DNA of 64,000 bases. Source: Nocardioides bizhenqiangii. GTDB taxonomy: Bacteria > Actinomycetota > Actinomycetes > Propionibacteriales > Nocardioidaceae. Both the position numbers and the translations under genes were made by a program. The stretch is from the NCBI RefSeq assembly GCF_034661235.1, contig NZ_CP141059.1, positions 4,482,894 through 4,546,893 on the forward strand, given 5' to 3'. The notes beneath the pieces were generated by a model, which searched no databases, was not told where the DNA came from, and saw only the letters and a list, made by a program, of their open reading frames with translations. This document shows positions 1 to 64,000 of this stretch, piece by piece. The first letter of the stretch is position 1, and each line of letters starts with the position of its first letter.

Positions 1-389
1 CGGGGCAGCCGGTCCGCCAGCGTGGCGGTGACCTGGTCGGCCGGCATGTCCCACCAGCCGGCGGGGCGGACGCGACAGCCGTTGTCGTCGATGACGTCAC
101 TCTTCGATCCGGTCGGGTCGGCCTTCGGGGAGGGGCTGGGCTCGTCGCCGTAGCCCGGATCCGTGGCTCCGCCACCCGGCTCGGTGCCGGTGCCCTGGGT
201 CAGCGGATATCCGAGGGCACCGGCGGCAGCGATCACGGCCACCCCACCAGCGGCGTAGCCGACGCGCCGATGGGTGCGGTGCCGCCGTGCCTTCGCCATC
301 ACGCCGTTCGTGACGTCGGGCGCACGGAGACCTCCGACCGCGCGGTCCATCCGGTCTCGCAGGCCGATGTTGTCGTCGATGTCGAACAT
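1..389 (-). CDS. Membrane-anchored partner of the SigE-type sigma factor, C-terminus cut by window edge
   Basis: Only the first ~129 codons are inside the window. The start is ATG at 389 behind a GAGGAG ribosome site, 23 bases after the stop of the upstream sigma factor gene, so the two form an operon. The visible protein has a basic cytoplasmic N-terminus (~50 residues, ending in a KARRHRTHRR-type stretch), one hydrophobic segment near residues 51-68, then a Gly/Pro/Ser/Asp-rich exported linker. This layout is common for proteins encoded directly behind SigE-family sigma factors, so an anti-sigma or sigma-linked sensor role is inferred from position; no zinc-binding anti-sigma motif is visible in the part that can be read. 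Confidence 0.6.
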   Translation of the reverse strand, partial: MFDIDDNIGLRDRMDRAVGGLRAPDVTNGVMAKARRHRTHRRVGYAAGGVAVIAAAGALGYPLTQGTGTEPGGGATDPGYGDEPSPSPKADPTGSKSDVIDDNGCRVRPAGWWDMPADQVTATLADRLP

Positions 390-412
390 GGTCGTCTCCT
401 CGAAGTGGCCGG

Positions 413-952
413 TCACGCCACGGGGTTGGGGCTGGACGGGTGGGATGTCGTGGGATCGGGGGCGTCGTCGCCGAGCAGGTCGCGGAGCAGCCGTAGGCCG
501 CGCAGGCAACGGTTCTTGACGGCCGCCTCGGTGAGACCCAGGTCGGCGGCGGTCGCCGCGACGCTCTGGTCGTTCCAGTAGCGCAGCACGACCGCGGCCC
601 GGTCGAGCGGAGCCAGCTCGGCCAGCGCCGCCATCAGCGTCAGTCGCTCGACGGGGTCCACCGGCTCGCGCGCCGGCGGCTCGGGTGTCCGGTCGACCGG
701 CAGCTCCCCGCTGCGGCGGAGCCGGCGCTCACTCAGGAACGACTTGATCAGGATGCCGTGGGCATAGGCGACCGGGTCGTTGGCGGCACGCAGCCGTCGC
801 CATCCGACGTACACCTTGGTGAGGGTGGTCTGCAGCAGGTCTTCGGCGGCGTGCGGCGAGGTGGTGAGCAGGTAGGCGCTGCGGTAGAGCTGGTCCGATC
901 GTGCGGCCACGAACTCGGTGAACTCCGCGTCGTCGCGGGCACTGCGTCGCAA
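413..952 (-). CDS. SigE-family RNA polymerase sigma factor (ECF-like)
   Basis: Protein of 179 residues with the two-domain layout of group 4 sigma factors: region 2 at about residues 10-75 (including the run AYLLTTSPHAAEDLLQTT) and region 4 at about 115-165 with the helix-turn-helix LRYWNDQSVAATAADLGLTE. The AYLLT run is typical of the actinobacterial SigE_rel subfamily. It would direct RNA polymerase to stress or envelope promoters; the target genes cannot be read from here. The start appears to be TTG at 952 placed just after GAGGAGGACCA; no better upstream start exists. It heads an operon with the membrane protein at the window edge. Confidence 0.85.
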   Translation of the reverse strand: MRRSARDDAEFTEFVAARSDQLYRSAYLLTTSPHAAEDLLQTTLTKVYVGWRRLRAANDPVAYAHGILIKSFLSERRLRRSGELPVDRTPEPPAREPVDPVERLTLMAALAELAPLDRAAVVLRYWNDQSVAATAADLGLTEAAVKNRCLRGLRLLRDLLGDDAPDPTTSHPSSPNPVA

Positions 953-1035
953 TGGTCCTCCTCGGTGGGTTCACGCTGAAGACGCGCCGTACCAAGGATC
1001 CGGTCTCAACCGATCTGGTGCACGAGAACGGCCGG

Positions 1036-1692
1036 TCAGTCTCCGAGGTGCGCCCGCTCGGCGCCGATCGTGGTGTCGTCGCCGTGACCGGTGTGCACGA
1101 CCGTGTCGTCGGGGAGCGCGAACAGCTTGGCGCTGATCGACGCCTCCAGGGTGGGTAGGTCGCTGAACGAGCGACCGGTCGCGCCCGGGCCACCCTGGAA
1201 CAGGGTGTCGCCGGTGAACACGCAACCCAGGTCGGGCGCGTGCAGGCAGACCGCACCCGGTGCGTGGCCCGGGGTGTGCAGCACGGTCAACGTCGTACCG
1301 GCCACATCGATCTTCATGCCGTCGGAGAGGTCGACGTCCCACAGGTGGCCGTCGACGGCATCGGGGCCACCATGGGTGAGCTCCCACAGTGGCCGGTCGT
1401 CGGGGTGGAGCAGGATCGGCGCCCCTGATCCGTCGTTGGCCCGTTCGCGCAGTGCCGGTGCCACCCGCACGTGGTCGTCGTGGGCGTGGGTGCACACGAT
1501 CGCCCTGATCCGGCGATCCCCGACGACGGCGAGGATGTCGTCGACCGAGTGCGGTGCGTCGATGACGACGCACTCGCTGTCGTCGCCGACGACCCAGATG
1601 TTGTTGTCGACGTCGAAGGTCTCGCCGTCGAGGCTGAAGGTGCCGCTGCTGACAGCGTGGTCGACCCGGAGGCCGCTCGAGGGGCCGGCCAT
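1036..1692 (-). CDS. MBL-fold metallo-hydrolase coupled to mscR
   Basis: Metallo-beta-lactamase-fold enzyme of 218 residues. The zinc signature HAHDDH sits near residue 73, with further ligands in the HTPGHAPGAVC and FTGDTLF motifs and a final HTGHGDDTTIG stretch, so both metal sites look complete. Its start overlaps the mscR stop by one base (TGATG), meaning translational coupling. The same pairing is known in M. tuberculosis (Rv2259 mscR with Rv2260), so hydrolysis of the S-formyl-mycothiol product of MscR, or of a related mycothiol thioester, is the likely role; this is inference from context and fold, since the substrate of the family member has not been read from sequence. Confidence 0.85.
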   Translation of the reverse strand: MAGPSSGLRVDHAVSSGTFSLDGETFDVDNNIWVVGDDSECVVIDAPHSVDDILAVVGDRRIRAIVCTHAHDDHVRVAPALRERANDGSGAPILLHPDDRPLWELTHGGPDAVDGHLWDVDLSDGMKIDVAGTTLTVLHTPGHAPGAVCLHAPDLGCVFTGDTLFQGGPGATGRSFSDLPTLEASISAKLFALPDDTVVHTGHGDDTTIGAERAHLGD

Positions 1693-2813
1693 CAGAGGAC
1701 GACGACCGAGCGCAGGACGTCGCCGTGGTGCATCCGCTCGAACGCCGCCTCCACGTCACTGAGCCCGATCTCCTCGCTGACGAAGGCGTCGAGATCGAGC
1801 CGACCCTGCAGGTAGAGGTCGACCAACATGGGGAAGTCGCGGCTGGGCAGGCAGTCGCCGTACCAGCTGGACTTCAGCGCGCCGCCGCGGCCGAACACGT
1901 CGATGAGCGGGATGTCGGGGACCTTCATGTCCGGCGTCGGTACGCCGACCAGGACCAGGGTGCCGGCAAGGTCGCGGGCGTAGAACGCTTGTTGCCAGGT
2001 CTCCGGGCGCCCGACCGCCTCGACGACCACGTCGGCGCCGTCGGCGCCCTCGTAGGTCTCCGCGCAGATCCGCTTGATCTCCGTGACCGGGTCCAGCCCG
2101 GACAGGGGCGAGGAGTCGATGGTGTGGGTAGCGCCCATCTTCTTCGCTGTCTTCAGCTTCTTGGCGTCGATGTCGACCGCGATGATCGGGCTCGCGCCCG
2201 CCAGCGCTGCGCCGGCGATGGCTGCGACGCCTACGCCGCCGCAGCCGATGACCGCGATGCTGCGACCCCGGGTCACGGCGCCGGTGTTGATCGCAGCACC
2301 GATGCCGGCCATCACGCCGCACCCGAGCAGGCCCACGGCGGCGGGTCGGGCCGCCGGGTCGACCTTCGTGCACTGGCCCGCAGCGACCAGCGTCTTCTCC
2401 GCGAACGCACCGATGCCCAGCGCCGGCGACAGCTCCGTACCGGCGTCCGGTCCCTCGGCCAGTGTCATCCTCTGCTGCGCGTTGTGGGTCGCGAAGCAGT
2501 AGTGGAGATCGCCGCGCTTGCAGGCGCGGCACTCGGCGCACACCGCGCGCCAGTTGAGGACGACGAAGTCGCCCGGCGCCACACCCGTGACGTCCGGGCC
2601 GACGGCCTCGACGATCCCCGAGGCCTCGTGTCCCAGCAGGAAGGGGAACTCGTCGTTGATGCCGCCCTCGCGGTAGTGCAGGTCGGTGTGGCAGACCCCG
2701 CAGGTCAGCACCTTCACCACCGCCTCGCCCGGGCCCGGGTCCGGGACGTTGATGGTCACGATCTCGACCGGGGCTCCCTTTGCGCGGGCGACGACCGCCC
2801 GGACCTGCTGCAT
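1692..2813 (-). CDS. mscR: S-(hydroxymethyl)mycothiol dehydrogenase
   Basis: Zinc-dependent medium-chain alcohol dehydrogenase of 373 residues. Visible are the catalytic zinc motif CGVCHTD near residue 38, GHEASGIVE near residue 60, the structural zinc cluster [15 protein letters not shown] near 93-107, and the NAD-binding GCGGVG near 192. Sequence pattern matches the mycothiol-dependent formaldehyde dehydrogenase subfamily, which oxidises the formaldehyde-mycothiol adduct (and can reduce S-nitrosomycothiol). Mycothiol is the actinobacterial thiol, and ino1 at 41.6 kb feeds its inositol. The downstream hydrolase overlaps by one base. ATG at 2813 was chosen as the start; the length is normal for the family. 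Confidence 0.9.
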
Positions 2814-2945
2814 GCGACTGGTCTCCTCTGTGGCTGACGACGAACCATCGAGTGCATCAACCTAGGCGCAACCGACTGGTCGGCGCGACGGTCGGCCGGC
2901 CATCAGCCGCGTCGGACTGTCCGTCGCTTCTGCTTGGCTGGCGCC

Positions 2946-3497
2946 ATGTTCGCCGATCTGCCGCCCTTCGCGGCCTGGCGCTTCGTCGACGCGGTCGACG
3001 GGTTCGAGGTGATGTACGCCGAGCCGGGCCGACTGCGCGGGCACACCTCCGCCGTCGAGGACGGCGAGGCCTACGCGGTCACCTACGAGATCACGCTGGA
3101 CGACCGCTGGCGGACCCGCCGGGTGCAGGTCTCGTCCGACACCGTGGCCGGCACCCGCACGACCGTGCTGGTCTCCGACGGGGACGGCCGGTGGACCGTG
3201 GAGGGCCACCCTGCGCCGCACCTCGACGGCCTCGTCGACGTCGACCTCGAGGCATCGGCATGCACGAACACCCTGCCCATCCACCGGTTGCGGCTGCCCG
3301 CCGACGAGGTGGTCACCGCGTCCGCGGTCTACGTCCAGGCCCTCGACCTCACGGCGCGGCGCCTCGACCAGACCTACCGGCGGCTCGACGACCACCGGTT
3401 CGACTACACCTCGGAGGGCGACTTCCGAGCCGTGCTCACATACGACGATGCCGGGCTGGTCCTCGACTATCCCGGCATCGCCGTTCGGTTCGCCTAG
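2946..3497 (+). CDS. Putative glycolipid-binding family protein (DUF1089-like)
   Basis: Protein of 183 residues, cytoplasmic in appearance (no signal peptide or membrane segment). The spaced motifs DLEASACTNTLPIHRL and YVQALDLTARRLDQTYRR resemble the actinobacterial family called putative glycolipid-binding (PF06475). Function is not established for the family as far as I know. I chose ATG 2946 over the TTG at 2934 because homologous starts normally begin a few residues before the PPFAAWR-type stretch. It is a single gene that converges with the small membrane protein gene at 3525. Confidence 0.65.
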   Translation: MFADLPPFAAWRFVDAVDGFEVMYAEPGRLRGHTSAVEDGEAYAVTYEITLDDRWRTRRVQVSSDTVAGTRTTVLVSDGDGRWTVEGHPAPHLDGLVDVDLEASACTNTLPIHRLRLPADEVVTASAVYVQALDLTARRLDQTYRRLDDHRFDYTSEGDFRAVLTYDDAGLVLDYPGIAVRFA

Positions 3498-3524
3498 CAG
3501 CAGGCGGCCTCGCTCCTTCATCGA

Positions 3525-4238
3525 TCAGCTGCGCCTGCGCGACAGGAGGCCTCCTCCGACCAACGCCAACTCGGCGAGGCCGAGTGTCGCGCCGGTGATC
3601 CACAGGGCGCAGGTGACCCACCCGAACACCGGCACCGTGGCGCCGACGTCTGCCTGCACGGCGACACCGCTGGTGGCGTCGGCGTTCATGATGACCGCCG
3701 TCCAGTTGCCGTTCCTGGGGGTCCAGGTCACGCTCTGGGTGCCGGGACCGCTCGTCTGGGCGATCCAGATGTCCGCGTCCGCCGGCGTGCTGGCCGGTGC
3801 TCCGCCGATGTGGTCGGTGTTCGTCGTCTCCTGGTCGTCGACGTCCTCGACCGTCGTGTAGGCGACACCGCGCAAGTACGCCTTGGCGTCGTCCGCGCGG
3901 GCGATGCCGATGAAGACCGAGGTGTCCGGGTCGGCGCTGGTGGCGCGCAGCCGCGCGCGGCCGAGGATCCAGTCACCGCTCAGTCCGTTGAGATCGACCT
4001 CCTTGACGGCGAGGGCGTGACCGCCGGTGTCGAGCGAGGTCTCGTCGGTGGTGAGGTAGTCACCGTCCCGACGGTCGTCGTCGAACCAGCTGAGCACGCC
4101 GGCGGTGGCGAGGGAGCCGGCGGCTCCGATCAGCAGGAACAGCCCCAGGACGAGCGCGACCACGCGGCGGGCGGACCGCCGGGGGGCCCGGACGGGCTGG
4201 GGGACGGGGGGTCGGGGGTGAGGGGCGGTGATGGTCAT
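3525..4238 (-). CDS. Small membrane protein with two terminal TM regions
   Basis: Protein of 237 residues starting at ATG 4238, seven bases behind a clear AAGGAGAAAC ribosome site. A Pro/Arg-rich N-terminus is followed by a membrane helix (about residues 24-48, VVALVLGLFLLIGAAGSLAT), an exported middle domain of ~140 residues and a C-terminal hydrophobic hairpin ending in RRRS. The exported middle resembles proteins annotated only as hypothetical in Nocardioides. It lies downstream of an ABC exporter in the same direction, separated by a strong hairpin, so it may be an accessory component; this is inference. Confidence 0.65.
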   Translation of the reverse strand: MTITAPHPRPPVPQPVRAPRRSARRVVALVLGLFLLIGAAGSLATAGVLSWFDDDRRDGDYLTTDETSLDTGGHALAVKEVDLNGLSGDWILGRARLRATSADPDTSVFIGIARADDAKAYLRGVAYTTVEDVDDQETTNTDHIGGAPASTPADADIWIAQTSGPGTQSVTWTPRNGNWTAVIMNADATSGVAVQADVGATVPVFGWVTCALWITGATLGLAELALVGGGLLSRRRS

Positions 4239-4298
4239 GGTGTTTCTCCTTGCTGAGGTCAGTAGTCGTTCGAGTGAGTGCGGCGCAGGTGCCGCCGA

Positions 4299-4328
4299 GC
4301 CGGGCAGTGTCGGGTGACACTGCCCGGC
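4299..4328 (-). terminator. Hairpin after the ABC permease gene
   Basis: Perfect 13 bp inverted repeat GCCGGGCAGTGTC with loop GGGT, located 17 bases after the permease stop codon. There is no U-run, which is common for actinobacterial terminators. It probably ends or attenuates the ABC transporter transcript before the small membrane protein gene. Confidence 0.65.
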
Positions 4329-4344
4329 CTGGTGCGGGACTGGG

Positions 4345-6888
4345 TCAGTCCGTGACCACCGCCTTGAGGACATCGACCTTGGCGGCCGACCTGGCGGGTC
4401 CAAGCGCCGCGAGCACGCCGGCGACGGCAGCCAGGACGACGTACACGGCGATCTGCGGTGCGGGGATCGAGACTCCCGTGATGCCCTGGTCCTCGAGGAC
4501 CCTGGACAGAGCCACCCCGATCCCGATCCCGAGGCCGGCACCGGACAGCGCGCCGATCAGCGAGATCACGACCGACTCCCAGCGGACCATCGCCCTGACC
4601 TGACCGCGGGTCATGCCGACCGCGCGGAGCAGACCCAGCTCGCGGGTGCGCTCGAAGACCGAGAGCGCCAGCGTGTTGACGATGCCGAGGAGCGCGATCA
4701 CGACCGCGAGCAACAGCATCACGGTGACGAAGGTCAGCAGTCCGTCGATGAACCCGCTGGCCTCGGCCTCGTAGGCGTCCTGGTCCAGCACCTTGGCGTC
4801 CGGGTGGTCGGCCAGGGCCGCCGTGATGGCGTCCTGGACCTCGTCCCGATCGGCACCGGCCGCCACCTTCACCAAGGCGGAGGTGACGAGCTGCGGTCCT
4901 GCAAGGGCGTTCTGCTCGTCCAGCCCGATCACGAAGTTGTCCGTGACCCAGCCCTTGGAGTCGAAGATCCCCACGAGCTCGAGCTGGTGCTTGCCCGTGG
5001 CTGCGAACTCAGCGTCCACGGTGTCACCGAGCTCCCACCCGTTGCTCTCGGCGATGTCCCTGGAGACGACGACGGTGTCGTCCCCCAGCTCGGACAGCGA
5101 GCCCTGGGAGAGGTCGAGCTGCATCAGGTCGCCGGCGGTTGCCGGGTCGACCGCGGAGTAGCTCGTGTCATGGCCCTCGAACCTGGCCATGCCCCAACCG
5201 CTGGCAGCGACCGAGTCGACGCCCTCGACGTCCTCCACCGCAGCCACCACGGTCGGGCTGAACCCGGGGCCCTGGGAGCTCGCGCTGGTGACGTAGAGGT
5301 CGGCATCGGTCTTGTCACCGATGACTTCCCCGAAGGAGGTCTTCAACGAAGAGGCGAAGACGCTCATGCTCACGACCAGCGTGAGCCCGATCATGAGCGC
5401 TGCGGCGGTGGCAGCAGTACGACGCGGGTTGCGCACCGCGTTCTGCGTCGCCAGCTCGCCGGAGAGTCCCCGGAGCTTCATCGGAGCACCGATCGCCGCG
5501 GCCAGCGGACGCACCGCCATCGGGAGCGCGACGATGACTCCGACCAGCACGGAGAGCAGGCCCACGCCGAACACGACCATCGGTGCGTCGGCGTACAACG
5601 TGCTCAGGACACCTGCGGTTCCCAGGCCGAGGACGGTCGTTCCGACCAGTGCCCGCCGTTTGGAGAAGCTGCCGGTGTCGGCCGCGGACTCCCGCAGCGC
5701 CTCGACCGGACGCACCTTCGTGGCGCGGCGGGCGGGGACGAGCGCGGAGACGACGGTGACGAGGGTGCCGACGGCCATCGAGATGATGATGGTGCGGGGC
5801 TCCACCTGGAGCGACGTCGTCGGCAGGCTGAACCCGGCCACGTCCATGAGGACCTTGAGGCCCTTCGCTACTCCTAGGCCGAGCGCGACGCCGATCGCGG
5901 ACGCTCCAGCGCCGATCAGGATCGCCTCGAAGAGCAGGCTCCGCTTGATCTGCCGTTTGGTCGCGCCGATGGCCCGCATGAGGGCGATCTCCCGCGAGCG
6001 TTGCGTGACGATCATCGTGAAGGTGTTCCAGATGATGAAGCCACCGACGAACAGCGCGATGCCGGCGAAGATCGAGAAGAGGATGTTGATCATCTTCATG
6101 TTGCTCTTGACGGCGTCGGCGTTCTCCTTCGACACCGCGTCGCCGGTCACCGCCTCCGTGCCTTCCGGCACGACGGCAGACAACCGCTCCGCGAGCTCGG
6201 CCTGAGAGATCCCGGGGTCCGCGCTCACCTCGATGGTGTCGAAGACGCCCGGGGTGCCCAGCACCCGCTGAGCGGTCGCTACGTCGAAGTACGCGGACGT
6301 GCTGCCGCCGAGGTCCTTGTCGTCGCCGAAGCCGACGGTGCCGACCACGGTGAACTCCTCGGTGGGTCCCTGGAACAGGATCTTGATGGTCGACCCGACC
6401 TCGATGTCGTTCTCCTCGGCGCTGGTGGCGTCGATGGCGACCTCGTGGGGTCCGTCCGGCGCTTCGCCGGCCAGCACCTTGACGTCGCCGCGGAGCTTCT
6501 CGTCGGCCGACATCGTGGCGCCCGTCGTGGGCAGCCCGCCCGGGGGGATGACGGCGTCGCCGTCGGTGTCGGTGAGCAGGGCGTACCCGCTGACCGATCC
6601 CTCCGCCGCGCGCACGCCTTCGACCTGCTCGACCTGGTCGAGGACGGCCGCGTCGATCGGGGCACGGCTGGTGCTGACGCCCTCCGAGGCCGAGTAGGCG
6701 GCCTCGGTCCGGACGACCGCGTCGGTGCCGGCGGCGACCTTGTCGAACAGCCGGTCGAACGCGGTGCCCATGGTGTCGGTGAGGACGAGCGTGCCAGCCA
6801 GGAAGGCGACCCCGAGGGCGATCGAGGCCGTCGTGAGCGCGAGCCGCAGCTTGTGCGCGAGCATGCCGCGGAGGGTGGTGGTCAACAT
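4345..6888 (-). CDS. ABC transporter permease, FtsX/MacB type, double domain
   Basis: Large permease of 847 residues. It starts with a membrane helix (residues ~16-40), then a periplasmic MacB-like domain (~45-250), three helices with the hallmark REIALMRAIGATKRQIKRSLL (~300-320), a second set of helices and exported domain, and a final FtsX block with RTRELGLLRAVGMTRGQVRAMV (~740-760). Both halves carry the conserved coupling-helix motif that contacts the ATPase. Such proteins export peptides or lipoproteins or respond to antimicrobial peptides. The ATPase gene lies 2 bases upstream, so the pair is a complete exporter. Length is normal for the actinobacterial double-FtsX family. Confidence 0.9.
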   Translation of the reverse strand: MLTTTLRGMLAHKLRLALTTASIALGVAFLAGTLVLTDTMGTAFDRLFDKVAAGTDAVVRTEAAYSASEGVSTSRAPIDAAVLDQVEQVEGVRAAEGSVSGYALLTDTDGDAVIPPGGLPTTGATMSADEKLRGDVKVLAGEAPDGPHEVAIDATSAEENDIEVGSTIKILFQGPTEEFTVVGTVGFGDDKDLGGSTSAYFDVATAQRVLGTPGVFDTIEVSADPGISQAELAERLSAVVPEGTEAVTGDAVSKENADAVKSNMKMINILFSIFAGIALFVGGFIIWNTFTMIVTQRSREIALMRAIGATKRQIKRSLLFEAILIGAGASAIGVALGLGVAKGLKVLMDVAGFSLPTTSLQVEPRTIIISMAVGTLVTVVSALVPARRATKVRPVEALRESAADTGSFSKRRALVGTTVLGLGTAGVLSTLYADAPMVVFGVGLLSVLVGVIVALPMAVRPLAAAIGAPMKLRGLSGELATQNAVRNPRRTAATAAALMIGLTLVVSMSVFASSLKTSFGEVIGDKTDADLYVTSASSQGPGFSPTVVAAVEDVEGVDSVAASGWGMARFEGHDTSYSAVDPATAGDLMQLDLSQGSLSELGDDTVVVSRDIAESNGWELGDTVDAEFAATGKHQLELVGIFDSKGWVTDNFVIGLDEQNALAGPQLVTSALVKVAAGADRDEVQDAITAALADHPDAKVLDQDAYEAEASGFIDGLLTFVTVMLLLAVVIALLGIVNTLALSVFERTRELGLLRAVGMTRGQVRAMVRWESVVISLIGALSGAGLGIGIGVALSRVLEDQGITGVSIPAPQIAVYVVLAAVAGVLAALGPARSAAKVDVLKAVVTD

Positions 6889-6890
6889 GA

Positions 6891-7649
<759 letters not shown>

Positions 7650-7862
7650 GTGAGTCTCCCGTTGGGTTCTTGGGTTGGTTTCCGCCCGGTCGGGCGAGGT
7701 GTGACCAGCACACGCGAGTCCGGCGCCGGTGCCGATGGAGGTGGGCGCACGCTCGGCGGGCGCTCCCCGTCCGGTTCCGACGGGCAGGTGTGCGGCCAAC
7801 CCACCCGCAGGGTTCGGGGATCCCCCTCCCGCGGCCCGACCGCAGGGCGCAGACTGCACGGC

Positions 7863-9182
7863 ATGGACGGAGTGATGAGCCTGCGCCGGCGGTCGCGCCG
7901 CGAATGGCTGGCGACCGCCCTCGTCGGCGCCGGGTTGCTCGCCTTCGTGACGCTCGTCTACGCCGTGGTCGTGCTGGCCGGCGGCGCGCTGCTGGGACGA
8001 CCGACGTCGTCCCCCGCCGTCGCCCTCTCCGTCCTCGCCACGGCCGTGGTGGCGCTGACCTTCGACCGGGTGTCCTCGTGGCTCAGCGGGCTCGTCTCCC
8101 GGGCAGTGCACGGCGGGCGGCCGTCGCCGTACGACGTCCTGGGTCAGTTCTCCGGTACGGCGGCGGGCGGCTACGCGGCCGAGGAGCTGCCCTCCCGGAT
8201 GGCGCGGGTGCTGGCCGTCGGGACCGGGGCGCAGTGGTCGCAGGTGTGGCTCGTCCTGGACGGCAAGCCACGTCTGGCAGCGCCCTGGCCTCCCGATGCG
8301 CCGCTGGACGCGGTGCTGGACCCGACCGACACGTCGGTGCGCGGCCGGCGCTCGCAGCCGGTCCTGCACGACGGTGAGCTGCTGGGGCTCTTGGTCGTCC
8401 AGGAGCGCGACCAGGTCCCGCTCACCTCGGTCGAGGAACGGCTCTTCGCCGGACTGGCCGTCCAGTCGCGGCTGGTGCTGCGCGGGGCCCGTCTGCGCGT
8501 CGAGCTCGAGCAGCGGGCGGCGGAGCTGTCCACGCGCGCCGAGGAGCTTCGAGCCTCGCGGCAGCGACTCGTCGACGCCCAGGACAACGAGCGGCGCGCG
8601 CTGGAGCGCGACGTCCACGACGGTGCGCAGCAGCACCTCGTGGCCCTCGCGGTGAACCTCCGGCTCGCCGAGACCCTGGCGGCGCGGTCGCCCGAGCGCG
8701 CCGTTCCGCTCCTCGAGGCACAAGAGGCGGCCGCCGCCCACGCGGTCGAGACCGTCCTCCAGCTCTCCCAGGGCATCTATCCTCCGCTGCTCGCGGACGG
8801 TGGCCTGGAGCCCGCACTGCGCGCGGCGTCGATCAACAGTGCGACGCCGGTCGACCTGACCGCGGACGGGCTCGGTCGCTACCCGCCGGGCGTCGAGGCC
8901 GCGGCGTACTTCTGCTGCCTCGAGGCCCTGCAGAACGCCGCCAAGCATGCGCGAGCCTCGACGATCAGGATCGAGCTGCGTGGCGCGCCCGACGGTTCGT
9001 TGACCTTCCGCGTCTCCGACGACGGCTGCGGCTTCGACCCCGACGGGATCCCGGCCGGCAGCGGGCTGACGAACATGCGGGACCGGCTCGACGCCGTCGA
9101 CGGGGTCCTGACCCTGTCTTCGTCCTCCGGCTCGGGAACCCTCATCGAGGGCCGTATCCCGGGCGGGGAGAGATCGAGGTGA
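7863..9182 (+). CDS. NarL-type sensor histidine kinase
   Basis: Sensor kinase of 439 residues. Two membrane helices lie near residues 14-60, followed by a divergent GAF-like region and a long helix. The dimerisation/phospho-acceptor box ERDVHDGAQQHLVALAVN (HisKA_3, His at ~247) and the ATPase motifs LQNAAKHARA (N box, ~355) and DDGCGFDPDG plus GSGLTNMRDRL (G boxes) are all intact, so the protein should be active. Its stop overlaps the next start as GTGA, so it is coupled to a kinase-like protein. ATG 7863 is chosen; ATG 7875 is the alternative. The likely outputs are the response regulators at 11.2 and 11.6 kb. Confidence 0.88.
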   Translation: MDGVMSLRRRSRREWLATALVGAGLLAFVTLVYAVVVLAGGALLGRPTSSPAVALSVLATAVVALTFDRVSSWLSGLVSRAVHGGRPSPYDVLGQFSGTAAGGYAAEELPSRMARVLAVGTGAQWSQVWLVLDGKPRLAAPWPPDAPLDAVLDPTDTSVRGRRSQPVLHDGELLGLLVVQERDQVPLTSVEERLFAGLAVQSRLVLRGARLRVELEQRAAELSTRAEELRASRQRLVDAQDNERRALERDVHDGAQQHLVALAVNLRLAETLAARSPERAVPLLEAQEAAAAHAVETVLQLSQGIYPPLLADGGLEPALRAASINSATPVDLTADGLGRYPPGVEAAAYFCCLEALQNAAKHARASTIRIELRGAPDGSLTFRVSDDGCGFDPDGIPAGSGLTNMRDRLDAVDGVLTLSSSSGSGTLIEGRIPGGERSR

Positions 9183-11200
9183 GCGCCCGGCTCGCTTGGG
9201 TCCTCGCTGGTCTGACCCTGGCCTTCGTGATCGGGGACGTCGCCGTGACCGCCGCCTACCGGCCCCTGTTCTCGGAGGCAGCGGTCGCAGAGCACGGCTT
9301 CCCGTTCACGCCCCTGGCCGTCCTCGGTTCCGCACTGATGGGGGCGGTCATCCTGACCAGGTACGAGGGGCATGCCGTCGGCATGCTGCTCAACCTGGTC
9401 GGCGTGGTGTCGGCCGCCTCCCTGCTCACCGAGGCCTACCATCTCTGGGTCCTCGAGGCGGGGGGACCCGGCCCGATGGGCGCGGCTGCCGTCGCCGGCT
9501 GGATCTCCAGCCTCACGAGCGGCCAGGTCGCGTTCGCAGGTCTCACGGTGATGTTCCTGGTCGCGCCCGACGGCCACTTCCTGTCGCCACGATGGCGCTG
9601 GGTCGGTGGGCTCGTGTTGGCCGGGCTGGTCCTCTGCACCCTCGTGCTCCTCTCCATCGAGCCGACCTCTTTCCGTCTGCGCGACTCCGACATCGGCGCC
9701 GTGCGTGGCCCCGTGTTCACGATCGGGTTCGCGCTGATCGGCTTCGGGCTCATCGCGGCGCTGGTCTCGATGGGCGTCCGCATCCGGCGGAGCGCGGGTG
9801 AGGAGCGGCAGCAGCTCCGGCTGATCGCGCTCGCGGTGGCTGCGCTCGTCGCCGGCCTCGCGAACTCGCTGGTCGTCCAGTCGCTCAACGGTGGGCGACA
9901 GACCTGGGCGGCCTCGCTGCCGCTCTTCATCGCGTACGTGCTCCTCCCCCTTGCCTTCGCGGTCGCGGCCCTGCGGTACCGCCTCTACGACATCGCGGTC
10001 GTGATCAACCGGACGGTCGTGCTCGCGGTGGGCTTCGCGTTCGCGGGCATCGGCTACACCGCGGTGGTCGTCCTCGTGGGTCGTCTCGTCGACACCCGCA
10101 CCGGTGACCTGTGGCTGTCGCTGCTCGCCACGGCCGGGGTGGCGTTCGCCTTCCAGCCACTGCGCCGCGGCGTGATCCGCGTCGCCAACCGGGCGGCCTA
10201 CGGATCCCGGGCCGTGCCGTACGAAGCGCTCTCGAGCTTCAGCCGACAGCTCGGCGACACCCCGTCGGCGACCGAGCTGCTCCCCGCCGTCGCGGAGGCA
10301 GCCGGGCGCGCCGTGGCTGCCCGACGGACCGTGGCAACCCTGCTCGGCGTCGACGGAGCCGTGGTCGACTCTTCTTCCTGGGGCGGGGAGGGGCGCGATC
10401 CGGCGACCGTCGGGCACGTCGTCCCGGTGCGCAGTGAGGGCTCGCTGCTCGGCACCATCCAGGTCGACGTCCTCAGGGCACGTCCGCTGCGCGCGTCGGA
10501 CGAGCGCCTCCTGGCGGCCCTGGCCGACCAGGCGGCCGTCGCCTTCCGCAACGCCGCCCTGGAAGCCCAGCTGGCCGAGAAGGTGGCCGAGCTGGACCGG
10601 ACCACGAGGGACCTCGCCGAGTCCCGGTCGCGGATCGTCGAGTCCGACGTCGTCGTACGCCGCGACCTGGAGGAGGCGATCTCTCACCGCGTCCTGCCGC
10701 GCCTGGTCGCGCTCCCCGAGCAGCTCCGGTCGGCCCGGGTGGCAGTCGCGAGCGGCGACCCGGCCCACGGGTTGGACGCTCTCGTCGCCGGCACCAACGA
10801 GGCACTGGAGGCCCTGCGGGAGCTCACCCGCGGCGTCTTCCCGACCCAGCTCGCCCGCGTCGGCATCGCGCCGACGCTGCGCACCTTCCTGGCGCGGGCG
10901 GACCCTGCGCCCACCCTGAACATCGTCGAGCCGGTCGCCTCCCGGCGGTTCCCCGACCGGGTGGAGACCGCTGTCTACTTCTCGTCCGTCGAGGCGACGC
11001 GGCTCGGCGCCGCCTCCATCGCGCTGCGGGCGGAGGGCGACGACCTGGTCGTCGAGATAGAAGGGCTCGCCGCCCGCGAGGTCGATCTCCGCGCGGTCGT
11101 CGACCGGGTCGAGGCGACCGGCGGGTCGATGTCGACGGTCGACGGCGGGCTGGAGCTGCGGATCCCGGCGGCGGAGCCGGCGCGAACGGCTCCGGTGTGA
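9179..11200 (+). CDS. Membrane sensor with degenerate histidine kinase domains
   Basis: Protein of 673 residues starting at GTG 9179 in a 4-base overlap with the active kinase gene. About eight membrane helices fill residues 1-310, then a GAF-like domain (~345-460), a coiled coil, and a region aligned with HisKA_3 and HATPase_c. Where kinases have RDLHDG it has RRDLEEAISHRVLP, so the canonical His is replaced. The expected N box and G boxes are absent in the stretch from AVYFSSVEATRLGAAS to the end. It therefore looks like a pseudokinase that senses a membrane signal and works by pairing with the adjacent kinase. That role is inference; the motif losses are visible. Confidence 0.75.
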   Translation: MSARLAWVLAGLTLAFVIGDVAVTAAYRPLFSEAAVAEHGFPFTPLAVLGSALMGAVILTRYEGHAVGMLLNLVGVVSAASLLTEAYHLWVLEAGGPGPMGAAAVAGWISSLTSGQVAFAGLTVMFLVAPDGHFLSPRWRWVGGLVLAGLVLCTLVLLSIEPTSFRLRDSDIGAVRGPVFTIGFALIGFGLIAALVSMGVRIRRSAGEERQQLRLIALAVAALVAGLANSLVVQSLNGGRQTWAASLPLFIAYVLLPLAFAVAALRYRLYDIAVVINRTVVLAVGFAFAGIGYTAVVVLVGRLVDTRTGDLWLSLLATAGVAFAFQPLRRGVIRVANRAAYGSRAVPYEALSSFSRQLGDTPSATELLPAVAEAAGRAVAARRTVATLLGVDGAVVDSSSWGGEGRDPATVGHVVPVRSEGSLLGTIQVDVLRARPLRASDERLLAALADQAAVAFRNAALEAQLAEKVAELDRTTRDLAESRSRIVESDVVVRRDLEEAISHRVLPRLVALPEQLRSARVAVASGDPAHGLDALVAGTNEALEALRELTRGVFPTQLARVGIAPTLRTFLARADPAPTLNIVEPVASRRFPDRVETAVYFSSVEATRLGAASIALRAEGDDLVVEIEGLAAREVDLRAVVDRVEATGGSMSTVDGGLELRIPAAEPARTAPV

Positions 11201-11204
11201 AGGC

Positions 11205-11597
11205 CTACCGAGCTCGCCCGGCGGCCCCCCAGATCTCCGCCAGCCGGTCGGGTCCGAACGCCGCCTTGGCCACGTAGGCAGTAGCACCCGAGCCGGAGAT
11301 GTCGAACTCGTCCTCGTCGTACGTCGAGAGGAGGACGACCACCGGGGACGCGCCGGACGACGTGAGGCTGCAGGCGGCCTCGATCCCGCTGATGCCCGGC
11401 AGGTTGACGTCGAGGAGCACCAGGTCGGGGGCAAGCTCCGACGCAGCGGCGAGGGCCTCCTCACCGGTCACCGCGGTCCCGGCGACGCGGAAGCCAGCGG
11501 TCGCCTCGACCACGGCCGCCATCGCCTGGCGGAACGGCTCCTGATCATCGACGATCAGGACGCGAACATCGGTCACGTCACACACCTCCGCCGCCAT
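11205..11597 (-). CDS. Stand-alone receiver-domain response regulator
   Basis: Protein of 130 residues made of a single receiver domain: acidic pocket VDDQE near residue 16, phospho-acceptor Asp in DLVLLDVNLPGISG (~60), Thr/Ser position in VVLLSTYDEDEF (~88) and a terminal conserved-Lys region in YVAKAAFG (~108). No DNA-binding domain follows; the ORF ends soon after. Translation may start at ATG 11597 or at GTG 11576. It converges with the degenerate kinase gene, 4 bases apart. It may be a phosphate relay or sink, or act through protein contacts, for the neighbouring kinase. Confidence 0.8.
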   Translation of the reverse strand: MAAEVCDVTDVRVLIVDDQEPFRQAMAAVVEATAGFRVAGTAVTGEEALAAASELAPDLVLLDVNLPGISGIEAACSLTSSGASPVVVLLSTYDEDEFDISGSGATAYVAKAAFGPDRLAEIWGAAGRAR

Positions 11598-11629
11598 TGT
11601 TCCCGGCGCGCACGGCGAGAGGGAGGGTG

Positions 11630-12325
11630 CTAGCCGCCCGTCGGGGGGTGGGTGCCCGCACCTCCGGTCGCTTCGAGGAAGACCAGGACGGCCATCACCC
11701 GCCGGTTGACGTCGGACTCGTGCACGAGGTCAAGCTTCTGGAAGACCGAGCTGATGTGCTTCTCCACGGCCCGCTCGCTCATGAACAGCGCCTTCGCGGT
11801 CGCTGCGTTGCTGCGCCCGCTCGCGAGCTCCTGAAGCACCTCGCGCTCGCGCTCCGTGAGCCCGAGCAGCGGCGAGCTCTCCTGGCTCGACTTGCGTGCC
11901 ATCAGCCCCTCGACCACCTTCGGGTCCAGGGCGGAGCCGCCGCGGGCGACGGCATGCAGCGCCGCGATCAGCTCGTCGACCTGGGAGACTCGCTCCTTGA
12001 GCAGGTAGCCCAGGCCCTCGACGCCGTCGGACAGCAGGTCGAACGCGTAGTCGTCCTCGATGTATTGGGAGAGGACCAGCACCCCCGTCTCCGGGAACTC
12101 GGTCCGGATCCGCTTGGCGGCATCGATGCCCTCGGTGGTGAAGGTAGGGGGCATCCGGATGTCGGTGAGCACGGCGTCCGGGCGGTGCTCCGCAACCGCC
12201 GCGTGGAGCTCCACGGGATTGGTGGCGGTCGCGAGGAGCTCGATCTCTGGGGTCGCCTCCAGCAGCCCGGCGACACCCTCGCGCACGAGGTAGCTGTCAT
12301 CGGCGAACACAACGCGGACAGTCAC
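11630..12325 (-). CDS. LuxR/NarL-type response regulator
   Basis: Response regulator of 231 residues: receiver domain (~1-125) with FADDSYLVREG and phospho-acceptor in PDAVLTDIRMPP, then a LuxR helix-turn-helix (~155-220) containing LTEREREVLQELASGRSN and AVEKHISSVFQKLDL. This is the usual cognate partner of HisKA_3 kinases such as the one at 7863. GTG 12325 gives the standard start two residues before the receiver beta strand. It is divergent from the truncated MFS gene, and its 5' flank includes the duplicated promoter block, so that block is a candidate target. Confidence 0.88.
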   Translation of the reverse strand: MTVRVVFADDSYLVREGVAGLLEATPEIELLATATNPVELHAAVAEHRPDAVLTDIRMPPTFTTEGIDAAKRIRTEFPETGVLVLSQYIEDDYAFDLLSDGVEGLGYLLKERVSQVDELIAALHAVARGGSALDPKVVEGLMARKSSQESSPLLGLTEREREVLQELASGRSNAATAKALFMSERAVEKHISSVFQKLDLVHESDVNRRVMAVLVFLEATGGAGTHPPTGG

Positions 12326-12376
12326 CCGCCCACTGTAGGGCGGAACGGCCGCTCCCGAGCCCGAGCCGCGTGACAG

Positions 12377-12460
12377 CCACCAGGAAGGTGGTGGCAGCCC
12401 CCGATGGCGTACGGCCTGCACCATGTCGACGGGACGTCGCGCGAACCTAGCGTCGCGGAC
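12377..12460 (+). promoter_or_regulatory. Duplicated promoter block, copy 1
   Basis: About 85 bases that align with 15508-15589. The strongest shared core is CGCGAACCTAGCGTCG, ending a few bases before the ATG in both copies. TAGCGT (12449-12454) fits the actinobacterial -10 TANNNT with the start codon 7 bases later, so the mRNA is probably leaderless. The upstream similarity (AGGAAG, TGGTG, AGCC, CATGTCG) suggests a shared regulator site. Confidence 0.65.
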
Positions 12461-12940
12461 ATGGCAACCACTGCAATGACCTCCGCCTACGGGCGAGTCC
12501 TGAGGCTTCCCGGAGCACTGGCCTTCTCGGTCAGCGGCCTGGTCGCGAGGATGCCCATGTCCATGGTCAGCCTCGGCATCGTGCTGCTGGTCTCGACCCG
12601 CAACGGGTCCTACTCGCTGGCAGGGACGGTGTCGGCCGCCTTCCTGGTCGCCAACGCGTCGTTCGCCATCCTCCAGGCCAGGCTGATCGACCGGCTCGGA
12701 CAGAGCCGGGTCTTGCCGACCGCGGCTCTGGGGTTCGCCGGCGGCCTGCTGGCCCTGATGCTGTTCGTCGAGCTCGACCTGCCGGCACCTTGGCCTCACC
12801 TGGCGGCGGCCGCCGCCGGGGCGACGCTCCCGCAGATCGGCTCGTCCATCCGGGCACGCTGGTCCCACCTGGTCGAGGACAAGCGGGACCTGCCTAGGAC
12901 ACCGAGTCCCGAGGGAACTCAGGCGGCGGAGCCGTGCTGA
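12461..12940 (+). pseudogene. Truncated MFS transporter
   Basis: Open frame of 159 codons beginning at ATG 12461. It reads as the first four to five helices of a major facilitator protein (VSGLVARMPMSMVSLGIVLL, then the loop ARLIDRLGQSRVLP, then RARWSHLVED), but such proteins need about 400 residues. Near residue 145 the MFS sequence stops and a 15-residue unrelated tail (ending in TQAAEPC) leads to a stop that overlaps the next gene by 7 bases. The simplest reading is an internal deletion that removed the rest of the transporter, and perhaps an ATPase gene before the permease. A small membrane protein may still be made because the promoter is intact. Confidence 0.7.
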
Positions 12941-15480
12941 CGTTGGCCGTGTCCCTGATGAGGCGGCGCGTCGGGTCGCTGCTGGGAGCCGGAGCCGCCG
13001 TCGGGATCGCAGCAGTGCTCATCATGTCCTGCGGCATCCTGCTGGAGTCCGCGCTGAAGAGCGCCGTCCCCGTCGAGCGGCTGGAGGGCGCCTCCGTCGT
13101 CGTGCAGGCCGACCCGACCATGACCTCCGGAGGGGAAGCCGGCCTGACGGTCCTGCTGCCCGAGCGGCCACGAGTGGACGCTGGTCTGGCGCTCCGGCTC
13201 GACAACCTGCCCGACGTCAGCCGCGCAGTGGCCGACCGATCGTTCGACGTCGGGATCGAGTTCCTGTCCGGCGACCCGGTCGGTGGGTCCGCCGACGGAG
13301 TCACCACCGGCCACGGCTGGAGCAGCGCGGCGCTGACGCCGTACCAGCTCGATGAGGGGAGGCGGCCCACGGGATCCACCGAGATGGTGCTGGGACAGTC
13401 CGAGGCGTCCACGCTCGCGGCCGAGGTCGGCGACCGCCTGCGGGTGGCCGGACCCACGTCGCAGCGCGTCTACACGGTGGTCGGGATCGCGAGCACGAGC
13501 GCCCCGGTGACCGACACCCAGATCTTCTTCCGGGACGACGTCGCGGAGGCCTTGTCGGGGACGGATGACCGCGTCGACCTGATCGGGATCGTCACCGCCG
13601 ACGGCGTGTCACCGGCAGCCACGGCCGACCGCGTGGCCGAGGTGTTGCCGGAGGACCTGCGCGTCCTGACCGGCGACGAGCGGGGAGAGGCGGAGTCGCA
13701 CGGTGGAGCGATCAGCAGGGAGGACATCGTCGCGGGCCTCACCATGTTCGGAGTGCTGGCCGCTTTCGTCTCCATCTTCGTGGTCGCGAGCGCCTTCGCC
13801 CTGTCCATCCACGGCCGCCATCGCGAGCTCGCCCTATTGCGGGCCATCGGCACGACTCGCGGGCAGCTACGGCGCCTGGTCGCCGCTGAGGCGCTGGTCC
13901 TGGCAGTTGCGGCGTCCGCGGTCGCGGCTCCGATGGCCGTCGGCTTCGCAGCACTCGAGCGATGGTTCTTCGTCCGCGTCGGGCTCCTCCCCGAGGGTGT
14001 CAGCCTGACGGTCGGCTGGCTGCCGTTCGTCGTGGGGCTCCTGGCTGCGGTCCTCACCACCCAGCTGGCCGCGAGGGCGAGTGCGCGCCGCGCATCTCGG
14101 GTCAGGCCGACCGAGGCGCTCCGTGACGCGGCTGTGCAACCGCGTCGGACCCCCCGGGTCCAAGTGCTGGCGGGACTCGTTCTCGCGGGCCTCGGCGTGT
14201 GGGTGCTCGTCGACTCCGTCGCCAAGATCGACTCGGGCGGTGCAGACACCGCAGCGCTAGCGAGCGCGATCTGGATGGTCAGCGCAGCGTTCCTGGCGCC
14301 GGTCCTGGCGCGTCCGTTCACAGCACTCGTCGGCATACCCGTGAGGCTGTTCGGAAAGGCATCAGGGCTCCTGGCGCGGGTCAGTACCCGCACCAACGTG
14401 CGCCGCGTCGCGTCGGTCGCCACGCCCGTGATGCTCACTGTGGCGCTCGCCGGCACGGTCCTCGTCTCGAAGACCACCCTGCAGCAGAGCGGCGAAGACG
14501 ACAGCGCGGCACGGACGACAGCGGACCTGGTGGTGCGCACCGACGACGGTTCCCCTGTTCCTCGGACGGTGTCGCAGGCGACCTCAGGTCTCGAGGGGGT
14601 CGAGGCGTCCTCGGGGACCTTGACCACCTCGGTGGTCGCGAACGACGGCGACAACCTCCACCTGTTGCCGGCACTCGCCGTCGACCCGCGGACCATCGAC
14701 AGAGTCATGGACCTCGACGTCACCGGCGGCTCGTTGACCGACCTGCGGGGGAACACGCTCGCGGTCCGCGAAGGAGCGCGTCCGGCTCTCGGAGAGATCG
14801 GCGACCGGGTCGAGATCCACCTGGGCGACGGCACGCCCGTCACGCTGCGCATCGCGGCGACGTACGCCCGTGGCCTGGGGTTCGCCGACGTCGTGATTCC
14901 CCGTGGCTTGGTCGCCGGTCACACCACCCGGGCGAACGACGACGCCGTGCTCGTCAGGCTCCGCGACGGTGCCGACCCCGGCGCCGTGGCCGAACGCATC
15001 GAACGGCTGGACGCCGCACCCGCCACCGACCTCCATGTGCTCACCCGGGCGGAGTACCTCGAGAGCCTTGCCGACGACGCAGCAGAGAGGAACGTCGGTC
15101 TCTACCTGTTGCTGGGAATCGTCCTCCTCTTCTGTGGGCTGGCCATCGTGAACACCCTTGGCATGGCGATCGGGCAGCGGGGTGAGGAGTTCGCCCTGCT
15201 CGGCCTCCTCGGGGCATCGCGGCGCCAGATCATCCGGATGGTGCGGACCGAGACCATGATCGTCGTCGCGTTCGGGGCGACCCTCGGGGTTCTCGTCGCG
15301 GCCCCTACAGTCGCCGTTCTCAGCTACAGCCTCACCGGGGACCTGGCTCCGGCCGCACCGATGCCGCTGTACGTCGGAGGAGGAGCCACGCTGCTTCTCG
15401 TCGCACTGATGGCTGGCAGCCTCCCAGCACGACGCGCGGTGAGGCTCCACTCGTCAGGCGTGATCGAGAGGATGTCGTGA
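12934..15480 (+). CDS. ABC transporter permease, FtsX type, without own ATPase
   Basis: Permease of 848 residues starting at GTG 12934. Helix at ~15-38, exported domain to ~260, helix block with RHRELALLRAIGTTRGQLRRLV (~300), second exported domain (~490-690) and a final FtsX block with GEEFALLGLLGASRRQIIRMVRTE (~755). The second coupling motif is intact. No ATPase gene adjoins it; the upstream gene is a broken MFS frame that overlaps its start, so the ATPase was either lost or is supplied in trans, for example by the protein encoded at 6891-7649. The substrate is unknown. Confidence 0.85.
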   Translation: MLTLAVSLMRRRVGSLLGAGAAVGIAAVLIMSCGILLESALKSAVPVERLEGASVVVQADPTMTSGGEAGLTVLLPERPRVDAGLALRLDNLPDVSRAVADRSFDVGIEFLSGDPVGGSADGVTTGHGWSSAALTPYQLDEGRRPTGSTEMVLGQSEASTLAAEVGDRLRVAGPTSQRVYTVVGIASTSAPVTDTQIFFRDDVAEALSGTDDRVDLIGIVTADGVSPAATADRVAEVLPEDLRVLTGDERGEAESHGGAISREDIVAGLTMFGVLAAFVSIFVVASAFALSIHGRHRELALLRAIGTTRGQLRRLVAAEALVLAVAASAVAAPMAVGFAALERWFFVRVGLLPEGVSLTVGWLPFVVGLLAAVLTTQLAARASARRASRVRPTEALRDAAVQPRRTPRVQVLAGLVLAGLGVWVLVDSVAKIDSGGADTAALASAIWMVSAAFLAPVLARPFTALVGIPVRLFGKASGLLARVSTRTNVRRVASVATPVMLTVALAGTVLVSKTTLQQSGEDDSAARTTADLVVRTDDGSPVPRTVSQATSGLEGVEASSGTLTTSVVANDGDNLHLLPALAVDPRTIDRVMDLDVTGGSLTDLRGNTLAVREGARPALGEIGDRVEIHLGDGTPVTLRIAATYARGLGFADVVIPRGLVAGHTTRANDDAVLVRLRDGADPGAVAERIERLDAAPATDLHVLTRAEYLESLADDAAERNVGLYLLLGIVLLFCGLAIVNTLGMAIGQRGEEFALLGLLGASRRQIIRMVRTETMIVVAFGATLGVLVAAPTVAVLSYSLTGDLAPAAPMPLYVGGGATLLLVALMAGSLPARRAVRLHSSGVIERMS

Positions 15481-15507
15481 CCCGGCTGCCGCTGGGCGCG
15501 GACCGCC

Positions 15508-15589
15508 CTCAGGAAGTGGTGAAAGCCGCCCCGGGGTGTGCGGACAGCTGCATGTCGTCCGGGATGCTCGCGAACCTAGCGTCGGCTGC
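15508..15589 (+). promoter_or_regulatory. Duplicated promoter block, copy 2
   Basis: Second copy of the block at 12377-12460. The shared core with CGAACCTAGCGTCG ends 7 bases before ATG 15590, and TAGCGT (15578-15583) serves as a likely -10 box for a leaderless transcript. The block lies just after the FtsX permease stop codon, so the hydrolase gene has its own promoter. Confidence 0.65.
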
Positions 15590-16906
15590 ATGACCACGAC
15601 AGCACTTCTCGACATCGATCTGCCCACGACGACCGCGCCCCCGAGCTCCGGCGTTGGCAAGCGCGTTGGCCCACGCGAGCGCAACGTGTTCCTGACGGCT
15701 ACCGCCGCGGTGATGCTGCACATCGCCGACGACAACTTCCTCCAGCCGGAGCCCGGCGTCTCGGCCGGCGACCACCTGGTCAGCGGCCTCGTCCCCCTAG
15801 GACTGCTGGCCATCGCGGCAGCGGGGTACCTGCGGGTCCGGCCGGGGGCGCGAGCCGTGCTCGCGATCGTCGTCGGCCTGATGGGGATGGTGACCGGTTT
15901 CGCCGAGGCCGGCTACTACACGGTGACGGTGGGACCGTCGGGCGACGACTTCACCGGGTTGGTCGCCGGCTTCGCCGGCCTGGCTCTGCTCGGGCTCGCC
16001 GGGGCTGTCCTGTGGCGCACCCGGAAACCGGGCCCGACGCGGCGCCGCCGCTACCTCCGCCGCGGCCTCCTCGGCCTCCTCGGGGTGGCGCTCGTGGCCG
16101 AGGTCTTCGCACCCTTCGCAGGCGGCTACATCGCGACCCACGTGCACACTGCCGGCGTCCCGGAGGCACACCTCGGCGCGCCGTACGAGGACGTCACCTT
16201 CACCACCAGCGATGGCCTCGAGATCCACGGCTGGTACGTCCCCTCCCGCAACGGGGCTGCGGTGATCCTCCCCGGCCGGACCAAGTCGCAGCCGCACGCG
16301 CGGATGCTCGTGGAGCACGGGTACGGCGTGCTGCTCTTCGACCGGCGCGGTGAGGGTGCCAGCGAGGGAGATCCGCATCTCTTCGCCTGGCCAGGGGCAC
16401 GCGACGTGCACGCCGCGGTCGAGTTCCTCGAGGACCAGCCCGAGGTGGACCCGGCAAGGATCGGCGGGCTCGGGCTGTCGATGTCCGGCGAGATGCTGCT
16501 CCAGGCCGCGGCCGAGAGTCCCAAGCTGGCGGCTGTGGTGTCCGAGGGAGCCGGCACCCGTTCACTGGAGGAGAAGCTCGCGGACTACTCCGCCGGCATG
16601 GTCGTACGGGGCTTCCATGGGCTCGTCGCCCACCAGGCGTCGCTGATGCTGTTCTCCAACGAGAGCACCCCGCCTAACCTTGTCGACCTGATGCCCGCGA
16701 TCGCGCCGCGTCCCGTGCTGCTCATCTGGGCGCCGAACAGTCCCAACGGGGAGGGTCTCAACCCTACCTACCAGAGGCAGATCGGGCCGTCCGCCGACAT
16801 CTGGACGCTTCACGACGCTCCCCACGTCGGCGGCCTGAAGACGCATCCTGAGGAGTACGAGCGCCGGGTCGTCGACTTCTTCGACCAGGCGCTGCTCGGG
16901 AGATAG
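15590..16906 (+). CDS. Membrane-anchored alpha/beta hydrolase
   Basis: Protein of 438 residues. The N-terminal ~170 residues contain four hydrophobic helices; the C-terminal part is an alpha/beta hydrolase that starts near DVTFTTSDGLEIHGWYVPS (~200). The nucleophile elbow is GLGLSMSGEM (Ser ~305), with a possible acid in the PVLLIWAPNSPNGE loop and the terminal His in HDAPHVGG (~415). The fold resembles the family of dipeptidyl-peptidase-like or DUF1749/YqkD-type hydrolases; the substrate is unknown. Expression is probably linked to the MFS remnant through the duplicated promoter block. Start ATG 15590 is supported by that block. Confidence 0.8.
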   Translation: MTTTALLDIDLPTTTAPPSSGVGKRVGPRERNVFLTATAAVMLHIADDNFLQPEPGVSAGDHLVSGLVPLGLLAIAAAGYLRVRPGARAVLAIVVGLMGMVTGFAEAGYYTVTVGPSGDDFTGLVAGFAGLALLGLAGAVLWRTRKPGPTRRRRYLRRGLLGLLGVALVAEVFAPFAGGYIATHVHTAGVPEAHLGAPYEDVTFTTSDGLEIHGWYVPSRNGAAVILPGRTKSQPHARMLVEHGYGVLLFDRRGEGASEGDPHLFAWPGARDVHAAVEFLEDQPEVDPARIGGLGLSMSGEMLLQAAAESPKLAAVVSEGAGTRSLEEKLADYSAGMVVRGFHGLVAHQASLMLFSNESTPPNLVDLMPAIAPRPVLLIWAPNSPNGEGLNPTYQRQIGPSADIWTLHDAPHVGGLKTHPEEYERRVVDFFDQALLGR

Positions 16907-16911
16907 GTCGA

Positions 16912-17505
16912 CTAGGCAGCGGCGAGCCGGCCGACGCGGACCCGCCGCAGGGCCTCGCCCCAGAGCGTCACCTCGTCGAAGAGCGTCTCGAGGCTGCCGG
17001 ACAGCTCGGGACGCGGAGCAAGTCGCTCGAAGTCCTCGAAGTCGAGGTAGAGCGACAGGCCGACGTACTGCCGCACGACCGGGACCTTGAGCTCGCCGAA
17101 GATCTGCCGGAGGTGCTCTGCTGCCCGGGCTCCGTTCTCGGCGCCGTAGGCGACCACGCCGGCGGCCTTGTGGTTCCGCTCGGCGAACAGGAAGTCGATG
17201 GCGTTCTTCAGCACGCCGGGGATCGAGTGGTTGTACTCCGGCGTGACGACGATGAACCCGTCGTACTCCGCGATGGTCGCGGCCCACGCGCGGGTGTGCG
17301 GCTCGGTGTACGAGCCGAGGATCGGCGGCATCGCCTCGTCGAGGTGCGGGAGCGGGTGGTCGGCAAGATCGACGACGTCGTACGTCGCGTCCGTCCGGCG
17401 CCGTGCCGCGTCGGCCACCCATGCGGCGACGTCGGCACCTCGCCGGCCGGGGCGGGTGCTGCCGACGATGATCGCGATCCTGAGCTTGTCGTGTTCGTTG
17501 GTCAT
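16912..17505 (-). CDS. NAD(P)H-dependent FMN reductase
   Basis: Flavodoxin-fold protein of 197 residues. The phosphate-binding loop GSTRPGRRGADVAAWV (~15) and the flavin-site motif VTPEYNHSIPGVLKNAIDFL (~85-104) are hallmarks of the NADPH-dependent FMN reductase family, which reduces flavins, quinones or azo compounds. ATG 17505 is the first start before the beta strand LRIAIIVGS. It diverges from a MmyB-like regulator gene 100 bases away, an arrangement often seen for reductase and regulator pairs, so it is probably under control of that regulator. Confidence 0.88.
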   Translation of the reverse strand: MTNEHDKLRIAIIVGSTRPGRRGADVAAWVADAARRRTDATYDVVDLADHPLPHLDEAMPPILGSYTEPHTRAWAATIAEYDGFIVVTPEYNHSIPGVLKNAIDFLFAERNHKAAGVVAYGAENGARAAEHLRQIFGELKVPVVRQYVGLSLYLDFEDFERLAPRPELSGSLETLFDEVTLWGEALRRVRVGRLAAA

Positions 17506-17605
17506 GGCTCCACCGTGGCGGGGATGCCGGACCGGCGGGAGGCCGTGCTGAGGGTGGCCCCCGCAGGGCCACGCTGCCCAGCCGCCGGTGGGGGAGAATG
17601 GCGGG

Positions 17606-18448
17606 GTGATCGAAGGTGAGCTCGGCAGCTTCCTGCGGGCGCGCCGGGAAGCGGTGCGGCCCGAGGACGTCGGCCTGCCCAGGGGCGAGCGCCGGCGGAC
17701 GCCCGGGCTGCGTCGTTCGGAGCTGGCGACGCTGGCGGGCATCAGCGTCGAGTACCTGACCCGGCTCGAGCAGGGACGGGACCGGCGACCCTCGACCCAG
17801 GTCGTGGCCGCGGTCGCGGACGCGCTGCGACTCGATGCCGCCGACCGGTCGCACCTCCACCAGCTGGTGGCGCTGAGCCAGGGCACCGAGCTCGTCTGCG
17901 GTGACGGCTGTCCCGGAGCGCGCGATGTGCCGCCGGGCCTGCTGACGTTGCTCGACCGGCTCGAGCCGACCCCCGCCGTGCTGGTCGGTCCGCAGACCGA
18001 GCTGGTGGCCTGGACCGACGCGTTCGACCGGCTGGTCCGGCCGCTCGGGATGCTCGACGACGCGCGACGGGAGCTGCTCCGCTACGCCTTCTCGGACGAC
18101 CGTGCCCGCGGCGCGGTCGCCGACTGGACGGTCCTGGCCGACGCGCTCGTCACCTGGCTGCACGTCCACAGCGGGCCGGGCACCGGCGCCGTCGTCGCCG
18201 AGCTCTCCGCCACGCTCGGCAGGGAATTCACGTCGCGGTGGGAGAGCCGGCCGACGGGGACCTGCGACCTCGGGCTGCGAGCAGTCGTGCACCCCGAGGT
18301 CGGCCTGGTCCGGATCTCACCCGAGGTGCTCCTGGCAGGCGACACGCTGACACTGGTGGTCCTGCTCCCCGCCGACGGAGCAGCCCAGGCCGCGCTCGAC
18401 CGGCTGACCGGCCGGCACCCCGGCGCGCTACGTCAGGTCTTGCCCTAG
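17606..18448 (+). CDS. MmyB-like helix-turn-helix transcription regulator
   Basis: Regulator of 280 residues. An Xre-type helix-turn-helix lies at about residues 7-70 (SFLRARREAVRPEDVGLP, then LATLAGISVEYLTRLEQGRDRRPS), followed by a MmyB-like ligand-binding domain (~95-275) with the motifs TPAVLVGPQTELVAWTDAF and WESRPTGTCDLGLRAVVHP. Members bind fatty-acid-like ligands and usually control a divergent oxidoreductase gene, which fits the FMN reductase here. GTG 17606 has a GGGGAG site about 9 bases upstream; GTG 17588 would add six residues. Confidence 0.85.
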   Translation: MIEGELGSFLRARREAVRPEDVGLPRGERRRTPGLRRSELATLAGISVEYLTRLEQGRDRRPSTQVVAAVADALRLDAADRSHLHQLVALSQGTELVCGDGCPGARDVPPGLLTLLDRLEPTPAVLVGPQTELVAWTDAFDRLVRPLGMLDDARRELLRYAFSDDRARGAVADWTVLADALVTWLHVHSGPGTGAVVAELSATLGREFTSRWESRPTGTCDLGLRAVVHPEVGLVRISPEVLLAGDTLTLVVLLPADGAAQAALDRLTGRHPGALRQVLP

Positions 18449-18458
18449 GCCTGGACCG

Positions 18459-19352
18459 TCATCCGATCGCCGGCAGCGAGGTCGCGACCCGCGCCAGCTG
18501 CTCGGGATCGGCGTGCACGTCGATCTCGACGATCCGCCCGCCGGTCACGGTGAACGCCATGACGCTGAACAGCCCGCCGTCGACCGTGATGACCACGCCG
18601 GCCCGGCCGTCGACCAGCGCCGGGCGGACGACCCGCTCCGGGCTAGCGAACATGAGGGCGTTGCCGGCCACGGTCTCGGCACCGTCGTACTCCACGACTC
18701 CTCCGCGCAGCGCACCCAGGTCGGAGCGGAGCACGACATCCGGGTCGAGCACGCTGACCAGTCGGGAGAAGTCACCGCCGTGGGCGGCGGCGAAGAAGGC
18801 GTCGACGATCTCGCGTTGACGCGCAGCGCTGTCGGTCGGGGAGAGTCCGGTGCCGCGGATCCTGCGTCGGGCCCGGCTCGCCAGCTGACGGGTGGCGGCC
18901 GCGGAGCGGTCGACCACCGGGGCGATCTCCTCGAACGGCACGGCGAACAGGTCGTGGAGCACGAACGCCAACCGCTCGGCCGGGGAGAGCTGGTCGAGGA
19001 CGGCCAGCAGGGCGAGCCCGACCGAGTCGGCGAGCAGGGCGTGGTCCTCCGGCTGCGAGCCGTCGTCAAGGGTGACGACCGGATCGGGGAGGCGCTCGAT
19101 CCGCTCGTCGAGTGAGTCCTCCCTCCGGGTGGACCGGGAGCGGAGCGTGTTCAGCGCGATCCGGCCCACGACGGTCGTCAGCCAGCCACCCAGGTTGTCG
19201 ATGTCCGCCGCGTCGGAACGGTGCAGCCGCAGCCACGCTTCCTGGACAGCGTCCTCCGCGTCACTGGCGGAGCCGAGCACCCGGTAGGCGACGGCGTGCA
19301 GGTGACGGCGGTGCTCCTCGAATCGCTCGGCCAGGCTGCGTTCGTCGTTCAC
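18459..19352 (-). CDS. ECF41/SigJ-type sigma factor with C-terminal SnoaL-like domain
   Basis: Sigma factor of 297 residues: region 2 (~8-75, YRVLGSASDAEDAVQEAWLRL), region 4 (~110-165, LSPAERLAFVLHDLFAVPFEEIAP) and a C-terminal SnoaL-like domain (~185-295) that in ECF41 proteins replaces a separate anti-sigma factor. A variant of the family motif NPDKL is seen as DPEQL near the end. The AhpD-like gene that faces it is the standard ECF41 partner. GTG 19352 behind GAGGGA gives the usual length; the longer frame to 19448 would run through the promoter. Likely autoregulated through the mirror-image promoter at 19375-19465. Confidence 0.9.
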   Translation of the reverse strand: MNDERSLAERFEEHRRHLHAVAYRVLGSASDAEDAVQEAWLRLHRSDAADIDNLGGWLTTVVGRIALNTLRSRSTRREDSLDERIERLPDPVVTLDDGSQPEDHALLADSVGLALLAVLDQLSPAERLAFVLHDLFAVPFEEIAPVVDRSAAATRQLASRARRRIRGTGLSPTDSAARQREIVDAFFAAAHGGDFSRLVSVLDPDVVLRSDLGALRGGVVEYDGAETVAGNALMFASPERVVRPALVDGRAGVVITVDGGLFSVMAFTVTGGRIVEIDVHADPEQLARVATSLPAIG

Positions 19353-19374
19353 GTCGTTCCCTCTCGCTCGCAAT

Positions 19375-19465
19375 GGGTCACTGTGGTGACCCGTGCCGGG
19401 CGCCGGATGTGACCGATTGGAGAATCTCTCCGCCAATCGGTCACACATCGATCGTCGCGTGGGTC
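19375..19465. promoter_or_regulatory. Mirror-image divergent promoter of the ECF41 pair
   Basis: A 13 bp inverted repeat (TGTGACCGATTGG at 19408-19420 and its complement at 19433-19445, 12-base spacer) places GGTCACA on both strands, facing outward. On each strand it is followed after exactly 16 bases by GGTC (19462-19465 on +, 19391-19388 on -). This is close to the known ECF41 promoter form TGTCACA-N16-CGTC. A second palindrome GGGTCAC-TGTG-GTGACCC (19375-19392) overlaps the leftward -10. Confidence 0.75.
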
Positions 19466-19508
19466 AGGGATGTCGACAGCAACGCAACGACAACCTGAGG
19501 AGATTGAG

Positions 19509-19982
19509 ATGACCTTCGAGCCGCGCATGGCCAACCCCGCCCAGATCCTGCCCGACTCCTTCAAGGGCATGGGCCACCTGATGGCCGCCGTCGCCAAGGG
19601 CGGCCTGTCCGCGACCACCGCGGAACTCGTCGCGCTCCGCGCGAGCCAGCTCAACGGCTGCAGCGCCTGCGTCCAGAGCCACGTCGAGGCGCTCCAAGGC
19701 GCCGGCGAATCCGTGGACCGCATCGTCGGCGTCAGCGCGTGGGGCGAGTCGCCGTACTACGACGAGGCGGAGCGCGCCGCGCTCGCACTGACCGACGCGC
19801 TGACCCGTCTGGCCGACAGCCACGACGCAGTGTCCGACGAGCTGTGGCGCGAGGTGACCAAGCACTACGACGAGAAGCAGGTGTCGGCGCTGATCCTGCA
19901 GATCTCGACCGTGAACCTGTTCAACCGGATCAACGTGACGGTGCGCGAGCGTGCCGACAAGCCGAGCTGGAAGCAGGCCTGA
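19509..19982 (+). CDS. Carboxymuconolactone decarboxylase/AhpD-like protein
   Basis: Protein of 157 residues with the AhpD-fold catalytic signature NGCSACVQSHVEAL (CxxC plus His, ~50-63). AhpD-like proteins act as disulfide reductants or peroxidase partners in oxidative defence. ATG 19509 lies 6 bases after GAGGAG, so the upstream ATG at 19470 is not used. It is divergently transcribed from an ECF41 sigma gene; in that class of sigma factor the divergent CMD/AhpD gene is the usual target, which fits the symmetric promoter between them. Confidence 0.9.
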   Translation: MTFEPRMANPAQILPDSFKGMGHLMAAVAKGGLSATTAELVALRASQLNGCSACVQSHVEALQGAGESVDRIVGVSAWGESPYYDEAERAALALTDALTRLADSHDAVSDELWREVTKHYDEKQVSALILQISTVNLFNRINVTVRERADKPSWKQA

Positions 19983-20074
19983 CGCCAGGGCAGTACGACG
20001 TGGCGCCGACCCTCGGGGCGGCGCCGTGTCGTCCTCGGGCGACGTTGCGCACAGCTGCTGCGAAGGCGGCCAAG

Positions 20075-20977
20075 TCAGTCGGCAGTCCAGAGATCTACCG
20101 CGATCTCGCGCATCGCTTCGCTGAAGCGCCCGGTCGGGCTGGCTTGGGTCAGCAGAATCCGCAGCTCGTGCTCGAACGAGCCGACGCGGTCGCCGAACAG
20201 GTGGGGAGCCGCGAAGGACAGGGAGAACACGCTCGCGACGATCTCGTCGGCGCTGCGGGTCACGACCCACCCCGGCACCTCGAGGCGCTTTGGCCCGGCG
20301 AAGCCGGCCCTGCCGAAGATCCGGGCCTCGACCTGCCCACGCTCATCCTCCGTGACGGAGTCGATCTGTCGATATCCGCGGCCCGCTCGGCGCTCCTGGC
20401 CCAGGTAGTCAGCCACCAGAGCCTCGATCTGTTCCCATGGCGGCCGCGGATGTGGCACGCGATCGGTACCTTCGATGCCTTGGTGCGTGGTGGCATGCAC
20501 GAACGCGAGGGCGCCGCCAGGGATGAGCAACTGGCGCAGCAGGCCAGCGACTCGGTCACGGTCCATCCAGTGGAAGGACTGCGCCATCGTCGCCATGCGG
20601 AAGTCACCCAACGACCGCGAGACGTCCTCGGCACGTGAGCACACCCAACTGACGTTCGTGATGCCAGCTGCCTGCGCCAGTCGTGCGCCTTCGGCCAGCA
20701 TCTGCTCGTCGGCGTCCACAGCGACGGTCTGCTCGAAATAGGGCGCTAGCGGCAACGTGAGTGATCCTGGCCCACAGCCAAGATCCAGGAGGCGACCGCG
20801 GCCGTCGAGGGCGAGCTCATCGACCAGGAGATCGGCCAGTTCCGCCGGGTAGGGCACTCGCCCCCGTGCGTAGTAGGCGGCGCTGCCCGCGTACAACGAC
20901 GGATCCCACCGCCATGCTCCACCGGATCTGGGCTCTGTCACCTGGCCAGTCTCCAGATCAGTGATGGGACCGGGCAA
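20075..20977 (-). CDS. Class I SAM-dependent methyltransferase
   Basis: Protein of about 300 residues. The SAM-binding motif LLDLGCGPGSLTLPLAP lies near residues 62-78, the acidic loop AVDADEQML near 88, and SFHWMDRDRV near 132 is the post-motif of the methyltransferase type 11 family. The N-terminal DPSLYAGSAAYYARGRVPYP is the substrate-side cap common in this group. The substrate is unknown. The start is uncertain: TTG 20977 gives 300 residues and GTG 20941 gives 288. It is a single gene; nothing nearby indicates its pathway. Confidence 0.8.
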   Translation of the reverse strand: MPGPITDLETGQVTEPRSGGAWRWDPSLYAGSAAYYARGRVPYPAELADLLVDELALDGRGRLLDLGCGPGSLTLPLAPYFEQTVAVDADEQMLAEGARLAQAAGITNVSWVCSRAEDVSRSLGDFRMATMAQSFHWMDRDRVAGLLRQLLIPGGALAFVHATTHQGIEGTDRVPHPRPPWEQIEALVADYLGQERRAGRGYRQIDSVTEDERGQVEARIFGRAGFAGPKRLEVPGWVVTRSADEIVASVFSLSFAAPHLFGDRVGSFEHELRILLTQASPTGRFSEAMREIAVDLWTAD

Positions 20978-21052
20978 CCGTTGCGCCCGCCGGCGCCTTC
21001 CGTGGTGAGGCTGGGTGCGGTGGCGGCGTCGGGCCGGTGCTCGACGGAAGCG

Positions 21053-21460
21053 CTACGCGACCGCTCGACCGCACGACATCCGGTCGGTCGGCGCGGCCTC
21101 CCCATGAGTGCGCTCGAGGTGGGCCTCGCCCCACAGCCGGACGCTCTCCACCACCGGCAGCACCGTCGTGCCGTACGGCGTCAGCCGGTAGATGACCGGT
21201 GCCGGCACTGGCCCGGTCTCGATCCGCTCGACCAGTCCGTCGGCCTCCAGCTCCCGCAGCTGTTCGGCGAGCACCTTCGGCGTGATCGGTGCGGCGCGAC
21301 GACGGAGACCCGCGAAGTGCGACTCACCGTGAGCCAGCCAGTAGATCAAGGTCAGCTTCCACTTCCCGCCGACCGCCGCGAACGCCGCAGCCATCGGGCA
21401 GCCGGGCAGCGGGTTGGGGCGGGACGCGGGGGGGTTACCTGAAAGTGCCTTCTTGTCCAC
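21053..21460 (-). CDS. HxlR-family winged-helix regulator
   Basis: Small regulator of 135 residues with the HxlR pattern: CPMAAAFAAVGGKWKLTLIYWL (Cys plus recognition region), RRRAAPITPKVLAEQLRELEADGLV (recognition helix) and YRLTPYGTTVLPVVESVRLWGE (wing and dimer helix). HxlR proteins typically sense aldehydes, quinones or redox state through the N-terminal Cys. GTG 21460 lies 7 bases after GGAG and is preferred over in-frame extensions. The gene diverges from a secreted DUF1579-like protein across 27 bases, so it very likely regulates that gene as well as itself. Confidence 0.88.
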   Translation of the reverse strand: MDKKALSGNPPASRPNPLPGCPMAAAFAAVGGKWKLTLIYWLAHGESHFAGLRRRAAPITPKVLAEQLRELEADGLVERIETGPVPAPVIYRLTPYGTTVLPVVESVRLWGEAHLERTHGEAAPTDRMSCGRAVA

Positions 21461-21487
21461 GGGTCGCTCCGTTCGGATGCTCGCTCT

Positions 21488-22099
21488 ATGAACCTCTTTC
21501 CGGGAAGAACCCTGGCACACAAACGAATCCTGGTCGCCTGCCTCACGGCGGTCATGCTGACGGCGACGACCAGCAGCGGCGAGGCCCTGACGCCGGCCCC
21601 GGCCACCACCGCCCCTGCCACCTCGGCCGACGGACAGCACGACTTCGACTGGGAGCTCGGCGTCTGGCGGTCCGAGGTGCGGGTGCTGGCCGACCCGCTC
21701 TCCGGGTCGGAGGACGAGTGGCTCCGGTTCCGTGGCACGAGCGTCGTGCGTCCGCTGATGGACGGGCGCGCGAACGTCGTCGAGTTCGACGTCTCCGGCG
21801 AGGCGGGTCGGATCGAGGCGCTCAACCTCCGCCTCTACGAGCCCCAGGCCGATCGCTGGAGCTCGACGTTCGTCAGCATGCGCGACGGCGTGCTCCAACC
21901 CTCGGTGCACGGCGGGTTCCACGACGGAGTGGGCGAGTTCTACGGGAAGGACCAGCTCGGCGGGCGACCGATCGACGTGCGCTTCCTGATCTTCCGGCTG
22001 GGGCCGGACAAGGCGAGGTTCGAGCAGGCATTCTCGGACGACGGCGGCGCGACGTGGGAGACGAACTGGATCGCCGTGGACCGGCGGGTCCACCGCTAG
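21488..22099 (+). CDS. Secreted DUF1579-like protein
   Basis: Protein of 203 residues with a signal peptide (basic residues near 10, hydrophobic core KRILVACLTAVMLTATT, likely cut near residue 32). The mature part begins with HDFDWELGVWRSEVRVL and ends with FSDDGGATWETNWIAVDRR, a beta-rich lipocalin-like pattern seen in DUF1579 and heme-binding-like families. No catalytic residues can be named. It shares a promoter gap with the HxlR regulator and is probably its target. Confidence 0.7.
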   Translation: MNLFPGRTLAHKRILVACLTAVMLTATTSSGEALTPAPATTAPATSADGQHDFDWELGVWRSEVRVLADPLSGSEDEWLRFRGTSVVRPLMDGRANVVEFDVSGEAGRIEALNLRLYEPQADRWSSTFVSMRDGVLQPSVHGGFHDGVGEFYGKDQLGGRPIDVRFLIFRLGPDKARFEQAFSDDGGATWETNWIAVDRRVHR

Positions 22100-22135
22100 C
22101 GTCACCGGACCACCGGACCGACCCTGCTCCCACAC

Positions 22136-22840
22136 CTAGCCGCACGCCTCGACGCTGATCCGGTCGACCAGGAGCACCGCCGGGAGGTCCGGGTCGTCGG
22201 TGTCGTTGCCGGGCCAGTTGCCCCCGATCGCGAGATTGACCAGGAGATAGAAGGGGTGGTCGAAAGGCCACGGCCCGGGCACGTCGGGCGGCGTGAGCCG
22301 GTGGTGCTCGCAGCCGTCGAGGAGCCAGGTGATCCCGGATCTGTCCCACGCCACGGCGTACTCGTGGAAGTCCTCGGTCAGGTCCGTTCCCGCGTCGATG
22401 GGGCTGCCGATCCCCCCGGCGAGTCCGCTGTAACCGGGACCGTGCACCGTCCCGTGGCAGCGCCGTGGCTCAGAGCCGACGTGCTCCATCACGTCGATCT
22501 CGCCACAGGCCGGCCAGCCCACCCGGCCGATGTCGGTGCCCAGCATCCAGAATGCCGGCCAGGTGCCACGACCGTCGGGCACCTTGAGCCGCGCCTCGAC
22601 CCGGCCGTACGTCGGGGCGAATCGGTCCCGTGTCGTGAGTCGCGCCGAGGTGACAGTGCCGTCCGTCTCCCGCCGCGCGGTGATCGCGAGGTTCCCGGCA
22701 CCGTCGAGGGCCGCGTTGCCCGGGTCGGCTGTGTAGACCTGCAGCTGACGGTCACCCCAACCCCCGCCGCCGAGCTCATGGGTCCAGATCTGCGGGTCGG
22801 GCGGCTGCCCTGCCGGTCCCTCGAAGTCCTGGACCCACAT
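22136..22840 (-). CDS. Glycoside hydrolase family 16 protein
   Basis: Protein of 234 residues covering one complete GH16 jelly-roll domain. The catalytic motif GEIDVMEHVG (E-x-D-x-x-E, ~113-122) is intact, and the flanking strands GRVEARLKVPDGRGTWPAFWML and HEYAVAWDRSGITWLLDG match laminarinase or licheninase enzymes that cleave beta-1,3 or beta-1,3-1,4 glucans. There is no signal peptide at this start (ATG 22840), which is unusual for a glucanase; no upstream in-frame signal sequence was seen. It could work in the cytoplasm or leave by another route. Confidence 0.85.
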   Translation of the reverse strand: MWVQDFEGPAGQPPDPQIWTHELGGGGWGDRQLQVYTADPGNAALDGAGNLAITARRETDGTVTSARLTTRDRFAPTYGRVEARLKVPDGRGTWPAFWMLGTDIGRVGWPACGEIDVMEHVGSEPRRCHGTVHGPGYSGLAGGIGSPIDAGTDLTEDFHEYAVAWDRSGITWLLDGCEHHRLTPPDVPGPWPFDHPFYLLVNLAIGGNWPGNDTDDPDLPAVLLVDRISVEACG

Positions 22841-22884
22841 GGTCTCAGTATGGCGCCGGCGCGGCGGCAGGTGTCGTCGTGTGG

Positions 22885-23724
22885 TCAGCGATCCAGCATC
22901 GCCGCCGCGACCTGATCGGTGGCGGCCTCGGGGATCGCCGTCGAGGCCTGTTCGAGGACGAGGAGTCGGGCACCGGGGATCTCGCGCGCGAGCGCTTCGC
23001 CGTTGCCGACCGGGAAGAACGGGTCCCGACGGCCGTGCACCACCAGGGTCGGCGTCGCGAGCTCGGCGAGGCGCTCGCGCCAGCGCGGCGTGCAGTCGAG
23101 CGCGGCGAACACGATGCCCAGCTGGTTGGCCATCTGCACGGCAGGCGTCGTGCCCGGTGTGCGGTCCCAGATGCGAGCGGCGGCGGCACGGGCGGCGACG
23201 GGGTCGTTTCCGAGGATCGCAGCGCCCTCGGCGGCGAACTCCGTCACGGCCTCGCGGTCGGACCAGTCGGGCATCGCGCGGGAGAACAGCCGGCCCATCG
23301 TCGGCGCATCGTGGTCGGGCAGGTCGTCGTCGACCGGGCCCGGGGCGACCGGTCGCGTACCAAAGAGGGTCAGCGCCTCGAACGCCTCGGGGTGGTCGAG
23401 CGCGGCGACCTGAGCGACCATCCCACCGACGCCGATCCCCGCCAGGTGCGCCGGCCGGTCGTCGAGCTCACGGGCGAGGGCCGCGGCGTCGGCGGCAAGG
23501 TCGCGCAGCGTGTACGCCGGCGCCTGGGGATCGACCGTGGTCGAGGTGCCGGAATCGCGCAGGTCGTAGCGCACGACGTGACGTCCGCTGCGCGCGAGGG
23601 ACTCGCAGACGTTGTCGGGCCAGGAGAGCATCGTCGTCCCGCCCGCGCAGAGCACGAGCGTCGCCGCCGCGTCTCCGAAGTGCTCGACGCCCAGCGTCAC
23701 GCCGTTCGCCTCGACCGTTGTCAT
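22885..23724 (-). CDS. Alpha/beta-hydrolase-fold protein with degenerate catalytic triad
   Basis: Protein of 279 residues that follows the alpha/beta hydrolase fold: strand RHVVRYDLRDSGTST (~48), elbow region HLAGIGVGGMVAQVAAL (~95) and the acid loop VVHGRRDPFFPVGNGE (~228). The elbow reads G-I-G-V-G where the family has G-x-S-x-G, so the nucleophile Ser is replaced by Gly (GGC instead of AGC). The position of the last His is occupied by a Thr in LEQASTAIPEA. Two of three catalytic residues are therefore missing. It may be a ligand-binding or regulatory protein, or a decaying gene; the frame is otherwise intact. Confidence 0.75.
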   Translation of the reverse strand: MTTVEANGVTLGVEHFGDAAATLVLCAGGTTMLSWPDNVCESLARSGRHVVRYDLRDSGTSTTVDPQAPAYTLRDLAADAAALARELDDRPAHLAGIGVGGMVAQVAALDHPEAFEALTLFGTRPVAPGPVDDDLPDHDAPTMGRLFSRAMPDWSDREAVTEFAAEGAAILGNDPVAARAAAARIWDRTPGTTPAVQMANQLGIVFAALDCTPRWRERLAELATPTLVVHGRRDPFFPVGNGEALAREIPGARLLVLEQASTAIPEAATDQVAAAMLDR

Positions 23725-23781
23725 CCCACCAGCTCCTCCGTCGTGCGCTCTGTGGGGGTGGACACCCGGTGGGACGAGAAC

Positions 23782-24618
23782 TCATCGCCCGGCCGCGTCG
23801 CGAGCCCTTCTCCGGGCGAGGCTGTGGGCCTGCCCGGCGTGGATGTCGCTGACCCATTCCCAGCCGGGCTTGGCGGATGCGCCGATCCGCGGGTCGTCGG
23901 GGGTGCGGCCGTCACGCAGCGCGTGCAGGTAGGAGCGGTCCTGCTCGATCCGTGCGCGCAGCTGATCGGCTCCGCCGGCCGACCCGTGGCCCGGGATGAC
24001 GACATCGACGCCGTCCGCCACGCCCTCCAGCAGGCGGAGCCCGGTCAGGTACTCCTCGATCGGGTCGTTGGACTCGGTGAAGTCGTCGAGCATCGGGATG
24101 AACACGTCGGAGAGCATGTCGCCGGCGACGAGGACTCCGCACTCCTCGATCAACAACGCCGCATGGCCGGGTGCATGCGCCGGATGCTCGATGATCCGGA
24201 CCCGAGGGCCGTCCCACGGAACCTCCGTGGCGCCCGCCGGCAGACCGACGACGAGGCCGAACAGGTCCAGCGGCGTCTCGTCGGCGATCTCCGGTGGCAA
24301 CCCTTCGGCGACGCGGATCTTCCAGTCCGGGCTCGACAGCAGGTCCCGCATCCGGGCCGCGCACCGGGCGGTGCCGTATCGAGGTGCGTCGCCGAGCTCG
24401 GCGTGCCAGAGCACGTGATCCCAATCAGGATGTGTCGCGAAGCCGGCCACCACCGGCTGGCCGACCTCGCGGAGGTCGTTCGCGAGACAGGCCATCTCGT
24501 CGCCGGTGGTGCCGGGGTCGACGAGCAGGACGCCGGCCCGGCCCTGGACCGCGACGGTGTTGTTCTGGAGCAACGCGCTCTGGTGGACCAGCACGCCTTC
24601 TGCGACCTGCGTCAGCAT
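23782..24618 (-). CDS. MBL-fold metallo-hydrolase
   Basis: Protein of 278 residues of the metallo-beta-lactamase fold. The metal motif reads HPDWDH (~62-67), a variant in which the second His is Asp; other ligands are in EHPAHAPGHAALLI (~138) and AGDMLSDVF (~160), and in VVIPGHGSAGG (~203). Substrate unknown. ATG 24618 is chosen because GGAAGG lies 5-6 bases before it; ATG 24639 would add seven residues without a ribosome site. It lies 57 bases upstream of the alpha/beta hydrolase gene and reads in the same direction. Confidence 0.8.
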   Translation of the reverse strand: MLTQVAEGVLVHQSALLQNNTVAVQGRAGVLLVDPGTTGDEMACLANDLREVGQPVVAGFATHPDWDHVLWHAELGDAPRYGTARCAARMRDLLSSPDWKIRVAEGLPPEIADETPLDLFGLVVGLPAGATEVPWDGPRVRIIEHPAHAPGHAALLIEECGVLVAGDMLSDVFIPMLDDFTESNDPIEEYLTGLRLLEGVADGVDVVIPGHGSAGGADQLRARIEQDRSYLHALRDGRTPDDPRIGASAKPGWEWVSDIHAGQAHSLARRRARDAAGR

Positions 24619-24733
24619 GGGGAACCTTCCGCTCGTCATCTACGACCGCCGAGACGGTCATCGGTCTCCAGGTACGACGGCGGAGGCCCGGACAACTCAT
24701 CTCTCGGGCGGACACTCGACGAGGGATCCCTGA

Positions 24734-26140
<1,407 letters not shown>

Positions 26141-26576
26141 GCGACTTCCCCTCCTGGTCGAACAAAGATTCGAATGTAGCCGTGCGTGGGCAGGCTCGCG
26201 CCGAGGTCCGACACAACGTCCGGTCCGATCTGGTGGCGCCACTCGCCGAGCCGTGCGAGAGACTCGACTCGCGAACTTACGCACCGCTGGGCATCGTGGA
26301 AAGCCCGTCGCCCACAGGGGGCTGGGGATAACCGCGGGTCGGGGGTGGACGACACCCGCGATCCGTGTGGACTGGTTGGGGAGGAGGTGTGGAAGTGGCA
26401 TCGGATCTGGCACGGGCAGGGCCTGTGACCTGCGGAAACGTGTCTCCACACCTGTGGAGCCGAAAAAGTCGGCCACCAATCTCGTTCACCGGGACGTCAT
26501 CTGCCCGTCGTCCGCCGGATATCAACGAAATCGTGGTTTTTGATCAGTATCCACACCGTTATCCACTGATCGTGAT
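26141..26576. promoter_or_regulatory. dnaB upstream gap with DnaA-box-like sites
   Basis: Non-coding gap between dnaB and the MATE gene. Close to the MATE start it holds GTATCCACA (26547-26555) and TTATCCACT (26559-26567), each one mismatch from the DnaA box TTATCCACA, on the same strand and starting 12 bases apart. Further left are weaker matches around 26440-26460, for example TCTCCACACC. The rest of the gap shows nothing I can name apart from the promoters it must contain. Confidence 0.5.
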
Positions 26577-27986
26577 ATGTCCCGGCGGCGCGCGATGGTG
26601 ACCACCCGCCGACTCCCTCGAGGACGACCACGACTGACCTCCGACGACCGCGAGATCGGGCGGCTCGCCGTACCCGCTTTCCTTGCGCTGGTCGCCGAGC
26701 CGCTCTTCCTCTTGGGCGACGCAGCGGTGGTCGGCCACCTCGGCACCCGCGAGCTCGCCGGTCTCGGGATCGCCGGCACGGTGCTGCAGACCATCGTCGG
26801 CCTGTGCGTCTTCCTCGCCTACGGCACCACGGCCGGGGTCGCCCGGCAACTCGGTGCGGGCCGACGGACCGCCGCCCTGGCGCAGGGGGTGGACGGGCTG
26901 TGGCTTGCCGTGGTGATCGGCGTGCCCACGACCGTCGTCGGCATCCTGCTCACGGGCCCGATGGTGGCTGCGCTCGGGCCTGGTGCGGCCGTCGCGGCCG
27001 AGGCCGAGATCTACCTCCGGATCGCGCTGCTCGGCGTGACGCCGCTGCTCGTCATGCTCGCGGCGACCGGCGTGCTGCGTGGTCTCCAGGACACCCGCAC
27101 CCCGCTGGTGGTGGCGGTGGTCGGCAACGTGGTCAACCTGGTTCTCAACGTCGTCCTGGTCTACGGCGTCGGGCCGCTGCCCCACCTCGGGATCGCCGGG
27201 TCCGCCCTCGGGTCGGTGCTGGCCCAGGTCGGCTGCGCCGCGGCGCTGGTGCTGGTGGTCGTCCGGGCCGCCCGGCGCGAGGGCGCCTCGCTCCGACCCG
27301 ACGCACCAGGGATCCGTACGGCGGCCCGGGCCGGCGTACCCCTCCTGGTCCGCACGCTCACGCTGCGCGCGTCGCTGCTGGTGACGACGTACGCCGTCGT
27401 GCTGACGGCGCAGTCCACCGCCGACGAGGCGGTGCCGATCGCGACCCACCAGCTGGCGATGACGCTGTGGACCTTCCTCGCGTTCGTGCTCGACGCGATC
27501 GCCATCGCCGCCCAGGCGATCACCGGTCGCCACCTCGGGGCGGGCGACGTCGCCGCCACGCGCGCGGTCACCCGGCGGATGGTCGGGTGGGGCGTCGTCA
27601 CCGGGGTGGCCACCGGCGTCGCGCTGGCGGCGGCGAGCCCGGTGCTCGGCGTGCTGTTCACCACCGATGACGCCGTCCGGCGGGCGCTGGTGCCCGTGCT
27701 GCTCGTCGCGGCCCTCGCCCAGCCGGTGGCCGGTGTCGTGTTCGTGCTCGACGGCGTGCTGATCGGCGCCGGCGACGGCACCTACCTGGCGTGGGCGGGA
27801 CTCGCGGTCCTCGGCGGCTACGCTCCGCTCGTGCTGGGTGCAGCGGTGGTCACCGACGACTGGGTGGGCGGCGGCCTGCCCTGGCTGTGGGCGGTCTTCG
27901 GCCTGGTGTTCATGGGTGGCCGCTTCGTCACCCTCACCCGCCGGGCGGCCAGCGACCGGTGGCTGGTGACGGGGGCCGACCGATGA
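26577..27986 (+). CDS. MATE-family efflux transporter
   Basis: Transporter of 469 residues with about twelve membrane helices in two pseudo-symmetric halves. Typical MATE/DinF stretches are AEPLFLLGDAAVVGHLGT (first helix with the conserved acidic position), RQLGAGRR and the matching ITGRHLGAGD in the second half, and RGLQDTRTPL. It exports cationic or organic compounds in exchange for protons or sodium. ATG 26577 comes directly after the DnaA-box-like sites; ATG 26595 is an alternative. It overlaps the next gene by ATGA. Confidence 0.92.
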   Translation: MSRRRAMVTTRRLPRGRPRLTSDDREIGRLAVPAFLALVAEPLFLLGDAAVVGHLGTRELAGLGIAGTVLQTIVGLCVFLAYGTTAGVARQLGAGRRTAALAQGVDGLWLAVVIGVPTTVVGILLTGPMVAALGPGAAVAAEAEIYLRIALLGVTPLLVMLAATGVLRGLQDTRTPLVVAVVGNVVNLVLNVVLVYGVGPLPHLGIAGSALGSVLAQVGCAAALVLVVVRAARREGASLRPDAPGIRTAARAGVPLLVRTLTLRASLLVTTYAVVLTAQSTADEAVPIATHQLAMTLWTFLAFVLDAIAIAAQAITGRHLGAGDVAATRAVTRRMVGWGVVTGVATGVALAAASPVLGVLFTTDDAVRRALVPVLLVAALAQPVAGVVFVLDGVLIGAGDGTYLAWAGLAVLGGYAPLVLGAAVVTDDWVGGGLPWLWAVFGLVFMGGRFVTLTRRAASDRWLVTGADR

Positions 27987-28552
27987 AGCCGCTGTACGGC
28001 GTCGCCCTCGGGCTCGTCATCATCGCCCTCTACGCCAGGTCCGGCGACTTCGACCTGCTGCCCGACCCCCTCGGCTGGACCCTGGTGCTGGTCGCGCTCA
28101 ACGTGCTCCGCCGCCGGGTCGAGCTGCGGCTCCAGGGTCCGCTCTGGGTGACCGGCGTCCTTGCCCTGGTGGCTTCCGTCGCCCTGACGGTGCCGTCGGT
28201 CCGTGAGTGGTTCGAGGACGCCGAACCCGCACTCGCGTGGGCGGTCGACGTCCCCGCGCTCGCCTTCTGCGGACTCCTGTGCGCGGCTCTCGCCTTCGCC
28301 GCCCGGACGGGCCGGGCGATCGCCGCCTTCGCCTGGTTCCAGTGGACCGCGATCGGGTTCGGCGTTTCGGTCCTCGCGCCGGTCGTCGTGATCGGCGGCG
28401 GCGTCGACGGACTCCGTGGCCCGGCCGAGCTGGTCACCGGGCTCGCCCAGCTGGGGTTGTTCATCCTCTGCCTCTGGTACGGCGGGCGGGAGTGGGCCGG
28501 TGCGCCGGAGGTCGAGGAGGCGTCCGACTCGCCCGCGGCCGCCGAGGAGTAG
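27983..28552 (+). CDS. Membrane protein coupled to the MATE transporter
   Basis: Protein of 189 residues with about five hydrophobic helices (for example VALGLVIIALYA, WVTGVLALVASVALT, VDVPALAFCGLLCAALAFA) and an acidic C-terminus. Start ATG 27983 overlaps the MATE stop as ATGA, so both are made from one mRNA. I do not recognise the family; a small accessory protein for the transporter is possible but only from position. Its stop abuts the stop of the lipoprotein gene on the other strand. Confidence 0.7.
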   Translation: MKPLYGVALGLVIIALYARSGDFDLLPDPLGWTLVLVALNVLRRRVELRLQGPLWVTGVLALVASVALTVPSVREWFEDAEPALAWAVDVPALAFCGLLCAALAFAARTGRAIAAFAWFQWTAIGFGVSVLAPVVVIGGGVDGLRGPAELVTGLAQLGLFILCLWYGGREWAGAPEVEEASDSPAAAEE

Positions 28553-29194
28553 TCAGCCGCCCAGCACACCCAGCGCCGTCTCCGCCAGCGCGATGCTCTG
28601 CTGCATCGGGTCGCCCTGGAAGTCGACGCCGTCCTCGTACTCGAGGTCGATGTCGAAGATGTAGGCCTCGGTGCAGACTCGCAGTGTCGCCTCCAGCGGC
28701 GGCGCGTCGTCGCGGTCCCACCACGCCTCGACCGCGCCCGGCACCTCCACCGGCGTCACCGTCGACGCGATCGCCCGCGGCTCCGGGCACTGGAACTCAC
28801 CGGCCGTGAAGTCGTCCGGGCCGGTCAGCGCGAAGTCGACCTCGACCAGGTCCTCGGCCTCGAAGTTGCAGTCGTCGCTCTGCCACACGATGTCCTGCTC
28901 CGTGGTGCCACCGCCACCGAGCGACGGCTCGCCGAACGGCACCCCGAAGGCAGCCTCCACGTCCGCGGGTGTCAGCACGTCGCACGCGGGCGGCAGCCCG
29001 GCAGACGTGTCGGTCGTCGCCTCGGAGGTCGCCTCGGACGTCGTCGCGCTCGTCTCCGCGTTCGACGCGTCGGGCAGGTCCGGCGATGACGAAGTGGGCG
29101 GACTGTTCTCCGGATCGTCGTCCTCGCCGCAGCCGGCCAGGACCGGCGCGAGCAGCAGTACGGCGATCGCCAGGAACCCTCGATGTGACCTCAT
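28553..29194 (-). CDS. Secreted lipoprotein of unknown function
   Basis: Protein of 213 residues beginning at ATG 29194: signal peptide with lipobox LAGC near residue 22 (AIAVLLLAPVLAGCGED), a Ser/Thr/Asp-rich linker to ~66, then a folded domain opening with ACDVLTPADVEAAFGVPFGEP. That opening is typical of actinobacterial DUF3558-like lipoproteins. Paired Cys residues could form disulfides outside the membrane. It lies leftward after the rplI gene but is separated from it by about 150 bases and probably has its own promoter. Confidence 0.75.
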   Translation of the reverse strand: MRSHRGFLAIAVLLLAPVLAGCGEDDDPENSPPTSSSPDLPDASNAETSATTSEATSEATTDTSAGLPPACDVLTPADVEAAFGVPFGEPSLGGGGTTEQDIVWQSDDCNFEAEDLVEVDFALTGPDDFTAGEFQCPEPRAIASTVTPVEVPGAVEAWWDRDDAPPLEATLRVCTEAYIFDIDLEYEDGVDFQGDPMQQSIALAETALGVLGG

Positions 29195-29347
29195 GGGCCG
29201 ATTGTGTCGCGATCCGCCGGACAAATGCGCGTCGTACCTGACCTGGATGTCGTGATTTCGCCGATAAACGACATCTGGGTCAGGGACGACGAACGGCCGG
29301 CCCCCGCAGGGACCGGCCGTCCGGATGTCGTGCAGTGCTGCGAGACG

Positions 29348-29794
29348 TCAGGCGGGGATCACGTTGAGCGCGACCGCCGCGGACACGTCGTCGTGCAGCT
29401 TGATCGAGACCTGGTGGGAACCGAGGGTCTTGATCGGGCTGCCGAGGATGATCGTCCGCTTGTCGATCGACTCACCGGTGACCTCGCCGAGCGCCTCGGC
29501 GACGTCGCCGACGGTGACGGCACCGAAGAGGCGCCCGCCCTGGCCGGCCTTGACCTTGACGTCGACCGGTGCCTGCTCGAGCTTGGCCTTGATCTCGGAG
29601 GCGTGCGCCTCGTCGCGGACGGCGCGGGCCGAACGGGCCTTCTTGATCGCGTCGGCCTGGCTCTGGGCGCCGCGGCTCCAGCGGATCGCGAGGCCCTGCG
29701 GGATCAGGTAGTTGCGGCCGTAGCCGTCCTTGACCTCGATCACGTCGCCGGCGGCGCCGACTCCCTCGACCTCCTGGGTCAGGATGATCTTCAT
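29348..29794 (-). CDS. rplI: 50S ribosomal protein L9
   Basis: Protein of 148 residues with the L9 N-terminal domain [32 protein letters not shown], the long connecting helix and the C-terminal RNA-binding domain. Length is standard. ATG 29794 follows a GGAGGAGAACAC ribosome site. It is the last gene in the rpsF-ssb-rpsR-rplI cluster, 23 bases after rpsR. Confidence 0.98.
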
Positions 29795-29817
29795 GTGTTC
29801 TCCTCCTCGAGCCCGGA

Positions 29818-30054
29818 TCAGCGGCCGGTGGCCGTGTAGGGCAGCAGGGCGACCTCGCGTGCGTTCTTGACGGCGATCGCGACGTCCCGCTGGTGCTGGA
29901 CGCAGTTGCCGGTCACGCGCCGCGCGCGGATCTTGCCGCGGTCGGAGATGAACTTGCGGAGCAGGGCGGTGTCCTTGTAGTCGACACCGGTCGCCTTCTC
30001 CTTGCAGAACTGGCAAACCTTCTTCTTCGGCTTGCGGATGACTGGCTTAGCCAT
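29818..30054 (-). CDS. rpsR: 30S ribosomal protein S18
   Basis: Protein of 78 residues, normal for bacterial S18. The pattern [19 protein letters not shown] followed by [11 protein letters not shown] and [12 protein letters not shown] is diagnostic. The two N-terminal Cys residues plus the C/H near NCVQHQ are consistent with the zinc-binding (C+) form. S18 binds S6 on the small subunit. It lies between ssb and rplI; a dispersed repeat separates it from ssb. Confidence 0.97.
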
Positions 30055-30140
30055 TGTGGTGCTCCTCCTCAGAGCCCGCCCCCGTCAGTCGATCGAGGGC
30101 GGAATGGTGGTGGTTAGTGTCTTTCTAGGCTGATTGCCTT

Positions 30141-30193
30141 GATCTCGATACGCGGGTCACGGCTTCGTTCCTCAGCCGTGCCGCTACTCGATC
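30141..30193 (+). repeat. REP-like dispersed repeat, copy A
   Basis: Sequence opening TCTCGATACGC and closing GCTACTCGA, with an inner imperfect hairpin (CACGGCTTCG with CAGCCGTG). The complement of 32224-32280 matches it closely, and 32326-32405 shares both ends. It lies in the ssb-rpsR gap and may help end or stabilise the transcript. Confidence 0.7.
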
Positions 30194-30235
30194 TTGCCGC
30201 TGCCTCCGACGCCTCGCAGGCTCGGCGTCGGGCGG

Positions 30236-30805
30236 CTAAAAGGGCGGTTCGTCGCTGCCGCCGACGCCCGGGGCACCCCACGGGTCGCCTGCCGGAGCGC
30301 TGCCGCCCTGACCGCTGGCGGCCTGGCCGCCCTCGGCCGGACCGGACGAGGCCCACGGGTCCGCGGCCGGTGCGCCGCCGCCGGAGTATCCGCCGCCGGC
30401 CTGACCGCCGCCCTGGCTGCCGTAACCGCCGCCGCCCGAGCGCTGTGCGCGGGTGACCTTGGCGGTGGCGTACTTGAGGGACGGGCCGACTTCCTCGACG
30501 TCGATCTCGAAGACGGTGCGCTTCTCACCTTCGCGGGTCTCGTACTGCCGCGACTTCAGCCGGCCCTGGACGACGACGCGCATCCCCTTCTGCAGGGACT
30601 CCGCGACGTTCTCAGCGGCCTGGCGCCACACCGAGCAGGAGAGGAACAGCGCGTCGCCGTCCTTCCACTCGTTCGACTGCTTGTCGAAGGTGCGCGGCGT
30701 CGACGCGATCCGGAAGTTCGCCACGGCCGCACCCGAGGGGGTGAAGCGCAGCTCCGGGTCGTCGACGAGGTTGCCGACGACGGTGATGACGGTCTCGCCT
30801 GCCAT
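30236..30805 (-). CDS. ssb: Single-stranded DNA-binding protein
   Basis: Protein of 189 residues: OB fold at ~1-110 ([33 protein letters not shown] and [21 protein letters not shown]), a Gly/Gln-rich flexible tail, and the acidic tip DEPPF that recruits replication and repair proteins. It sits between rpsF and rpsR as in most bacteria. The tail gives a GC-rich, low-complexity DNA stretch from about 30250 to 30440. Confidence 0.97.
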
Positions 30806-30918
30806 GTCAGGTCTCCCTAGTTGAGTGGGGCTAGCGTTCGGTGATCGGTGATCGTGTGGCGCTCATCGTGTCGTGGCCGACCGACAATCGGTAGGCCCAT
30901 TCCACAGCGCCGCTCGGA

Positions 30919-31206
30919 TCAGACCGTCGGACGCAGGACCTTCGTGCGCAGGATGGCCTCGTTGAGACCCAGCTGACGGTCGAACTCGGCAACGGTCGCC
31001 GGGGTCGCGGTCAGGTTGATGACGGCGTAGATGCCTTCGGCGTTCTTGTCGATCTCGTAGGCGAGACGACGACGACCCCAGATGTCGACGTTGTCGACGG
31101 TGCCGCCGTCCTTGCGGACGACGTTGAGGTACTTGTCGAGCGACGGCTCGACCGTGCGCTCGTCGAGGCTCGGATCGAGGATGACCATGACTTCGTATGC
31201 ACGCAA
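30919..31206 (-). CDS. rpsF: 30S ribosomal protein S6
   Basis: Protein of 95 residues with the S6 signature [15 protein letters not shown] and the [12 protein letters not shown] motif. The start is best taken as TTG 31206, six bases after GGAG; that gives the standard length and the usual first residue before RAYEV. The upstream GTG 31218 touches its own ribosome site and would add four residues not seen in homologues. First gene of the rpsF-ssb-rpsR-rplI cluster. Confidence 0.95.
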
Positions 31207-31235
31207 AGCGGTCTCCACCTCCTCTGGACTAGGCG

Positions 31236-31254
31236 GCCACGGACTCTCCGTGGC
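31236..31254 (-). promoter_or_regulatory. Hairpin in the rpsF leader
   Basis: Perfect 8 bp palindrome GCCACGGA / TCCGTGGC with a 3-base loop, about 10 bases before the AGGAGG ribosome site of rpsF. Leaders of rpsF are known to bind the S6:S18 dimer in several bacteria; whether this hairpin is such a site is not shown by the sequence. Confidence 0.4.
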
Positions 31255-31361
31255 AGGAGGGCTCTGCAGTCGCGACTCCCCCTATGGGAGCGCGACGGGT
31301 CAGGTTAGCAACGAGGTACGGCGCCCGCCCAATCGTCGGTGCCGGCTCCTAGTCTGGGGCC

Positions 31362-32168
31362 ATGAGCGAGACCAGTGCCCTCCGCATCGGCGCCCACGTC
31401 GAACAGACCGACCCGATCGCCGAGGCCAGGGCCCGTAGCGCCCCGCTGGTGCAGTTCTTCCTCGGCAACCCGCAGTCCTTCAAGGGTCCGGTGGTCGCCT
31501 ACGAAGGTGGGCCCGAGCGGCTGCGCGCCGACGCAGAGGCGGCCGGCGTCGACCTCTACGTCCACGCGCCGTACCTCATCAACGTCGCGACCACGAACAA
31601 CCGGCAGCGGATACCGGGTCGCAAGCTGCTCCAGCAGCACATGGACGCCGCCGCCGAGATCGGCGCGAAGGGGCTCATCGTCCACGGCGGCCACGTGCAG
31701 GACGACGACGACCCGGCGAAGGGCTTCGACAACTGGCGCAAGGCGGTCGAGGCGACCGACATCAAGATCCCGCTGCTGATCGAGAACACCGCCGGTGGCA
31801 CCAACGCGATGACCCGCTACCTCGAGCGGATCGCCGGGGTGTGGGCGGCCATCGACGGCACCGAGGGCGCCGACCTGGTCGGCTTCTGCCTCGACACCTG
31901 CCACGCCCACGCCGGCGGCAACCCGCTCGAGACGATCGTCGACGACGTCCGCAAGATCACCGGCCGGATCGACCTGGTCCACTGCAACGACAGTCGCGAC
32001 GACTTCGACTCCGGTGCCGACCGGCACGCCAACTTCGGGGCCGGCCGGATCGACCCCGACCTGCTGGCGGCCGTCGTGCGCGACGCGGGCGCTCCTGTCG
32101 TGTGCGAGACGCCCGGCGGCGCCGAGCAGCACCTCGCCGACTTCGCCTGGCTGAGGTCACGCCTCTGA
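31362..32168 (+). CDS. nfo: Endonuclease IV (AP endonuclease)
   Basis: Protein of 268 residues of the TIM-barrel AP-endonuclease family 2. Metal-binding motifs are present in order: VHAPYLINVA, VHGGHVQ, ENTAGG, CLDTCHAHAGG, VHCNDS, DRHANFGAG and VCETPGG. It cuts DNA at abasic sites in base-excision repair. The start ATG 31362 has no ribosome site but lies 6 bases after TAGTCT, a good -10 box, so the mRNA is probably leaderless. The last codons lie inside a 14-base tandem duplication at 32151-32178 that does not change the protein end. Confidence 0.94.
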   Translation: MSETSALRIGAHVEQTDPIAEARARSAPLVQFFLGNPQSFKGPVVAYEGGPERLRADAEAAGVDLYVHAPYLINVATTNNRQRIPGRKLLQQHMDAAAEIGAKGLIVHGGHVQDDDDPAKGFDNWRKAVEATDIKIPLLIENTAGGTNAMTRYLERIAGVWAAIDGTEGADLVGFCLDTCHAHAGGNPLETIVDDVRKITGRIDLVHCNDSRDDFDSGADRHANFGAGRIDPDLLAAVVRDAGAPVVCETPGGAEQHLADFAWLRSRL

Positions 32169-32176
32169 GGTCACGC

Positions 32177-32213
32177 CTCTGAGTGCGTCCGAGGGACGAG
32201 GATGCACTCAGAG
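32177..32213 (+). terminator. Terminator hairpin after nfo
   Basis: Inverted repeat with 14-base arms (CTCTGAGTGCGTCC with GGATGCACTCAGAG, one position pairing as G-U in RNA) and a 9-base loop, nine bases after the nfo stop codon. No long U-run. Confidence 0.7.
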
Positions 32214-32223
32214 CAAGGCGGGA

Positions 32224-32280
32224 GGTCGAGTAGCGCCATGGCTGAGCTTGCGAAGCCGTGATGCGCGTATCGAGACCCGG
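32224..32280 (-). repeat. REP-like dispersed repeat, copy B
   Basis: Inverted copy of the repeat at 30141-30193: its complement opens TCTCGATACGCGC, passes CACGGCTTCGC and CTCAGCC, and ends CGCTACTCGACC. It follows directly on the nfo terminator. Confidence 0.7.
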
Positions 32281-32325
32281 TGAGGTGCCTGCCGGCGGTG
32301 GGAACGGCCGACAGCACCGTTGCGG

Positions 32326-32405
32326 CGTCTCGATACGCCCTCGCGCCAGAGCGCTCGGGCTACTCGACGAGCGGGGCGCTCGGGCTACTCGACGAGCGAG
32401 GGCGC
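32326..32405 (+). repeat. REP-like dispersed repeat, copy C with internal duplication
   Basis: Third copy, opening TCTCGATACGCCC. A 23-base part (starting GCGCTCGGGCTACTCG) occurs twice, at 32351-32373 and 32376-32398. On the minus strand the second copy encodes the last residues and stop codon of the MFS gene. Confidence 0.7.
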
Positions 32406-33632
32406 GGGCTCCGGGCGCCGGTCGATCTCCCGCCAGCGCGGGTCGACGGCAGGCAGCATCGTGACCAGGAAGTACGCCGCGCCGGTGGCGAGCATCGCGA
32501 AGGTGAGCCCCTGCCAGGACACCAGCGCACCGCCGAGCAGACCGCCGAACGGCATCAGCGCCCAGCACATCGCCGTGGTCAGGGAGGAGACCCGCCCGAG
32601 AAGCGGGTCCGGGATCCGCTCGAAGATCACCGCTCCCAGCACCGGGTTGAGGAACCCGGAGGCGAAGCCGCCGACCACGACCACCAGCCCGACCAGCCAC
32701 GCCGGCGAGTCGTAGGCGAACACCGCGAACCGCGGCGCACCGGCCAGCAGGAACGCGACCAGGTAGACCCAGAACCGTGGCAGCCGCGCCGCCCACGCCG
32801 CCGCACACACCGATCCGAGCGCCGAGGCGCCGGCGAACACTGCGAAGACGGTGCCGAGCCCAGCGGCGCCGGCACCGTACTCCTTCGCCCAGACCGGCAT
32901 CAGCACCGCCGCCCACGCCGCGTCGAGCAGGTTCGTCAGCGCCACCATCACCGTGATCGCGAGCAGCACCGGGTCGCGCCGGAGGAAGTCCCACCCCTCG
33001 CGCAGCTGGACGAGGTACGGCGCCGGGTCGCGCTCCTCCTCCTCCACGAGCCCGGCCGGCCGCATCGCCACCGTCGCCCACGCGAGGACGGCGGCCGCGA
33101 CGCCGAAGCTGACAGCGTCGACGAGCAGGGCGTTGGCCGCGCCGACCAACGTGACGAGCGCTCCAGCCAGAGCGGCCCCGAGCAGGGTCGCCGTCCGCTC
33201 GACGGTGCTGGAGAGGCCGGTCGCCCGCTCGATCGGGACCTCCGCCGTCGCCGCGAGCTGCGGGATCAGCGCGTGCTTGGCTGCGTCGCCCGGCCCGCGC
33301 AGGCCGCCGGCCACCGCGACCAGCGCCAGGAGCACGGGAAAGGCCAGCAGGTCGGCACCGTGCAGCAGCGGGATCGCGCCGACGACGACCACGCTCCCGA
33401 GGTCGCAGGTGATCGCCACCCGGCGCGCACCGACCCGGTCGATCACCGGCCCGCCGAGCACCTTCAGGACGACGAGCGGCAGCATCTCGGCGAGCGCGAC
33501 CAGCCCGGTCAGGGTCGGGCTGCCCGTCGTGGTCAGCACGAACCACGGGATCGCGATCATCGAGACCCGGGTGCCGACGAGCGAGATCGCGTCGGCGGTC
33601 AGCCACCCGTAGAGCGGCCGACGCGCGCTCAT
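32385..33632 (-). CDS. MFS transporter
   Basis: Transporter of 415 residues with about twelve helices and the MFS loop motif GGPVIDRVGARRVAI (~55-69). The closest recognisable group is the drug-exporter-like MFS_1/MFS_3 set. Its ATG 33632 overlaps the stop of the ArsR-type regulator gene as ATGA, so regulator and exporter are one operon. The C-terminal residues PSLVE and the stop come from a REP-like repeat, which means the original end was probably replaced. Substrate unknown. Confidence 0.9.
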   Translation of the reverse strand: MSARRPLYGWLTADAISLVGTRVSMIAIPWFVLTTTGSPTLTGLVALAEMLPLVVLKVLGGPVIDRVGARRVAITCDLGSVVVVGAIPLLHGADLLAFPVLLALVAVAGGLRGPGDAAKHALIPQLAATAEVPIERATGLSSTVERTATLLGAALAGALVTLVGAANALLVDAVSFGVAAAVLAWATVAMRPAGLVEEEERDPAPYLVQLREGWDFLRRDPVLLAITVMVALTNLLDAAWAAVLMPVWAKEYGAGAAGLGTVFAVFAGASALGSVCAAAWAARLPRFWVYLVAFLLAGAPRFAVFAYDSPAWLVGLVVVVGGFASGFLNPVLGAVIFERIPDPLLGRVSSLTTAMCWALMPFGGLLGGALVSWQGLTFAMLATGAAYFLVTMLPAVDPRWREIDRRPEPAPSLVE

Positions 33633-34198
33633 TCCTCCCCGCCCAGGCGCCCCGGCTGCGGGAAGGCGCTGATCTGGAGGACGAAGTCCACGGCGTCCTC
33701 GGTGTCCTCGTCCTCGGCGGCCGCGGCGATCTCGGCGAGTGCCTCCGTCACCGCTCGTGCCTTGCCGGGCGAGAGCCGCACCAGCCAGTCGCTGAAGGTC
33801 ACCGACTTCCGCCACTCCTGCGGCAGCAGCGGGAGCTCCTCGACCGCGCGCTGCAGCCGCTCGGTGTAGACGGTCACGACCGCCTGGAGGTAGGCGTCGA
33901 GCGTCTCCTGCGCCTCGCGGTCGGCCGGGTCCGGCTCGTCGGTCTGGGTGGAACGGTGCGCGGCCCGCCACCACCGGTCGCGCCCGTTCCCACGCTCGGT
34001 GTCCTCGACCACGAAGCCGTGCTGCGCCAGCTGGCGCAGGTGGTACGACGTCGCCCCGCTGTTGAGCCCGAGCCGGGTCGCCAGGGTGGTGGCCGTGGCG
34101 GGGCCGTCGATGCGCAGCAGGCCGAGCATCCGGAGCCGGACCGGGTGCGCCAGGGCACGCAGCATGGCCGGGGTGGGCGTGATCGTGGTGAGGTCCAC
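33629..34198 (-). CDS. ArsR-type winged-helix regulator
   Basis: Regulator of 189 residues. The N-terminal winged helix (~5-75) contains LRALAHPVRLRMLGLLRIDGPATATTLATRL and SGATSYHLRQLAQHGFVVED, typical of the ArsR/DUF-type HTH_20 group; the rest is an acidic helical domain that may bind a ligand or dimerise. It overlaps the MFS gene by ATGA. Two palindromes directly upstream (34218-34235) are likely operators for autorepression. Confidence 0.88.
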   Translation of the reverse strand: MDLTTITPTPAMLRALAHPVRLRMLGLLRIDGPATATTLATRLGLNSGATSYHLRQLAQHGFVVEDTERGNGRDRWWRAAHRSTQTDEPDPADREAQETLDAYLQAVVTVYTERLQRAVEELPLLPQEWRKSVTFSDWLVRLSPGKARAVTEALAEIAAAAEDEDTEDAVDFVLQISAFPQPGRLGGEE

Positions 34199-34217
34199 GC
34201 CGTCACGCTACAACTGC

Positions 34218-34235
34218 AAACGTTTCTTTGCAAAG
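34218..34235. promoter_or_regulatory. Operator-like palindromes upstream of the ArsR gene
   Basis: Adjacent perfect palindromes AAACGTTT (34218-34225) and CTTTGCAAAG (34226-34235), AT-rich in a GC-rich region, about 20 bases before the regulator start. A related TTTG recurs at 34241-34244. Binding by the regulator is inference. Confidence 0.5.
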
Positions 34236-34245
34236 AGTTCTTTGG

Positions 34246-34665
34246 CTATGCGGGCTTCCAGCCGAGGTTGGACGCGACCCGCTCCAGCGACGCGAACAGG
34301 CGGTCCTTCTCCTCCTGGGGCAAGCTCTCGAACGCGCGGCTGTGGATGTCGTCGATCGCCTGCTCCTCCACCTGGTCGACGCGCTCCCGCCCTCGGTCCG
34401 TGAGCCGGTACTCGTTCGCCCGGTGCTCGACCAGGCCGCCCCCGACGACACGATCGACCATGGCATCCGGGGTGTCGTTCCCGACCAGGAACGGGGCCAG
34501 GCTTTCCCGGAGGGAGTCGTCGGCGACGGCGCCGACCTCCAGCCGGGTCAGCACGTGCCACTGTCCGCGGTCGAGGCCGGCGGCCTCCGCGGCCCGCGCG
34601 AACTCGTCCTGGAGAAGGGTGTCCAAGGTTCTCGCCCAGTAGCTGAGCGGTAGTGGTGCGGTCAT
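34246..34665 (-). CDS. MarR-like winged-helix regulator
   Basis: Protein of 139 residues with the MarR helix pattern: YWARTLDTLLQDEFARAAEAAGLDRGQWHVLTRLE, a recognition region near DTPDAMVDRVVGGGLVEHR and a wing in YRLTDRGRERV. It could respond to phenolic or drug-like ligands. The gene starts (ATG 34665) divergently from the FemX gene 34 bases away and lies upstream of the ArsR-MFS pair, so it may control either. Confidence 0.75.
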   Translation of the reverse strand: MTAPLPLSYWARTLDTLLQDEFARAAEAAGLDRGQWHVLTRLEVGAVADDSLRESLAPFLVGNDTPDAMVDRVVGGGLVEHRANEYRLTDRGRERVDQVEEQAIDDIHSRAFESLPQEEKDRLFASLERVASNLGWKPA

Positions 34666-34699
34666 GAGCGGTCAGTACCCAGACCGATACGCTCGACGC

Positions 34700-35839
34700 A
34701 TGCCGAGCCTGCGGGTCGTCTCCGCCGATGAGCACCGCGACTATCTGGCGACCCTTCCCACCGCCAGCTTCCTCCAGACACCCGGCTGGGCGAAGGTCAA
34801 GCCGGAGTGGCGGTCCGAGCACCTCGCCTGGGTCGACGACGACGGCCGGACCGTGGGCGCCGCCCTGGTCCTCTACCGCCAGCTGCCCCGGCTCAACCGC
34901 TTCCTCGCGTACCTCCCCGAAGGCCCGGTCATCGACTGGTCGAGCGACCGGCTCGGCGACTGGCTCGACCCGCTGGTGCGCCACCTCAAGGGCGAGGGGG
35001 CGTTCGCCGTCCGCATCGGTCCCCCGGTCGTCACCCGCCGGTGGACCGCCGCGCAGATCAAGGGGGGCATCGCCGACGCCGACGTACGCCGCCTCGGCCA
35101 GATCCCGCCCCTGGAGCGGTCCGCCGCGGGCGCCCGCGTCGTCTCCCAGCTGCACGAGCTGGGCTGGCGCCACCAGGCGGCGGAGGGCGGCTTCGCCGCC
35201 GGACAGCCGCAGTTCGTGTACCAGATCCCGCTGGTGCAGGCCGATCGCACGCCCCACACCGAGGAGTCCCTCCTCAAGGGGATGAACCAGCAGTGGCGTC
35301 GCAACATCAAGAAGGCCGACAAGGAAGGCGTCGAGGTCTCCGTCGGCACCGGGGCGGACCTCAAGGCGTTCCACGACCTCTACGTCCACACCGCCGAGCG
35401 CGACCACTTCACGCCGCGACCGCTGCGCTACTTCGAGGTCATGTACGACGCCCTCAACGAGGAGGGAGCGACCGAGCCCGTCAGCGAGATGAAGCTGTGG
35501 CTGGCCCGGCACCATGGCGACCTGGTCGCCGCGACGCTCTCGGTCCGGGTCGGCACCCACGCCTGGTACTCCTACGGCGCGTCCTCCACCGAGAAGCGCG
35601 ACGTCCGCGGCTCCAACGCCGTCCAGTGGGCGATGATCCGCGACGCGCTCGCCGCCGGCGCCACCGTCTACGACCTGCGCGGCATCACCGACACCCTCGA
35701 CGCCGACGACTCCCACGTCGGGCTGATCCAGTTCAAGGTCGGCACCGGCGGCGAGGCCGTCGAGTACGCCGGTGAGTGGGACCTGCCGATCAACCGCGTG
35801 CTCTACAAGGCGTTCCAGATCTACCTGGCCCGTCGCTGA
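34700..35839 (+). CDS. FemABX-type peptidoglycan bridge ligase
   Basis: Protein of 379 residues with the double GNAT-like fold of FemX/MurM ligases, which add amino acids from tRNA to the peptidoglycan stem. Visible motifs are FLQTPGWAKVKPEW near the N-terminus, the coiled region NQQWRRNIKKADKEGVEV (~205) and the C-terminal YDLRGITDTLDADD with GLIQFKVGTGGEAVEYAGEWD. ATG 34700 follows TACGCT (-10) by 7 bases, so it is probably leaderless. The alanine-racemase-like gene follows after 10 bases, and PBP and MurJ genes lie nearby, which supports a cell-wall role. Confidence 0.9.
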   Translation: MPSLRVVSADEHRDYLATLPTASFLQTPGWAKVKPEWRSEHLAWVDDDGRTVGAALVLYRQLPRLNRFLAYLPEGPVIDWSSDRLGDWLDPLVRHLKGEGAFAVRIGPPVVTRRWTAAQIKGGIADADVRRLGQIPPLERSAAGARVVSQLHELGWRHQAAEGGFAAGQPQFVYQIPLVQADRTPHTEESLLKGMNQQWRRNIKKADKEGVEVSVGTGADLKAFHDLYVHTAERDHFTPRPLRYFEVMYDALNEEGATEPVSEMKLWLARHHGDLVAATLSVRVGTHAWYSYGASSTEKRDVRGSNAVQWAMIRDALAAGATVYDLRGITDTLDADDSHVGLIQFKVGTGGEAVEYAGEWDLPINRVLYKAFQIYLARR

Positions 35840-35849
35840 GGTAGATCGG

Positions 35850-36923
35850 ATGAGCCTCACCCTGACCGTCGACGGTCCGCGCTGGCGGGCCCACCTCGAG
35901 TCCGTCGCGGACGCCCACCCCGGGATCGTCCCCGTGGCGAAGGGCAACGGCTACGGCTTCACCCTCGGCCGGCTCGCGCGCAAGGCGCAGTGGCTGCGCG
36001 ACCGCGGGCACGACGTGACGACCCTCGCCGTCGGCACCTACGCCGAGATCCCCGAGGTCGCCACTCGTTGGAACGGCGACATCCTGGTGCTCACCCCGTG
36101 GCGGCCGTTCGTCGAGCCGTTCGACCCGACGCTCACGAAGCGGGTCATCCACACCGTCAGCCGGCTCGCCGACCTCGACCAGCTGCTCACCCTGGCGCCG
36201 ACCGCCCGGATCGTCCTCGAGCGCACCACCAGCATGCAGCGGCACGGGATGTCCGCGCGCGAGCTGTGGGAGGCGGGCGAGGTGCTCCGGCGGCGCGACG
36301 ACATCCGGCTGGAGGGGGTCGCCCTGCACCTGCCGCTCGCCCAGGGCAACCACCTCGGCGAGGTCGGCCGGCTGCTCAACGACTACGTCGCCGCCGCGGT
36401 GCCGGAGCGCGGCGCCCCCACCCTCTGGGTCAGCCACCTCACCGACGGCGAGCTCGAGACCCTGCGCCAGCAGTACCCCGACTTCGTCGCCCGCCCCCGC
36501 ATCGGCACCCAGCTGTGGCTCGGCGACCGCGGCGCCCTCCGGGTGACGGCGACCGTCCTCGACGTGCACCCCGTGGAGCGCGGCGACGCCTTCGGCTACC
36601 GCGCTCGCACCGCACCGAAGTCGGGCCACCTGCTGGTGGTCAGCGGAGGCACCGCCCACGGCATCGGCCTCGAGGCGCCGACCGGCGAGTCCACCATCAA
36701 GGCCCGCGCCGCCACCTTCGCGAGGGGCGGTCTCGACGCGGTCGGGTTCGTGCGGTCGCCGTACTCCATCGACGGCAAGCAGCGGCTCTTCGCCGAGCCA
36801 CCGCACATGCAGGCGTCGATGCTGTTCCTACCGAGTGGCGCCCGCGTGCCGGCCGTCGGCGACCGGATCGACGTGCGGGTGCGCTACACCGCCACCACCT
36901 TCGACCGGGTCGACATCAGCTAG
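35850..36923 (+). CDS. Alanine-racemase-like PLP protein
   Basis: Protein of 357 residues. The N-terminal alanine racemase barrel is clear: the PLP Lys lies in VPVAKGNGYGFTLG (~30), and ERTTSMQRHGMS and VALHLPLA follow the fold. In the second domain the racemase signature GY(A/G)DG-x-x-R is not found; the matching place reads SGGTAHGIGLEAPTG. The protein may therefore bind PLP with a changed reaction or serve as a PLP-binding partner. It is coupled to FemX (10-base gap), a pairing seen in actinobacteria, and overlaps the convergent glycosyltransferase gene by 96 bases. Confidence 0.82.
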   Translation: MSLTLTVDGPRWRAHLESVADAHPGIVPVAKGNGYGFTLGRLARKAQWLRDRGHDVTTLAVGTYAEIPEVATRWNGDILVLTPWRPFVEPFDPTLTKRVIHTVSRLADLDQLLTLAPTARIVLERTTSMQRHGMSARELWEAGEVLRRRDDIRLEGVALHLPLAQGNHLGEVGRLLNDYVAAAVPERGAPTLWVSHLTDGELETLRQQYPDFVARPRIGTQLWLGDRGALRVTATVLDVHPVERGDAFGYRARTAPKSGHLLVVSGGTAHGIGLEAPTGESTIKARAATFARGGLDAVGFVRSPYSIDGKQRLFAEPPHMQASMLFLPSGARVPAVGDRIDVRVRYTATTFDRVDIS

Positions 36924-38315
36924 GTCCTCCGGTTCCGGCCGGTCGCCGGTCGGGTCGTGGTTCGGCGCGAGCATGTCGCGGACGATGACCGCGGCCAGGT
37001 AGAGCTCGCACGCCATCCGCACGGCGATGCCGACCCAGTAGAAGCCCACGTCGCCGCCACCGGCGGGCTGCAGGTAGTTGCCGAGGTACCACCAGACCGT
37101 GCAGAAGTAGAAGACCTCACCGGCCTGCCAGATGATCTGGTCACGCCACCGCGGCCTCGCGAGCACCGCGAGCGGCAACAGCCAGAGGACGTACTGCGGC
37201 GAGTAGACCTTGTTGATGAGCAGGAACCCGACCACGATTAGGAAGCCGAGCTGGGCCAGCCGGGGCACGTGGCCGGTACGGCGACCCGCCAGCAGGCCGA
37301 GCACGAGGACGCCGGCGCACCACACGCCGAAGAAGATCCACGACGCCAGGTTGATGGTGTCGACGCCCACCCCGCTGTCGCGGACCTGGTCGATGATCAA
37401 CCACACCGACCCGAGGTCGGCGCCGCGGTCGGCGTTGAACGACCAGAACACCTTCCAGGTGTCCGGGCCGCTCAGGTAGGCGGGGAGGTTGACCAGCGAC
37501 CAGGTGACCGCCGCCCAGACCGTGGCGAGCGCGAAGGCGCCGTACCTCCGCTGCCGGATGCAGATGATGAGCAGACCACCGAGCAGGAACAGCGGATAGA
37601 GCTTCGCCGCGGTGCCGAGCCCGATGAGCACGCCGGTCAGCACCGGCCGGTCCCGCGACCACGACCACAGCGCGGCGGCGACGAGGGCGACGGCGATCAG
37701 GTCCCAGTTGATGAGCCCGGTCAGGATCAGCGTCGGTGAGAGGGCGAAGGCGGCGGCGTCCCACGGCCGCCGCCGATCGACCTTCGACAGCAGCCACACC
37801 GAGAGCAGGGCCAGCGCGGCGAAGCCGACCGCGTTGACCAGCACGAAGATCGTGAGCTCGCGGTCCACGTCCTTGCTCGCGGCGAGCTCGTCGACCGGTT
37901 GGTCGGAGCGGGCGTCGCGGTCCGGGCTCCCGTTGAGGACCTGGGTCACCCACGCGGCGCCGTAGGCCCAGTAGGAGATGCCGACCGGGTACTCCATGGC
38001 GTCGTAGCGGTCGCGGGTCTCCTCGTCGTCGTCGTAGGGCCAGGACAGCTCGGCCAGGCCGCGCGGTACGTAGAGCGGCCGCAGGTCGGTGTAGCACATG
38101 TGGGAGTAGACCCACGGCTGGTCCTTGCCGTCGGCCAGCGAGCAGGGCGCCTTCTGCGCCATGCCGAGCACGAACGTGATCGCCGTCAGCAGCAGCAGCA
38201 CCCGCGCGGGGGTCCACCACCGGTGCCGCCCGGCGTGCTCACCCACCGGTCCGCCGACCACCTCGCTCACGGCGGCGACGACCCGGTCGTCCCGGGTCGG
38301 GTGGACGTGGGTCAT
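36828..38315 (-). CDS. Membrane glycosyltransferase, GT87/DUF2029 type
   Basis: Protein of 495 residues with about eleven membrane helices. The first extracytoplasmic loop after the first helix contains CSLADGKDQPWVYSHMCYTDLRPLY and the acidic WPYDDDEETRDRYDAMEYPVG, as expected for polyprenyl-phosphate-sugar transferases of the GT-C class that act outside the membrane. Start ATG 38315 overlaps the PBP stop by one base (TGATG). Its soluble tail (~460-495) overlaps the racemase-like gene on the other strand. Mannosyl transfer to lipids or proteins is a typical job of this family. Confidence 0.82.
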   Translation of the reverse strand: MTHVHPTRDDRVVAAVSEVVGGPVGEHAGRHRWWTPARVLLLLTAITFVLGMAQKAPCSLADGKDQPWVYSHMCYTDLRPLYVPRGLAELSWPYDDDEETRDRYDAMEYPVGISYWAYGAAWVTQVLNGSPDRDARSDQPVDELAASKDVDRELTIFVLVNAVGFAALALLSVWLLSKVDRRRPWDAAAFALSPTLILTGLINWDLIAVALVAAALWSWSRDRPVLTGVLIGLGTAAKLYPLFLLGGLLIICIRQRRYGAFALATVWAAVTWSLVNLPAYLSGPDTWKVFWSFNADRGADLGSVWLIIDQVRDSGVGVDTINLASWIFFGVWCAGVLVLGLLAGRRTGHVPRLAQLGFLIVVGFLLINKVYSPQYVLWLLPLAVLARPRWRDQIIWQAGEVFYFCTVWWYLGNYLQPAGGGDVGFYWVGIAVRMACELYLAAVIVRDMLAPNHDPTGDRPEPEDLADVDPVEGGGGVAHPHVDPVADGRHAGATR

Positions 38316-40831
38316 CAGCGGACGGCGCGCCGGCCCACCAGGCGCCGGCGCCGGTCGGACACGGCGGTGCTCCTGTTGGTGGCTTCGTCCCGGCCGCCGC
38401 CCTGACCGCCCTGGTCGGAGTCGACGACGCAGTCGCCGTCGAGGTCCGGTGATCCAGGAATCTCGGGGTTGTCGGGGCACCGGTCCCGGTCGTCCGGCAC
38501 TCCGTCGCCGTCGCTGTCCGCCGTGTCCACCTGGCAGTCGCCGTCGGTGTCGGGCGAGCCCGGGATGTCGCCGTTGTCGGGACAGGGGTCGCTGTCGTCG
38601 GGCACCCCGTCGCCGTCGCTGTCGACCGGCGCCTCGTCGACGACGCAGTCGCCGTCGCTGTCGGGCGAGCCCGGGATCTCGGGGTTGTCCGGGCAGGCGT
38701 CCTGGTCGTCGGGCGTGCCGTCGCCGTCGGAGTCGGCCGACTCCGTCTCGTCGGTCGACGGCTCCTCGGTCTGCTTGGTCTTGGTCGGCGGCGGCGGGGG
38801 CGGCGTGTAGGGCTCGTGACCCTCCTCCGGCGCCTCACCGTCGACGTAGACCGGTTCGGCGAGCGGGATCGGCTCCTCGCCCTCCATCACCTGGTCCATG
38901 ACCGCTCGCCAGGTCTGCGCGGGATGCTTGCCGCCGAAGTAGTACGGCAGCCAGTCCTTGAGCTGTTCGGTCCCGTCGCCGCGGACGTACATGACGGCCG
39001 TGGAGTACTGCGCCGTGAAACCGCCGAACCAGGCAGAGGTGACATCGCCGTCGTCGTTGGTCGCGGTGCCGGTCTTGCCCGCCGCCGGCCAGGCGAAGCC
39101 GCTGAGCGCCTCTGCCCCGGACCCGGCCTCGACGACCTGTTGCATCGCGTAGGACACGTCCGCGGCGATGTCCTCCGAGATCGCCGTGTGGTCCTGGACC
39201 TTGTGGTCGTAGCGCTTGTCGCCGTTCTGGTCGACGACCTTCTCGATGATGAACGGCTCGGCCGCGACGCCGCCGTTGGCGATGGTCGCGTACCCGTTGG
39301 CCATGTTCACCGGGCTCACCGTCTGCGAACCGAGGGCCACCCCCAGGTTCGGGTCGAGCGCCGGCGAGCGGGTGGGGAATCCCCACGGGTTCCTCGGTGT
39401 CTCGGCCGGCGGGATCCCCATGTCCACCGCGGTGTCGACGATCTTCTGCGGACCGTCCTCCATCGAGTCGGTGAGGTCGATGTAGGCGGTGTTGATCGAG
39501 TCCTCCGTCGCCCGGATCAGGTTCACCGGGCCGTAGGGGACGTCGCCCTGGTTCTCGAACGGGGTGCCGTCGTCGGCGATGTAGGGCGAGTTGCCGTCGA
39601 AGGTGTCCTTGAGGGAGAACCCGTCCTTGATGCCGGCCGCCAGCGCGAACGGCTTGAACGTCGAGCCCGCCTGACCGCCGGCCACCGCCCAGTTGATCTG
39701 CGACTCGAGGTAGTCCTGGCCGGCGTAGATGCCGCGGACCGCGCCGGTGCCGGGCTCGACGGTGGCGACGGCGACGTGGAGGTTCTTGTAGCCGTAGCCC
39801 TCGGGTCGCGCCGCCTTCATGCCGTCTTCGGCGGCCTCCATCGCCTTCTTGGTGAACGTGGTGGTGACCTCGAGGCCGCCGCCGTTGATCTCCTGCTCGC
39901 TGAAGCCGAGGCGGAGCAGCTCCTGCTTGACCATCTGGAGCACGTGGCCGGTCTGGCCGCCGTACGCGTCCTCCTCCTCGACCTCGGGGAAGTCGGGGAG
40001 CCGGCGGTACGCGCGGTCGCGCTCGTCGGCGTCGATCTCGCCCATCTCCTCCATCTCGCCGACGACGTACTGGTAGCGCCCCTTGAGTGCCTGCCTCGCG
40101 GCCTTCCCGTTCGCCGGGTCGAGGTCGTTGGGGTCGTTGAGGACCGCCGCCAGCACCGCGCTCTGTCGGAGGTTGAGGTCCTTGGCGTCGACCTCGAAGT
40201 ACGCCTGCGCGGCGGCCTGCACGCCGTAGGCCCCGCGGCCGAAGTAGATGGTGTTGAGGTAACCCTCGAGCACCTCGTCCTTGGAGTACTGGTTCTCGAT
40301 CTTCAGCGAGAGGATCGCTTCCTTGACCTTGCGCTTCCAGGAGCGCTCCTGGGTCAGGTAGAGCACCTTGACGTACTGCTGGGTGATCGTGGACGCACCC
40401 TGCGTCACGCCGCCCGACGCGTTGCTGAACGCCGCCCGCAGGATGCCCTTCGGGTCGATGCCCTCGTTCGTCCAGAACGACTGGTCCTCGGCGGCGACGA
40501 CCGCGCCCTTGAGCGTCTCGGGCATCTCGTCGAGCGGGATCGGGTCGCGCTCCTGGATCGCGAACCGGCCGAGGTCGGTCTCGCCGTCGGAGTAGTAGAC
40601 GTGCGTCGTCTGCGTGGTGAAGTCGGAGTTGGCGCTCGGGATGTCGATCGACCGGTAGGCGATGAAGAACAGGCCGGCGGCGATCAGCACCATCACCAGG
40701 AAGCCGATGGAGCCCCACTTGGTCACCTTGAGCAGCCGCCGCTTCCAGGTGGTCGGCTCGGAGGAGGGCGACTTCGACTTCTTCTTCGAAGATCCAGAAG
40801 TCGTGCTTGCCCTGCGCTTGCCGTCCGCCAA
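38315..40831 (-). CDS. Bifunctional penicillin-binding protein with C-terminal calcium-loop repeats
   Basis: Class A PBP of 838 residues: basic cytoplasmic N-terminus, membrane helix at ~36-56, transglycosylase domain (EDQSFWTNEGID, QGASTITQQYVK) and transpeptidase domain with all three motifs, STFK (~395), SINT (~444) and KTGT (~590). It polymerises and cross-links peptidoglycan outside the membrane. The last ~115 residues hold three thrombospondin type 3-like repeats (DSDGDGTPDDQDACPDNPEI and relatives) with DxDxD calcium loops and Cys pairs. Such a tail is not usual in actinobacterial PBPs. The start is TTG 40831 with no clear alternative. Confidence 0.9.
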   Translation of the reverse strand: MADGKRRASTTSGSSKKKSKSPSSEPTTWKRRLLKVTKWGSIGFLVMVLIAAGLFFIAYRSIDIPSANSDFTTQTTHVYYSDGETDLGRFAIQERDPIPLDEMPETLKGAVVAAEDQSFWTNEGIDPKGILRAAFSNASGGVTQGASTITQQYVKVLYLTQERSWKRKVKEAILSLKIENQYSKDEVLEGYLNTIYFGRGAYGVQAAAQAYFEVDAKDLNLRQSAVLAAVLNDPNDLDPANGKAARQALKGRYQYVVGEMEEMGEIDADERDRAYRRLPDFPEVEEEDAYGGQTGHVLQMVKQELLRLGFSEQEINGGGLEVTTTFTKKAMEAAEDGMKAARPEGYGYKNLHVAVATVEPGTGAVRGIYAGQDYLESQINWAVAGGQAGSTFKPFALAAGIKDGFSLKDTFDGNSPYIADDGTPFENQGDVPYGPVNLIRATEDSINTAYIDLTDSMEDGPQKIVDTAVDMGIPPAETPRNPWGFPTRSPALDPNLGVALGSQTVSPVNMANGYATIANGGVAAEPFIIEKVVDQNGDKRYDHKVQDHTAISEDIAADVSYAMQQVVEAGSGAEALSGFAWPAAGKTGTATNDDGDVTSAWFGGFTAQYSTAVMYVRGDGTEQLKDWLPYYFGGKHPAQTWRAVMDQVMEGEEPIPLAEPVYVDGEAPEEGHEPYTPPPPPPTKTKQTEEPSTDETESADSDGDGTPDDQDACPDNPEIPGSPDSDGDCVVDEAPVDSDGDGVPDDSDPCPDNGDIPGSPDTDGDCQVDTADSDGDGVPDDRDRCPDNPEIPGSPDLDGDCVVDSDQGGQGGGRDEATNRSTAVSDRRRRLVGRRAVR
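38411..38745 (-). repeat. DNA repeats encoding the thrombospondin type 3-like tail
   Basis: Three tandem coding units of about 110 bases inside the PBP gene. Each encodes a DSDGDG-PDD-D-CPDN-IPGSPD-DGDC type unit. The repeats are similar enough at DNA level to allow expansion or loss by recombination. Confidence 0.75.
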
Positions 40832-40979
40832 GGTCCTGCCTCACTGATCGTTCCGGGATGGGTCGGTCGCCCCGAGATGCCGCAGATCAGCGTACGGGCC
40901 GGGGCCCGGGCGGCCTATCTGGTGGCCTTTCCGGTGGCCTTCGGTACCCATCGATCCATCGGATGTTCAGAATCCGCGG

Positions 40980-40998
40980 ATATATCGCTACGATAGAT
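40980..40998. promoter_or_regulatory. padR promoter and operator
   Basis: Imperfect inverted repeat ATATATCG-CTA-CGATAGAT (7 of 8 pairs), AT-rich, ending 3 bases before padR ATG 41002. The -10 box TACGAT (40989-40994) lies inside it, 7 bases before the start codon, so PadR would block a leaderless promoter of padR-ino1. Confidence 0.6.
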
Positions 40999-41001
40999 CG
41001 C

Positions 41002-41589
41002 ATGGCACGGCGTGGCGACACCATCGAGTTGGCGGTCCTCGGACTGCTGCACGAGGGACCCATGCACGGCTACGAGCTCCGCAAGCGGCTCAACCTGATG
41101 CTCGGGTGGGGACGGCTGCTCTCTTACGGGTCGCTCTACCCCGCGCTGAAGAAGATGCTGCGCGGCAACCTGATCGAGGAGGTCAAGGCGCCTGCAGCAC
41201 TGGCTGGGTCGCCGACCTCCCGACGGCCGCGGATCACCTACCAGGTGACCGAGCGGGGCACGGAAGAGTTCCACCGGCTGATGTCGGAGGTCGGGCCCAC
41301 TGCGTGGGAGGACGACAACTTCGACATCCGCTTCCGGTTCTTCTCGTCGACCGACATGGAGATCCGGCTGCGCGTGCTGGAGGGGCGTCGCTCCCGCCTA
41401 CAGGAGCGGCTCGACCGGGTGCAGCGCGAGCTCGCGATGACCCAGAAGGAGGTCGACCGCTATGCCACCGAGCTCCAACGGCATGGCGTCGAGTCCGTCG
41501 AGCGCGAGGTCCGGTGGCTGTCGGACCTGATCAACGCAGAGCGCGGCACACCTGGCCCGCAGGCTGCCGCAGCAACAGACAACGACTGA
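41002..41589 (+). CDS. PadR-family transcription regulator
   Basis: Regulator of 195 residues: winged helix (~5-90) with [23 protein letters not shown] and [20 protein letters not shown], then a C-terminal coiled coil for dimer formation ([22 protein letters not shown]). The same padR-ino1 order occurs in mycobacteria (Rv0047c-Rv0046c). It probably controls inositol synthesis and its own promoter through the palindrome overlapping its -10 box. Confidence 0.9.
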
Positions 41590-41617
41590 TCGAAAGCGAT
41601 CAAGGAGAGGGATCCCC

Positions 41618-42700
41618 ATGGGTTCGGTACGAGTAGCGATTGCCGGCGTCGGCAATTGCGCCACGTCACTTGTCCAAGGCGTGCACTACTACCGGGACGC
41701 CGACCCTGCCGGCACCGTCCCGGGTCTCATGCACGTCAAGTTCGGCGACTACCACGTGAGCGACGTCAAGTTCGTCGCCGCGTTCGACGTCGACGACAAG
41801 AAGGTCGGCAAGGACCTCTCCGAGGCGATCAACGCGTCGGAGAACAACACGATCAAGATCGCCGACGTCCCGACGCTCGGCGTCGAGGTCCAGCGCGGCC
41901 CGACCATGGACGGTCTCGGCAAGTACTACCGCGAGACCATCGACGAGTCGCACGCCCACCCGGTCGACGTGGTCAAGGTCCTCAAGGAGAGCGGCGCCGA
42001 CGTCCTCGTGTCCTACCTCCCGGTGGGCTCCGAGGAGGCCGACAAGTTCTACGCCCAGTGCGCGATCGACGCCGGCGTGGCCTTCGTCAACGCGCTCCCG
42101 GTGTTCATCGCCTCCGACCCCGAGTGGGCCAAGAAGTTCGAGGACGCGGGCGTCCCGATCGTCGGTGACGACATCAAGTCCCAGGTCGGCGCGACCATCA
42201 CCCACCGGGTGATGGCAAAGCTGTTCGAGGACCGCGGCGTCGCCCTCGACCGCACGTACCAGCTCAACGTCGGCGGCAACATGGACTTCAAGAACATGCT
42301 CGAGCGCGAGCGCCTGGAGTCCAAGAAGGTCTCCAAGACCCAGGCCGTCACCTCCAACCTCACCGGCGAGCTGTCGGGCCTGACGGACTCCCGCAACGTC
42401 CACATCGGCCCGTCCGACTACGTCGCGTGGCTCGACGACCGCAAGTGGGCCTACGTCCGGCTCGAGGGCCGCGCGTTCGGCGACGTCCCGCTGAACCTCG
42501 AGTACAAGCTCGAGGTCTGGGACTCGCCCAACTCCGCCGGCATCATCATCGACGCCGTGCGCGCCGCGAAGATCGCGAAGGACCGCGGCATCGGCGGCCC
42601 GATCATCCCGGCGTCGGCCTACCTGATGAAGTCCCCGCCGGTCCAGATCGAGGACACCGAGGGCCGCGCCCAGCTCGAGGCCTTCATCAAGGGCGAGTGA
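41618..42700 (+). CDS. ino1: Inositol-3-phosphate synthase
   Basis: Protein of 360 residues that converts glucose-6-phosphate to inositol-3-phosphate with NAD. N-terminal Rossmann motif [20 protein letters not shown], and the characteristic [31 protein letters not shown] and [11 protein letters not shown] motifs. Inositol is needed for phosphatidylinositol, PI-mannosides and mycothiol, which links this gene to MscR at 1.7-2.8 kb. A strong AAGGAGAGG site precedes ATG 41618. It follows padR after 28 bases and ends in a strong terminator. Confidence 0.97.
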
Positions 42701-42713
42701 CCTCCTGACCCCT

Positions 42714-42756
42714 ACGCCGACCCGTCGCCAGCGTGGTGACGGGTCGGCGTGTTTTT
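42714..42756 (+). terminator. Rho-independent terminator after ino1
   Basis: Perfect 13 bp stem ACGCCGACCCGTC / GACGGGTCGGCGT with an 11-base loop, followed by GTTTTT. The best intrinsic terminator in the window; located 14 bases after the ino1 stop. Confidence 0.9.
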
Positions 42757-42783
42757 CGGCGCACAGCCGACGGGTAGGGACGG

Positions 42784-43470
42784 TCAGATGGCGCGGACGA
42801 CCGTGATGCTGACGTTGCTGCAGCCGGCGGCCAGGTTCTGCATCGCCGTCTTCTCGCCGCTGTTGACGGTGAGCCGCCACCGGATCTTCACGGCCACGAA
42901 CTCCCGGAGGTAGCGGCACTTGTCGTACGTCGGCAGCCACTGCGCGGGGTCCTGGTCGCCCTTGGCACCGTTGACGCTGTCGGTGACGCCGACCAGCGAG
43001 CGGGAGTCGCCCAGGTCGTTGGCGAAGGACTGCCGCTGCGCGCTGGTCCAATTGCGGGCGCCGGAGTCCCAGGCCTCGGCGAGCGGGACCACGTGGTCGA
43101 TGTCGATCCGACCGGGGTCGGTCCAGGAGACGCGGTCGTAGTAGGAGAACCACCGACCACCGGACAGGTTGCTGCAGGTCACCGACGTCTCGGACTCGAT
43201 GTCGAGGACCTCGTAGCGCGTGTTGCACCCGTCGCCGTCGGCGTCGACCCAGTGGGTGAACTTGCTGCGCAGGTAGCCGGTGCGCACCTCGGTCGCCACC
43301 GGAAGGTTGTTGACCGCGGTCACCAGTGGTGCGGAGTAGGTCTCGCCGACCCGCTGCGCTGGACCTGGCTTGCGGTGGTCCGGGGCGGAGTGCGCGGCGG
43401 GTGCCGGGCCGACGCCGATGACGAGGGTGGCGACCACCCCGGTGATGGTGGCGAGCGCGAGCTTCTTCAT
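42784..43470 (-). CDS. Secreted HNH-type nuclease (DUF1524-like)
   Basis: Protein of 228 residues with a signal peptide (MKKLALATITGVVATLVIGV, cut near residue 27). The mature part includes DADGDGCNTRYEVL and the catalytic DIDHVVPLAEAWDSGA with a later SVNGAKGDQDPAQWLP, matching secreted actinobacterial HNH endonucleases that degrade environmental DNA. Cys residues (CNTRYE, CSNLSG, CRYLRE, CSNVS) are paired as expected for an exported protein. ATG 43470 is the start before the signal peptide; 42784 is the stop. Confidence 0.87.
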   Translation of the reverse strand: MKKLALATITGVVATLVIGVGPAPAAHSAPDHRKPGPAQRVGETYSAPLVTAVNNLPVATEVRTGYLRSKFTHWVDADGDGCNTRYEVLDIESETSVTCSNLSGGRWFSYYDRVSWTDPGRIDIDHVVPLAEAWDSGARNWTSAQRQSFANDLGDSRSLVGVTDSVNGAKGDQDPAQWLPTYDKCRYLREFVAVKIRWRLTVNSGEKTAMQNLAAGCSNVSITVVRAI

Positions 43471-43560
43471 CAGGGCCTCCGATGACGACGAGTCAGTTGT
43501 GACTCTGACACCGCCGGACCCCGTTCTGATACGACACGAGGGGAGTTTTCTCGAAGAGTT

Positions 43561-43588
43561 CGGCCCGCGGACTACTGCTCGCGGGCCG
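43561..43588 (-). terminator. Hairpin around the cca stop codon
   Basis: Inverted repeat CGGCCCGCG / CGCGGGCCG (9 bp) whose 10-base loop contains the cca stop codon. It may end the cca transcript; no long U-run is present. Confidence 0.45.
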
Positions 43589-45029
43589 ACCACCACGCGC
43601 GCAGCGCGGCGGTTGCGTCCTCCTCGGACATCGGCCCGTTGTCCAACCGCAGCTCCAGCAGCATCCGGTAGGCCTCGCCCACCTCGCGACCGGGCGGGAT
43701 GCCGAGGATCTCCATGATCTGGTTGCCGTCGAGGTCCGGCCGGATCGACGCCAGCTCCTCCTCCTCCGACAGCCGAGCGATCCGGGCCTCCAGGTCGTCA
43801 TAGGTACGACGGAGCCGGTCGGCCTTGCGCTGGTTGCGGGTCGTGCAGTCGGCGCGGGTGAGCACGTGCAGCCGCGCCAGCTGGTCGCCGGCGTCGCGCA
43901 CGTAGCGCCGTACTGCCGAGTCGGTCCACTCCCCCGAGCCGTAGCCGTGGAACCGGAGGTGCAGCTCGACCAGGTGGCACACCGCGTCGATCTCGTCGCC
44001 GGAGAACCGCAGCGCCTGCATCCGCTTGCGGGTGAGCTTGGCGCCGACGACGTCGTGGTGGTGGAACGTCACGGTGCCGTCGTCGAGGAACCGGCGGGTC
44101 TTGGGCTTGCCGACGTCGTGCATCAGCGCCGCGAACCGGGAGACGAAGTCCGGCTCTCCGCCGAGACGGTCCTCGAGGTCGATGGCCTGCTCGAGCACGG
44201 TCAGCGTGTGCTCGTAGACGTCCTTGTGCCGATGGTGCTCGTCGCGCTCGAGCTTGAGCATCGGCAGCTCGGGCAGCACGTGGTCGGCAAGCCCGGTGTC
44301 GACCAGCAGGGTCAGGCCGAGCCGGGGGTACGGCGCGCAGACCAGCTTCACCAGCTCGTCGCGCACCCGTTCGGCCGACACGATCGCGATCCGGTCGGCC
44401 ATGCCCCGCATCGCGGCGACCACCGGCTCGTCGACCGTGAAACCCAGCTGCGCGGCGAACCTGGCCGCGCGCATCATCCGCAGCGGATCGTCGGAGAAGG
44501 AGTCCTCCGGTCGCGCGGGCGTGCGCAGCAGCCGGTTCGCCAGGTCGACGACGCCACCGAAAGGGTCCTCGATCTGCTGACCCGGCAGCCGCACCGCCAT
44601 CGCGTTGACCGTGAAGTCGCGCCGGCCCAGGTCACCCGCCAGCGTGTCGCCGTACTGCACCTCGGGCTTGCGCGAGCCCGGGTCGTAGGCCTCGGAGCGG
44701 TACGTCGTCACCTCGACCACCCAGTCCCCCTTGCGGCAGCCGATGGTCCCGAAGTCGCGTCCCATGTCCCACCAGGCATCGCCCCACCCGCGAAGGATCC
44801 GATCGGTCTGCTCCGGCCTCGCCGACGTCGTGAAGTCGAGGTCGTTGGAGTGCCGCCCCAGCATCGCGTCCCGCACCGGCCCGCCGACCAACGCCAGCTC
44901 GTGCCCCGCAGCCGCGAACAGCTCACCGAGCTCGTCGATCACCGGCGCGATCCGCGCCAGCTCCTCCGCCACCGCCTGCTGCACGTCGACGAGCCGGATC
45001 GACTCGGACGGCGAAGGGGGCTCGGACAC
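43572..45029 (-). CDS. cca: CCA tRNA nucleotidyltransferase
   Basis: Protein of 485 residues that adds or repairs the tRNA 3' CCA end. The nucleotidyltransferase domain has LVGGPVRDAMLGR and NDLDFTTSARPEQ (~45-70), the RRDFTVNAMAV motif (~138) and DPFGGVVDLANRLLRT; the HD domain holds LMHDVGKPKTRRF and FHHHDVVG (~280-305). Actinobacterial relatives are annotated pcnA/cca. GTG 45029 gives the usual length; longer frames run into the repeat element. In M. tuberculosis the upstream neighbour is a Nudix gene; here a repeat element takes that place. Confidence 0.95.
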   Translation of the reverse strand: MSEPPSPSESIRLVDVQQAVAEELARIAPVIDELGELFAAAGHELALVGGPVRDAMLGRHSNDLDFTTSARPEQTDRILRGWGDAWWDMGRDFGTIGCRKGDWVVEVTTYRSEAYDPGSRKPEVQYGDTLAGDLGRRDFTVNAMAVRLPGQQIEDPFGGVVDLANRLLRTPARPEDSFSDDPLRMMRAARFAAQLGFTVDEPVVAAMRGMADRIAIVSAERVRDELVKLVCAPYPRLGLTLLVDTGLADHVLPELPMLKLERDEHHRHKDVYEHTLTVLEQAIDLEDRLGGEPDFVSRFAALMHDVGKPKTRRFLDDGTVTFHHHDVVGAKLTRKRMQALRFSGDEIDAVCHLVELHLRFHGYGSGEWTDSAVRRYVRDAGDQLARLHVLTRADCTTRNQRKADRLRRTYDDLEARIARLSEEEELASIRPDLDGNQIMEILGIPPGREVGEAYRMLLELRLDNGPMSEEDATAALRAWWSAREQ

Positions 45030-45089
45030 GGCCCGGAGTCTACGGAGCGCCGCTCGCGCGCCGCGAAGGAGGCGCCGCCGCGGGATCGT

Positions 45090-45834
45090 CCGCGCTTCGC
45101 GCGGGTCTTTCCGCCGCTTCGCGGCGGGTTGGGTTTGGTGGTTGTCGCCTGGTGGGTGTGGCGGGCGGTGCGGTGGCTTCCGGTGCGGGACGGGACCCCG
45201 AGCGGGCTGCAAACCGTGGCCTGCCGGCCTGGATCGACAGGGGCCTGGCGGCCCAGGTCATGGGGACAGTTTGCTGAGGTTCGCGGGTGGATAGCCGAGT
45301 AGCAGCCGGCAGGCCCCGACTTGCCCGCCCGGGGCCCCGCCCCGCACCGGCCACCGCACCGCCCGCCACTCCCACGGCTCAGTGTGGTTCGGGGTGGGTG
45401 GGTTTGCCTGTGTCCGAGGCCGCTCGAGTGGGAGGGGCCGACCGGCCGCGTGGTTGGTCCGTCCCTCCCAAGGCGCCGACCCCGGATGACATGGGTGAAC
45501 CTCATCCACCCCGAACCCCGGAGCCGTGGGAGTGGCGGGCGCGGCCGACTTGGAGCGGTGCGGGGCGTGGGACCCGGCGGGCAAGTCGGGGCCTGCCGGC
45601 CTCTGCTGATCGCCCCCGTCGCAGGAAGCTCATCCAGCTTTCCCATGACACGGGACATCCAGCCCGTGTCACATCCAGGCCGGCAGGCCACGGTTTGCAG
45701 CCCGTCGGGGCCAATGCCCCGCACCGCCCCCAACCGGCCGCGCCCGCCACACCCACCCAGCGACAACCCACCAACCCAACCCGCGCGAAGCGCGGAACCT
45801 CCCACCAACCCAACCCGCGCGAAGCGCGGAACCC
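45090..45834. repeat. Nested inverted-repeat element with four alternating ~80 bp modules
   Basis: Fills the gap between divergent cca and the DUF6049-type gene and is centred near 45452. Modules lie at 45151-45230 (+), 45304-45377 (-), 45524-45602 (+) and 45677-45757 (-). Exact pairings include 31 bases between 45204-45234 and 45673-45703, 25 bases between 45305-45329 and 45576-45600, and 21 bases between 45360-45380 and 45521-45541. Thus modules 1/2 and 3/4 can each form a long hairpin with a 73-75 base loop, and the two hairpins are mirror images. A small inner inverted repeat (TGGGAGGGGCCGACC region, 45429-45470) marks the centre. The outer ends carry short CGCG-stem hairpins. No transposase is present. 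Confidence 0.8.
45767..45833 (+). repeat. 33-base tandem duplication at the element edge
   Basis: Two exact copies (45767-45799 and 45801-45833), each ending in the hairpin CCGCGCGAAGCGCGG and separated by one base. On the left edge of the element, 45091-45141 shows two diverged versions of the same hairpin (CGCGCTTCGCGCG, then CCGCCGCTTCGCGGCGG). Confidence 0.8.
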
Positions 45835-45851
45835 CGCACTACCCTCGGGGC

Positions 45852-48098
45852 GTGGTCTCCCGCCCTGTCGTGCTGCGTGCTGCCCTGGGGGCGGTGACCG
45901 CGCTGACGGCGGGACTCCTGACGACCCCACCGGCGGGTGCTGCCGAGCCGCACCCGAGGCGGGACAACGACGCTTACGCCGTGCCCGCGGCGTACGACGC
46001 GCCGCTGCTGGTCACCATCGACGCACTGACGCCGGGCGAGGTGCCGGAGCGCGGGCCGGTGTTCGTGTCCGGGACGGTGATCAACCGCGACACCGAGACC
46101 TGGACCGGCATCGCCGTCTACCCGTTCATCAACGCGGGGAACTGTGACGGCTGCCCGCCCCCGATCACTACTGCAGCAGGGCTGGTCGAGGCGGCCGAGA
46201 CCGATCCTGAGGCGGTGGTCGGCAACCGGATCACCGACGTCAGCGACACGATCGACGAGCTGGAGCCGGGCGAGGTGCAGGAGTACACCATCCGGATCCC
46301 GCGCGACCTGCTGCCGGTCTCGGAACCCGGTGTCTACTGGTTCGGCGTGCACGCCCTCGGGGCCAGCGACAGTGCCCCGGACGACGGCCTCGCCGACGGC
46401 CGCGCGCGGACCTTCCTGCCCTACGTGCCCCGTGGGCGGGACGGGATCGGGGGCAGGATCGACACGGCGATCGTGGTGCCGCTCCGCTACCGGATCCGTC
46501 ATCTCGGCAACGGCCAGCTCGCCCGGCCGGAGGCGTGGGAGAGCGCGTTCGACCCGACCGGTGACCTCGGCGGTCCGCTCGCGTTCGGCGCCTCCTCCGG
46601 CGCCCGGCCGGTGAGCTGGCTGATCGACCCCGCCGTGCCCGACGCCGCCCGACGGCTACTCCGCGGCAACCCGCCGCGCGACCTCGGACCGGAGGAGACG
46701 GACGCAGGCGACGGAGAAGGCGGCGACGACAACGACGGCGGGGACGGGCAGGGAGACGGGGGTGGCCCGACCGACGACGCGACCGAGCAGCCGGAGGACC
46801 CGGAACCGCCGCCGGGCGACGAGACCGCCTTGACTGCGGCCGACTGGCTGGATTCCGTCGAGGTGCAGCTGCGCGGCGAGGAAGTGCTGGCGCTGCCGTA
46901 CGGCGACCTCGACATGTCGGCCACCCCGGATCGGATGCCCGGCCTCTATCCCCTCTCCCGCGAGCGGGTGGGCACCGTGCTGGCGCAGTGGGAGACGCCG
47001 ACGGTCCCCGTCATCGCGTCGCCGGGCGGCTACCTCGATCCCTCCGCGATCGAGGGGATCGACGACGACAGCACCCTGCTGCTCACCGACCGGATGTTCG
47101 GCCGGCGGGAGTACCGCCGTGGTCCCCCGGTCGTCGGTGTGTACGACGGCCACACCGTCGCCGCGACGTCGTCCGGCGCGTCGTCCGGCGGGCCCGGACC
47201 GGATCCCCGGCTCGGGGCGGTGGCCTTCCGCCAGCGGGTGCTCGCGGAGGCGTCCCTGCGGCTGCTCGCACCGGGACGCCGGCACCCGTTGATCGTGGTC
47301 GTGCCCCGGGGCGTGGACGGCACCGCCGGATCCGCCTTCTGGAGCGAGCTGGACCCGGTCTGGCTCAACCTCACCACCGTCGCCGACGCCACCGACCGGC
47401 CCGCGACCGAGGTCGACCCCGACAGCCTGACCTACCCCGCCGCCCAGGAGACCGAGGAGCTCCCGCTCTCCGTCTTCACGGCCGTCGAGGAGCTCATCGC
47501 GTCGGGACGCACCCTGCAGAACACGCTGGCCGACGCCGAGACGGTGGCCGCCGACGTGCGCGACGAGGCGCTCGCCGGGGCGTCGTACCACTTCCGTCCC
47601 TACCCGGACACTGCCGCAGCCCGGCTCGATCGCTCGCGCCGCTGGATCGACCGGCGGCTGCGATCGGTGACGATCGCCGGGCCGCCGGCCGTCACCCTGT
47701 CCAGCGCCGACGGGAGCTTCGCGGTGACCGTGGAGAACTCGCTCGACCGCACGGTGACGGTGCGGATCGTGGCCGCCAGCATCGACGGCGAGGTGGAGGT
47801 CGACGTCGGCGACACGGTGGTGCTGGCACCGGACAGCCGCACCACGATCCTCCTCGACGCGCACTCCACCGCCCCCGGCGTGCACAACGTGAGCCTGTCT
47901 GTCACCGACGTCGACGGCACCCCGCTCGGGTCGTCGGTCGAGGTCCCGATCCGGTCCGGACAGGTCAGCGAGGTGATCTGGGTGATCCTCGGCGTCGGTG
48001 CCGGCCTCCTCCTCCTGGCGATCGTGCTGCGCCTGGTCAGACGGATCCGCGACCGCAACCGCGTCCCGACCGGCTCCACGACCGAAGGGGAGGCATGA
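45852..48098 (+). CDS. DUF6049-type membrane-anchored exported protein
   Basis: Protein of 748 residues with a signal peptide (VVLRAALGAVTALTAGLLTT, ~5-24), a large exported part, an acidic Gly/Asp-rich stretch near ~280-320 and one C-terminal membrane helix (~705-730, VIWVILGVGAGLLLLAIVLRLV) with a basic tail. It sits before murJ as the homologous gene does in M. tuberculosis (Rv3909) and is coupled to murJ by an ATGA overlap, so a role in peptidoglycan precursor export is likely. GTG 45852 follows TACCCT (45840-45845) by 6 bases and is probably leaderless; the long upstream frame is repeat DNA. Confidence 0.87.
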   Translation: MVSRPVVLRAALGAVTALTAGLLTTPPAGAAEPHPRRDNDAYAVPAAYDAPLLVTIDALTPGEVPERGPVFVSGTVINRDTETWTGIAVYPFINAGNCDGCPPPITTAAGLVEAAETDPEAVVGNRITDVSDTIDELEPGEVQEYTIRIPRDLLPVSEPGVYWFGVHALGASDSAPDDGLADGRARTFLPYVPRGRDGIGGRIDTAIVVPLRYRIRHLGNGQLARPEAWESAFDPTGDLGGPLAFGASSGARPVSWLIDPAVPDAARRLLRGNPPRDLGPEETDAGDGEGGDDNDGGDGQGDGGGPTDDATEQPEDPEPPPGDETALTAADWLDSVEVQLRGEEVLALPYGDLDMSATPDRMPGLYPLSRERVGTVLAQWETPTVPVIASPGGYLDPSAIEGIDDDSTLLLTDRMFGRREYRRGPPVVGVYDGHTVAATSSGASSGGPGPDPRLGAVAFRQRVLAEASLRLLAPGRRHPLIVVVPRGVDGTAGSAFWSELDPVWLNLTTVADATDRPATEVDPDSLTYPAAQETEELPLSVFTAVEELIASGRTLQNTLADAETVAADVRDEALAGASYHFRPYPDTAAARLDRSRRWIDRRLRSVTIAGPPAVTLSSADGSFAVTVENSLDRTVTVRIVAASIDGEVEVDVGDTVVLAPDSRTTILLDAHSTAPGVHNVSLSVTDVDGTPLGSSVEVPIRSGQVSEVIWVILGVGAGLLLLAIVLRLVRRIRDRNRVPTGSTTEGEA

Positions 48099-49777
48099 CC
48101 GAGGCGATCGATCAGGGCGACGCCGGCGACGAGCAGCGCAGGATCCTCGCCAACAGCGCGGTGATGGCGGCCGGCACCGTCGTGTCGCGGTTCAGCGGGT
48201 TCTTCCGCTCGCTGCTGCTGCTCGCGGCGCTCGGCGGCGGTCTGCACGCGGACCTGTTCACCATCGCCAACACCGTCCCCAACATGCTCTACATCCTGCT
48301 GGCCGGCGGCATCTTCAACGCCGTCCTGGTGCCGCAGCTGGTGCGGTCGATGAAGAACGACGCCGACGGCGGCTCGGGCTACATCGACCGGATCGTCACC
48401 CTGGCGGTCCTCTTCCTCGGCACGGTCACGGCGTTGCTGGTGCTGGCCGCGCCGTGGGTGATGGCACTGCTGCTCGACGACAAGTACGCCGACCCGGCCT
48501 TCGCCGAGGAGCGCCAGTCGGCAATCGACTTCGCGCGCTACTGCCTGCCCCAGGTCTTCTTCTACGGCATGTTCGTGCTGTTCGGGCAGATCCTCAACGC
48601 CCGCGGCCGGTTCGGGCCGATGATGTGGGCGCCGATCGCCAACAACGTCATCTCGATGGGCGTCCTCGTCGTCTACCTCGTGGCCTTCGGCCCGGCGTCC
48701 GCGACCGAGCAGATCGGCCCCTTCACCGCGTCGCAGGAGGCGCTGCTCGGCATCGGGTCGACGCTCGGCATCGTCGCCCAGCTGCTCATCCTGGTGCCCT
48801 ACCTGCGCGCCGCGGGCGTCCGGATCCGGCCGCGGTTCGACTTCCGCGGCACCGGCCTCGGCCGCACCTTCCGGCTGGCGGTGTGGACGATCCTGTTCGT
48901 CATCGTCAACCAGGCGGCGTACGTCGTCGTGGTCCGCCTCGCGTCCGGCGGCACCGCGGCCGCCGCCGACGGCACCGGCATCACGATCTACTCCTCCGCC
49001 TTCCTGGTCGCGCTGGTGCCGCACTCGATCGTCACCGTGTCGCTGGCGACCGCGGTCCTGCCGCGGCTCTCCGCGCACGCCGCGTCCCACGACGACGCGG
49101 CGCTGGGGCGCACCCTGGTCAGCACGATCCGGACCGCGCTGGTCGTCGTGGTGCCGATCGCACTGCTGCTGCCGTTGATCGCGCTGCCGTTGTCGCACGT
49201 GCTCTGGGGTCACGGCGCGGGTGCCGACGTCTACCCGCGGTTCGAGTCGACGGTCGGCCTGTTCGGCTTCGGCATCGTCTTCTTCACGCTCCACTACCTG
49301 ACCCTGCGCGGGTTCTACGCCCTCGAGCTCAACCGCACCGTCTTCCTCATCCAGTGCGTGATCGCCTCCGTCAACATCACCGCGGCGGTCGTGCTCGTCG
49401 GCAACGCCGATCCCGAGCACACCTCCCCGATGCTGGTCCTCGCCTACACGGCGGCGTACGGCGTCGGCTCCCTGCTGTCCTTCACCGTGCTGGCCAGGCG
49501 CCTCGGCGGCCTGCCGGTCGGCTCGCTGCTCGGCTTCGTCGCGCGGCTGCTGGTCGCGTCGGCGGTCGGCGCCGGCGCGGCGTGGGTCGTGGACCTCGGT
49601 CTGGACGAGGTGCTGGAGCGGGCTCCGGGCGCGGGGGGCTGGTGGTGGTCGGCGGTCGACGTCGCCGTGCTGGCGCTGGTCGCGGTCGGCGTGGTGGTCC
49701 TGCTGGCGCGCGTGCTCCGGCTGCGCGAGGTCACCACGGTGATCGACACGGTCGGCGCCCGGCTGGGCCGTGGCTGA
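48095..49777 (+). CDS. murJ: Lipid II flippase MurJ
   Basis: Membrane protein of 560 residues with about fourteen helices. Family stretches include GTVVSRFSGFFRSLLLLAALG, ADLFTIANTVPNMLYILLAGGIFNAVLVPQLV and the cytosolic loop DGTGITIYSSAFLVALVPHSIVTVSLATAVLPRLS. MurJ moves lipid II across the membrane for peptidoglycan synthesis. It lacks the fused C-terminal pseudokinase of the M. tuberculosis protein; that module is encoded separately by the next gene. ATG 48095 overlaps the upstream stop. Confidence 0.96.
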   Translation: MTEAIDQGDAGDEQRRILANSAVMAAGTVVSRFSGFFRSLLLLAALGGGLHADLFTIANTVPNMLYILLAGGIFNAVLVPQLVRSMKNDADGGSGYIDRIVTLAVLFLGTVTALLVLAAPWVMALLLDDKYADPAFAEERQSAIDFARYCLPQVFFYGMFVLFGQILNARGRFGPMMWAPIANNVISMGVLVVYLVAFGPASATEQIGPFTASQEALLGIGSTLGIVAQLLILVPYLRAAGVRIRPRFDFRGTGLGRTFRLAVWTILFVIVNQAAYVVVVRLASGGTAAAADGTGITIYSSAFLVALVPHSIVTVSLATAVLPRLSAHAASHDDAALGRTLVSTIRTALVVVVPIALLLPLIALPLSHVLWGHGAGADVYPRFESTVGLFGFGIVFFTLHYLTLRGFYALELNRTVFLIQCVIASVNITAAVVLVGNADPEHTSPMLVLAYTAAYGVGSLLSFTVLARRLGGLPVGSLLGFVARLLVASAVGAGAAWVVDLGLDEVLERAPGAGGWWWSAVDVAVLALVAVGVVVLLARVLRLREVTTVIDTVGARLGRG

Positions 49778-49922
49778 TGGTCTGCTGCGATTCCTCGGCT
49801 CCGCAGCGTGCGAGACCTTGGACTTAGTCGTCGAGTCCGCAGTGGCGACCACCGAAGCGCCCTACGATGGATTTGCACGCGCCTCGAGCGAAAACGACTG
49901 TCCCGAACAGAAGGACTGGGGG

Positions 49923-51884
49923 TTGACGACGTCGACGAGGCCAGGCGACGTACTGGCCGGCCGCTATCGGTTGATCGACCTGTTGACCGAGAGCCGCGGC
50001 GGCCGGTTCTGGCGCGCCCATGACAACGTCCTGGAGCGCTTCGTCGCGCTCCACGTGATCCCCGAGGACGACCACCGGGCCCCCCTGCTGCTCGCGGCCG
50101 CTCGCGAGTCGGCCACCGTCCTCGACGCGCGGATCCTGCGGGTGCTCGACGCCGAGATGCGTGACGGTCGCTGCTTCGTGGTGAACGAGTGGGGCACCGG
50201 CACCTCGCTCGACATCCTGGTGACCCACGGCGGCCCGCTCGGACCGCGCCGGTCGGCGTGGCTGGCCGCGGAAGTGGCCGGCGCGATCGCCACCGCGCAC
50301 TCCCGCAGCGTGGCCCACGGCCGGCTGAACCCCGAGAACGTGCTCATCGACCGGCTCGGCGCGGTCCGGCTGATCGGGCTGTGTGTCGACGCCGCCCTCC
50401 ACGGGATTCCCGCGGGTCGCATCGAGCAGGACCGGCAGGACCTGGGCGGGATCCTCTACTGCTCCCTCACCGGCACCTGGCCCGGGCCGTCCGACTCGAT
50501 CGTCCCGGCCGCGCCCCACGAGCACGACGCGGTGCTGTCGCCGCGGCAGGTGCGGGCCGGCGTGCCCCGGCCGCTGGAGCTGCTGTGGACCGACATCACC
50601 GAGGCCGGCCACCCGAGGCGGCGCTGGCAGGCCCACCACGACGCCGACGTGTCCACGGCGAGCGCCGTGCGCGACCGGCTGATGGAGTTCCTCGGCGATC
50701 CCAACGGCCTGTCCGAGGCGCTGGCAGGGTCGATCCCGCCGATCAACGAGATCCGGCCGGTGGTGCTGCCCCAGGTGCCTGAGATGACCATCCGCGACTT
50801 CGAGCGGCCGGCTCCGGACTCCGACGACCCCCCGGCGCCGCTGGAGCCCGCCGAGCCCGCCGAACCAGAAGAGCAAGAGGACCCAGAAGAGCCGGAGGAG
50901 CCGCCGATCCCGTCGGTCTCCGACATCGTCGACCTCCCGACCGAGGCGGGGATGCCGGTCTTCGGCGACCCCGACGAGGGAGACGACGAGGTGGCCTGGC
51001 TGCGCGCTCGGAGCACGCCGCCGCCACCCCCGCCGCCGTTCGACGAACCGCCCGTGCGCCCGCTCTTCGCACCCGAGCCGCCCGACGGTGCCCCTCCGCG
51101 GCGGCCCCGGACCGACGTACCCGATGCGGGTCCGACCGGCGAGAGGTCACTCGCCGCCGCGGGCTTCTGGCCCTGGGACACCGGCGCGGGCGGGCCGGGC
51201 GACCCCGACAGCTCGGATGCCACGGCCGAGAACGAGGCCGTCCCCGGGCGCAGCTGGCTGCGGCTGGCGATGGTCGTCGCCGCCTGCCTGGCCCTGCTGA
51301 TCGGGGTGGCGGTGGCGTTCAACCTGGGCCGCGGCCGGACGCCGCTCGGCGCCGAGCGCGAGGAGCCGACGACCTCGCCGACGCTGACCACGCCCGCCGA
51401 GCCGACGGCGAGCCCGCTGGTCGACGTCGTCGCCGGCACCTTCGACCCGCTCGGCACCGACGGCGGCGTCGAGAACGACGACGCTGTGGCCCTCGCCGTC
51501 GACGGCGACCCCAGCACGACCTGGTCGACCTCGACCTACCAGGACCAGCTCGGCCGGACGCTGCCGGCACTGAAGTCCGGGGTCGGCGTCTACCTCGACC
51601 TCGGCGTGGTCCGCGAGGTCGCCGCCGTCGATCTCGACCTGGTGGGCTCGCCGACCGAGGTGGAGCTCTACGTCAGCGACGACGCCCCGACCGCCGCGCC
51701 CACCGGCCAGCCGCTGGCATCCGACACGGTCGCCGGTGACGAGATCACCCTCGAGCCGGAGTCGCCGGACGGCAGCCGGGCAGCGGTCACCGGCCGCTAC
51801 GTCCTGGTGTGGTTCACTTCGCTCCCGGTGGTCTCGGATGGCTTTCGAGCAGGGCTGGCGGAGGTGGTCGTGCGTGGACGCTGA
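49923..51884 (+). CDS. Pseudokinase with TM helix and discoidin-like exported domain
   Basis: Protein of 653 residues. The kinase-like domain (~10-270) keeps the fold (RYRLIDLLTES, then NPENVLIDR) but lacks the ATP Lys (VALHVI), the HRD Asp (HGRLNPEN) and DFG (LIGL), so it should not phosphorylate. A long Pro/Glu linker follows, a membrane helix at ~445-465 and a C-terminal discoidin-like domain (WSTSTYQDQLGRTLPALKSG). In mycobacteria the same modules are fused to MurJ and bind FhaA. TTG 49923 is the inferred start, matching homologues that begin just before STRPGDVLAGRYRL; a -10 box TACGAT lies at 49863-49868. Confidence 0.85.
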   Translation: MTTSTRPGDVLAGRYRLIDLLTESRGGRFWRAHDNVLERFVALHVIPEDDHRAPLLLAAARESATVLDARILRVLDAEMRDGRCFVVNEWGTGTSLDILVTHGGPLGPRRSAWLAAEVAGAIATAHSRSVAHGRLNPENVLIDRLGAVRLIGLCVDAALHGIPAGRIEQDRQDLGGILYCSLTGTWPGPSDSIVPAAPHEHDAVLSPRQVRAGVPRPLELLWTDITEAGHPRRRWQAHHDADVSTASAVRDRLMEFLGDPNGLSEALAGSIPPINEIRPVVLPQVPEMTIRDFERPAPDSDDPPAPLEPAEPAEPEEQEDPEEPEEPPIPSVSDIVDLPTEAGMPVFGDPDEGDDEVAWLRARSTPPPPPPPFDEPPVRPLFAPEPPDGAPPRRPRTDVPDAGPTGERSLAAAGFWPWDTGAGGPGDPDSSDATAENEAVPGRSWLRLAMVVAACLALLIGVAVAFNLGRGRTPLGAEREEPTTSPTLTTPAEPTASPLVDVVAGTFDPLGTDGGVENDDAVALAVDGDPSTTWSTSTYQDQLGRTLPALKSGVGVYLDLGVVREVAAVDLDLVGSPTEVELYVSDDAPTAAPTGQPLASDTVAGDEITLEPESPDGSRAAVTGRYVLVWFTSLPVVSDGFRAGLAEVVVRGR

Positions 51885-52590
51885 TGCCGTGCGCAGTGAC
51901 GTCGACCTGCTCGCGGCCCACGTCGCCGGCGATCCCGAGGCGTTCGGCGAGCTCTTCGCGCGGCACCGCGACCGGTTGTGGGCGGTTGCGCTGCGCACCA
52001 CGGGAGACCCGGAGACCGCCGCCGACGGCCTCCAGGACGGGCTGGTCGCGGCCTTCCGCCGGGCCGGCAGCTTCCGTGGCGACGCCGCGGTGACGACCTG
52101 GTTGCACCGCGTGATCGTCAACGCGTGCCTCGACCGGCTGCGGGCGGCGAAGGTACGCCGCGCCGACCCGCTCCCCGACGACCTCGACGACGGCGGGCGC
52201 GGATCCGTGGTCACCGCCAATGACGGCTCCGACGAGCACCTCGACCCGGCCGAGCACGGCATCCGCAGCGAGCGCCGCGAGATCGTGCTCGCGGCGCTGC
52301 AACAGCTGCCCACCGAGCAACGGGCGGCGTTGGTCCTGGTCGACATGGAGGGCTACCCCGTCGCCGAGGTGGCCGAGATCCTCGACTGCGCCGAGGGCAC
52401 GGTGAAGAGCCGCTGCGCGCGCGGACGGGCCAAGCTCTCCGTCCTCCTGCGACCCTTGCTCGACGCCGACACCGCCGACGACGGCGACACCCGCACGGCC
52501 CCGGTCGCCGGGAACCCCGACGCGTCGCCGGACGTCGGATCCATGACCCGGCGGGGACCACCTGCCGATCCCGCCGCCGGCGCCGTCTGA
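51874..52590 (+). CDS. sigM: ECF sigma factor SigM
   Basis: Sigma factor of 238 residues: region 2 (~8-85, AHVAGDPEAFGELFARHRDRLWAVA and VTTWLHRVIVNACLDRLR) and region 4 (~140-190, LQQLPTEQRAALVLVDMEGYPVAEVAEILD). Order murJ-pseudokinase-sigM-regulator-trxB-trxA is the conserved SigM locus. GTG 51874 overlaps the upstream gene by 11 bases. A long unstructured C-terminus follows region 4. In mycobacteria SigM controls long-term and envelope-related genes under a downstream anti-sigma. Confidence 0.92.
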   Translation: MDADAVRSDVDLLAAHVAGDPEAFGELFARHRDRLWAVALRTTGDPETAADGLQDGLVAAFRRAGSFRGDAAVTTWLHRVIVNACLDRLRAAKVRRADPLPDDLDDGGRGSVVTANDGSDEHLDPAEHGIRSERREIVLAALQQLPTEQRAALVLVDMEGYPVAEVAEILDCAEGTVKSRCARGRAKLSVLLRPLLDADTADDGDTRTAPVAGNPDASPDVGSMTRRGPPADPAAGAV

Positions 52591-52640
52591 CCCGACCCAG
52601 TCCCACCCCAGTCCCGCCCCTGCCCCCAGCAAGGAACCCG

Positions 52641-53390
52641 ATGACCACCGACGAGCCCGACGAGCAGCTCGACCCCGCCTCGCCCGAGGACGAGGCTCGG
52701 ATCCGCGCGCTGCTGTCCGGTGCCCGCACGACCGATCCGATGCCGGCCGACGTGGCCGCGCGGCTCGACGACGTGCTCATCGGCCTCGCCGCCGAGCGGG
52801 CAACCCTCGACCCGGTCCCGGCCGACAACGTCGTCCCGATCGCCCGGACCCGACGGCACCGGGTGGTGGCCGTGCTCGGCGCGGCCGCTGCGGTCGCCGT
52901 GTTCGGGCTCGCCGTCGGCGCCGTCGTGAACGGCGACTCGGGAGAGGACGCGGGGTCGTCCGCCGAAACCGCGGTCGAGCGCGGCGGGGACGACGGCGCG
53001 GCCCTCGAGGAGCCCGCCCCGTCCGAGGCCGCAGTCGAGGACGACAGCGAGACGGAGGACCAGCTCCCGGGCAACCTGGCCTACCGCAAGGGCGACCGGC
53101 CGTACGCCGTCCGGTCCGGGCAGCTCAGCCGCGACCTGGCCGCGATCCAGGAGCGGGTGCTCGTCGTACCCGCCGACGCCGACTACGAGCGATCGCTCGT
53201 CTACGCCCCCCAGGACTTCCCCTGCCGGCTCCCGCAGCTGGCCCGCGGCGTCCTCGTCGGTGTGCGGTACGACGACGGGCCGGCGTTCGTCCGGTTCCTG
53301 GAGCCGATGGGCGACTCGCAGGTCGTCGAGGTGCTGCAGTGCGGCACCGGTGACCTGCTGCGATCGACCACGCTGCCGACGCAGGGCTGA
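52641..53390 (+). CDS. SigM-linked membrane anti-sigma-like protein
   Basis: Protein of 249 residues: cytoplasmic N-terminus of ~70 residues (LDDVLIGLAAERATLDPVPA), one membrane helix (~75-96, VVAVLGAAAAVAVFGLAVGAVV) and an exported domain with two Cys residues (QDFPCRLPQL and VLQCGTGD). The placement behind sigM matches the anti-SigM position; no zinc-binding HxxxCxxC motif is seen, so direct sigma binding is inferred. AAGGAA precedes ATG 52641. Confidence 0.75.
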   Translation: MTTDEPDEQLDPASPEDEARIRALLSGARTTDPMPADVAARLDDVLIGLAAERATLDPVPADNVVPIARTRRHRVVAVLGAAAAVAVFGLAVGAVVNGDSGEDAGSSAETAVERGGDDGAALEEPAPSEAAVEDDSETEDQLPGNLAYRKGDRPYAVRSGQLSRDLAAIQERVLVVPADADYERSLVYAPQDFPCRLPQLARGVLVGVRYDDGPAFVRFLEPMGDSQVVEVLQCGTGDLLRSTTLPTQG

Positions 53391-53470
53391 CCGCAGGAAT
53401 GCAGGGTCCTACCATCGGGTTGACCCACTGACACCTCAAGTCAGCCGACCCACCTTCGATGAGGCCTTCC

Positions 53471-54517
53471 ATGTCCGACACCCAATCGACCCAGGCGACC
53501 CAGGCGACCCAGCAGACTGCCGAGCCGCGCAACGTCATCGTGATCGGCTCCGGCCCCGCGGGTTACACCGCCGCGATCTACGCCGCCCGGGCCCAGCTCG
53601 CCCCGCTGGTCCTCGAGGGCTCGGTGACGGCCGGTGGCGCCCTGATGACCACCACCGAGGTCGAGAACTTCCCCGGCTTCCGCGAGGGCATCCAGGGTCC
53701 CGAGCTGATGGAGGAGATGCGAGCGCAGGCGGAGCGCTTCGGCGCCGAGCTGATCGCCGACGACGCGGTCGAGGTCGACCTGACCGGCGACGTCAAGATC
53801 GTCAAGACCGCGACCGACACCTTCACCGCGCGGGCGGTGATCCTCGCGACCGGCTCGGGCTACCGCAAGCTCGGCCTGCCCGAGGAGGAGACCCTTGCCG
53901 GGCGCGGTGTCTCCTATTGTGCGACCTGCGACGGCTTCTTCTTCCGCGACCAGCACATCGTGGTCATCGGCGGCGGTGACTCCGCGGTCGAGGAGGCGAC
54001 CTTCCTCACCCGCTTCGGCAGCAAGGTCTCGCTGATCCACCGCCGCGACTCGCTCCGCGCCTCCAAGATCATGCAGGAGCGGGCGTTCGCCGACCCCAAG
54101 CTCGAGCTGGTCTGGAACGCCGAGGTGGCGTCCATCAACGGCAACGAGTCGTTGGAGTCGATCACCCTGCGCGACACCGTCACCGGTGAGACCCGCGACC
54201 TCGCCGCCACCGGCCTCTTCATCGCGATCGGCCACGAGCCCCGCTCCGAGCTGCTGAAGGGCCAGGTCGACCTCGACGAGAACGGCTACGTGCTGGTCAA
54301 CCACCCCGGTACGGCGACCAACCTCGCCGGTGTCTTCGCCGCCGGCGACCTGGTCGACCACCACTACCGCCAGGCGGTCACCGCCGCCGGCACCGGCTGC
54401 GCCGCCGCGCTCGACGCCGAGCGCTACCTGGCGATGCTCGACCACACCGCTTCGTCGGCGGGCTCCGCCGAGGCGACCGAGGCTGAGGTGTCGTCCATCG
54501 TCGGCCAGCCCGTCTGA
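53471..54517 (+). CDS. trxB: Thioredoxin reductase
   Basis: Flavoprotein of 348 residues. FAD motif [20 protein letters not shown] (~24-43), redox-active CATC (~151-154 in [13 protein letters not shown]), NADPH motif [16 protein letters not shown] and the C-terminal FAD segment [23 protein letters not shown]. It reduces thioredoxin with NADPH. The N-terminus is Thr/Gln-rich. ATG 53471 is preferred over an upstream start at 53459. It is followed by trxA after 85 bases. Confidence 0.97.
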
Positions 54518-54602
54518 CTCCCGGTCGCGGGAACAAACCCCCGCCCGGCTCGTGTTCACTTAGAACTCCAAGACCCCCGCTGATCCACCGAAGGGAAGAA
54601 CC

Positions 54603-54929
54603 GTGGGCAACATCCCCGCCGTGACCGACTCCGAGTTCGACACGCAGGTCCTCAAGTCCGACAAGCCGGTCCTGGTGGACTTCTGGGCCGAGTGGTGCGG
54701 CCCGTGCCGCCAGGTCTCGCCGATCCTCGACGAGATCAACGCCGCCCACGGTGACAAGATCACCTTCCTGAAGATGAACGTCGACGAGAACCCCGTCACG
54801 CCGGCGTCCTACCGCGTCACGGGCATCCCGACGATCAACGTCTACCAGAACGGCGAGGTCGTGAAGTCCATCGTCGGCGCCCGCCCCAAGGCCGCGATCC
54901 TCAACGAGCTGGCCGACTTCATCGCCTGA
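54603..54929 (+). CDS. trxA: Thioredoxin
   Basis: Protein of 108 residues with the thioredoxin fold and active site WCGPC (VDFWAEWCGPCRQVSP, ~33) and the cis-Pro region VTGIPTINVY. It is the partner of the upstream trxB. GTG 54603 follows GAAGGGAAGA. A long hairpin ends the transcript. Confidence 0.97.
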   Translation: MGNIPAVTDSEFDTQVLKSDKPVLVDFWAEWCGPCRQVSPILDEINAAHGDKITFLKMNVDENPVTPASYRVTGIPTINVYQNGEVVKSIVGARPKAAILNELADFIA

Positions 54930-54939
54930 GCCAGCGGGC

Positions 54940-55000
54940 ATAGTCCCTGACGTTTCTGTCGTCAGATCCCTCATCTGACAGCAGAATCGTCAGGGACTAT
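54940..55000. terminator. Long bidirectional hairpin between trxA and GNAT gene
   Basis: A 61-base, almost fully paired structure: outer 13 bp stem ATAGTCCCTGACG / CGTCAGGGACTAT, then TTCTG / CAGAA and GTCAGAT / ATCTGAC around a CCCTC loop, with two small internal mismatches. It lies between convergent genes and can serve both strands. Confidence 0.75.
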
Positions 55001-55022
55001 CTGCTTTTCCGGCCCGCACGCT

Positions 55023-55676
55023 TCAGTTCAGGTCGCGGTGGGCGGGGGTGGGGCGCTTGTGGGGATGGACGACGCCGACCAGCTTCTCGAGGGCCGCCTC
55101 GACCTCGTCGCGCCAGGTCACCAGCGAGCGCATCTCCATCCGCATCCGGGGCGTCCGGGGGTGGGGACGGTGGGTCTTGAAGCCGACCCGCGCGAGGAAC
55201 TCCGCGGGCAGCAGGCACCCGGACTGGGGCGCAAGCCGGCTCCCGCCGTACGCGAACGCCTCGACGGCCTTGATGCCGCCGCGGCCGACCAGGTCGCGCG
55301 CCATCCCCTGCACGAGCAACCGGCCGATGCCGCCCCCGTCGTACCCCTCGGCGACGAAGGCGGTCGTGAGCAGCACGGCATCCGGTGAGGCCGGACCGGT
55401 GGGGAAGACGCCCGCGCCGGGGACGTACGACGGCGGCGCGTAGGTCAGGTAGCCGATAGCCTCGCCGTCGACGAGCGCCACCCGGCCGCAGGATCCCCAC
55501 TCGCGCAGCACCTCGGACATCCACGACTCCTTGACGTCGGCGCGCGTCTCGCGGTCGGTCAGCCGACCGCGCCGGACGGGGTCGAGCTCCCAGAACAGGC
55601 AGGTGCGGCACGGCACGCCCAGGGCGTCGAGCGCCTCCAGGTGGTCGAGCGTGAACGGGACCGTGGTGCGGGCCAC
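55023..55676 (-). CDS. GNAT-family N-acetyltransferase
   Basis: Protein of 217 residues. The acetyl-CoA fold is suggested by ALVDGEAIGYLTYAP (beta strands) and TTAFVAEGYDGGGIGRLLVQGMARDLVGRGGIKAVEAFAYGG, with the GGGIGRLL loop near residue 117. Two Cys lie near CRTCLFWE (~23). GTG 55676 is chosen because it fits the opening strand and the length. It diverges from the aminotransferase gene and converges with trxA; the acceptor is unknown. Confidence 0.85.
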   Translation of the reverse strand: MARTTVPFTLDHLEALDALGVPCRTCLFWELDPVRRGRLTDRETRADVKESWMSEVLREWGSCGRVALVDGEAIGYLTYAPPSYVPGAGVFPTGPASPDAVLLTTAFVAEGYDGGGIGRLLVQGMARDLVGRGGIKAVEAFAYGGSRLAPQSGCLLPAEFLARVGFKTHRPHPRTPRMRMEMRSLVTWRDEVEAALEKLVGVVHPHKRPTPAHRDLN

Positions 55677-55740
55677 GTCTCCAGGGTAAGCGCCAACGGG
55701 CGATATCGACCTGCAGTCGGGTGAGGGCGGCTGCGAGAAT

Positions 55741-56961
55741 GTGTCGGTGCGCAAGATCCGCCAGAGCCAGAAGCTCCGCCACGTGCGGTACGACGTGCGC
55801 GGCCCGATCCTCGTCGAGGCCCAGCGTCTCGAGGCGGAGGGCCACCGCATCCTCAAGCTGAACATCGGCAACCCGGCGCCGTTCGGCTTCGAGGCACCGG
55901 AGGCGATCCTGGCGGACGTGATGCACCACCTGCCGGAGTCCCAGGGCTACAGCGACTCGCAGGGCATCTACTCCGCCCGCACCGCTGTCGCGCAGTACTA
56001 CCAGGCCCGCGGCCTGCGCGAGACCGATGTCGAGGACGTCTTCATCGGCAACGGCGTCTCCGAGCTGATCTCCATGGTGCTCCAGGCATTCGTCGACGAC
56101 GGCAACGAGATCCTGATCCCCGCGCCCGACTATCCGCTGTGGACCGGCGCCGTGACGCTCTCGGGCGGCACCCCCGTGCACTACCGGTGCGACGAGGACA
56201 ACGGCTGGATGCCCGACCTCGAGGACATCGAGTCCAAGATCACCAGCAACACCCACGCCTTGGTGATCATCAACCCCAACAATCCCACCGGCGCGGTCTA
56301 CAGCAGGCAGATGGTGGAGGCACTGGTCGACATCGCCCGCCGCCACCAGCTGGTGGTCTTCGCCGACGAGATCTACGAGAAGATCTTGTTCGACGACGCG
56401 GTCCACCACCACGCGGCCACCGCCGCCGGCCACGACGTCCTCTGCCTGACCTTCAGCGGGCTGTCGAAGGCCTACCGGGTCTGCGGCTACCGCGCCGGCT
56501 GGGTGATGATCTCCGGTCCCAAGGAGATCGCCGAGGAGTTCCTCGAGGGCCTCACCCTGATCGCGAACATGCGGATGTGCGCGAACGTGCCCGCGCAGCA
56601 CGCCATCCAGACCGCGCTGGGCGGCTACCAGTCGATCAACGAGCTGATCGTGCCCGGCGGGCGCTTCTACGAGCAGAGCATGCTCGCCCACAAGCTGCTC
56701 AACGACATCCCGGGGGTCACCTCGGTGAAGCCGCAAGGGGCGCTCTACTGCTTCCCACGACTGGATCCCGAGGTCTACGCGATCGAGGACGACGAGCAGT
56801 TCGTCATCGAGCTGCTCCGGTCGAAGAAGATCCTGGTCACCCACGGGTCCGGCTTCAACTGGCCCGAGCCCGACCACTTCCGCCTGGTCACCCTCCCCGA
56901 CGTCGACGTGCTCGAGGAGGCCATCGGGCGGATCGCGGAGTTTCTCGCTACGCGGCGCTAG
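55741..56961 (+). CDS. Class I aminotransferase (alanine/aspartate type)
   Basis: PLP enzyme of 406 residues. N-terminal RHVRYDVRGPILVEAQRLEAEGH and INPNNPTGAVYS (~178), and the PLP Lys in SGLSKAYRVCGYRAGW (~241) place it in the AlaA/AspC-like subgroup that uses alanine or related amino acids with 2-oxo acids. GTG 55741 is the first codon; GTG 55747 is an alternative. The gene is single, between the GNAT and acyltransferase genes. Confidence 0.9.
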   Translation: MSVRKIRQSQKLRHVRYDVRGPILVEAQRLEAEGHRILKLNIGNPAPFGFEAPEAILADVMHHLPESQGYSDSQGIYSARTAVAQYYQARGLRETDVEDVFIGNGVSELISMVLQAFVDDGNEILIPAPDYPLWTGAVTLSGGTPVHYRCDEDNGWMPDLEDIESKITSNTHALVIINPNNPTGAVYSRQMVEALVDIARRHQLVVFADEIYEKILFDDAVHHHAATAAGHDVLCLTFSGLSKAYRVCGYRAGWVMISGPKEIAEEFLEGLTLIANMRMCANVPAQHAIQTALGGYQSINELIVPGGRFYEQSMLAHKLLNDIPGVTSVKPQGALYCFPRLDPEVYAIEDDEQFVIELLRSKKILVTHGSGFNWPEPDHFRLVTLPDVDVLEEAIGRIAEFLATRR

Positions 56962-57056
56962 TTGCGCTCGGTTCTTGTTCGCCAGGAACAGTTTCTCGGC
57001 AGGGTTCTGCGTGACACGGAGTCGCGTGTGCGGCGCGGTCCTGACAGACTCCACCG

Positions 57057-57845
57057 GTGCTCGACATCACCTATCCCCCTGTCATCGTCACCGCGAAGCT
57101 GCTGTTCAAGTTCCTCGGCCAGCGCTTCCAGCTGTCGGGCACGGAGCACGTCCCGCGCAAGGGCGGCGCGCTCCTCGCGATCAACCACACGGGGTACGTC
57201 GACTTCATCTACGGCGGGCTCGCCGCGAACCCGTCCAAGCGACTGGTCCGGTTCATGATCAAGCGAGAGATGATGGACAAGCCCGGTGTCGGCCACCTGC
57301 TGCGCTCGTTCCACCACATCCGCGTCGACCGTGAGTCCGGCGTCCAGTCGATGAAGGACGCCTTGGCGTATCTCAAGGCCGGCGAGGTGGTCGGCATCTA
57401 TCCCGAGGCCACGATCTCCCGTTCGTTCGAGATCAAGGAGCTCAAGTCCGGTGCCGCCAGGATCGCTGCGGACGCGGGGGTGCCGCTGATCCCCGTCATC
57501 GTCTGGGGTGCGCACCGGCTGATGACCAAGGACCACCCGAAGGACTTCTCACGGTCCCGCAAGACGATCGCAGTCAGCGTCGGGCCGCCGATGTATCCGA
57601 CAGGTGAGGACATCGCCGCCGACACCGCCCAGCTCAGGGCCGAGATGCAGCGCCTGCTCGACGAGACGATCGCGGCCTATCCGGACGACGAGAAAGCGCC
57701 GGGTTCCTGGTGGACCCCGGCCCGGTTCGGCGGCTCGGCGCCGACGCCCGAGGTGGCCGAGCGGCTCGACCGTGAGGAGCTGGCAGCACGTGCTGCGAAG
57801 CGGCGGGCGAAGGCCGCCGAGAAGAAGGGCTCGTCGACAAGCTGA
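57057..57845 (+). CDS. 1-acyl-glycerol-phosphate acyltransferase family protein
   Basis: Membrane-associated acyltransferase of 262 residues with the PlsC motifs NHTGYVDF (NH-x4-D, ~42), FHHIRVDRE and YPEATIS (~114), LIPVIVWGA (~142). It transfers acyl chains to glycerol-phosphate lipids in phospholipid synthesis. Basic C-terminal tail (RAAKRRAKAAEKKG). GTG 57057 is the start. Its stop codon overlaps the first unit of a 16-base tandem repeat. Confidence 0.9.
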   Translation: MLDITYPPVIVTAKLLFKFLGQRFQLSGTEHVPRKGGALLAINHTGYVDFIYGGLAANPSKRLVRFMIKREMMDKPGVGHLLRSFHHIRVDRESGVQSMKDALAYLKAGEVVGIYPEATISRSFEIKELKSGAARIAADAGVPLIPVIVWGAHRLMTKDHPKDFSRSRKTIAVSVGPPMYPTGEDIAADTAQLRAEMQRLLDETIAAYPDDEKAPGSWWTPARFGGSAPTPEVAERLDREELAARAAKRRAKAAEKKGSSTS

Positions 57846-57888
57846 TTCATCGACAAGTCGACTTGCCGACAAGTCGCTTTGTCGACAT
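57835..57888 (+). repeat. 16-base tandem repeat between plsC-like gene and parB
   Basis: Units beginning CGACAAG start at 57835, 57851 and 57867, with a partial fourth (CGACATA) at 57883, so the period is exactly 16 bases. Units 2 and 3 share CGACAAGTCG. The gap also has CTCGTT/AACGAG hairpin arms near 57920. Function unknown. Confidence 0.7.
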
Positions 57889-57957
57889 ACCAGCGTTTCC
57901 GCAGGTCAGAGCGCCGGCCACTCGTTGCGCGAGGAACGAGCGACGCGTTCGCGCCAT

Positions 57958-58905
57958 TCAGTGCTGTCGCGGGTCCATGATCTCCACGATCCGGCGGAGG
58001 TCGTCGAGGGTCGCGAACTCGACCGTGATCTTGCCCTTGCTCTTGCCGAGGTCGATCTTGACCCGGGTGTCGAACCGGTCCGCCAGCCGGTCGGAGATCT
58101 CGACCAGCCCGGGTGCGTGCGGCCGGGCGTGCACGGTGCGGGTCTTCGTCGTACCGGTGTCGCCGACGGCCACGATCTCCTCCAGGCCGCGGACGCTGAT
58201 GCCCTCGGCGATCACCCGCTGTGCCAGCCGGTCCTGGATCTCCGGATCGGGGACCGCGAGCAAGGCCCGGGCGTGACCGGCCGACAGCACGCCGGCGGCG
58301 ACCCGCCGCTGGACGGCGGGGCTCAGCTTGAGCAGCCGGAGGGTGTTGCTGATCTGCGGGCGGGACCGGCCGATCCGCTGGGCGAGCTCGTCGTGGGTGC
58401 AGCCGAAGTCCTCGAGCAGCTGGGCGTACGCCGACGCCTCCTCGAGCGGGTTGAGCTGTGACCGGTGGAGGTTCTCCAGCAGCGCGTCGCGCAGCATGTC
58501 GGAGTCGTCGGTCTGCCGGATGATGGCGGGGATCTTGTCGAGACCGGCCTGCTGGGCGGCGCGCCACCGGCGCTCGCCCATGATCAGCTCGTAGGAGCCG
58601 GGCGTGAGCTCGCGGACGACGATCGGCTGCAGCAGTCCGACCTCCCGCACGCTGTGGACCAGCTCGGCCATCGCCTCCTCTTCGAAGACCTGGCGCGGCT
58701 GGGCGTGGTTCGGTGAGATCGAGGCCGGCTCGAGCTCGGCGAAGTAGGCGCCGTCGACGGTCACCAGCGGCGGGCCGGAAGGCGTGGCGGTCACCGCGGC
58801 GGATGACCCGGGCGTCGACGGAGCGGTGTCGGACTCCGGGGGAGCGGTGGGGATCAGCGCTCCGAGGCCCCGGCCCAGGCCGCGGCGCGGGGTGTTGCCG
58901 CTCAA
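57958..58905 (-). CDS. parB: Chromosome partition protein ParB
   Basis: Protein of 315 residues. N-terminal [13 protein letters not shown] is the ParA-contact motif of actinobacterial ParB; the CTP-binding region contains [21 protein letters not shown] and [13 protein letters not shown] (GERRxRA), followed by the HTH that reads parS ([25 protein letters not shown]). It spreads from parS to load the chromosome-segregation complex. TTG 58905 overlaps the parA stop as TTGA. Binding sites lie in parA and at the rsmG start. Confidence 0.96.
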
Positions 58906-60065
58906 CGGACGCTCCCTCGGATCGCGATCTCCCGTGCAGCTTCCAGATAGCTGAGGGCGCCCGGCGAGCTCGGGTCGTAGGTCATCACCGTCTGACCGTA
59001 CGACGGCGCCTCCGACACCCGGACCGAGCGGGGGATCGCGGTCTTGAGGACCTGGTCCCCGAAGTGCTCGCGTACCTCCTGCGCGACGCCGGCGGCGAGC
59101 CGGGTGCGCGCGTCGTACATGGTGAGCACGATCGTCGACACCGCGAGGTCGGGGTTGAGGTGCGCGCGGACCATGTCGACCGTGGCGAGGAGCTGCCCGA
59201 GACCTTCGAGCGCGTAGTACTCCGCCTGGATCGGGATCATCATCTCCGCGCCCGCGACGAGCGCGTTGAGCGTGAGCAGGCCCAGGGACGGCGGACAGTC
59301 GATCAGCAAGTAGTCGTAGCGCTCCTCACCGGCCAGCGCCGCGCTGCCGACCAGGGGATGCGCCGAGATCGCCTTCTTGAGGCGGCCCTCGCGGGCCACG
59401 ACGCTCACCAGCTCGATCTCGGCACCCGCGAGGTCGATCGTCGCGGGCACCACGTCCAGCGTGTCGCAGTCGGGGCAGCTCTGGATGACCTCGGCCAGCG
59501 ACACGCCGTCGACGAGGACGTCGTAGGTTCCCGGCGTGCCCTGGCGGTGCTCGATGTTGAGTGCGGTCGACGCATTGCCCTGCGGATCGAGGTCGATGAC
59601 CAGGACTCGCTGGCCGAGCTCCGACAGCGCCGCGGCGATGTTGACCGTCGACGTCGTCTTGCCGACGCCGCCCTTCTGGTTCGCGACGACGAAGACCCGG
59701 GTCGCCGCCGGCCGGCCGACGGGCTCGCGCTGGATGCCCTGGCGCATCAGGACGGAGTGCCGAGCCTCGGCGGCGAGGGGGGTCTGATCGGCGTCGAAGT
59801 GGGGGTCGATCGCCGCGAGCTCGGCGGCCGTGCGCACGGTGAACCCGGTTTCACGTGAAACATCCTCGTCCTTGGTTTCACGTGAAACATCGCCGGTCGA
59901 CGGGGAAGACGTGGATCTCGTCGGGTCACCCGACACCGGGACCTCCTGTGGAAAAGTGGGCTCGGACTGTGGAACTTCAGGCTCAGCGCCCGCACGCGGG
60001 GCGGTGGAAAACTCGGAGTGTGGTGCATCGCCGGCGGGCTGCCGCCCGTGCGATGGCTCCGTCAC
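58902..60065 (-). CDS. parA: Chromosome partition ATPase ParA (Soj)
   Basis: ATPase of 387 residues. An N-terminal extension of ~125 residues precedes the deviant Walker [15 protein letters not shown] (~133) and [30 protein letters not shown] 60065 overlaps the rsmG stop as GTGA and follows GAGGAG. The extension contains two copies of VSRET encoded by parS sites, so DNA and protein constraints overlap. ParA positions ParB-parS complexes in the cell. Confidence 0.95.
59848..59861. promoter_or_regulatory. parS site 1
   Basis: Exact palindrome GTTTCACGTGAAAC inside the parA extension. This is the ParB-binding consensus of actinobacteria. Confidence 0.95.
59875..59888. promoter_or_regulatory. 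parS site 2
   Basis: Exact GTTTCACGTGAAAC, starting 27 bases after the start of site 1, also inside parA. The two sites together encode VSRET twice. Confidence 0.95.
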
Positions 60066-60844
60066 GACCCACTCCTCTTCCGCCGCGACGAACGGCTCTG
60101 GCTCGCTCGAGAACTGCCGCGGCGCCCCGAAGTCGGCAACGATACTCGCGCCGGATCGCCCCAGGTAACCCGTACCACCCGGGTATGTGGAACCACCTCG
60201 GAATCGGTGGCGACCGGGGGGAGGGGGTCGGACGGCGGGGCCGCGATCACCTCGATCACCGGCTCGGCACACCCCAGTCGCTCGAGCTCGGGTCGGGCCG
60301 CTGCGATCTCGTCCTCGGCCGAGTCGCCCTTCATGGCGACCAGTGCTCCGTGCGGCGTGACCAGCGGCATGCACCATCCCAGCAGCCGCTCCAGGGGCGC
60401 GACCGCCCGCGCAGTGACGACGTCGAAGGTCTCCCGTCCGTGCAGCGCGTCGGCACGGTCCCGCCGCACGACGACGTTGTCGAGACCGAGCGCGGCGACC
60501 GCCTCCTCGAGGAAGGTGGTCCGGCGGAGGAGCGGTTCGACCAGCGTGACCCGCAGGTCCGGACGCGCGAGCGCCACCACCAGGCCGGGAAGACCGGCAC
60601 CGGAGCCGATGTCGGCGATCCCGGCGTCGCGGGGGAGTGCGGTCGCCAGCAGGGCGCAGTTGACGACGTGCCGCTCCCACAGCCGAGGCACCTCCCGCGG
60701 GCCGATCAGCCCGCGCACCACTCCGTCGGTGGCGAGCAGCTCGCCGTAGCGCTCGACCTCGTCCATCCGGTCGGAAGGGAACAGGGCCCGCACCACGTCG
60801 GGTGCGGGCCCTGCGCCGCCCGCCTGACCGGCGGGATGTTTCAC
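60062..60844 (-). CDS. rsmG: 16S rRNA (guanine-N7) methyltransferase RsmG
   Basis: SAM-dependent methyltransferase of 260 residues that modifies G527 of 16S rRNA. Motifs include LIGPREVPRLWERHVVNCA (~45), IADIGSGAGLPGLVVAL (~72), VTLVEPLLRRTTFLEE and FDVVTARAVAPLERLL. Start GTG 60844 lies inside parS site 3, after AGG; the family starts about this far before the first motif. Long basic tail at the C-terminus. It lies between jag and parA as usual. Confidence 0.93.
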   Translation of the reverse strand: MKHPAGQAGGAGPAPDVVRALFPSDRMDEVERYGELLATDGVVRGLIGPREVPRLWERHVVNCALLATALPRDAGIADIGSGAGLPGLVVALARPDLRVTLVEPLLRRTTFLEEAVAALGLDNVVVRRDRADALHGRETFDVVTARAVAPLERLLGWCMPLVTPHGALVAMKGDSAEDEIAAARPELERLGCAEPVIEVIAAPPSDPLPPVATDSEVVPHTRVVRVTWGDPARVSLPTSGRRGSSRASQSRSSRRKRSGS

Positions 60845-60851
60845 GTGAAAC
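60838..60851. promoter_or_regulatory. parS site 3, overlapping the rsmG start
   Basis: Exact GTTTCACGTGAAAC occupying the gap between the jag stop codon (60852-60854) and the rsmG start; the central GTG read on the minus strand is the rsmG start codon. Confidence 0.95.
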
Positions 60852-61490
60852 CTAGTCCGCGGGGAGCACGACGACGTAGCGCCGCGGCTCGACGCCTTCG
60901 GACTCCGACCGCAGACCGGCCGCGGCGACCGCATCGTGCACGATCTTCCGTTCGAACGGCGACATCGGGTCGAGCGACACCGGCTCTCCCGAGGCCTTGA
61001 CCTGCGCCACCGTGTCCTCGCCCAGCTTCGTCAGCCGCGACCGCTTGTCGGCGCGGAAGCCGGAGATGTCGAGCATCAGCCGCGACCGCTCGCCCGTCTC
61101 GCGGTAGACCGCCAGCCGGGTCAGCTCCTGCAGCGCCTCCAGGACCTTGCCGTCCGGGCCCACCAGCTGGGACAGATCGGCGCCCACGATGGACACGGCT
61201 GCGCGATCGGCCTCCACGTCCATGTCGAGGTCACCGTCGAGATCCGCGATGTCGAGGAGCTCCTCGAGATAGTCGGCGGCGATGTCGCCCTCCCGCTCGA
61301 GCTGGGCGACCAGGTCCTCGCCGGAGGCCGGCTCCCTTTCGTCCCCAGTCTCGTCCCCAGTCTCGTCCCCAGTCTCGTCTTCCGAATCGTCCTCCGGGCC
61401 GCTGTCCTCGTTCACGGTCTCGTCAACGTCAGTCTGGTCCGGATCCGTCTGGTCGAGATCGGTCTGGTCAACGTCGGTCTCGGTGCTCAT
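60852..61490 (-). CDS. jag: Jag/KhpB-like KH-R3H RNA-binding protein
   Basis: Protein of 212 residues with an acidic repeat-rich N-terminus (DQTD repeated at ~8-20, then GDET repeated at ~40-50), a KH domain (IVGADLSQLVGPDGKVLEALQELTRLAV, ~100) and an R3H domain (DPMSPFERKIVHDAVAAAGL, ~180). The acidic start arises from short tandem DNA repeats near 61345-61380 and 61430-61475. It follows yidC with an ATGA overlap and probably binds RNA in cell-division or membrane biogenesis control. Confidence 0.9.
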   Translation of the reverse strand: MSTETDVDQTDLDQTDPDQTDVDETVNEDSGPEDDSEDETGDETGDETGDEREPASGEDLVAQLEREGDIAADYLEELLDIADLDGDLDMDVEADRAAVSIVGADLSQLVGPDGKVLEALQELTRLAVYRETGERSRLMLDISGFRADKRSRLTKLGEDTVAQVKASGEPVSLDPMSPFERKIVHDAVAAAGLRSESEGVEPRRYVVVLPAD

Positions 61491-62509
61491 TTGCTGCCTC
61501 CCTTGTTCGGGTTGGTTCCAGTTGCCGGCTTCCCGGACTTGCGCTGCGAGCGGGTCTGCCGCTTGGGCTGGACCCGCTGGGCGGGGCGTCGGTCGGTCTC
61601 GGCGACCTCGGTGCCCTCGTCCGCCGGCTCGTACGCCGCGTACTTCTCGGGATGCTTCAGCGCCTTCGCCTTGTCCCGGTCCTGCTTCGCCTTGAACGCC
61701 GGCGTGCCGGGAGCGGGGTTGTTGCGGATGACGTAGAACTGCTGGCCCATCGTCCACAGGTTCGACGTGGTCCAGTAGAGGAGGACGCCGATCGGGAACG
61801 CCACACCGCCGAGACCGAACGCCACCGGGAGGATGTAGAGCAGCATCTTCTGCTGCTGCGCGTACGGACCGGTGAGCGCGTCCGCCGGCATGTTCTTGGC
61901 CATCAGCTGGCGCTGGGTGATGAACGTGGTCGCCGTCATCGCCAGCACCAGGACCGCCGCGACAGCCATCACCGCGCCGCTGTCCGCACCGTTGCCCCAC
62001 GGGGAAGCGCCCCAGAACGACTCGGCAAGGCCGATCGTGCCGAACAGCTTCGAGTCGCCGAACTGCTCCGCGAGCTCCTCGTTGAGGAACCCGTGCGCCG
62101 TGCCCTTCTTGGCGGCCTGGTCGAGGAGCCGGAACAGCGCGAAGAAGATCGGCATCTGCAGCAGGATCGGCAGGCACGACGCGAACGGGTTGGTGCCGGC
62201 CTCCTTGTACAGCTTCATCGTCTCTTCGGCGAGCTTCTGCCGGTCGTGGCCGTACTTCTTCTGGAGCTCGCGCACCTTCGGCTGGATGAGCTGCATGTTG
62301 CGGCTGGACTTGATCTGCTTCACGAAGAGCGGGATCAGCGCCGCCCGGATCACGACCGTCAGGCCGATGATCGAGAGCGTCCAGGAGGCGCCCCCCGCGG
62401 GGTCGAGCCCGAGCACGGTGAACAGCTTGTGCCAGCCGATCAGCACCGCTGAGATCGCGTAGTACAGCGGCACCATGATGAAGTGGCCGATGTCGCCGAA
62501 GATGCCCAC
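61487..62509 (-). CDS. yidC: Membrane protein insertase YidC
   Basis: Protein of 340 residues with five membrane helices, of which the first is near ~10-30 and the core opens with IGLTVVIRAALIPLFVKQIKSSRNMQLIQPKVRELQKKYG. The cytosolic coiled-coil loop, the conserved Arg in helix 2 and the ANPFASCLPILLQMPIFFALFRLLD-like segment match the actinobacterial type. It inserts membrane proteins with or without SecYEG. GTG 62509 shares its first base with the yidD stop. A basic C-terminal tail contacts the ribosome. Confidence 0.96.
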   Translation of the reverse strand: MGIFGDIGHFIMVPLYYAISAVLIGWHKLFTVLGLDPAGGASWTLSIIGLTVVIRAALIPLFVKQIKSSRNMQLIQPKVRELQKKYGHDRQKLAEETMKLYKEAGTNPFASCLPILLQMPIFFALFRLLDQAAKKGTAHGFLNEELAEQFGDSKLFGTIGLAESFWGASPWGNGADSGAVMAVAAVLVLAMTATTFITQRQLMAKNMPADALTGPYAQQQKMLLYILPVAFGLGGVAFPIGVLLYWTTSNLWTMGQQFYVIRNNPAPGTPAFKAKQDRDKAKALKHPEKYAAYEPADEGTEVAETDRRPAQRVQPKRQTRSQRKSGKPATGTNPNKGGSK

Positions 62510-62778
62510 TAGTGGTTTGCTCCTAGTTCGTTGGTCGCATCCGCGACGTCAGTGCCGCGGGGGGATCGTGCTGGTACGTGGTCGACACCGCCGGCCGCCC
62601 ACGGGTGGCAGCGAGCGACGCGTCGGGCCGCCAACCAGCTGCCCTTGACGGCACCGTGGGTCTGCACGGCCTCGAGGGCGTACGCCGAGCACGAGGGGTA
62701 GTAGCGGCAGACCTCACCGTAGATCGGGCTGATCACCGCCCGGTAGCCGCGCAGCAGCGCGACCAGCAGCCACCTCAC
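62509..62778 (-). CDS. yidD: Membrane protein insertion efficiency factor YidD
   Basis: Protein of 89 residues with the YidD pattern RGYRAVISPIYGEVCRYYPSCSAYALEAVQTHGAVKGSWLAARRVARCHPW, including the conserved Cys residues. GTG 62778 overlaps the rnpA stop as GTGA. It assists the neighbouring YidC in membrane insertion. Confidence 0.95.
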   Translation of the reverse strand: MRWLLVALLRGYRAVISPIYGEVCRYYPSCSAYALEAVQTHGAVKGSWLAARRVARCHPWAAGGVDHVPARSPRGTDVADATNELGANH

Positions 62779-63173
62779 CGCTCCACCCGTCCGGAGCCGA
62801 CCGTGCTGATGTCCGTGCTGATGTCCGAGCTGACCTCGAGGCTCCTGCCCAGGCAACGGTCCAGCTCGGCCGCGAGTTCCTCGTACGACGCCGCCGCGGC
62901 CGGAGGCTGGGCCCGTACGACGAGCAGCGTGCCGCCGGGGAGAAGGGAGATCCGGGCGCGGGCGGCATGGCGCAGCCGGCGCTTCACCCGGTTACGAATG
63001 ACCGCGTTGCCGACCGCCCTGCTGACCACGAACCCGACCCGGGCAGGCTCGTCCGCCTGCCCCTCGGCGACCGCGAGATGCGTCACCAGGGTGCGCCCAC
63101 CCGCCCGACGGCCGGCCTTGACGGCGTGTCGGAATGAAGTGGGGCGGGTCAGCCGGTGGTCGGCAGACAGCAC
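62775..63173 (-). CDS. rnpA: Ribonuclease P protein component
   Basis: Protein of 132 residues: opening LSADHRLTRPTSFRHAVKAG and the RNA-contact motif [27 protein letters not shown] are diagnostic. It binds the RNase P RNA that matures tRNA 5' ends. GTG 63173 follows GGAGG by about six bases; a longer frame to 63242 is not needed. The C-terminal tail is long and irregular (SSDISTDISTVGSG). Confidence 0.95.
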   Translation of the reverse strand: MLSADHRLTRPTSFRHAVKAGRRAGGRTLVTHLAVAEGQADEPARVGFVVSRAVGNAVIRNRVKRRLRHAARARISLLPGGTLLVVRAQPPAAAASYEELAAELDRCLGRSLEVSSDISTDISTVGSGRVER

Positions 63174-63260
63174 TGGAGCCCTCCGGAGGGCAGCCGCGGA
63201 CCGCCCGCGGGGCGTCGCGCAGCAGGGCGCATGGTTCAGCACACTCCGTCGGCCGTGGCC

Positions 63261-63398
63261 TCAGACGGCCAGGCTGCTGCGACCCTTCCGGCGACGGTTC
63301 GCCAGGATGGCGCGACCGGCGCGGGTGCGCATCCGCAGTCGGAACCCGTGCGTCTTGTGGCGACGACGGTTGTTCGGCTGGTACGTCCGCTTGCTCAC
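63261..63398 (-). CDS. rpmH: 50S ribosomal protein L34
   Basis: Protein of 45 residues: [20 protein letters not shown] and [17 protein letters not shown] form the standard L34 sequence. GTG 63398 is the start. It heads the leftward origin operon and faces the presumed dnaA gene across a gap of 575 bases. Confidence 0.97.
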
Positions 63399-63973
63399 GA
63401 TCGACCTCTCAGGTGGAAACGTCTTGGGAAGGGGCCATCCGGCGCGGCCCGGCGGTCGGGCGCAGTGATGCGCTCGACCCGATGCAACGAGTGGCAGCTT
63501 CGGCTGGCACCGCGCGTCCGCGGAAGCACCTGCGCGGGGTGCGAAACCCCGGCAGGACGGCCACGAACATGCGGCACCGGTCGACACCGGATGACCGCAC
63601 AACGGTACGCGGCAGGGAACGGGCGGGTCAAACCGGCGAAACGGCCGACCCTATGCCTTCTCCTCCGGGGATGGTGCGCACCCCGCCGGAGGGATCTCGA
63701 AACCATCCTGAGATCCTGTGGAGAACGGGTTGATCCACAGGCCCAGCCGGGCTAGGTTCGGGGACTCCGGGATTCCCCGCCGGTTCGGGTCGCAGAGGGC
63801 CCACGAGTCGCCGCAATTTCTGTCGCCGATCCAAAAACCGGTGGCTGACCTGCGCAAACGCGTGATCCCCCGCCCCTCGGACGGCCTCGGCGCGGCGCCT
63901 CGAGCGGCGCCGATCACCAGTTCACAGCCTGTGGACAAAGTTGTGGAGCGACAAGTTCAGGGAGAGGAAAGCC
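63399..63973. promoter_or_regulatory. rpmH-dnaA intergenic region with DnaA boxes
   Basis: Contains the rpmH promoter and, toward dnaA, DnaA-box sequences: perfect TTGTCCACA on the minus strand (63930-63938), TTCTCCACA on the minus strand (63717-63725) and TGATCCACA (63731-63739). These suit autoregulation of dnaA by DnaA; the origin itself is normally beyond dnaA. No gene is seen in the rest of the gap. Confidence 0.65.
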
Positions 63974-64000
63974 GTGGGGAACGACGAGCATGGGGAGCCC
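63974..64000 (+). CDS. dnaA: Presumed start of dnaA, cut by window edge
   Basis: Only nine codons are visible, starting GTG 63974 after an AGAGGAAAG ribosome site. Its identity rests on position: in actinobacteria rpmH faces dnaA, and DnaA boxes lie just upstream. The residues visible are too few to prove it. Confidence 0.5.

Follow-up and report, generated by a model that had tools for sequence, protein, structure and literature searches.

Positions 45090-45834 of the window, the whole 64,000-nt stretch of Nocardioides bizhenqiangii DNA analysed here, are probably one copy of a young, non-autonomous and non-coding element that is mobile, or at least dispersing, within a small Nocardioides clade. 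Its two large hairpins are homologous mirror images, set on either side of a middle hairpin, and each end carries a pair of mini-hairpins with a GCGNAGC loop. The idea of a non-autonomous mobile element came from a sequence-only reading of the region, and it is supported by seven copies in the genome, by relatives in which five of the seven sites are empty and by shorter derivatives with the same termini in Nocardioides silvaticus. The element has dispersed, has inserted relative to close relatives, has termini in common with its shorter derivatives and keeps its hairpin build. The clade keeps seven nested 0.7-kb palindromes, most of them seemingly gained recently, even though bacteria are usually considered to maintain long palindromes poorly.

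Architecture of the element

The extent of the window copy (45090-45834) follows from the copy count in the genome and from the lack of an element here in N. silvaticus and the congeners G119, G050 and G173. The whole region is a nested palindrome, and the two large mirror-image hairpins of the first description were recovered. The left large hairpin consists of arm 1 (45152-45234, + strand; inverted repeats I2, I5 and I6) and arm 2 (45305-45380, - strand; I3, I5, I6 and I8), which enclose a loop region (45235-45304, + strand) that contains GTCATGGG and is the more variable part among the copies. In the right large hairpin, arm 3 (45521-45602, + strand; I1, I3 and I8) and arm 4 (45673-45756, - strand; I1, I2 and I9) enclose a loop region (45603-45672, - strand) with CCCATGAC, which is GTCATGGG reversed, so that the proposed relatedness of the loops, each in the sense of its own unit, is borne out. 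The exact repeats of 31, 25 and 21 nt were likewise found, at 45204-45234 / 45673-45703, 45305-45329 / 45576-45600 and 45360-45380 / 45521-45541. The four arms follow no single simple pairing: some outer parts pair best within their hairpin (for example 45152-45177 / 45350-45375, 96%), and inner parts pair best across the hairpins, where the 31-nt and 25-nt exact pairs are the best matches.

To this description we add a third hairpin between the two large ones (45386-45517; inverted repeat I13), with arms at 45386-45405 / 45498-45517. It has a related centre in N. silvaticus, and is so nearly palindromic that it did not discriminate between orientations of the element at the sites common to both species. 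Terminal inverted repeats, a feature of MITEs, are present at 45124-45167 / 45741-45784 (44 nt, 89%). Outside the large hairpins lie the end hairpins with CGCG stems, again as first described. On the left, the outer (45090-45104) and inner (45111-45127) hairpins both have a GCGAAGC loop on the - strand; the outer one is matched in other copies by a hairpin with other stems, and the inner one is terminator-like on the + strand in a strict scan. On the right, the inner hairpin (45781-45795) has its GCGAAGC loop on the + strand, and the outer one (45815-45829) lies, in the window copy, within a 34-nt tandem duplication (D1; 45767-45800 / 45801-45834). The elements measure ~600-750 bp, with a G+C content of 0.73-0.78 in the nine copies computed.

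The element was also said to fill the whole regulatory gap between its neighbours. It does lie within the 822-bp gap between the two start codons (45030-45851), but the putative -10 boxes of both divergent genes are outside it and, judged by eye, are kept in relatives. The strict scan accepted no promoter at the window site, inside the element or beside it (window copy only). A weak match to the MIR1437 microRNA model at 45154-45373 on the - strand scored 53 bits against a gathering score of 168; this identity was rejected and the hit taken as a generic long-hairpin match.

Seven dispersed copies without a common reading frame

A search for further copies returned seven full ones, the window copy among them, in the complete one-contig 4.55-Mb chromosome of N. 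bizhenqiangii (G000), at about 0.39, 0.87, 2.69, 2.74, 3.32, 4.08 and 4.53 Mb; the window lies at the contig end. All are intergenic, with neighbours of unrelated function, in divergent, tandem and convergent settings (names are taken from Pfam families; for polA, the Pfam check was done on the N. silvaticus orthologue). The window copy lies between divergent genes for a CCA-type nucleotidyltransferase and a DUF6049 protein, and copy 7 between divergent ABC exporter and ABC-2 permease genes. Convergent pairs flank copy 2 (EEP-type phosphatase and glf) and the copy between polA and the gene of a small protein without a Pfam match, while the tandem settings are isochorismate-synthase-type gene/terC, ubiE/nuoA and cation efflux/E1 dehydrogenase.

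The seven copies are 4-11% apart, with a core identity of 93.5-96.4% among six of them and of 88.8-91.7% between the window copy and those six. Since the flanking genes polA and isochorismate-synthase type have only 85-90% DNA identity between N. bizhenqiangii and N. silvaticus, the higher core identity among the six copies is as expected if they spread recently. The borders are not sharp, because two of the seven copies (L011 and L015) have ~50 bp of similar sequence past their ends, in the left flanks outside the outer hairpin with L011 reversed (a local score of 26, where shuffles reached at most 18); from the letters, these copies look as if they had been copied along with their flank.

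In agreement with the claim that the region encodes no protein, the copies differ by 72 gaps, 64 of which have a length that three does not divide, and they therefore have no reading frame in common. A decayed protein gene was the alternative named as refuting the mobile-element idea; open frames do run across the region, as is usual at high G+C, but the gap lengths and a repeat structure far beyond shuffles make such an origin, or one as the remnant of an insertion sequence with coding parts, extremely improbable.

Filled and empty sites in relatives

For the five N. bizhenqiangii sites that are not occupied in N. silvaticus, the flanks were located and aligned in N. silvaticus, G119, G173 and G050. 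N. silvaticus has a short spacer without an element at all five (that is, at 5/7 of the N. bizhenqiangii sites), and G119, G050 and G173 are mostly empty there too; at the window site, the start codons are ~62 bp apart in G050 versus 822 bp in N. bizhenqiangii. The exceptions are ubiE-nuoA in G050, which holds ~0.5 kb of other sequence, the E1-dehydrogenase site, across which G173 gave no alignment, and the EEP-glf site, which is not empty in G119. No clear target site duplication was seen by eye at the five sites in comparison with the relatives, nor in the N. silvaticus flanks, and a few bases are often lost or altered at the insertion sites.

Two sites, behind polA and behind the isochorismate-synthase-type gene, are filled in both N. 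bizhenqiangii and N. silvaticus. On the 3' side of polA, the element is found in these two species only among the 29 genomes with a readable polA end (30 loci surveyed, one of them unreadable); G119 has no element there. The chance of two shared sites is ~2e-4 for 4000 equal spacers and ~3e-3 for 1000 usable ones, and this small chance calls either for common descent with strong homogenisation or for a preferred landing site. The two sites, which speak against mobility, fit common descent with gene conversion as well. Junction sequences at both differ between the species, which leans towards a preferred landing site over common descent.

The elements might instead have resided in these genomes for longer, with gene conversion keeping them alike and with recombination or replication template switching at hairpins, and not a transposase, as the main means of spread; they would perhaps be kept as two-way terminators or insulators. 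Such residents would account for the two common sites despite elements that are ~68% alike between the species where they align and 93-98% within N. silvaticus, for the EEP-glf site common to N. bizhenqiangii and G119, for the two copies that are alike past their ends, for the kept pairing and for the lack of a detected transposase or target duplication. Against this, N. silvaticus lacks the element at five of the seven N. bizhenqiangii sites, and congeners further away lack it at most of these too; the elements have defined termini in common with shorter derivatives; and sites between divergent promoters need no terminators. We consider residents of this kind unlikely and prefer recent dispersal of a mobile element.

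Related elements in other Nocardioides

Matches with E<=1e-8 among 215 congeners were confined to N. bizhenqiangii and N. silvaticus, that is, to 2 of the 191 genomes with >=90% completeness and <=5% contamination. Weaker congener matches (E 2e-8 to 1e-3; 37/39 and 74/76 genomes) cover short stretches only and were left out of the count of relatives. N. silvaticus CCTCC AB 2018079 (G063) has six full copies, including the query, besides a partial copy and four places with shorter elements. The full copies, of ~600 bp, are 93-98% identical to the query copy and ~68% identical to the N. bizhenqiangii elements over the parts that align. In the left and middle hairpins they are akin to the N. bizhenqiangii elements; the right one, though largely different in sequence, is again a hairpin.

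The full copies in N. silvaticus end in CGCTGCGC...GCGCAGCG, and the same termini are found on the shorter derivatives. The terminus pattern has 14 matches in this genome, of which 13 lie at full, partial or shorter elements and the last is, by eye, a further short derivative; a control pattern has 2. The four shorter places (L054-L057) have a 130-bp hairpin core in common between these termini, and L195, judged by eye, is still shorter; from their sequences, all five look like deletion or mosaic derivatives. At the right element end of L049 in N. silvaticus, an acetyltransferase gene seems to draw its last codons and stop from the terminal sequence, its open reading frame (2087-3115, read by eye) extending into the element.

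Two contigs of G119 end part-way through a diverged relative, the first located behind the EEP-type gene, the second behind glf; this corresponds to the site of copy 2. The EEP-side piece matches the N. bizhenqiangii elements at 62-65% over ~200 bp (E 2e-10 to 2e-9), and the glf-side piece matches the N. silvaticus elements at ~66% (E 5e-5 and 1e-3); the first 600 bases of 20 of the ~340 contigs gave one further weak match (69% over 81 nt, E 4e-4). Three congeners thus carry this nested-hairpin build, with fast sequence turnover. The family may extend further, because searches by sequence soon lose it and draft assemblies may be interrupted at the element, and draft genomes may under-count such elements, given that the G119 contigs end inside one. 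In wider genome contigs, the arm pattern was found in 23 stretches, six of them in N. silvaticus; the other 17 (in Streptomyces, Mycobacterium, Gemmatimonadota and others) are presumed to be chance. Viral contigs gave no matches, and plasmid and phage records none with the window copy or with an N. silvaticus copy.

Fold stability and kept pairing

The single-strand fold of 45090-45834 has an energy of -605 kcal/mol; 20 dinucleotide shuffles averaged -394, and none of them was as good (z -22.7). The other six N. bizhenqiangii copies gave z -23 to -45 (10 shuffles each), and two N. silvaticus copies were less extreme (z -9 and -12).

Pairing was followed in an alignment of 19 hairpin units, made up of seven left and seven right units from N. 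bizhenqiangii and units from five of the seven N. silvaticus copies (one of the two left out is the partial copy). Under a structure derived from these same 19 units, 98.4% of 930 cells pair, compared with 33-53% in slid versions. Between versions, two-sided changes occupy 65 cells versus 20.7 after shuffling (0/500 as high), and the covariation score is 0.239 versus 0.092 (0/500 as high). At 12 of 49, the pairs with a two-sided change do not clearly outnumber those in the shuffles (64/500 as high), and among the seven N. bizhenqiangii copies alone such changes are rare, at 3/1844 cells for local and 8/2124 for global pairing. Few independent events are involved, because the two-sided changes mostly separate three sequence groups.

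The very stable fold and the pairing kept by two-sided changes would suit a family of structured RNA genes that are transcribed and act in trans, the second possibility raised from the sequence. That suggestion accords with fold and pairing and less well with other findings: Rfam 15 has no family at gathering score in 18 element-bearing loci, and close species differ in which sites are occupied; for the most part, a filled site is not conserved between them. The end hairpins face inward, and the strict scan of the window copy found no internal promoter. The scarcity of two-sided changes among the seven copies and the unremarkable number of changed pairs also count against an RNA, and template-switch repair of palindromes could produce two-sided changes without selection and so keep the pairing too. 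Taken together, these points make an RNA gene family distinctly improbable.

Terminal hairpins, gene 3' ends and a possible mechanism

The seven copies have 14 ends, and each of these, read outward, has a stretch rich in C and A, an inner hairpin, a short link mostly rich in A and G and usually an outer hairpin. The stems differ among copies, and the loop GCGNAGC (N = A, C, G or T) stands on the outward-reading strand in 26 of the 28 hairpins (14/14 inner, 12/14 outer). DNA hairpins with GCGAAGC are unusually stable. Allowing <=2 mismatches, the terminal hairpin pattern has 13 matches in the N. bizhenqiangii genome, all at the seven elements. Read inward, the ends resemble intrinsic terminators in that a short run containing T comes after the hairpin, which suggests a terminator role; the strict terminator scan of the window copy accepted the left side alone.

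Gene 3' ends lie <=5 nt from an element end in 11 of the 16 cases examined. The distances, measured by eye, are 0, 1, 1, 4, 13, 15 and 20 nt in N. bizhenqiangii and 0, 0, 0, 1, 3, 3, 5, 23 and 47 nt in N. silvaticus; the count leaves out L051, L057, L195 and most second sides, and for L054, L055 and L056 the distances are those to putative stop codons. The window copy and copy 7, being situated between divergent genes, adjoin no gene 3' end.

A protein supplied in trans might recognise the hairpin ends and move the copies, without target duplication, into spacers, where they would often settle directly behind stop codons. Either the element would bring terminator-like ends to such places, or terminators would be its targets, and the inward-facing end hairpins could terminate transcription of the genes on either side and so render insertion harmless. 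No transposase with matching ends was found by a Y1 family profile search of N. bizhenqiangii and N. silvaticus or by a same-ends search for a partner insertion sequence, which in N. bizhenqiangii placed 13/13 matches at the elements and in the draft N. silvaticus genome all 14 at elements or the short derivative (control 2). The pairs of filled and empty sites offer a system for studying how hairpin DNA spreads and why it settles behind stop codons.

Comparison with known repeat families

Bacterial MITEs such as Correia/NEMIS, ERIC/RU-1 and RUP are described in PMC2229807 as <200 bp and A+T-rich. According to that source, they are non-coding, dispersed and mostly intergenic, with inverted-repeat ends and no transposase of their own, all of which applies to the present element, and they form stable stem-loops in transcripts, to which the predicted fold is comparable. 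The present element differs in its 0.6-0.75 kb, its 73-78% G+C, the absence of a visible target duplication and the partner insertion sequence that was not found. The Caulobacter CerM-associated intergenic repeats (CIR), again according to PMC2229807, have two long inverted-repeat arms with a linker, are intergenic and are of unclear mobility, features that recur in the present element. The arms and linker have a counterpart in our two large hairpins around a middle segment, but our element is much larger, its arms are mutually related in mirror image and its ends carry paired mini-hairpins. The conserved GANTC of CIR is missing, with 0 or 1 occurrence per copy at differing places.

REPs are units of 20-40 bp with a GTAG tag, and REPINs go with RAYT transposases (PMC3733652). 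Like these dispersed palindromic DNA hairpins, the present element is probably non-autonomous; it occurs, however, as few long copies and not as short free-standing units, the 13 terminal-hairpin matches being all at elements. The Y1 (RAYT) transposase family PF01797 was found in neither N. bizhenqiangii nor N. silvaticus, with 5 of 14 control genomes positive, and no conserved GTAG lies within 45 nt of the cut ends, where 2/7 copies have one GTAG/CTAC occurrence. The REPIN likeness in the strict sense was abandoned on these grounds and on the confinement of the terminal hairpin to the elements, and a REPIN/RAYT system was rejected for the lack of a Y1 transposase in the two genomes searched.

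The palindromes of Streptomyces telomeres are G+C-rich hairpins in close array, and the loops of some of them are similar; the present element is instead dispersed within the chromosome. It works like a non-autonomous mobile repeat and is CIR-like in its arm layout, without the size, composition and duplication features of MITEs or the transposase of REPINs. The best reading is of a non-autonomous and rapidly evolving mobile element, often lodged behind stop codons, that follows the logic of a MITE or CIR at a larger size, with high G+C and with ends of another kind. Searches of the literature, mostly outside subscription journals, returned no description of a nested-hairpin family and none of a miniature inverted-repeat element in Nocardioides, and the repeat looks undescribed. 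A novel mode of movement is a real possibility. More tentatively, it may belong to a new class of bacterial mobile elements, with GCGNAGC DNA mini-hairpins as ends, a re-used landing site behind stop codons (the terminators of genes), no target duplication, a hitherto unrecognised hairpin-reading enzyme and a sequence turnover so fast that only the nested-hairpin build is kept.

Other sequences behind polA

Two further congeners have other sequences behind polA. In G173, a different and, by eye, insertion-sequence-like sequence follows the stop codon (L111). G145 carries an unrelated complex palindrome at this place (L136:846-1497), which is part of a high-copy repeat of its own: a ~145-bp unit matches some 40 further places in that genome (56 matches listed), making G145 another Nocardioides with an unrelated high-copy palindromic repeat family.
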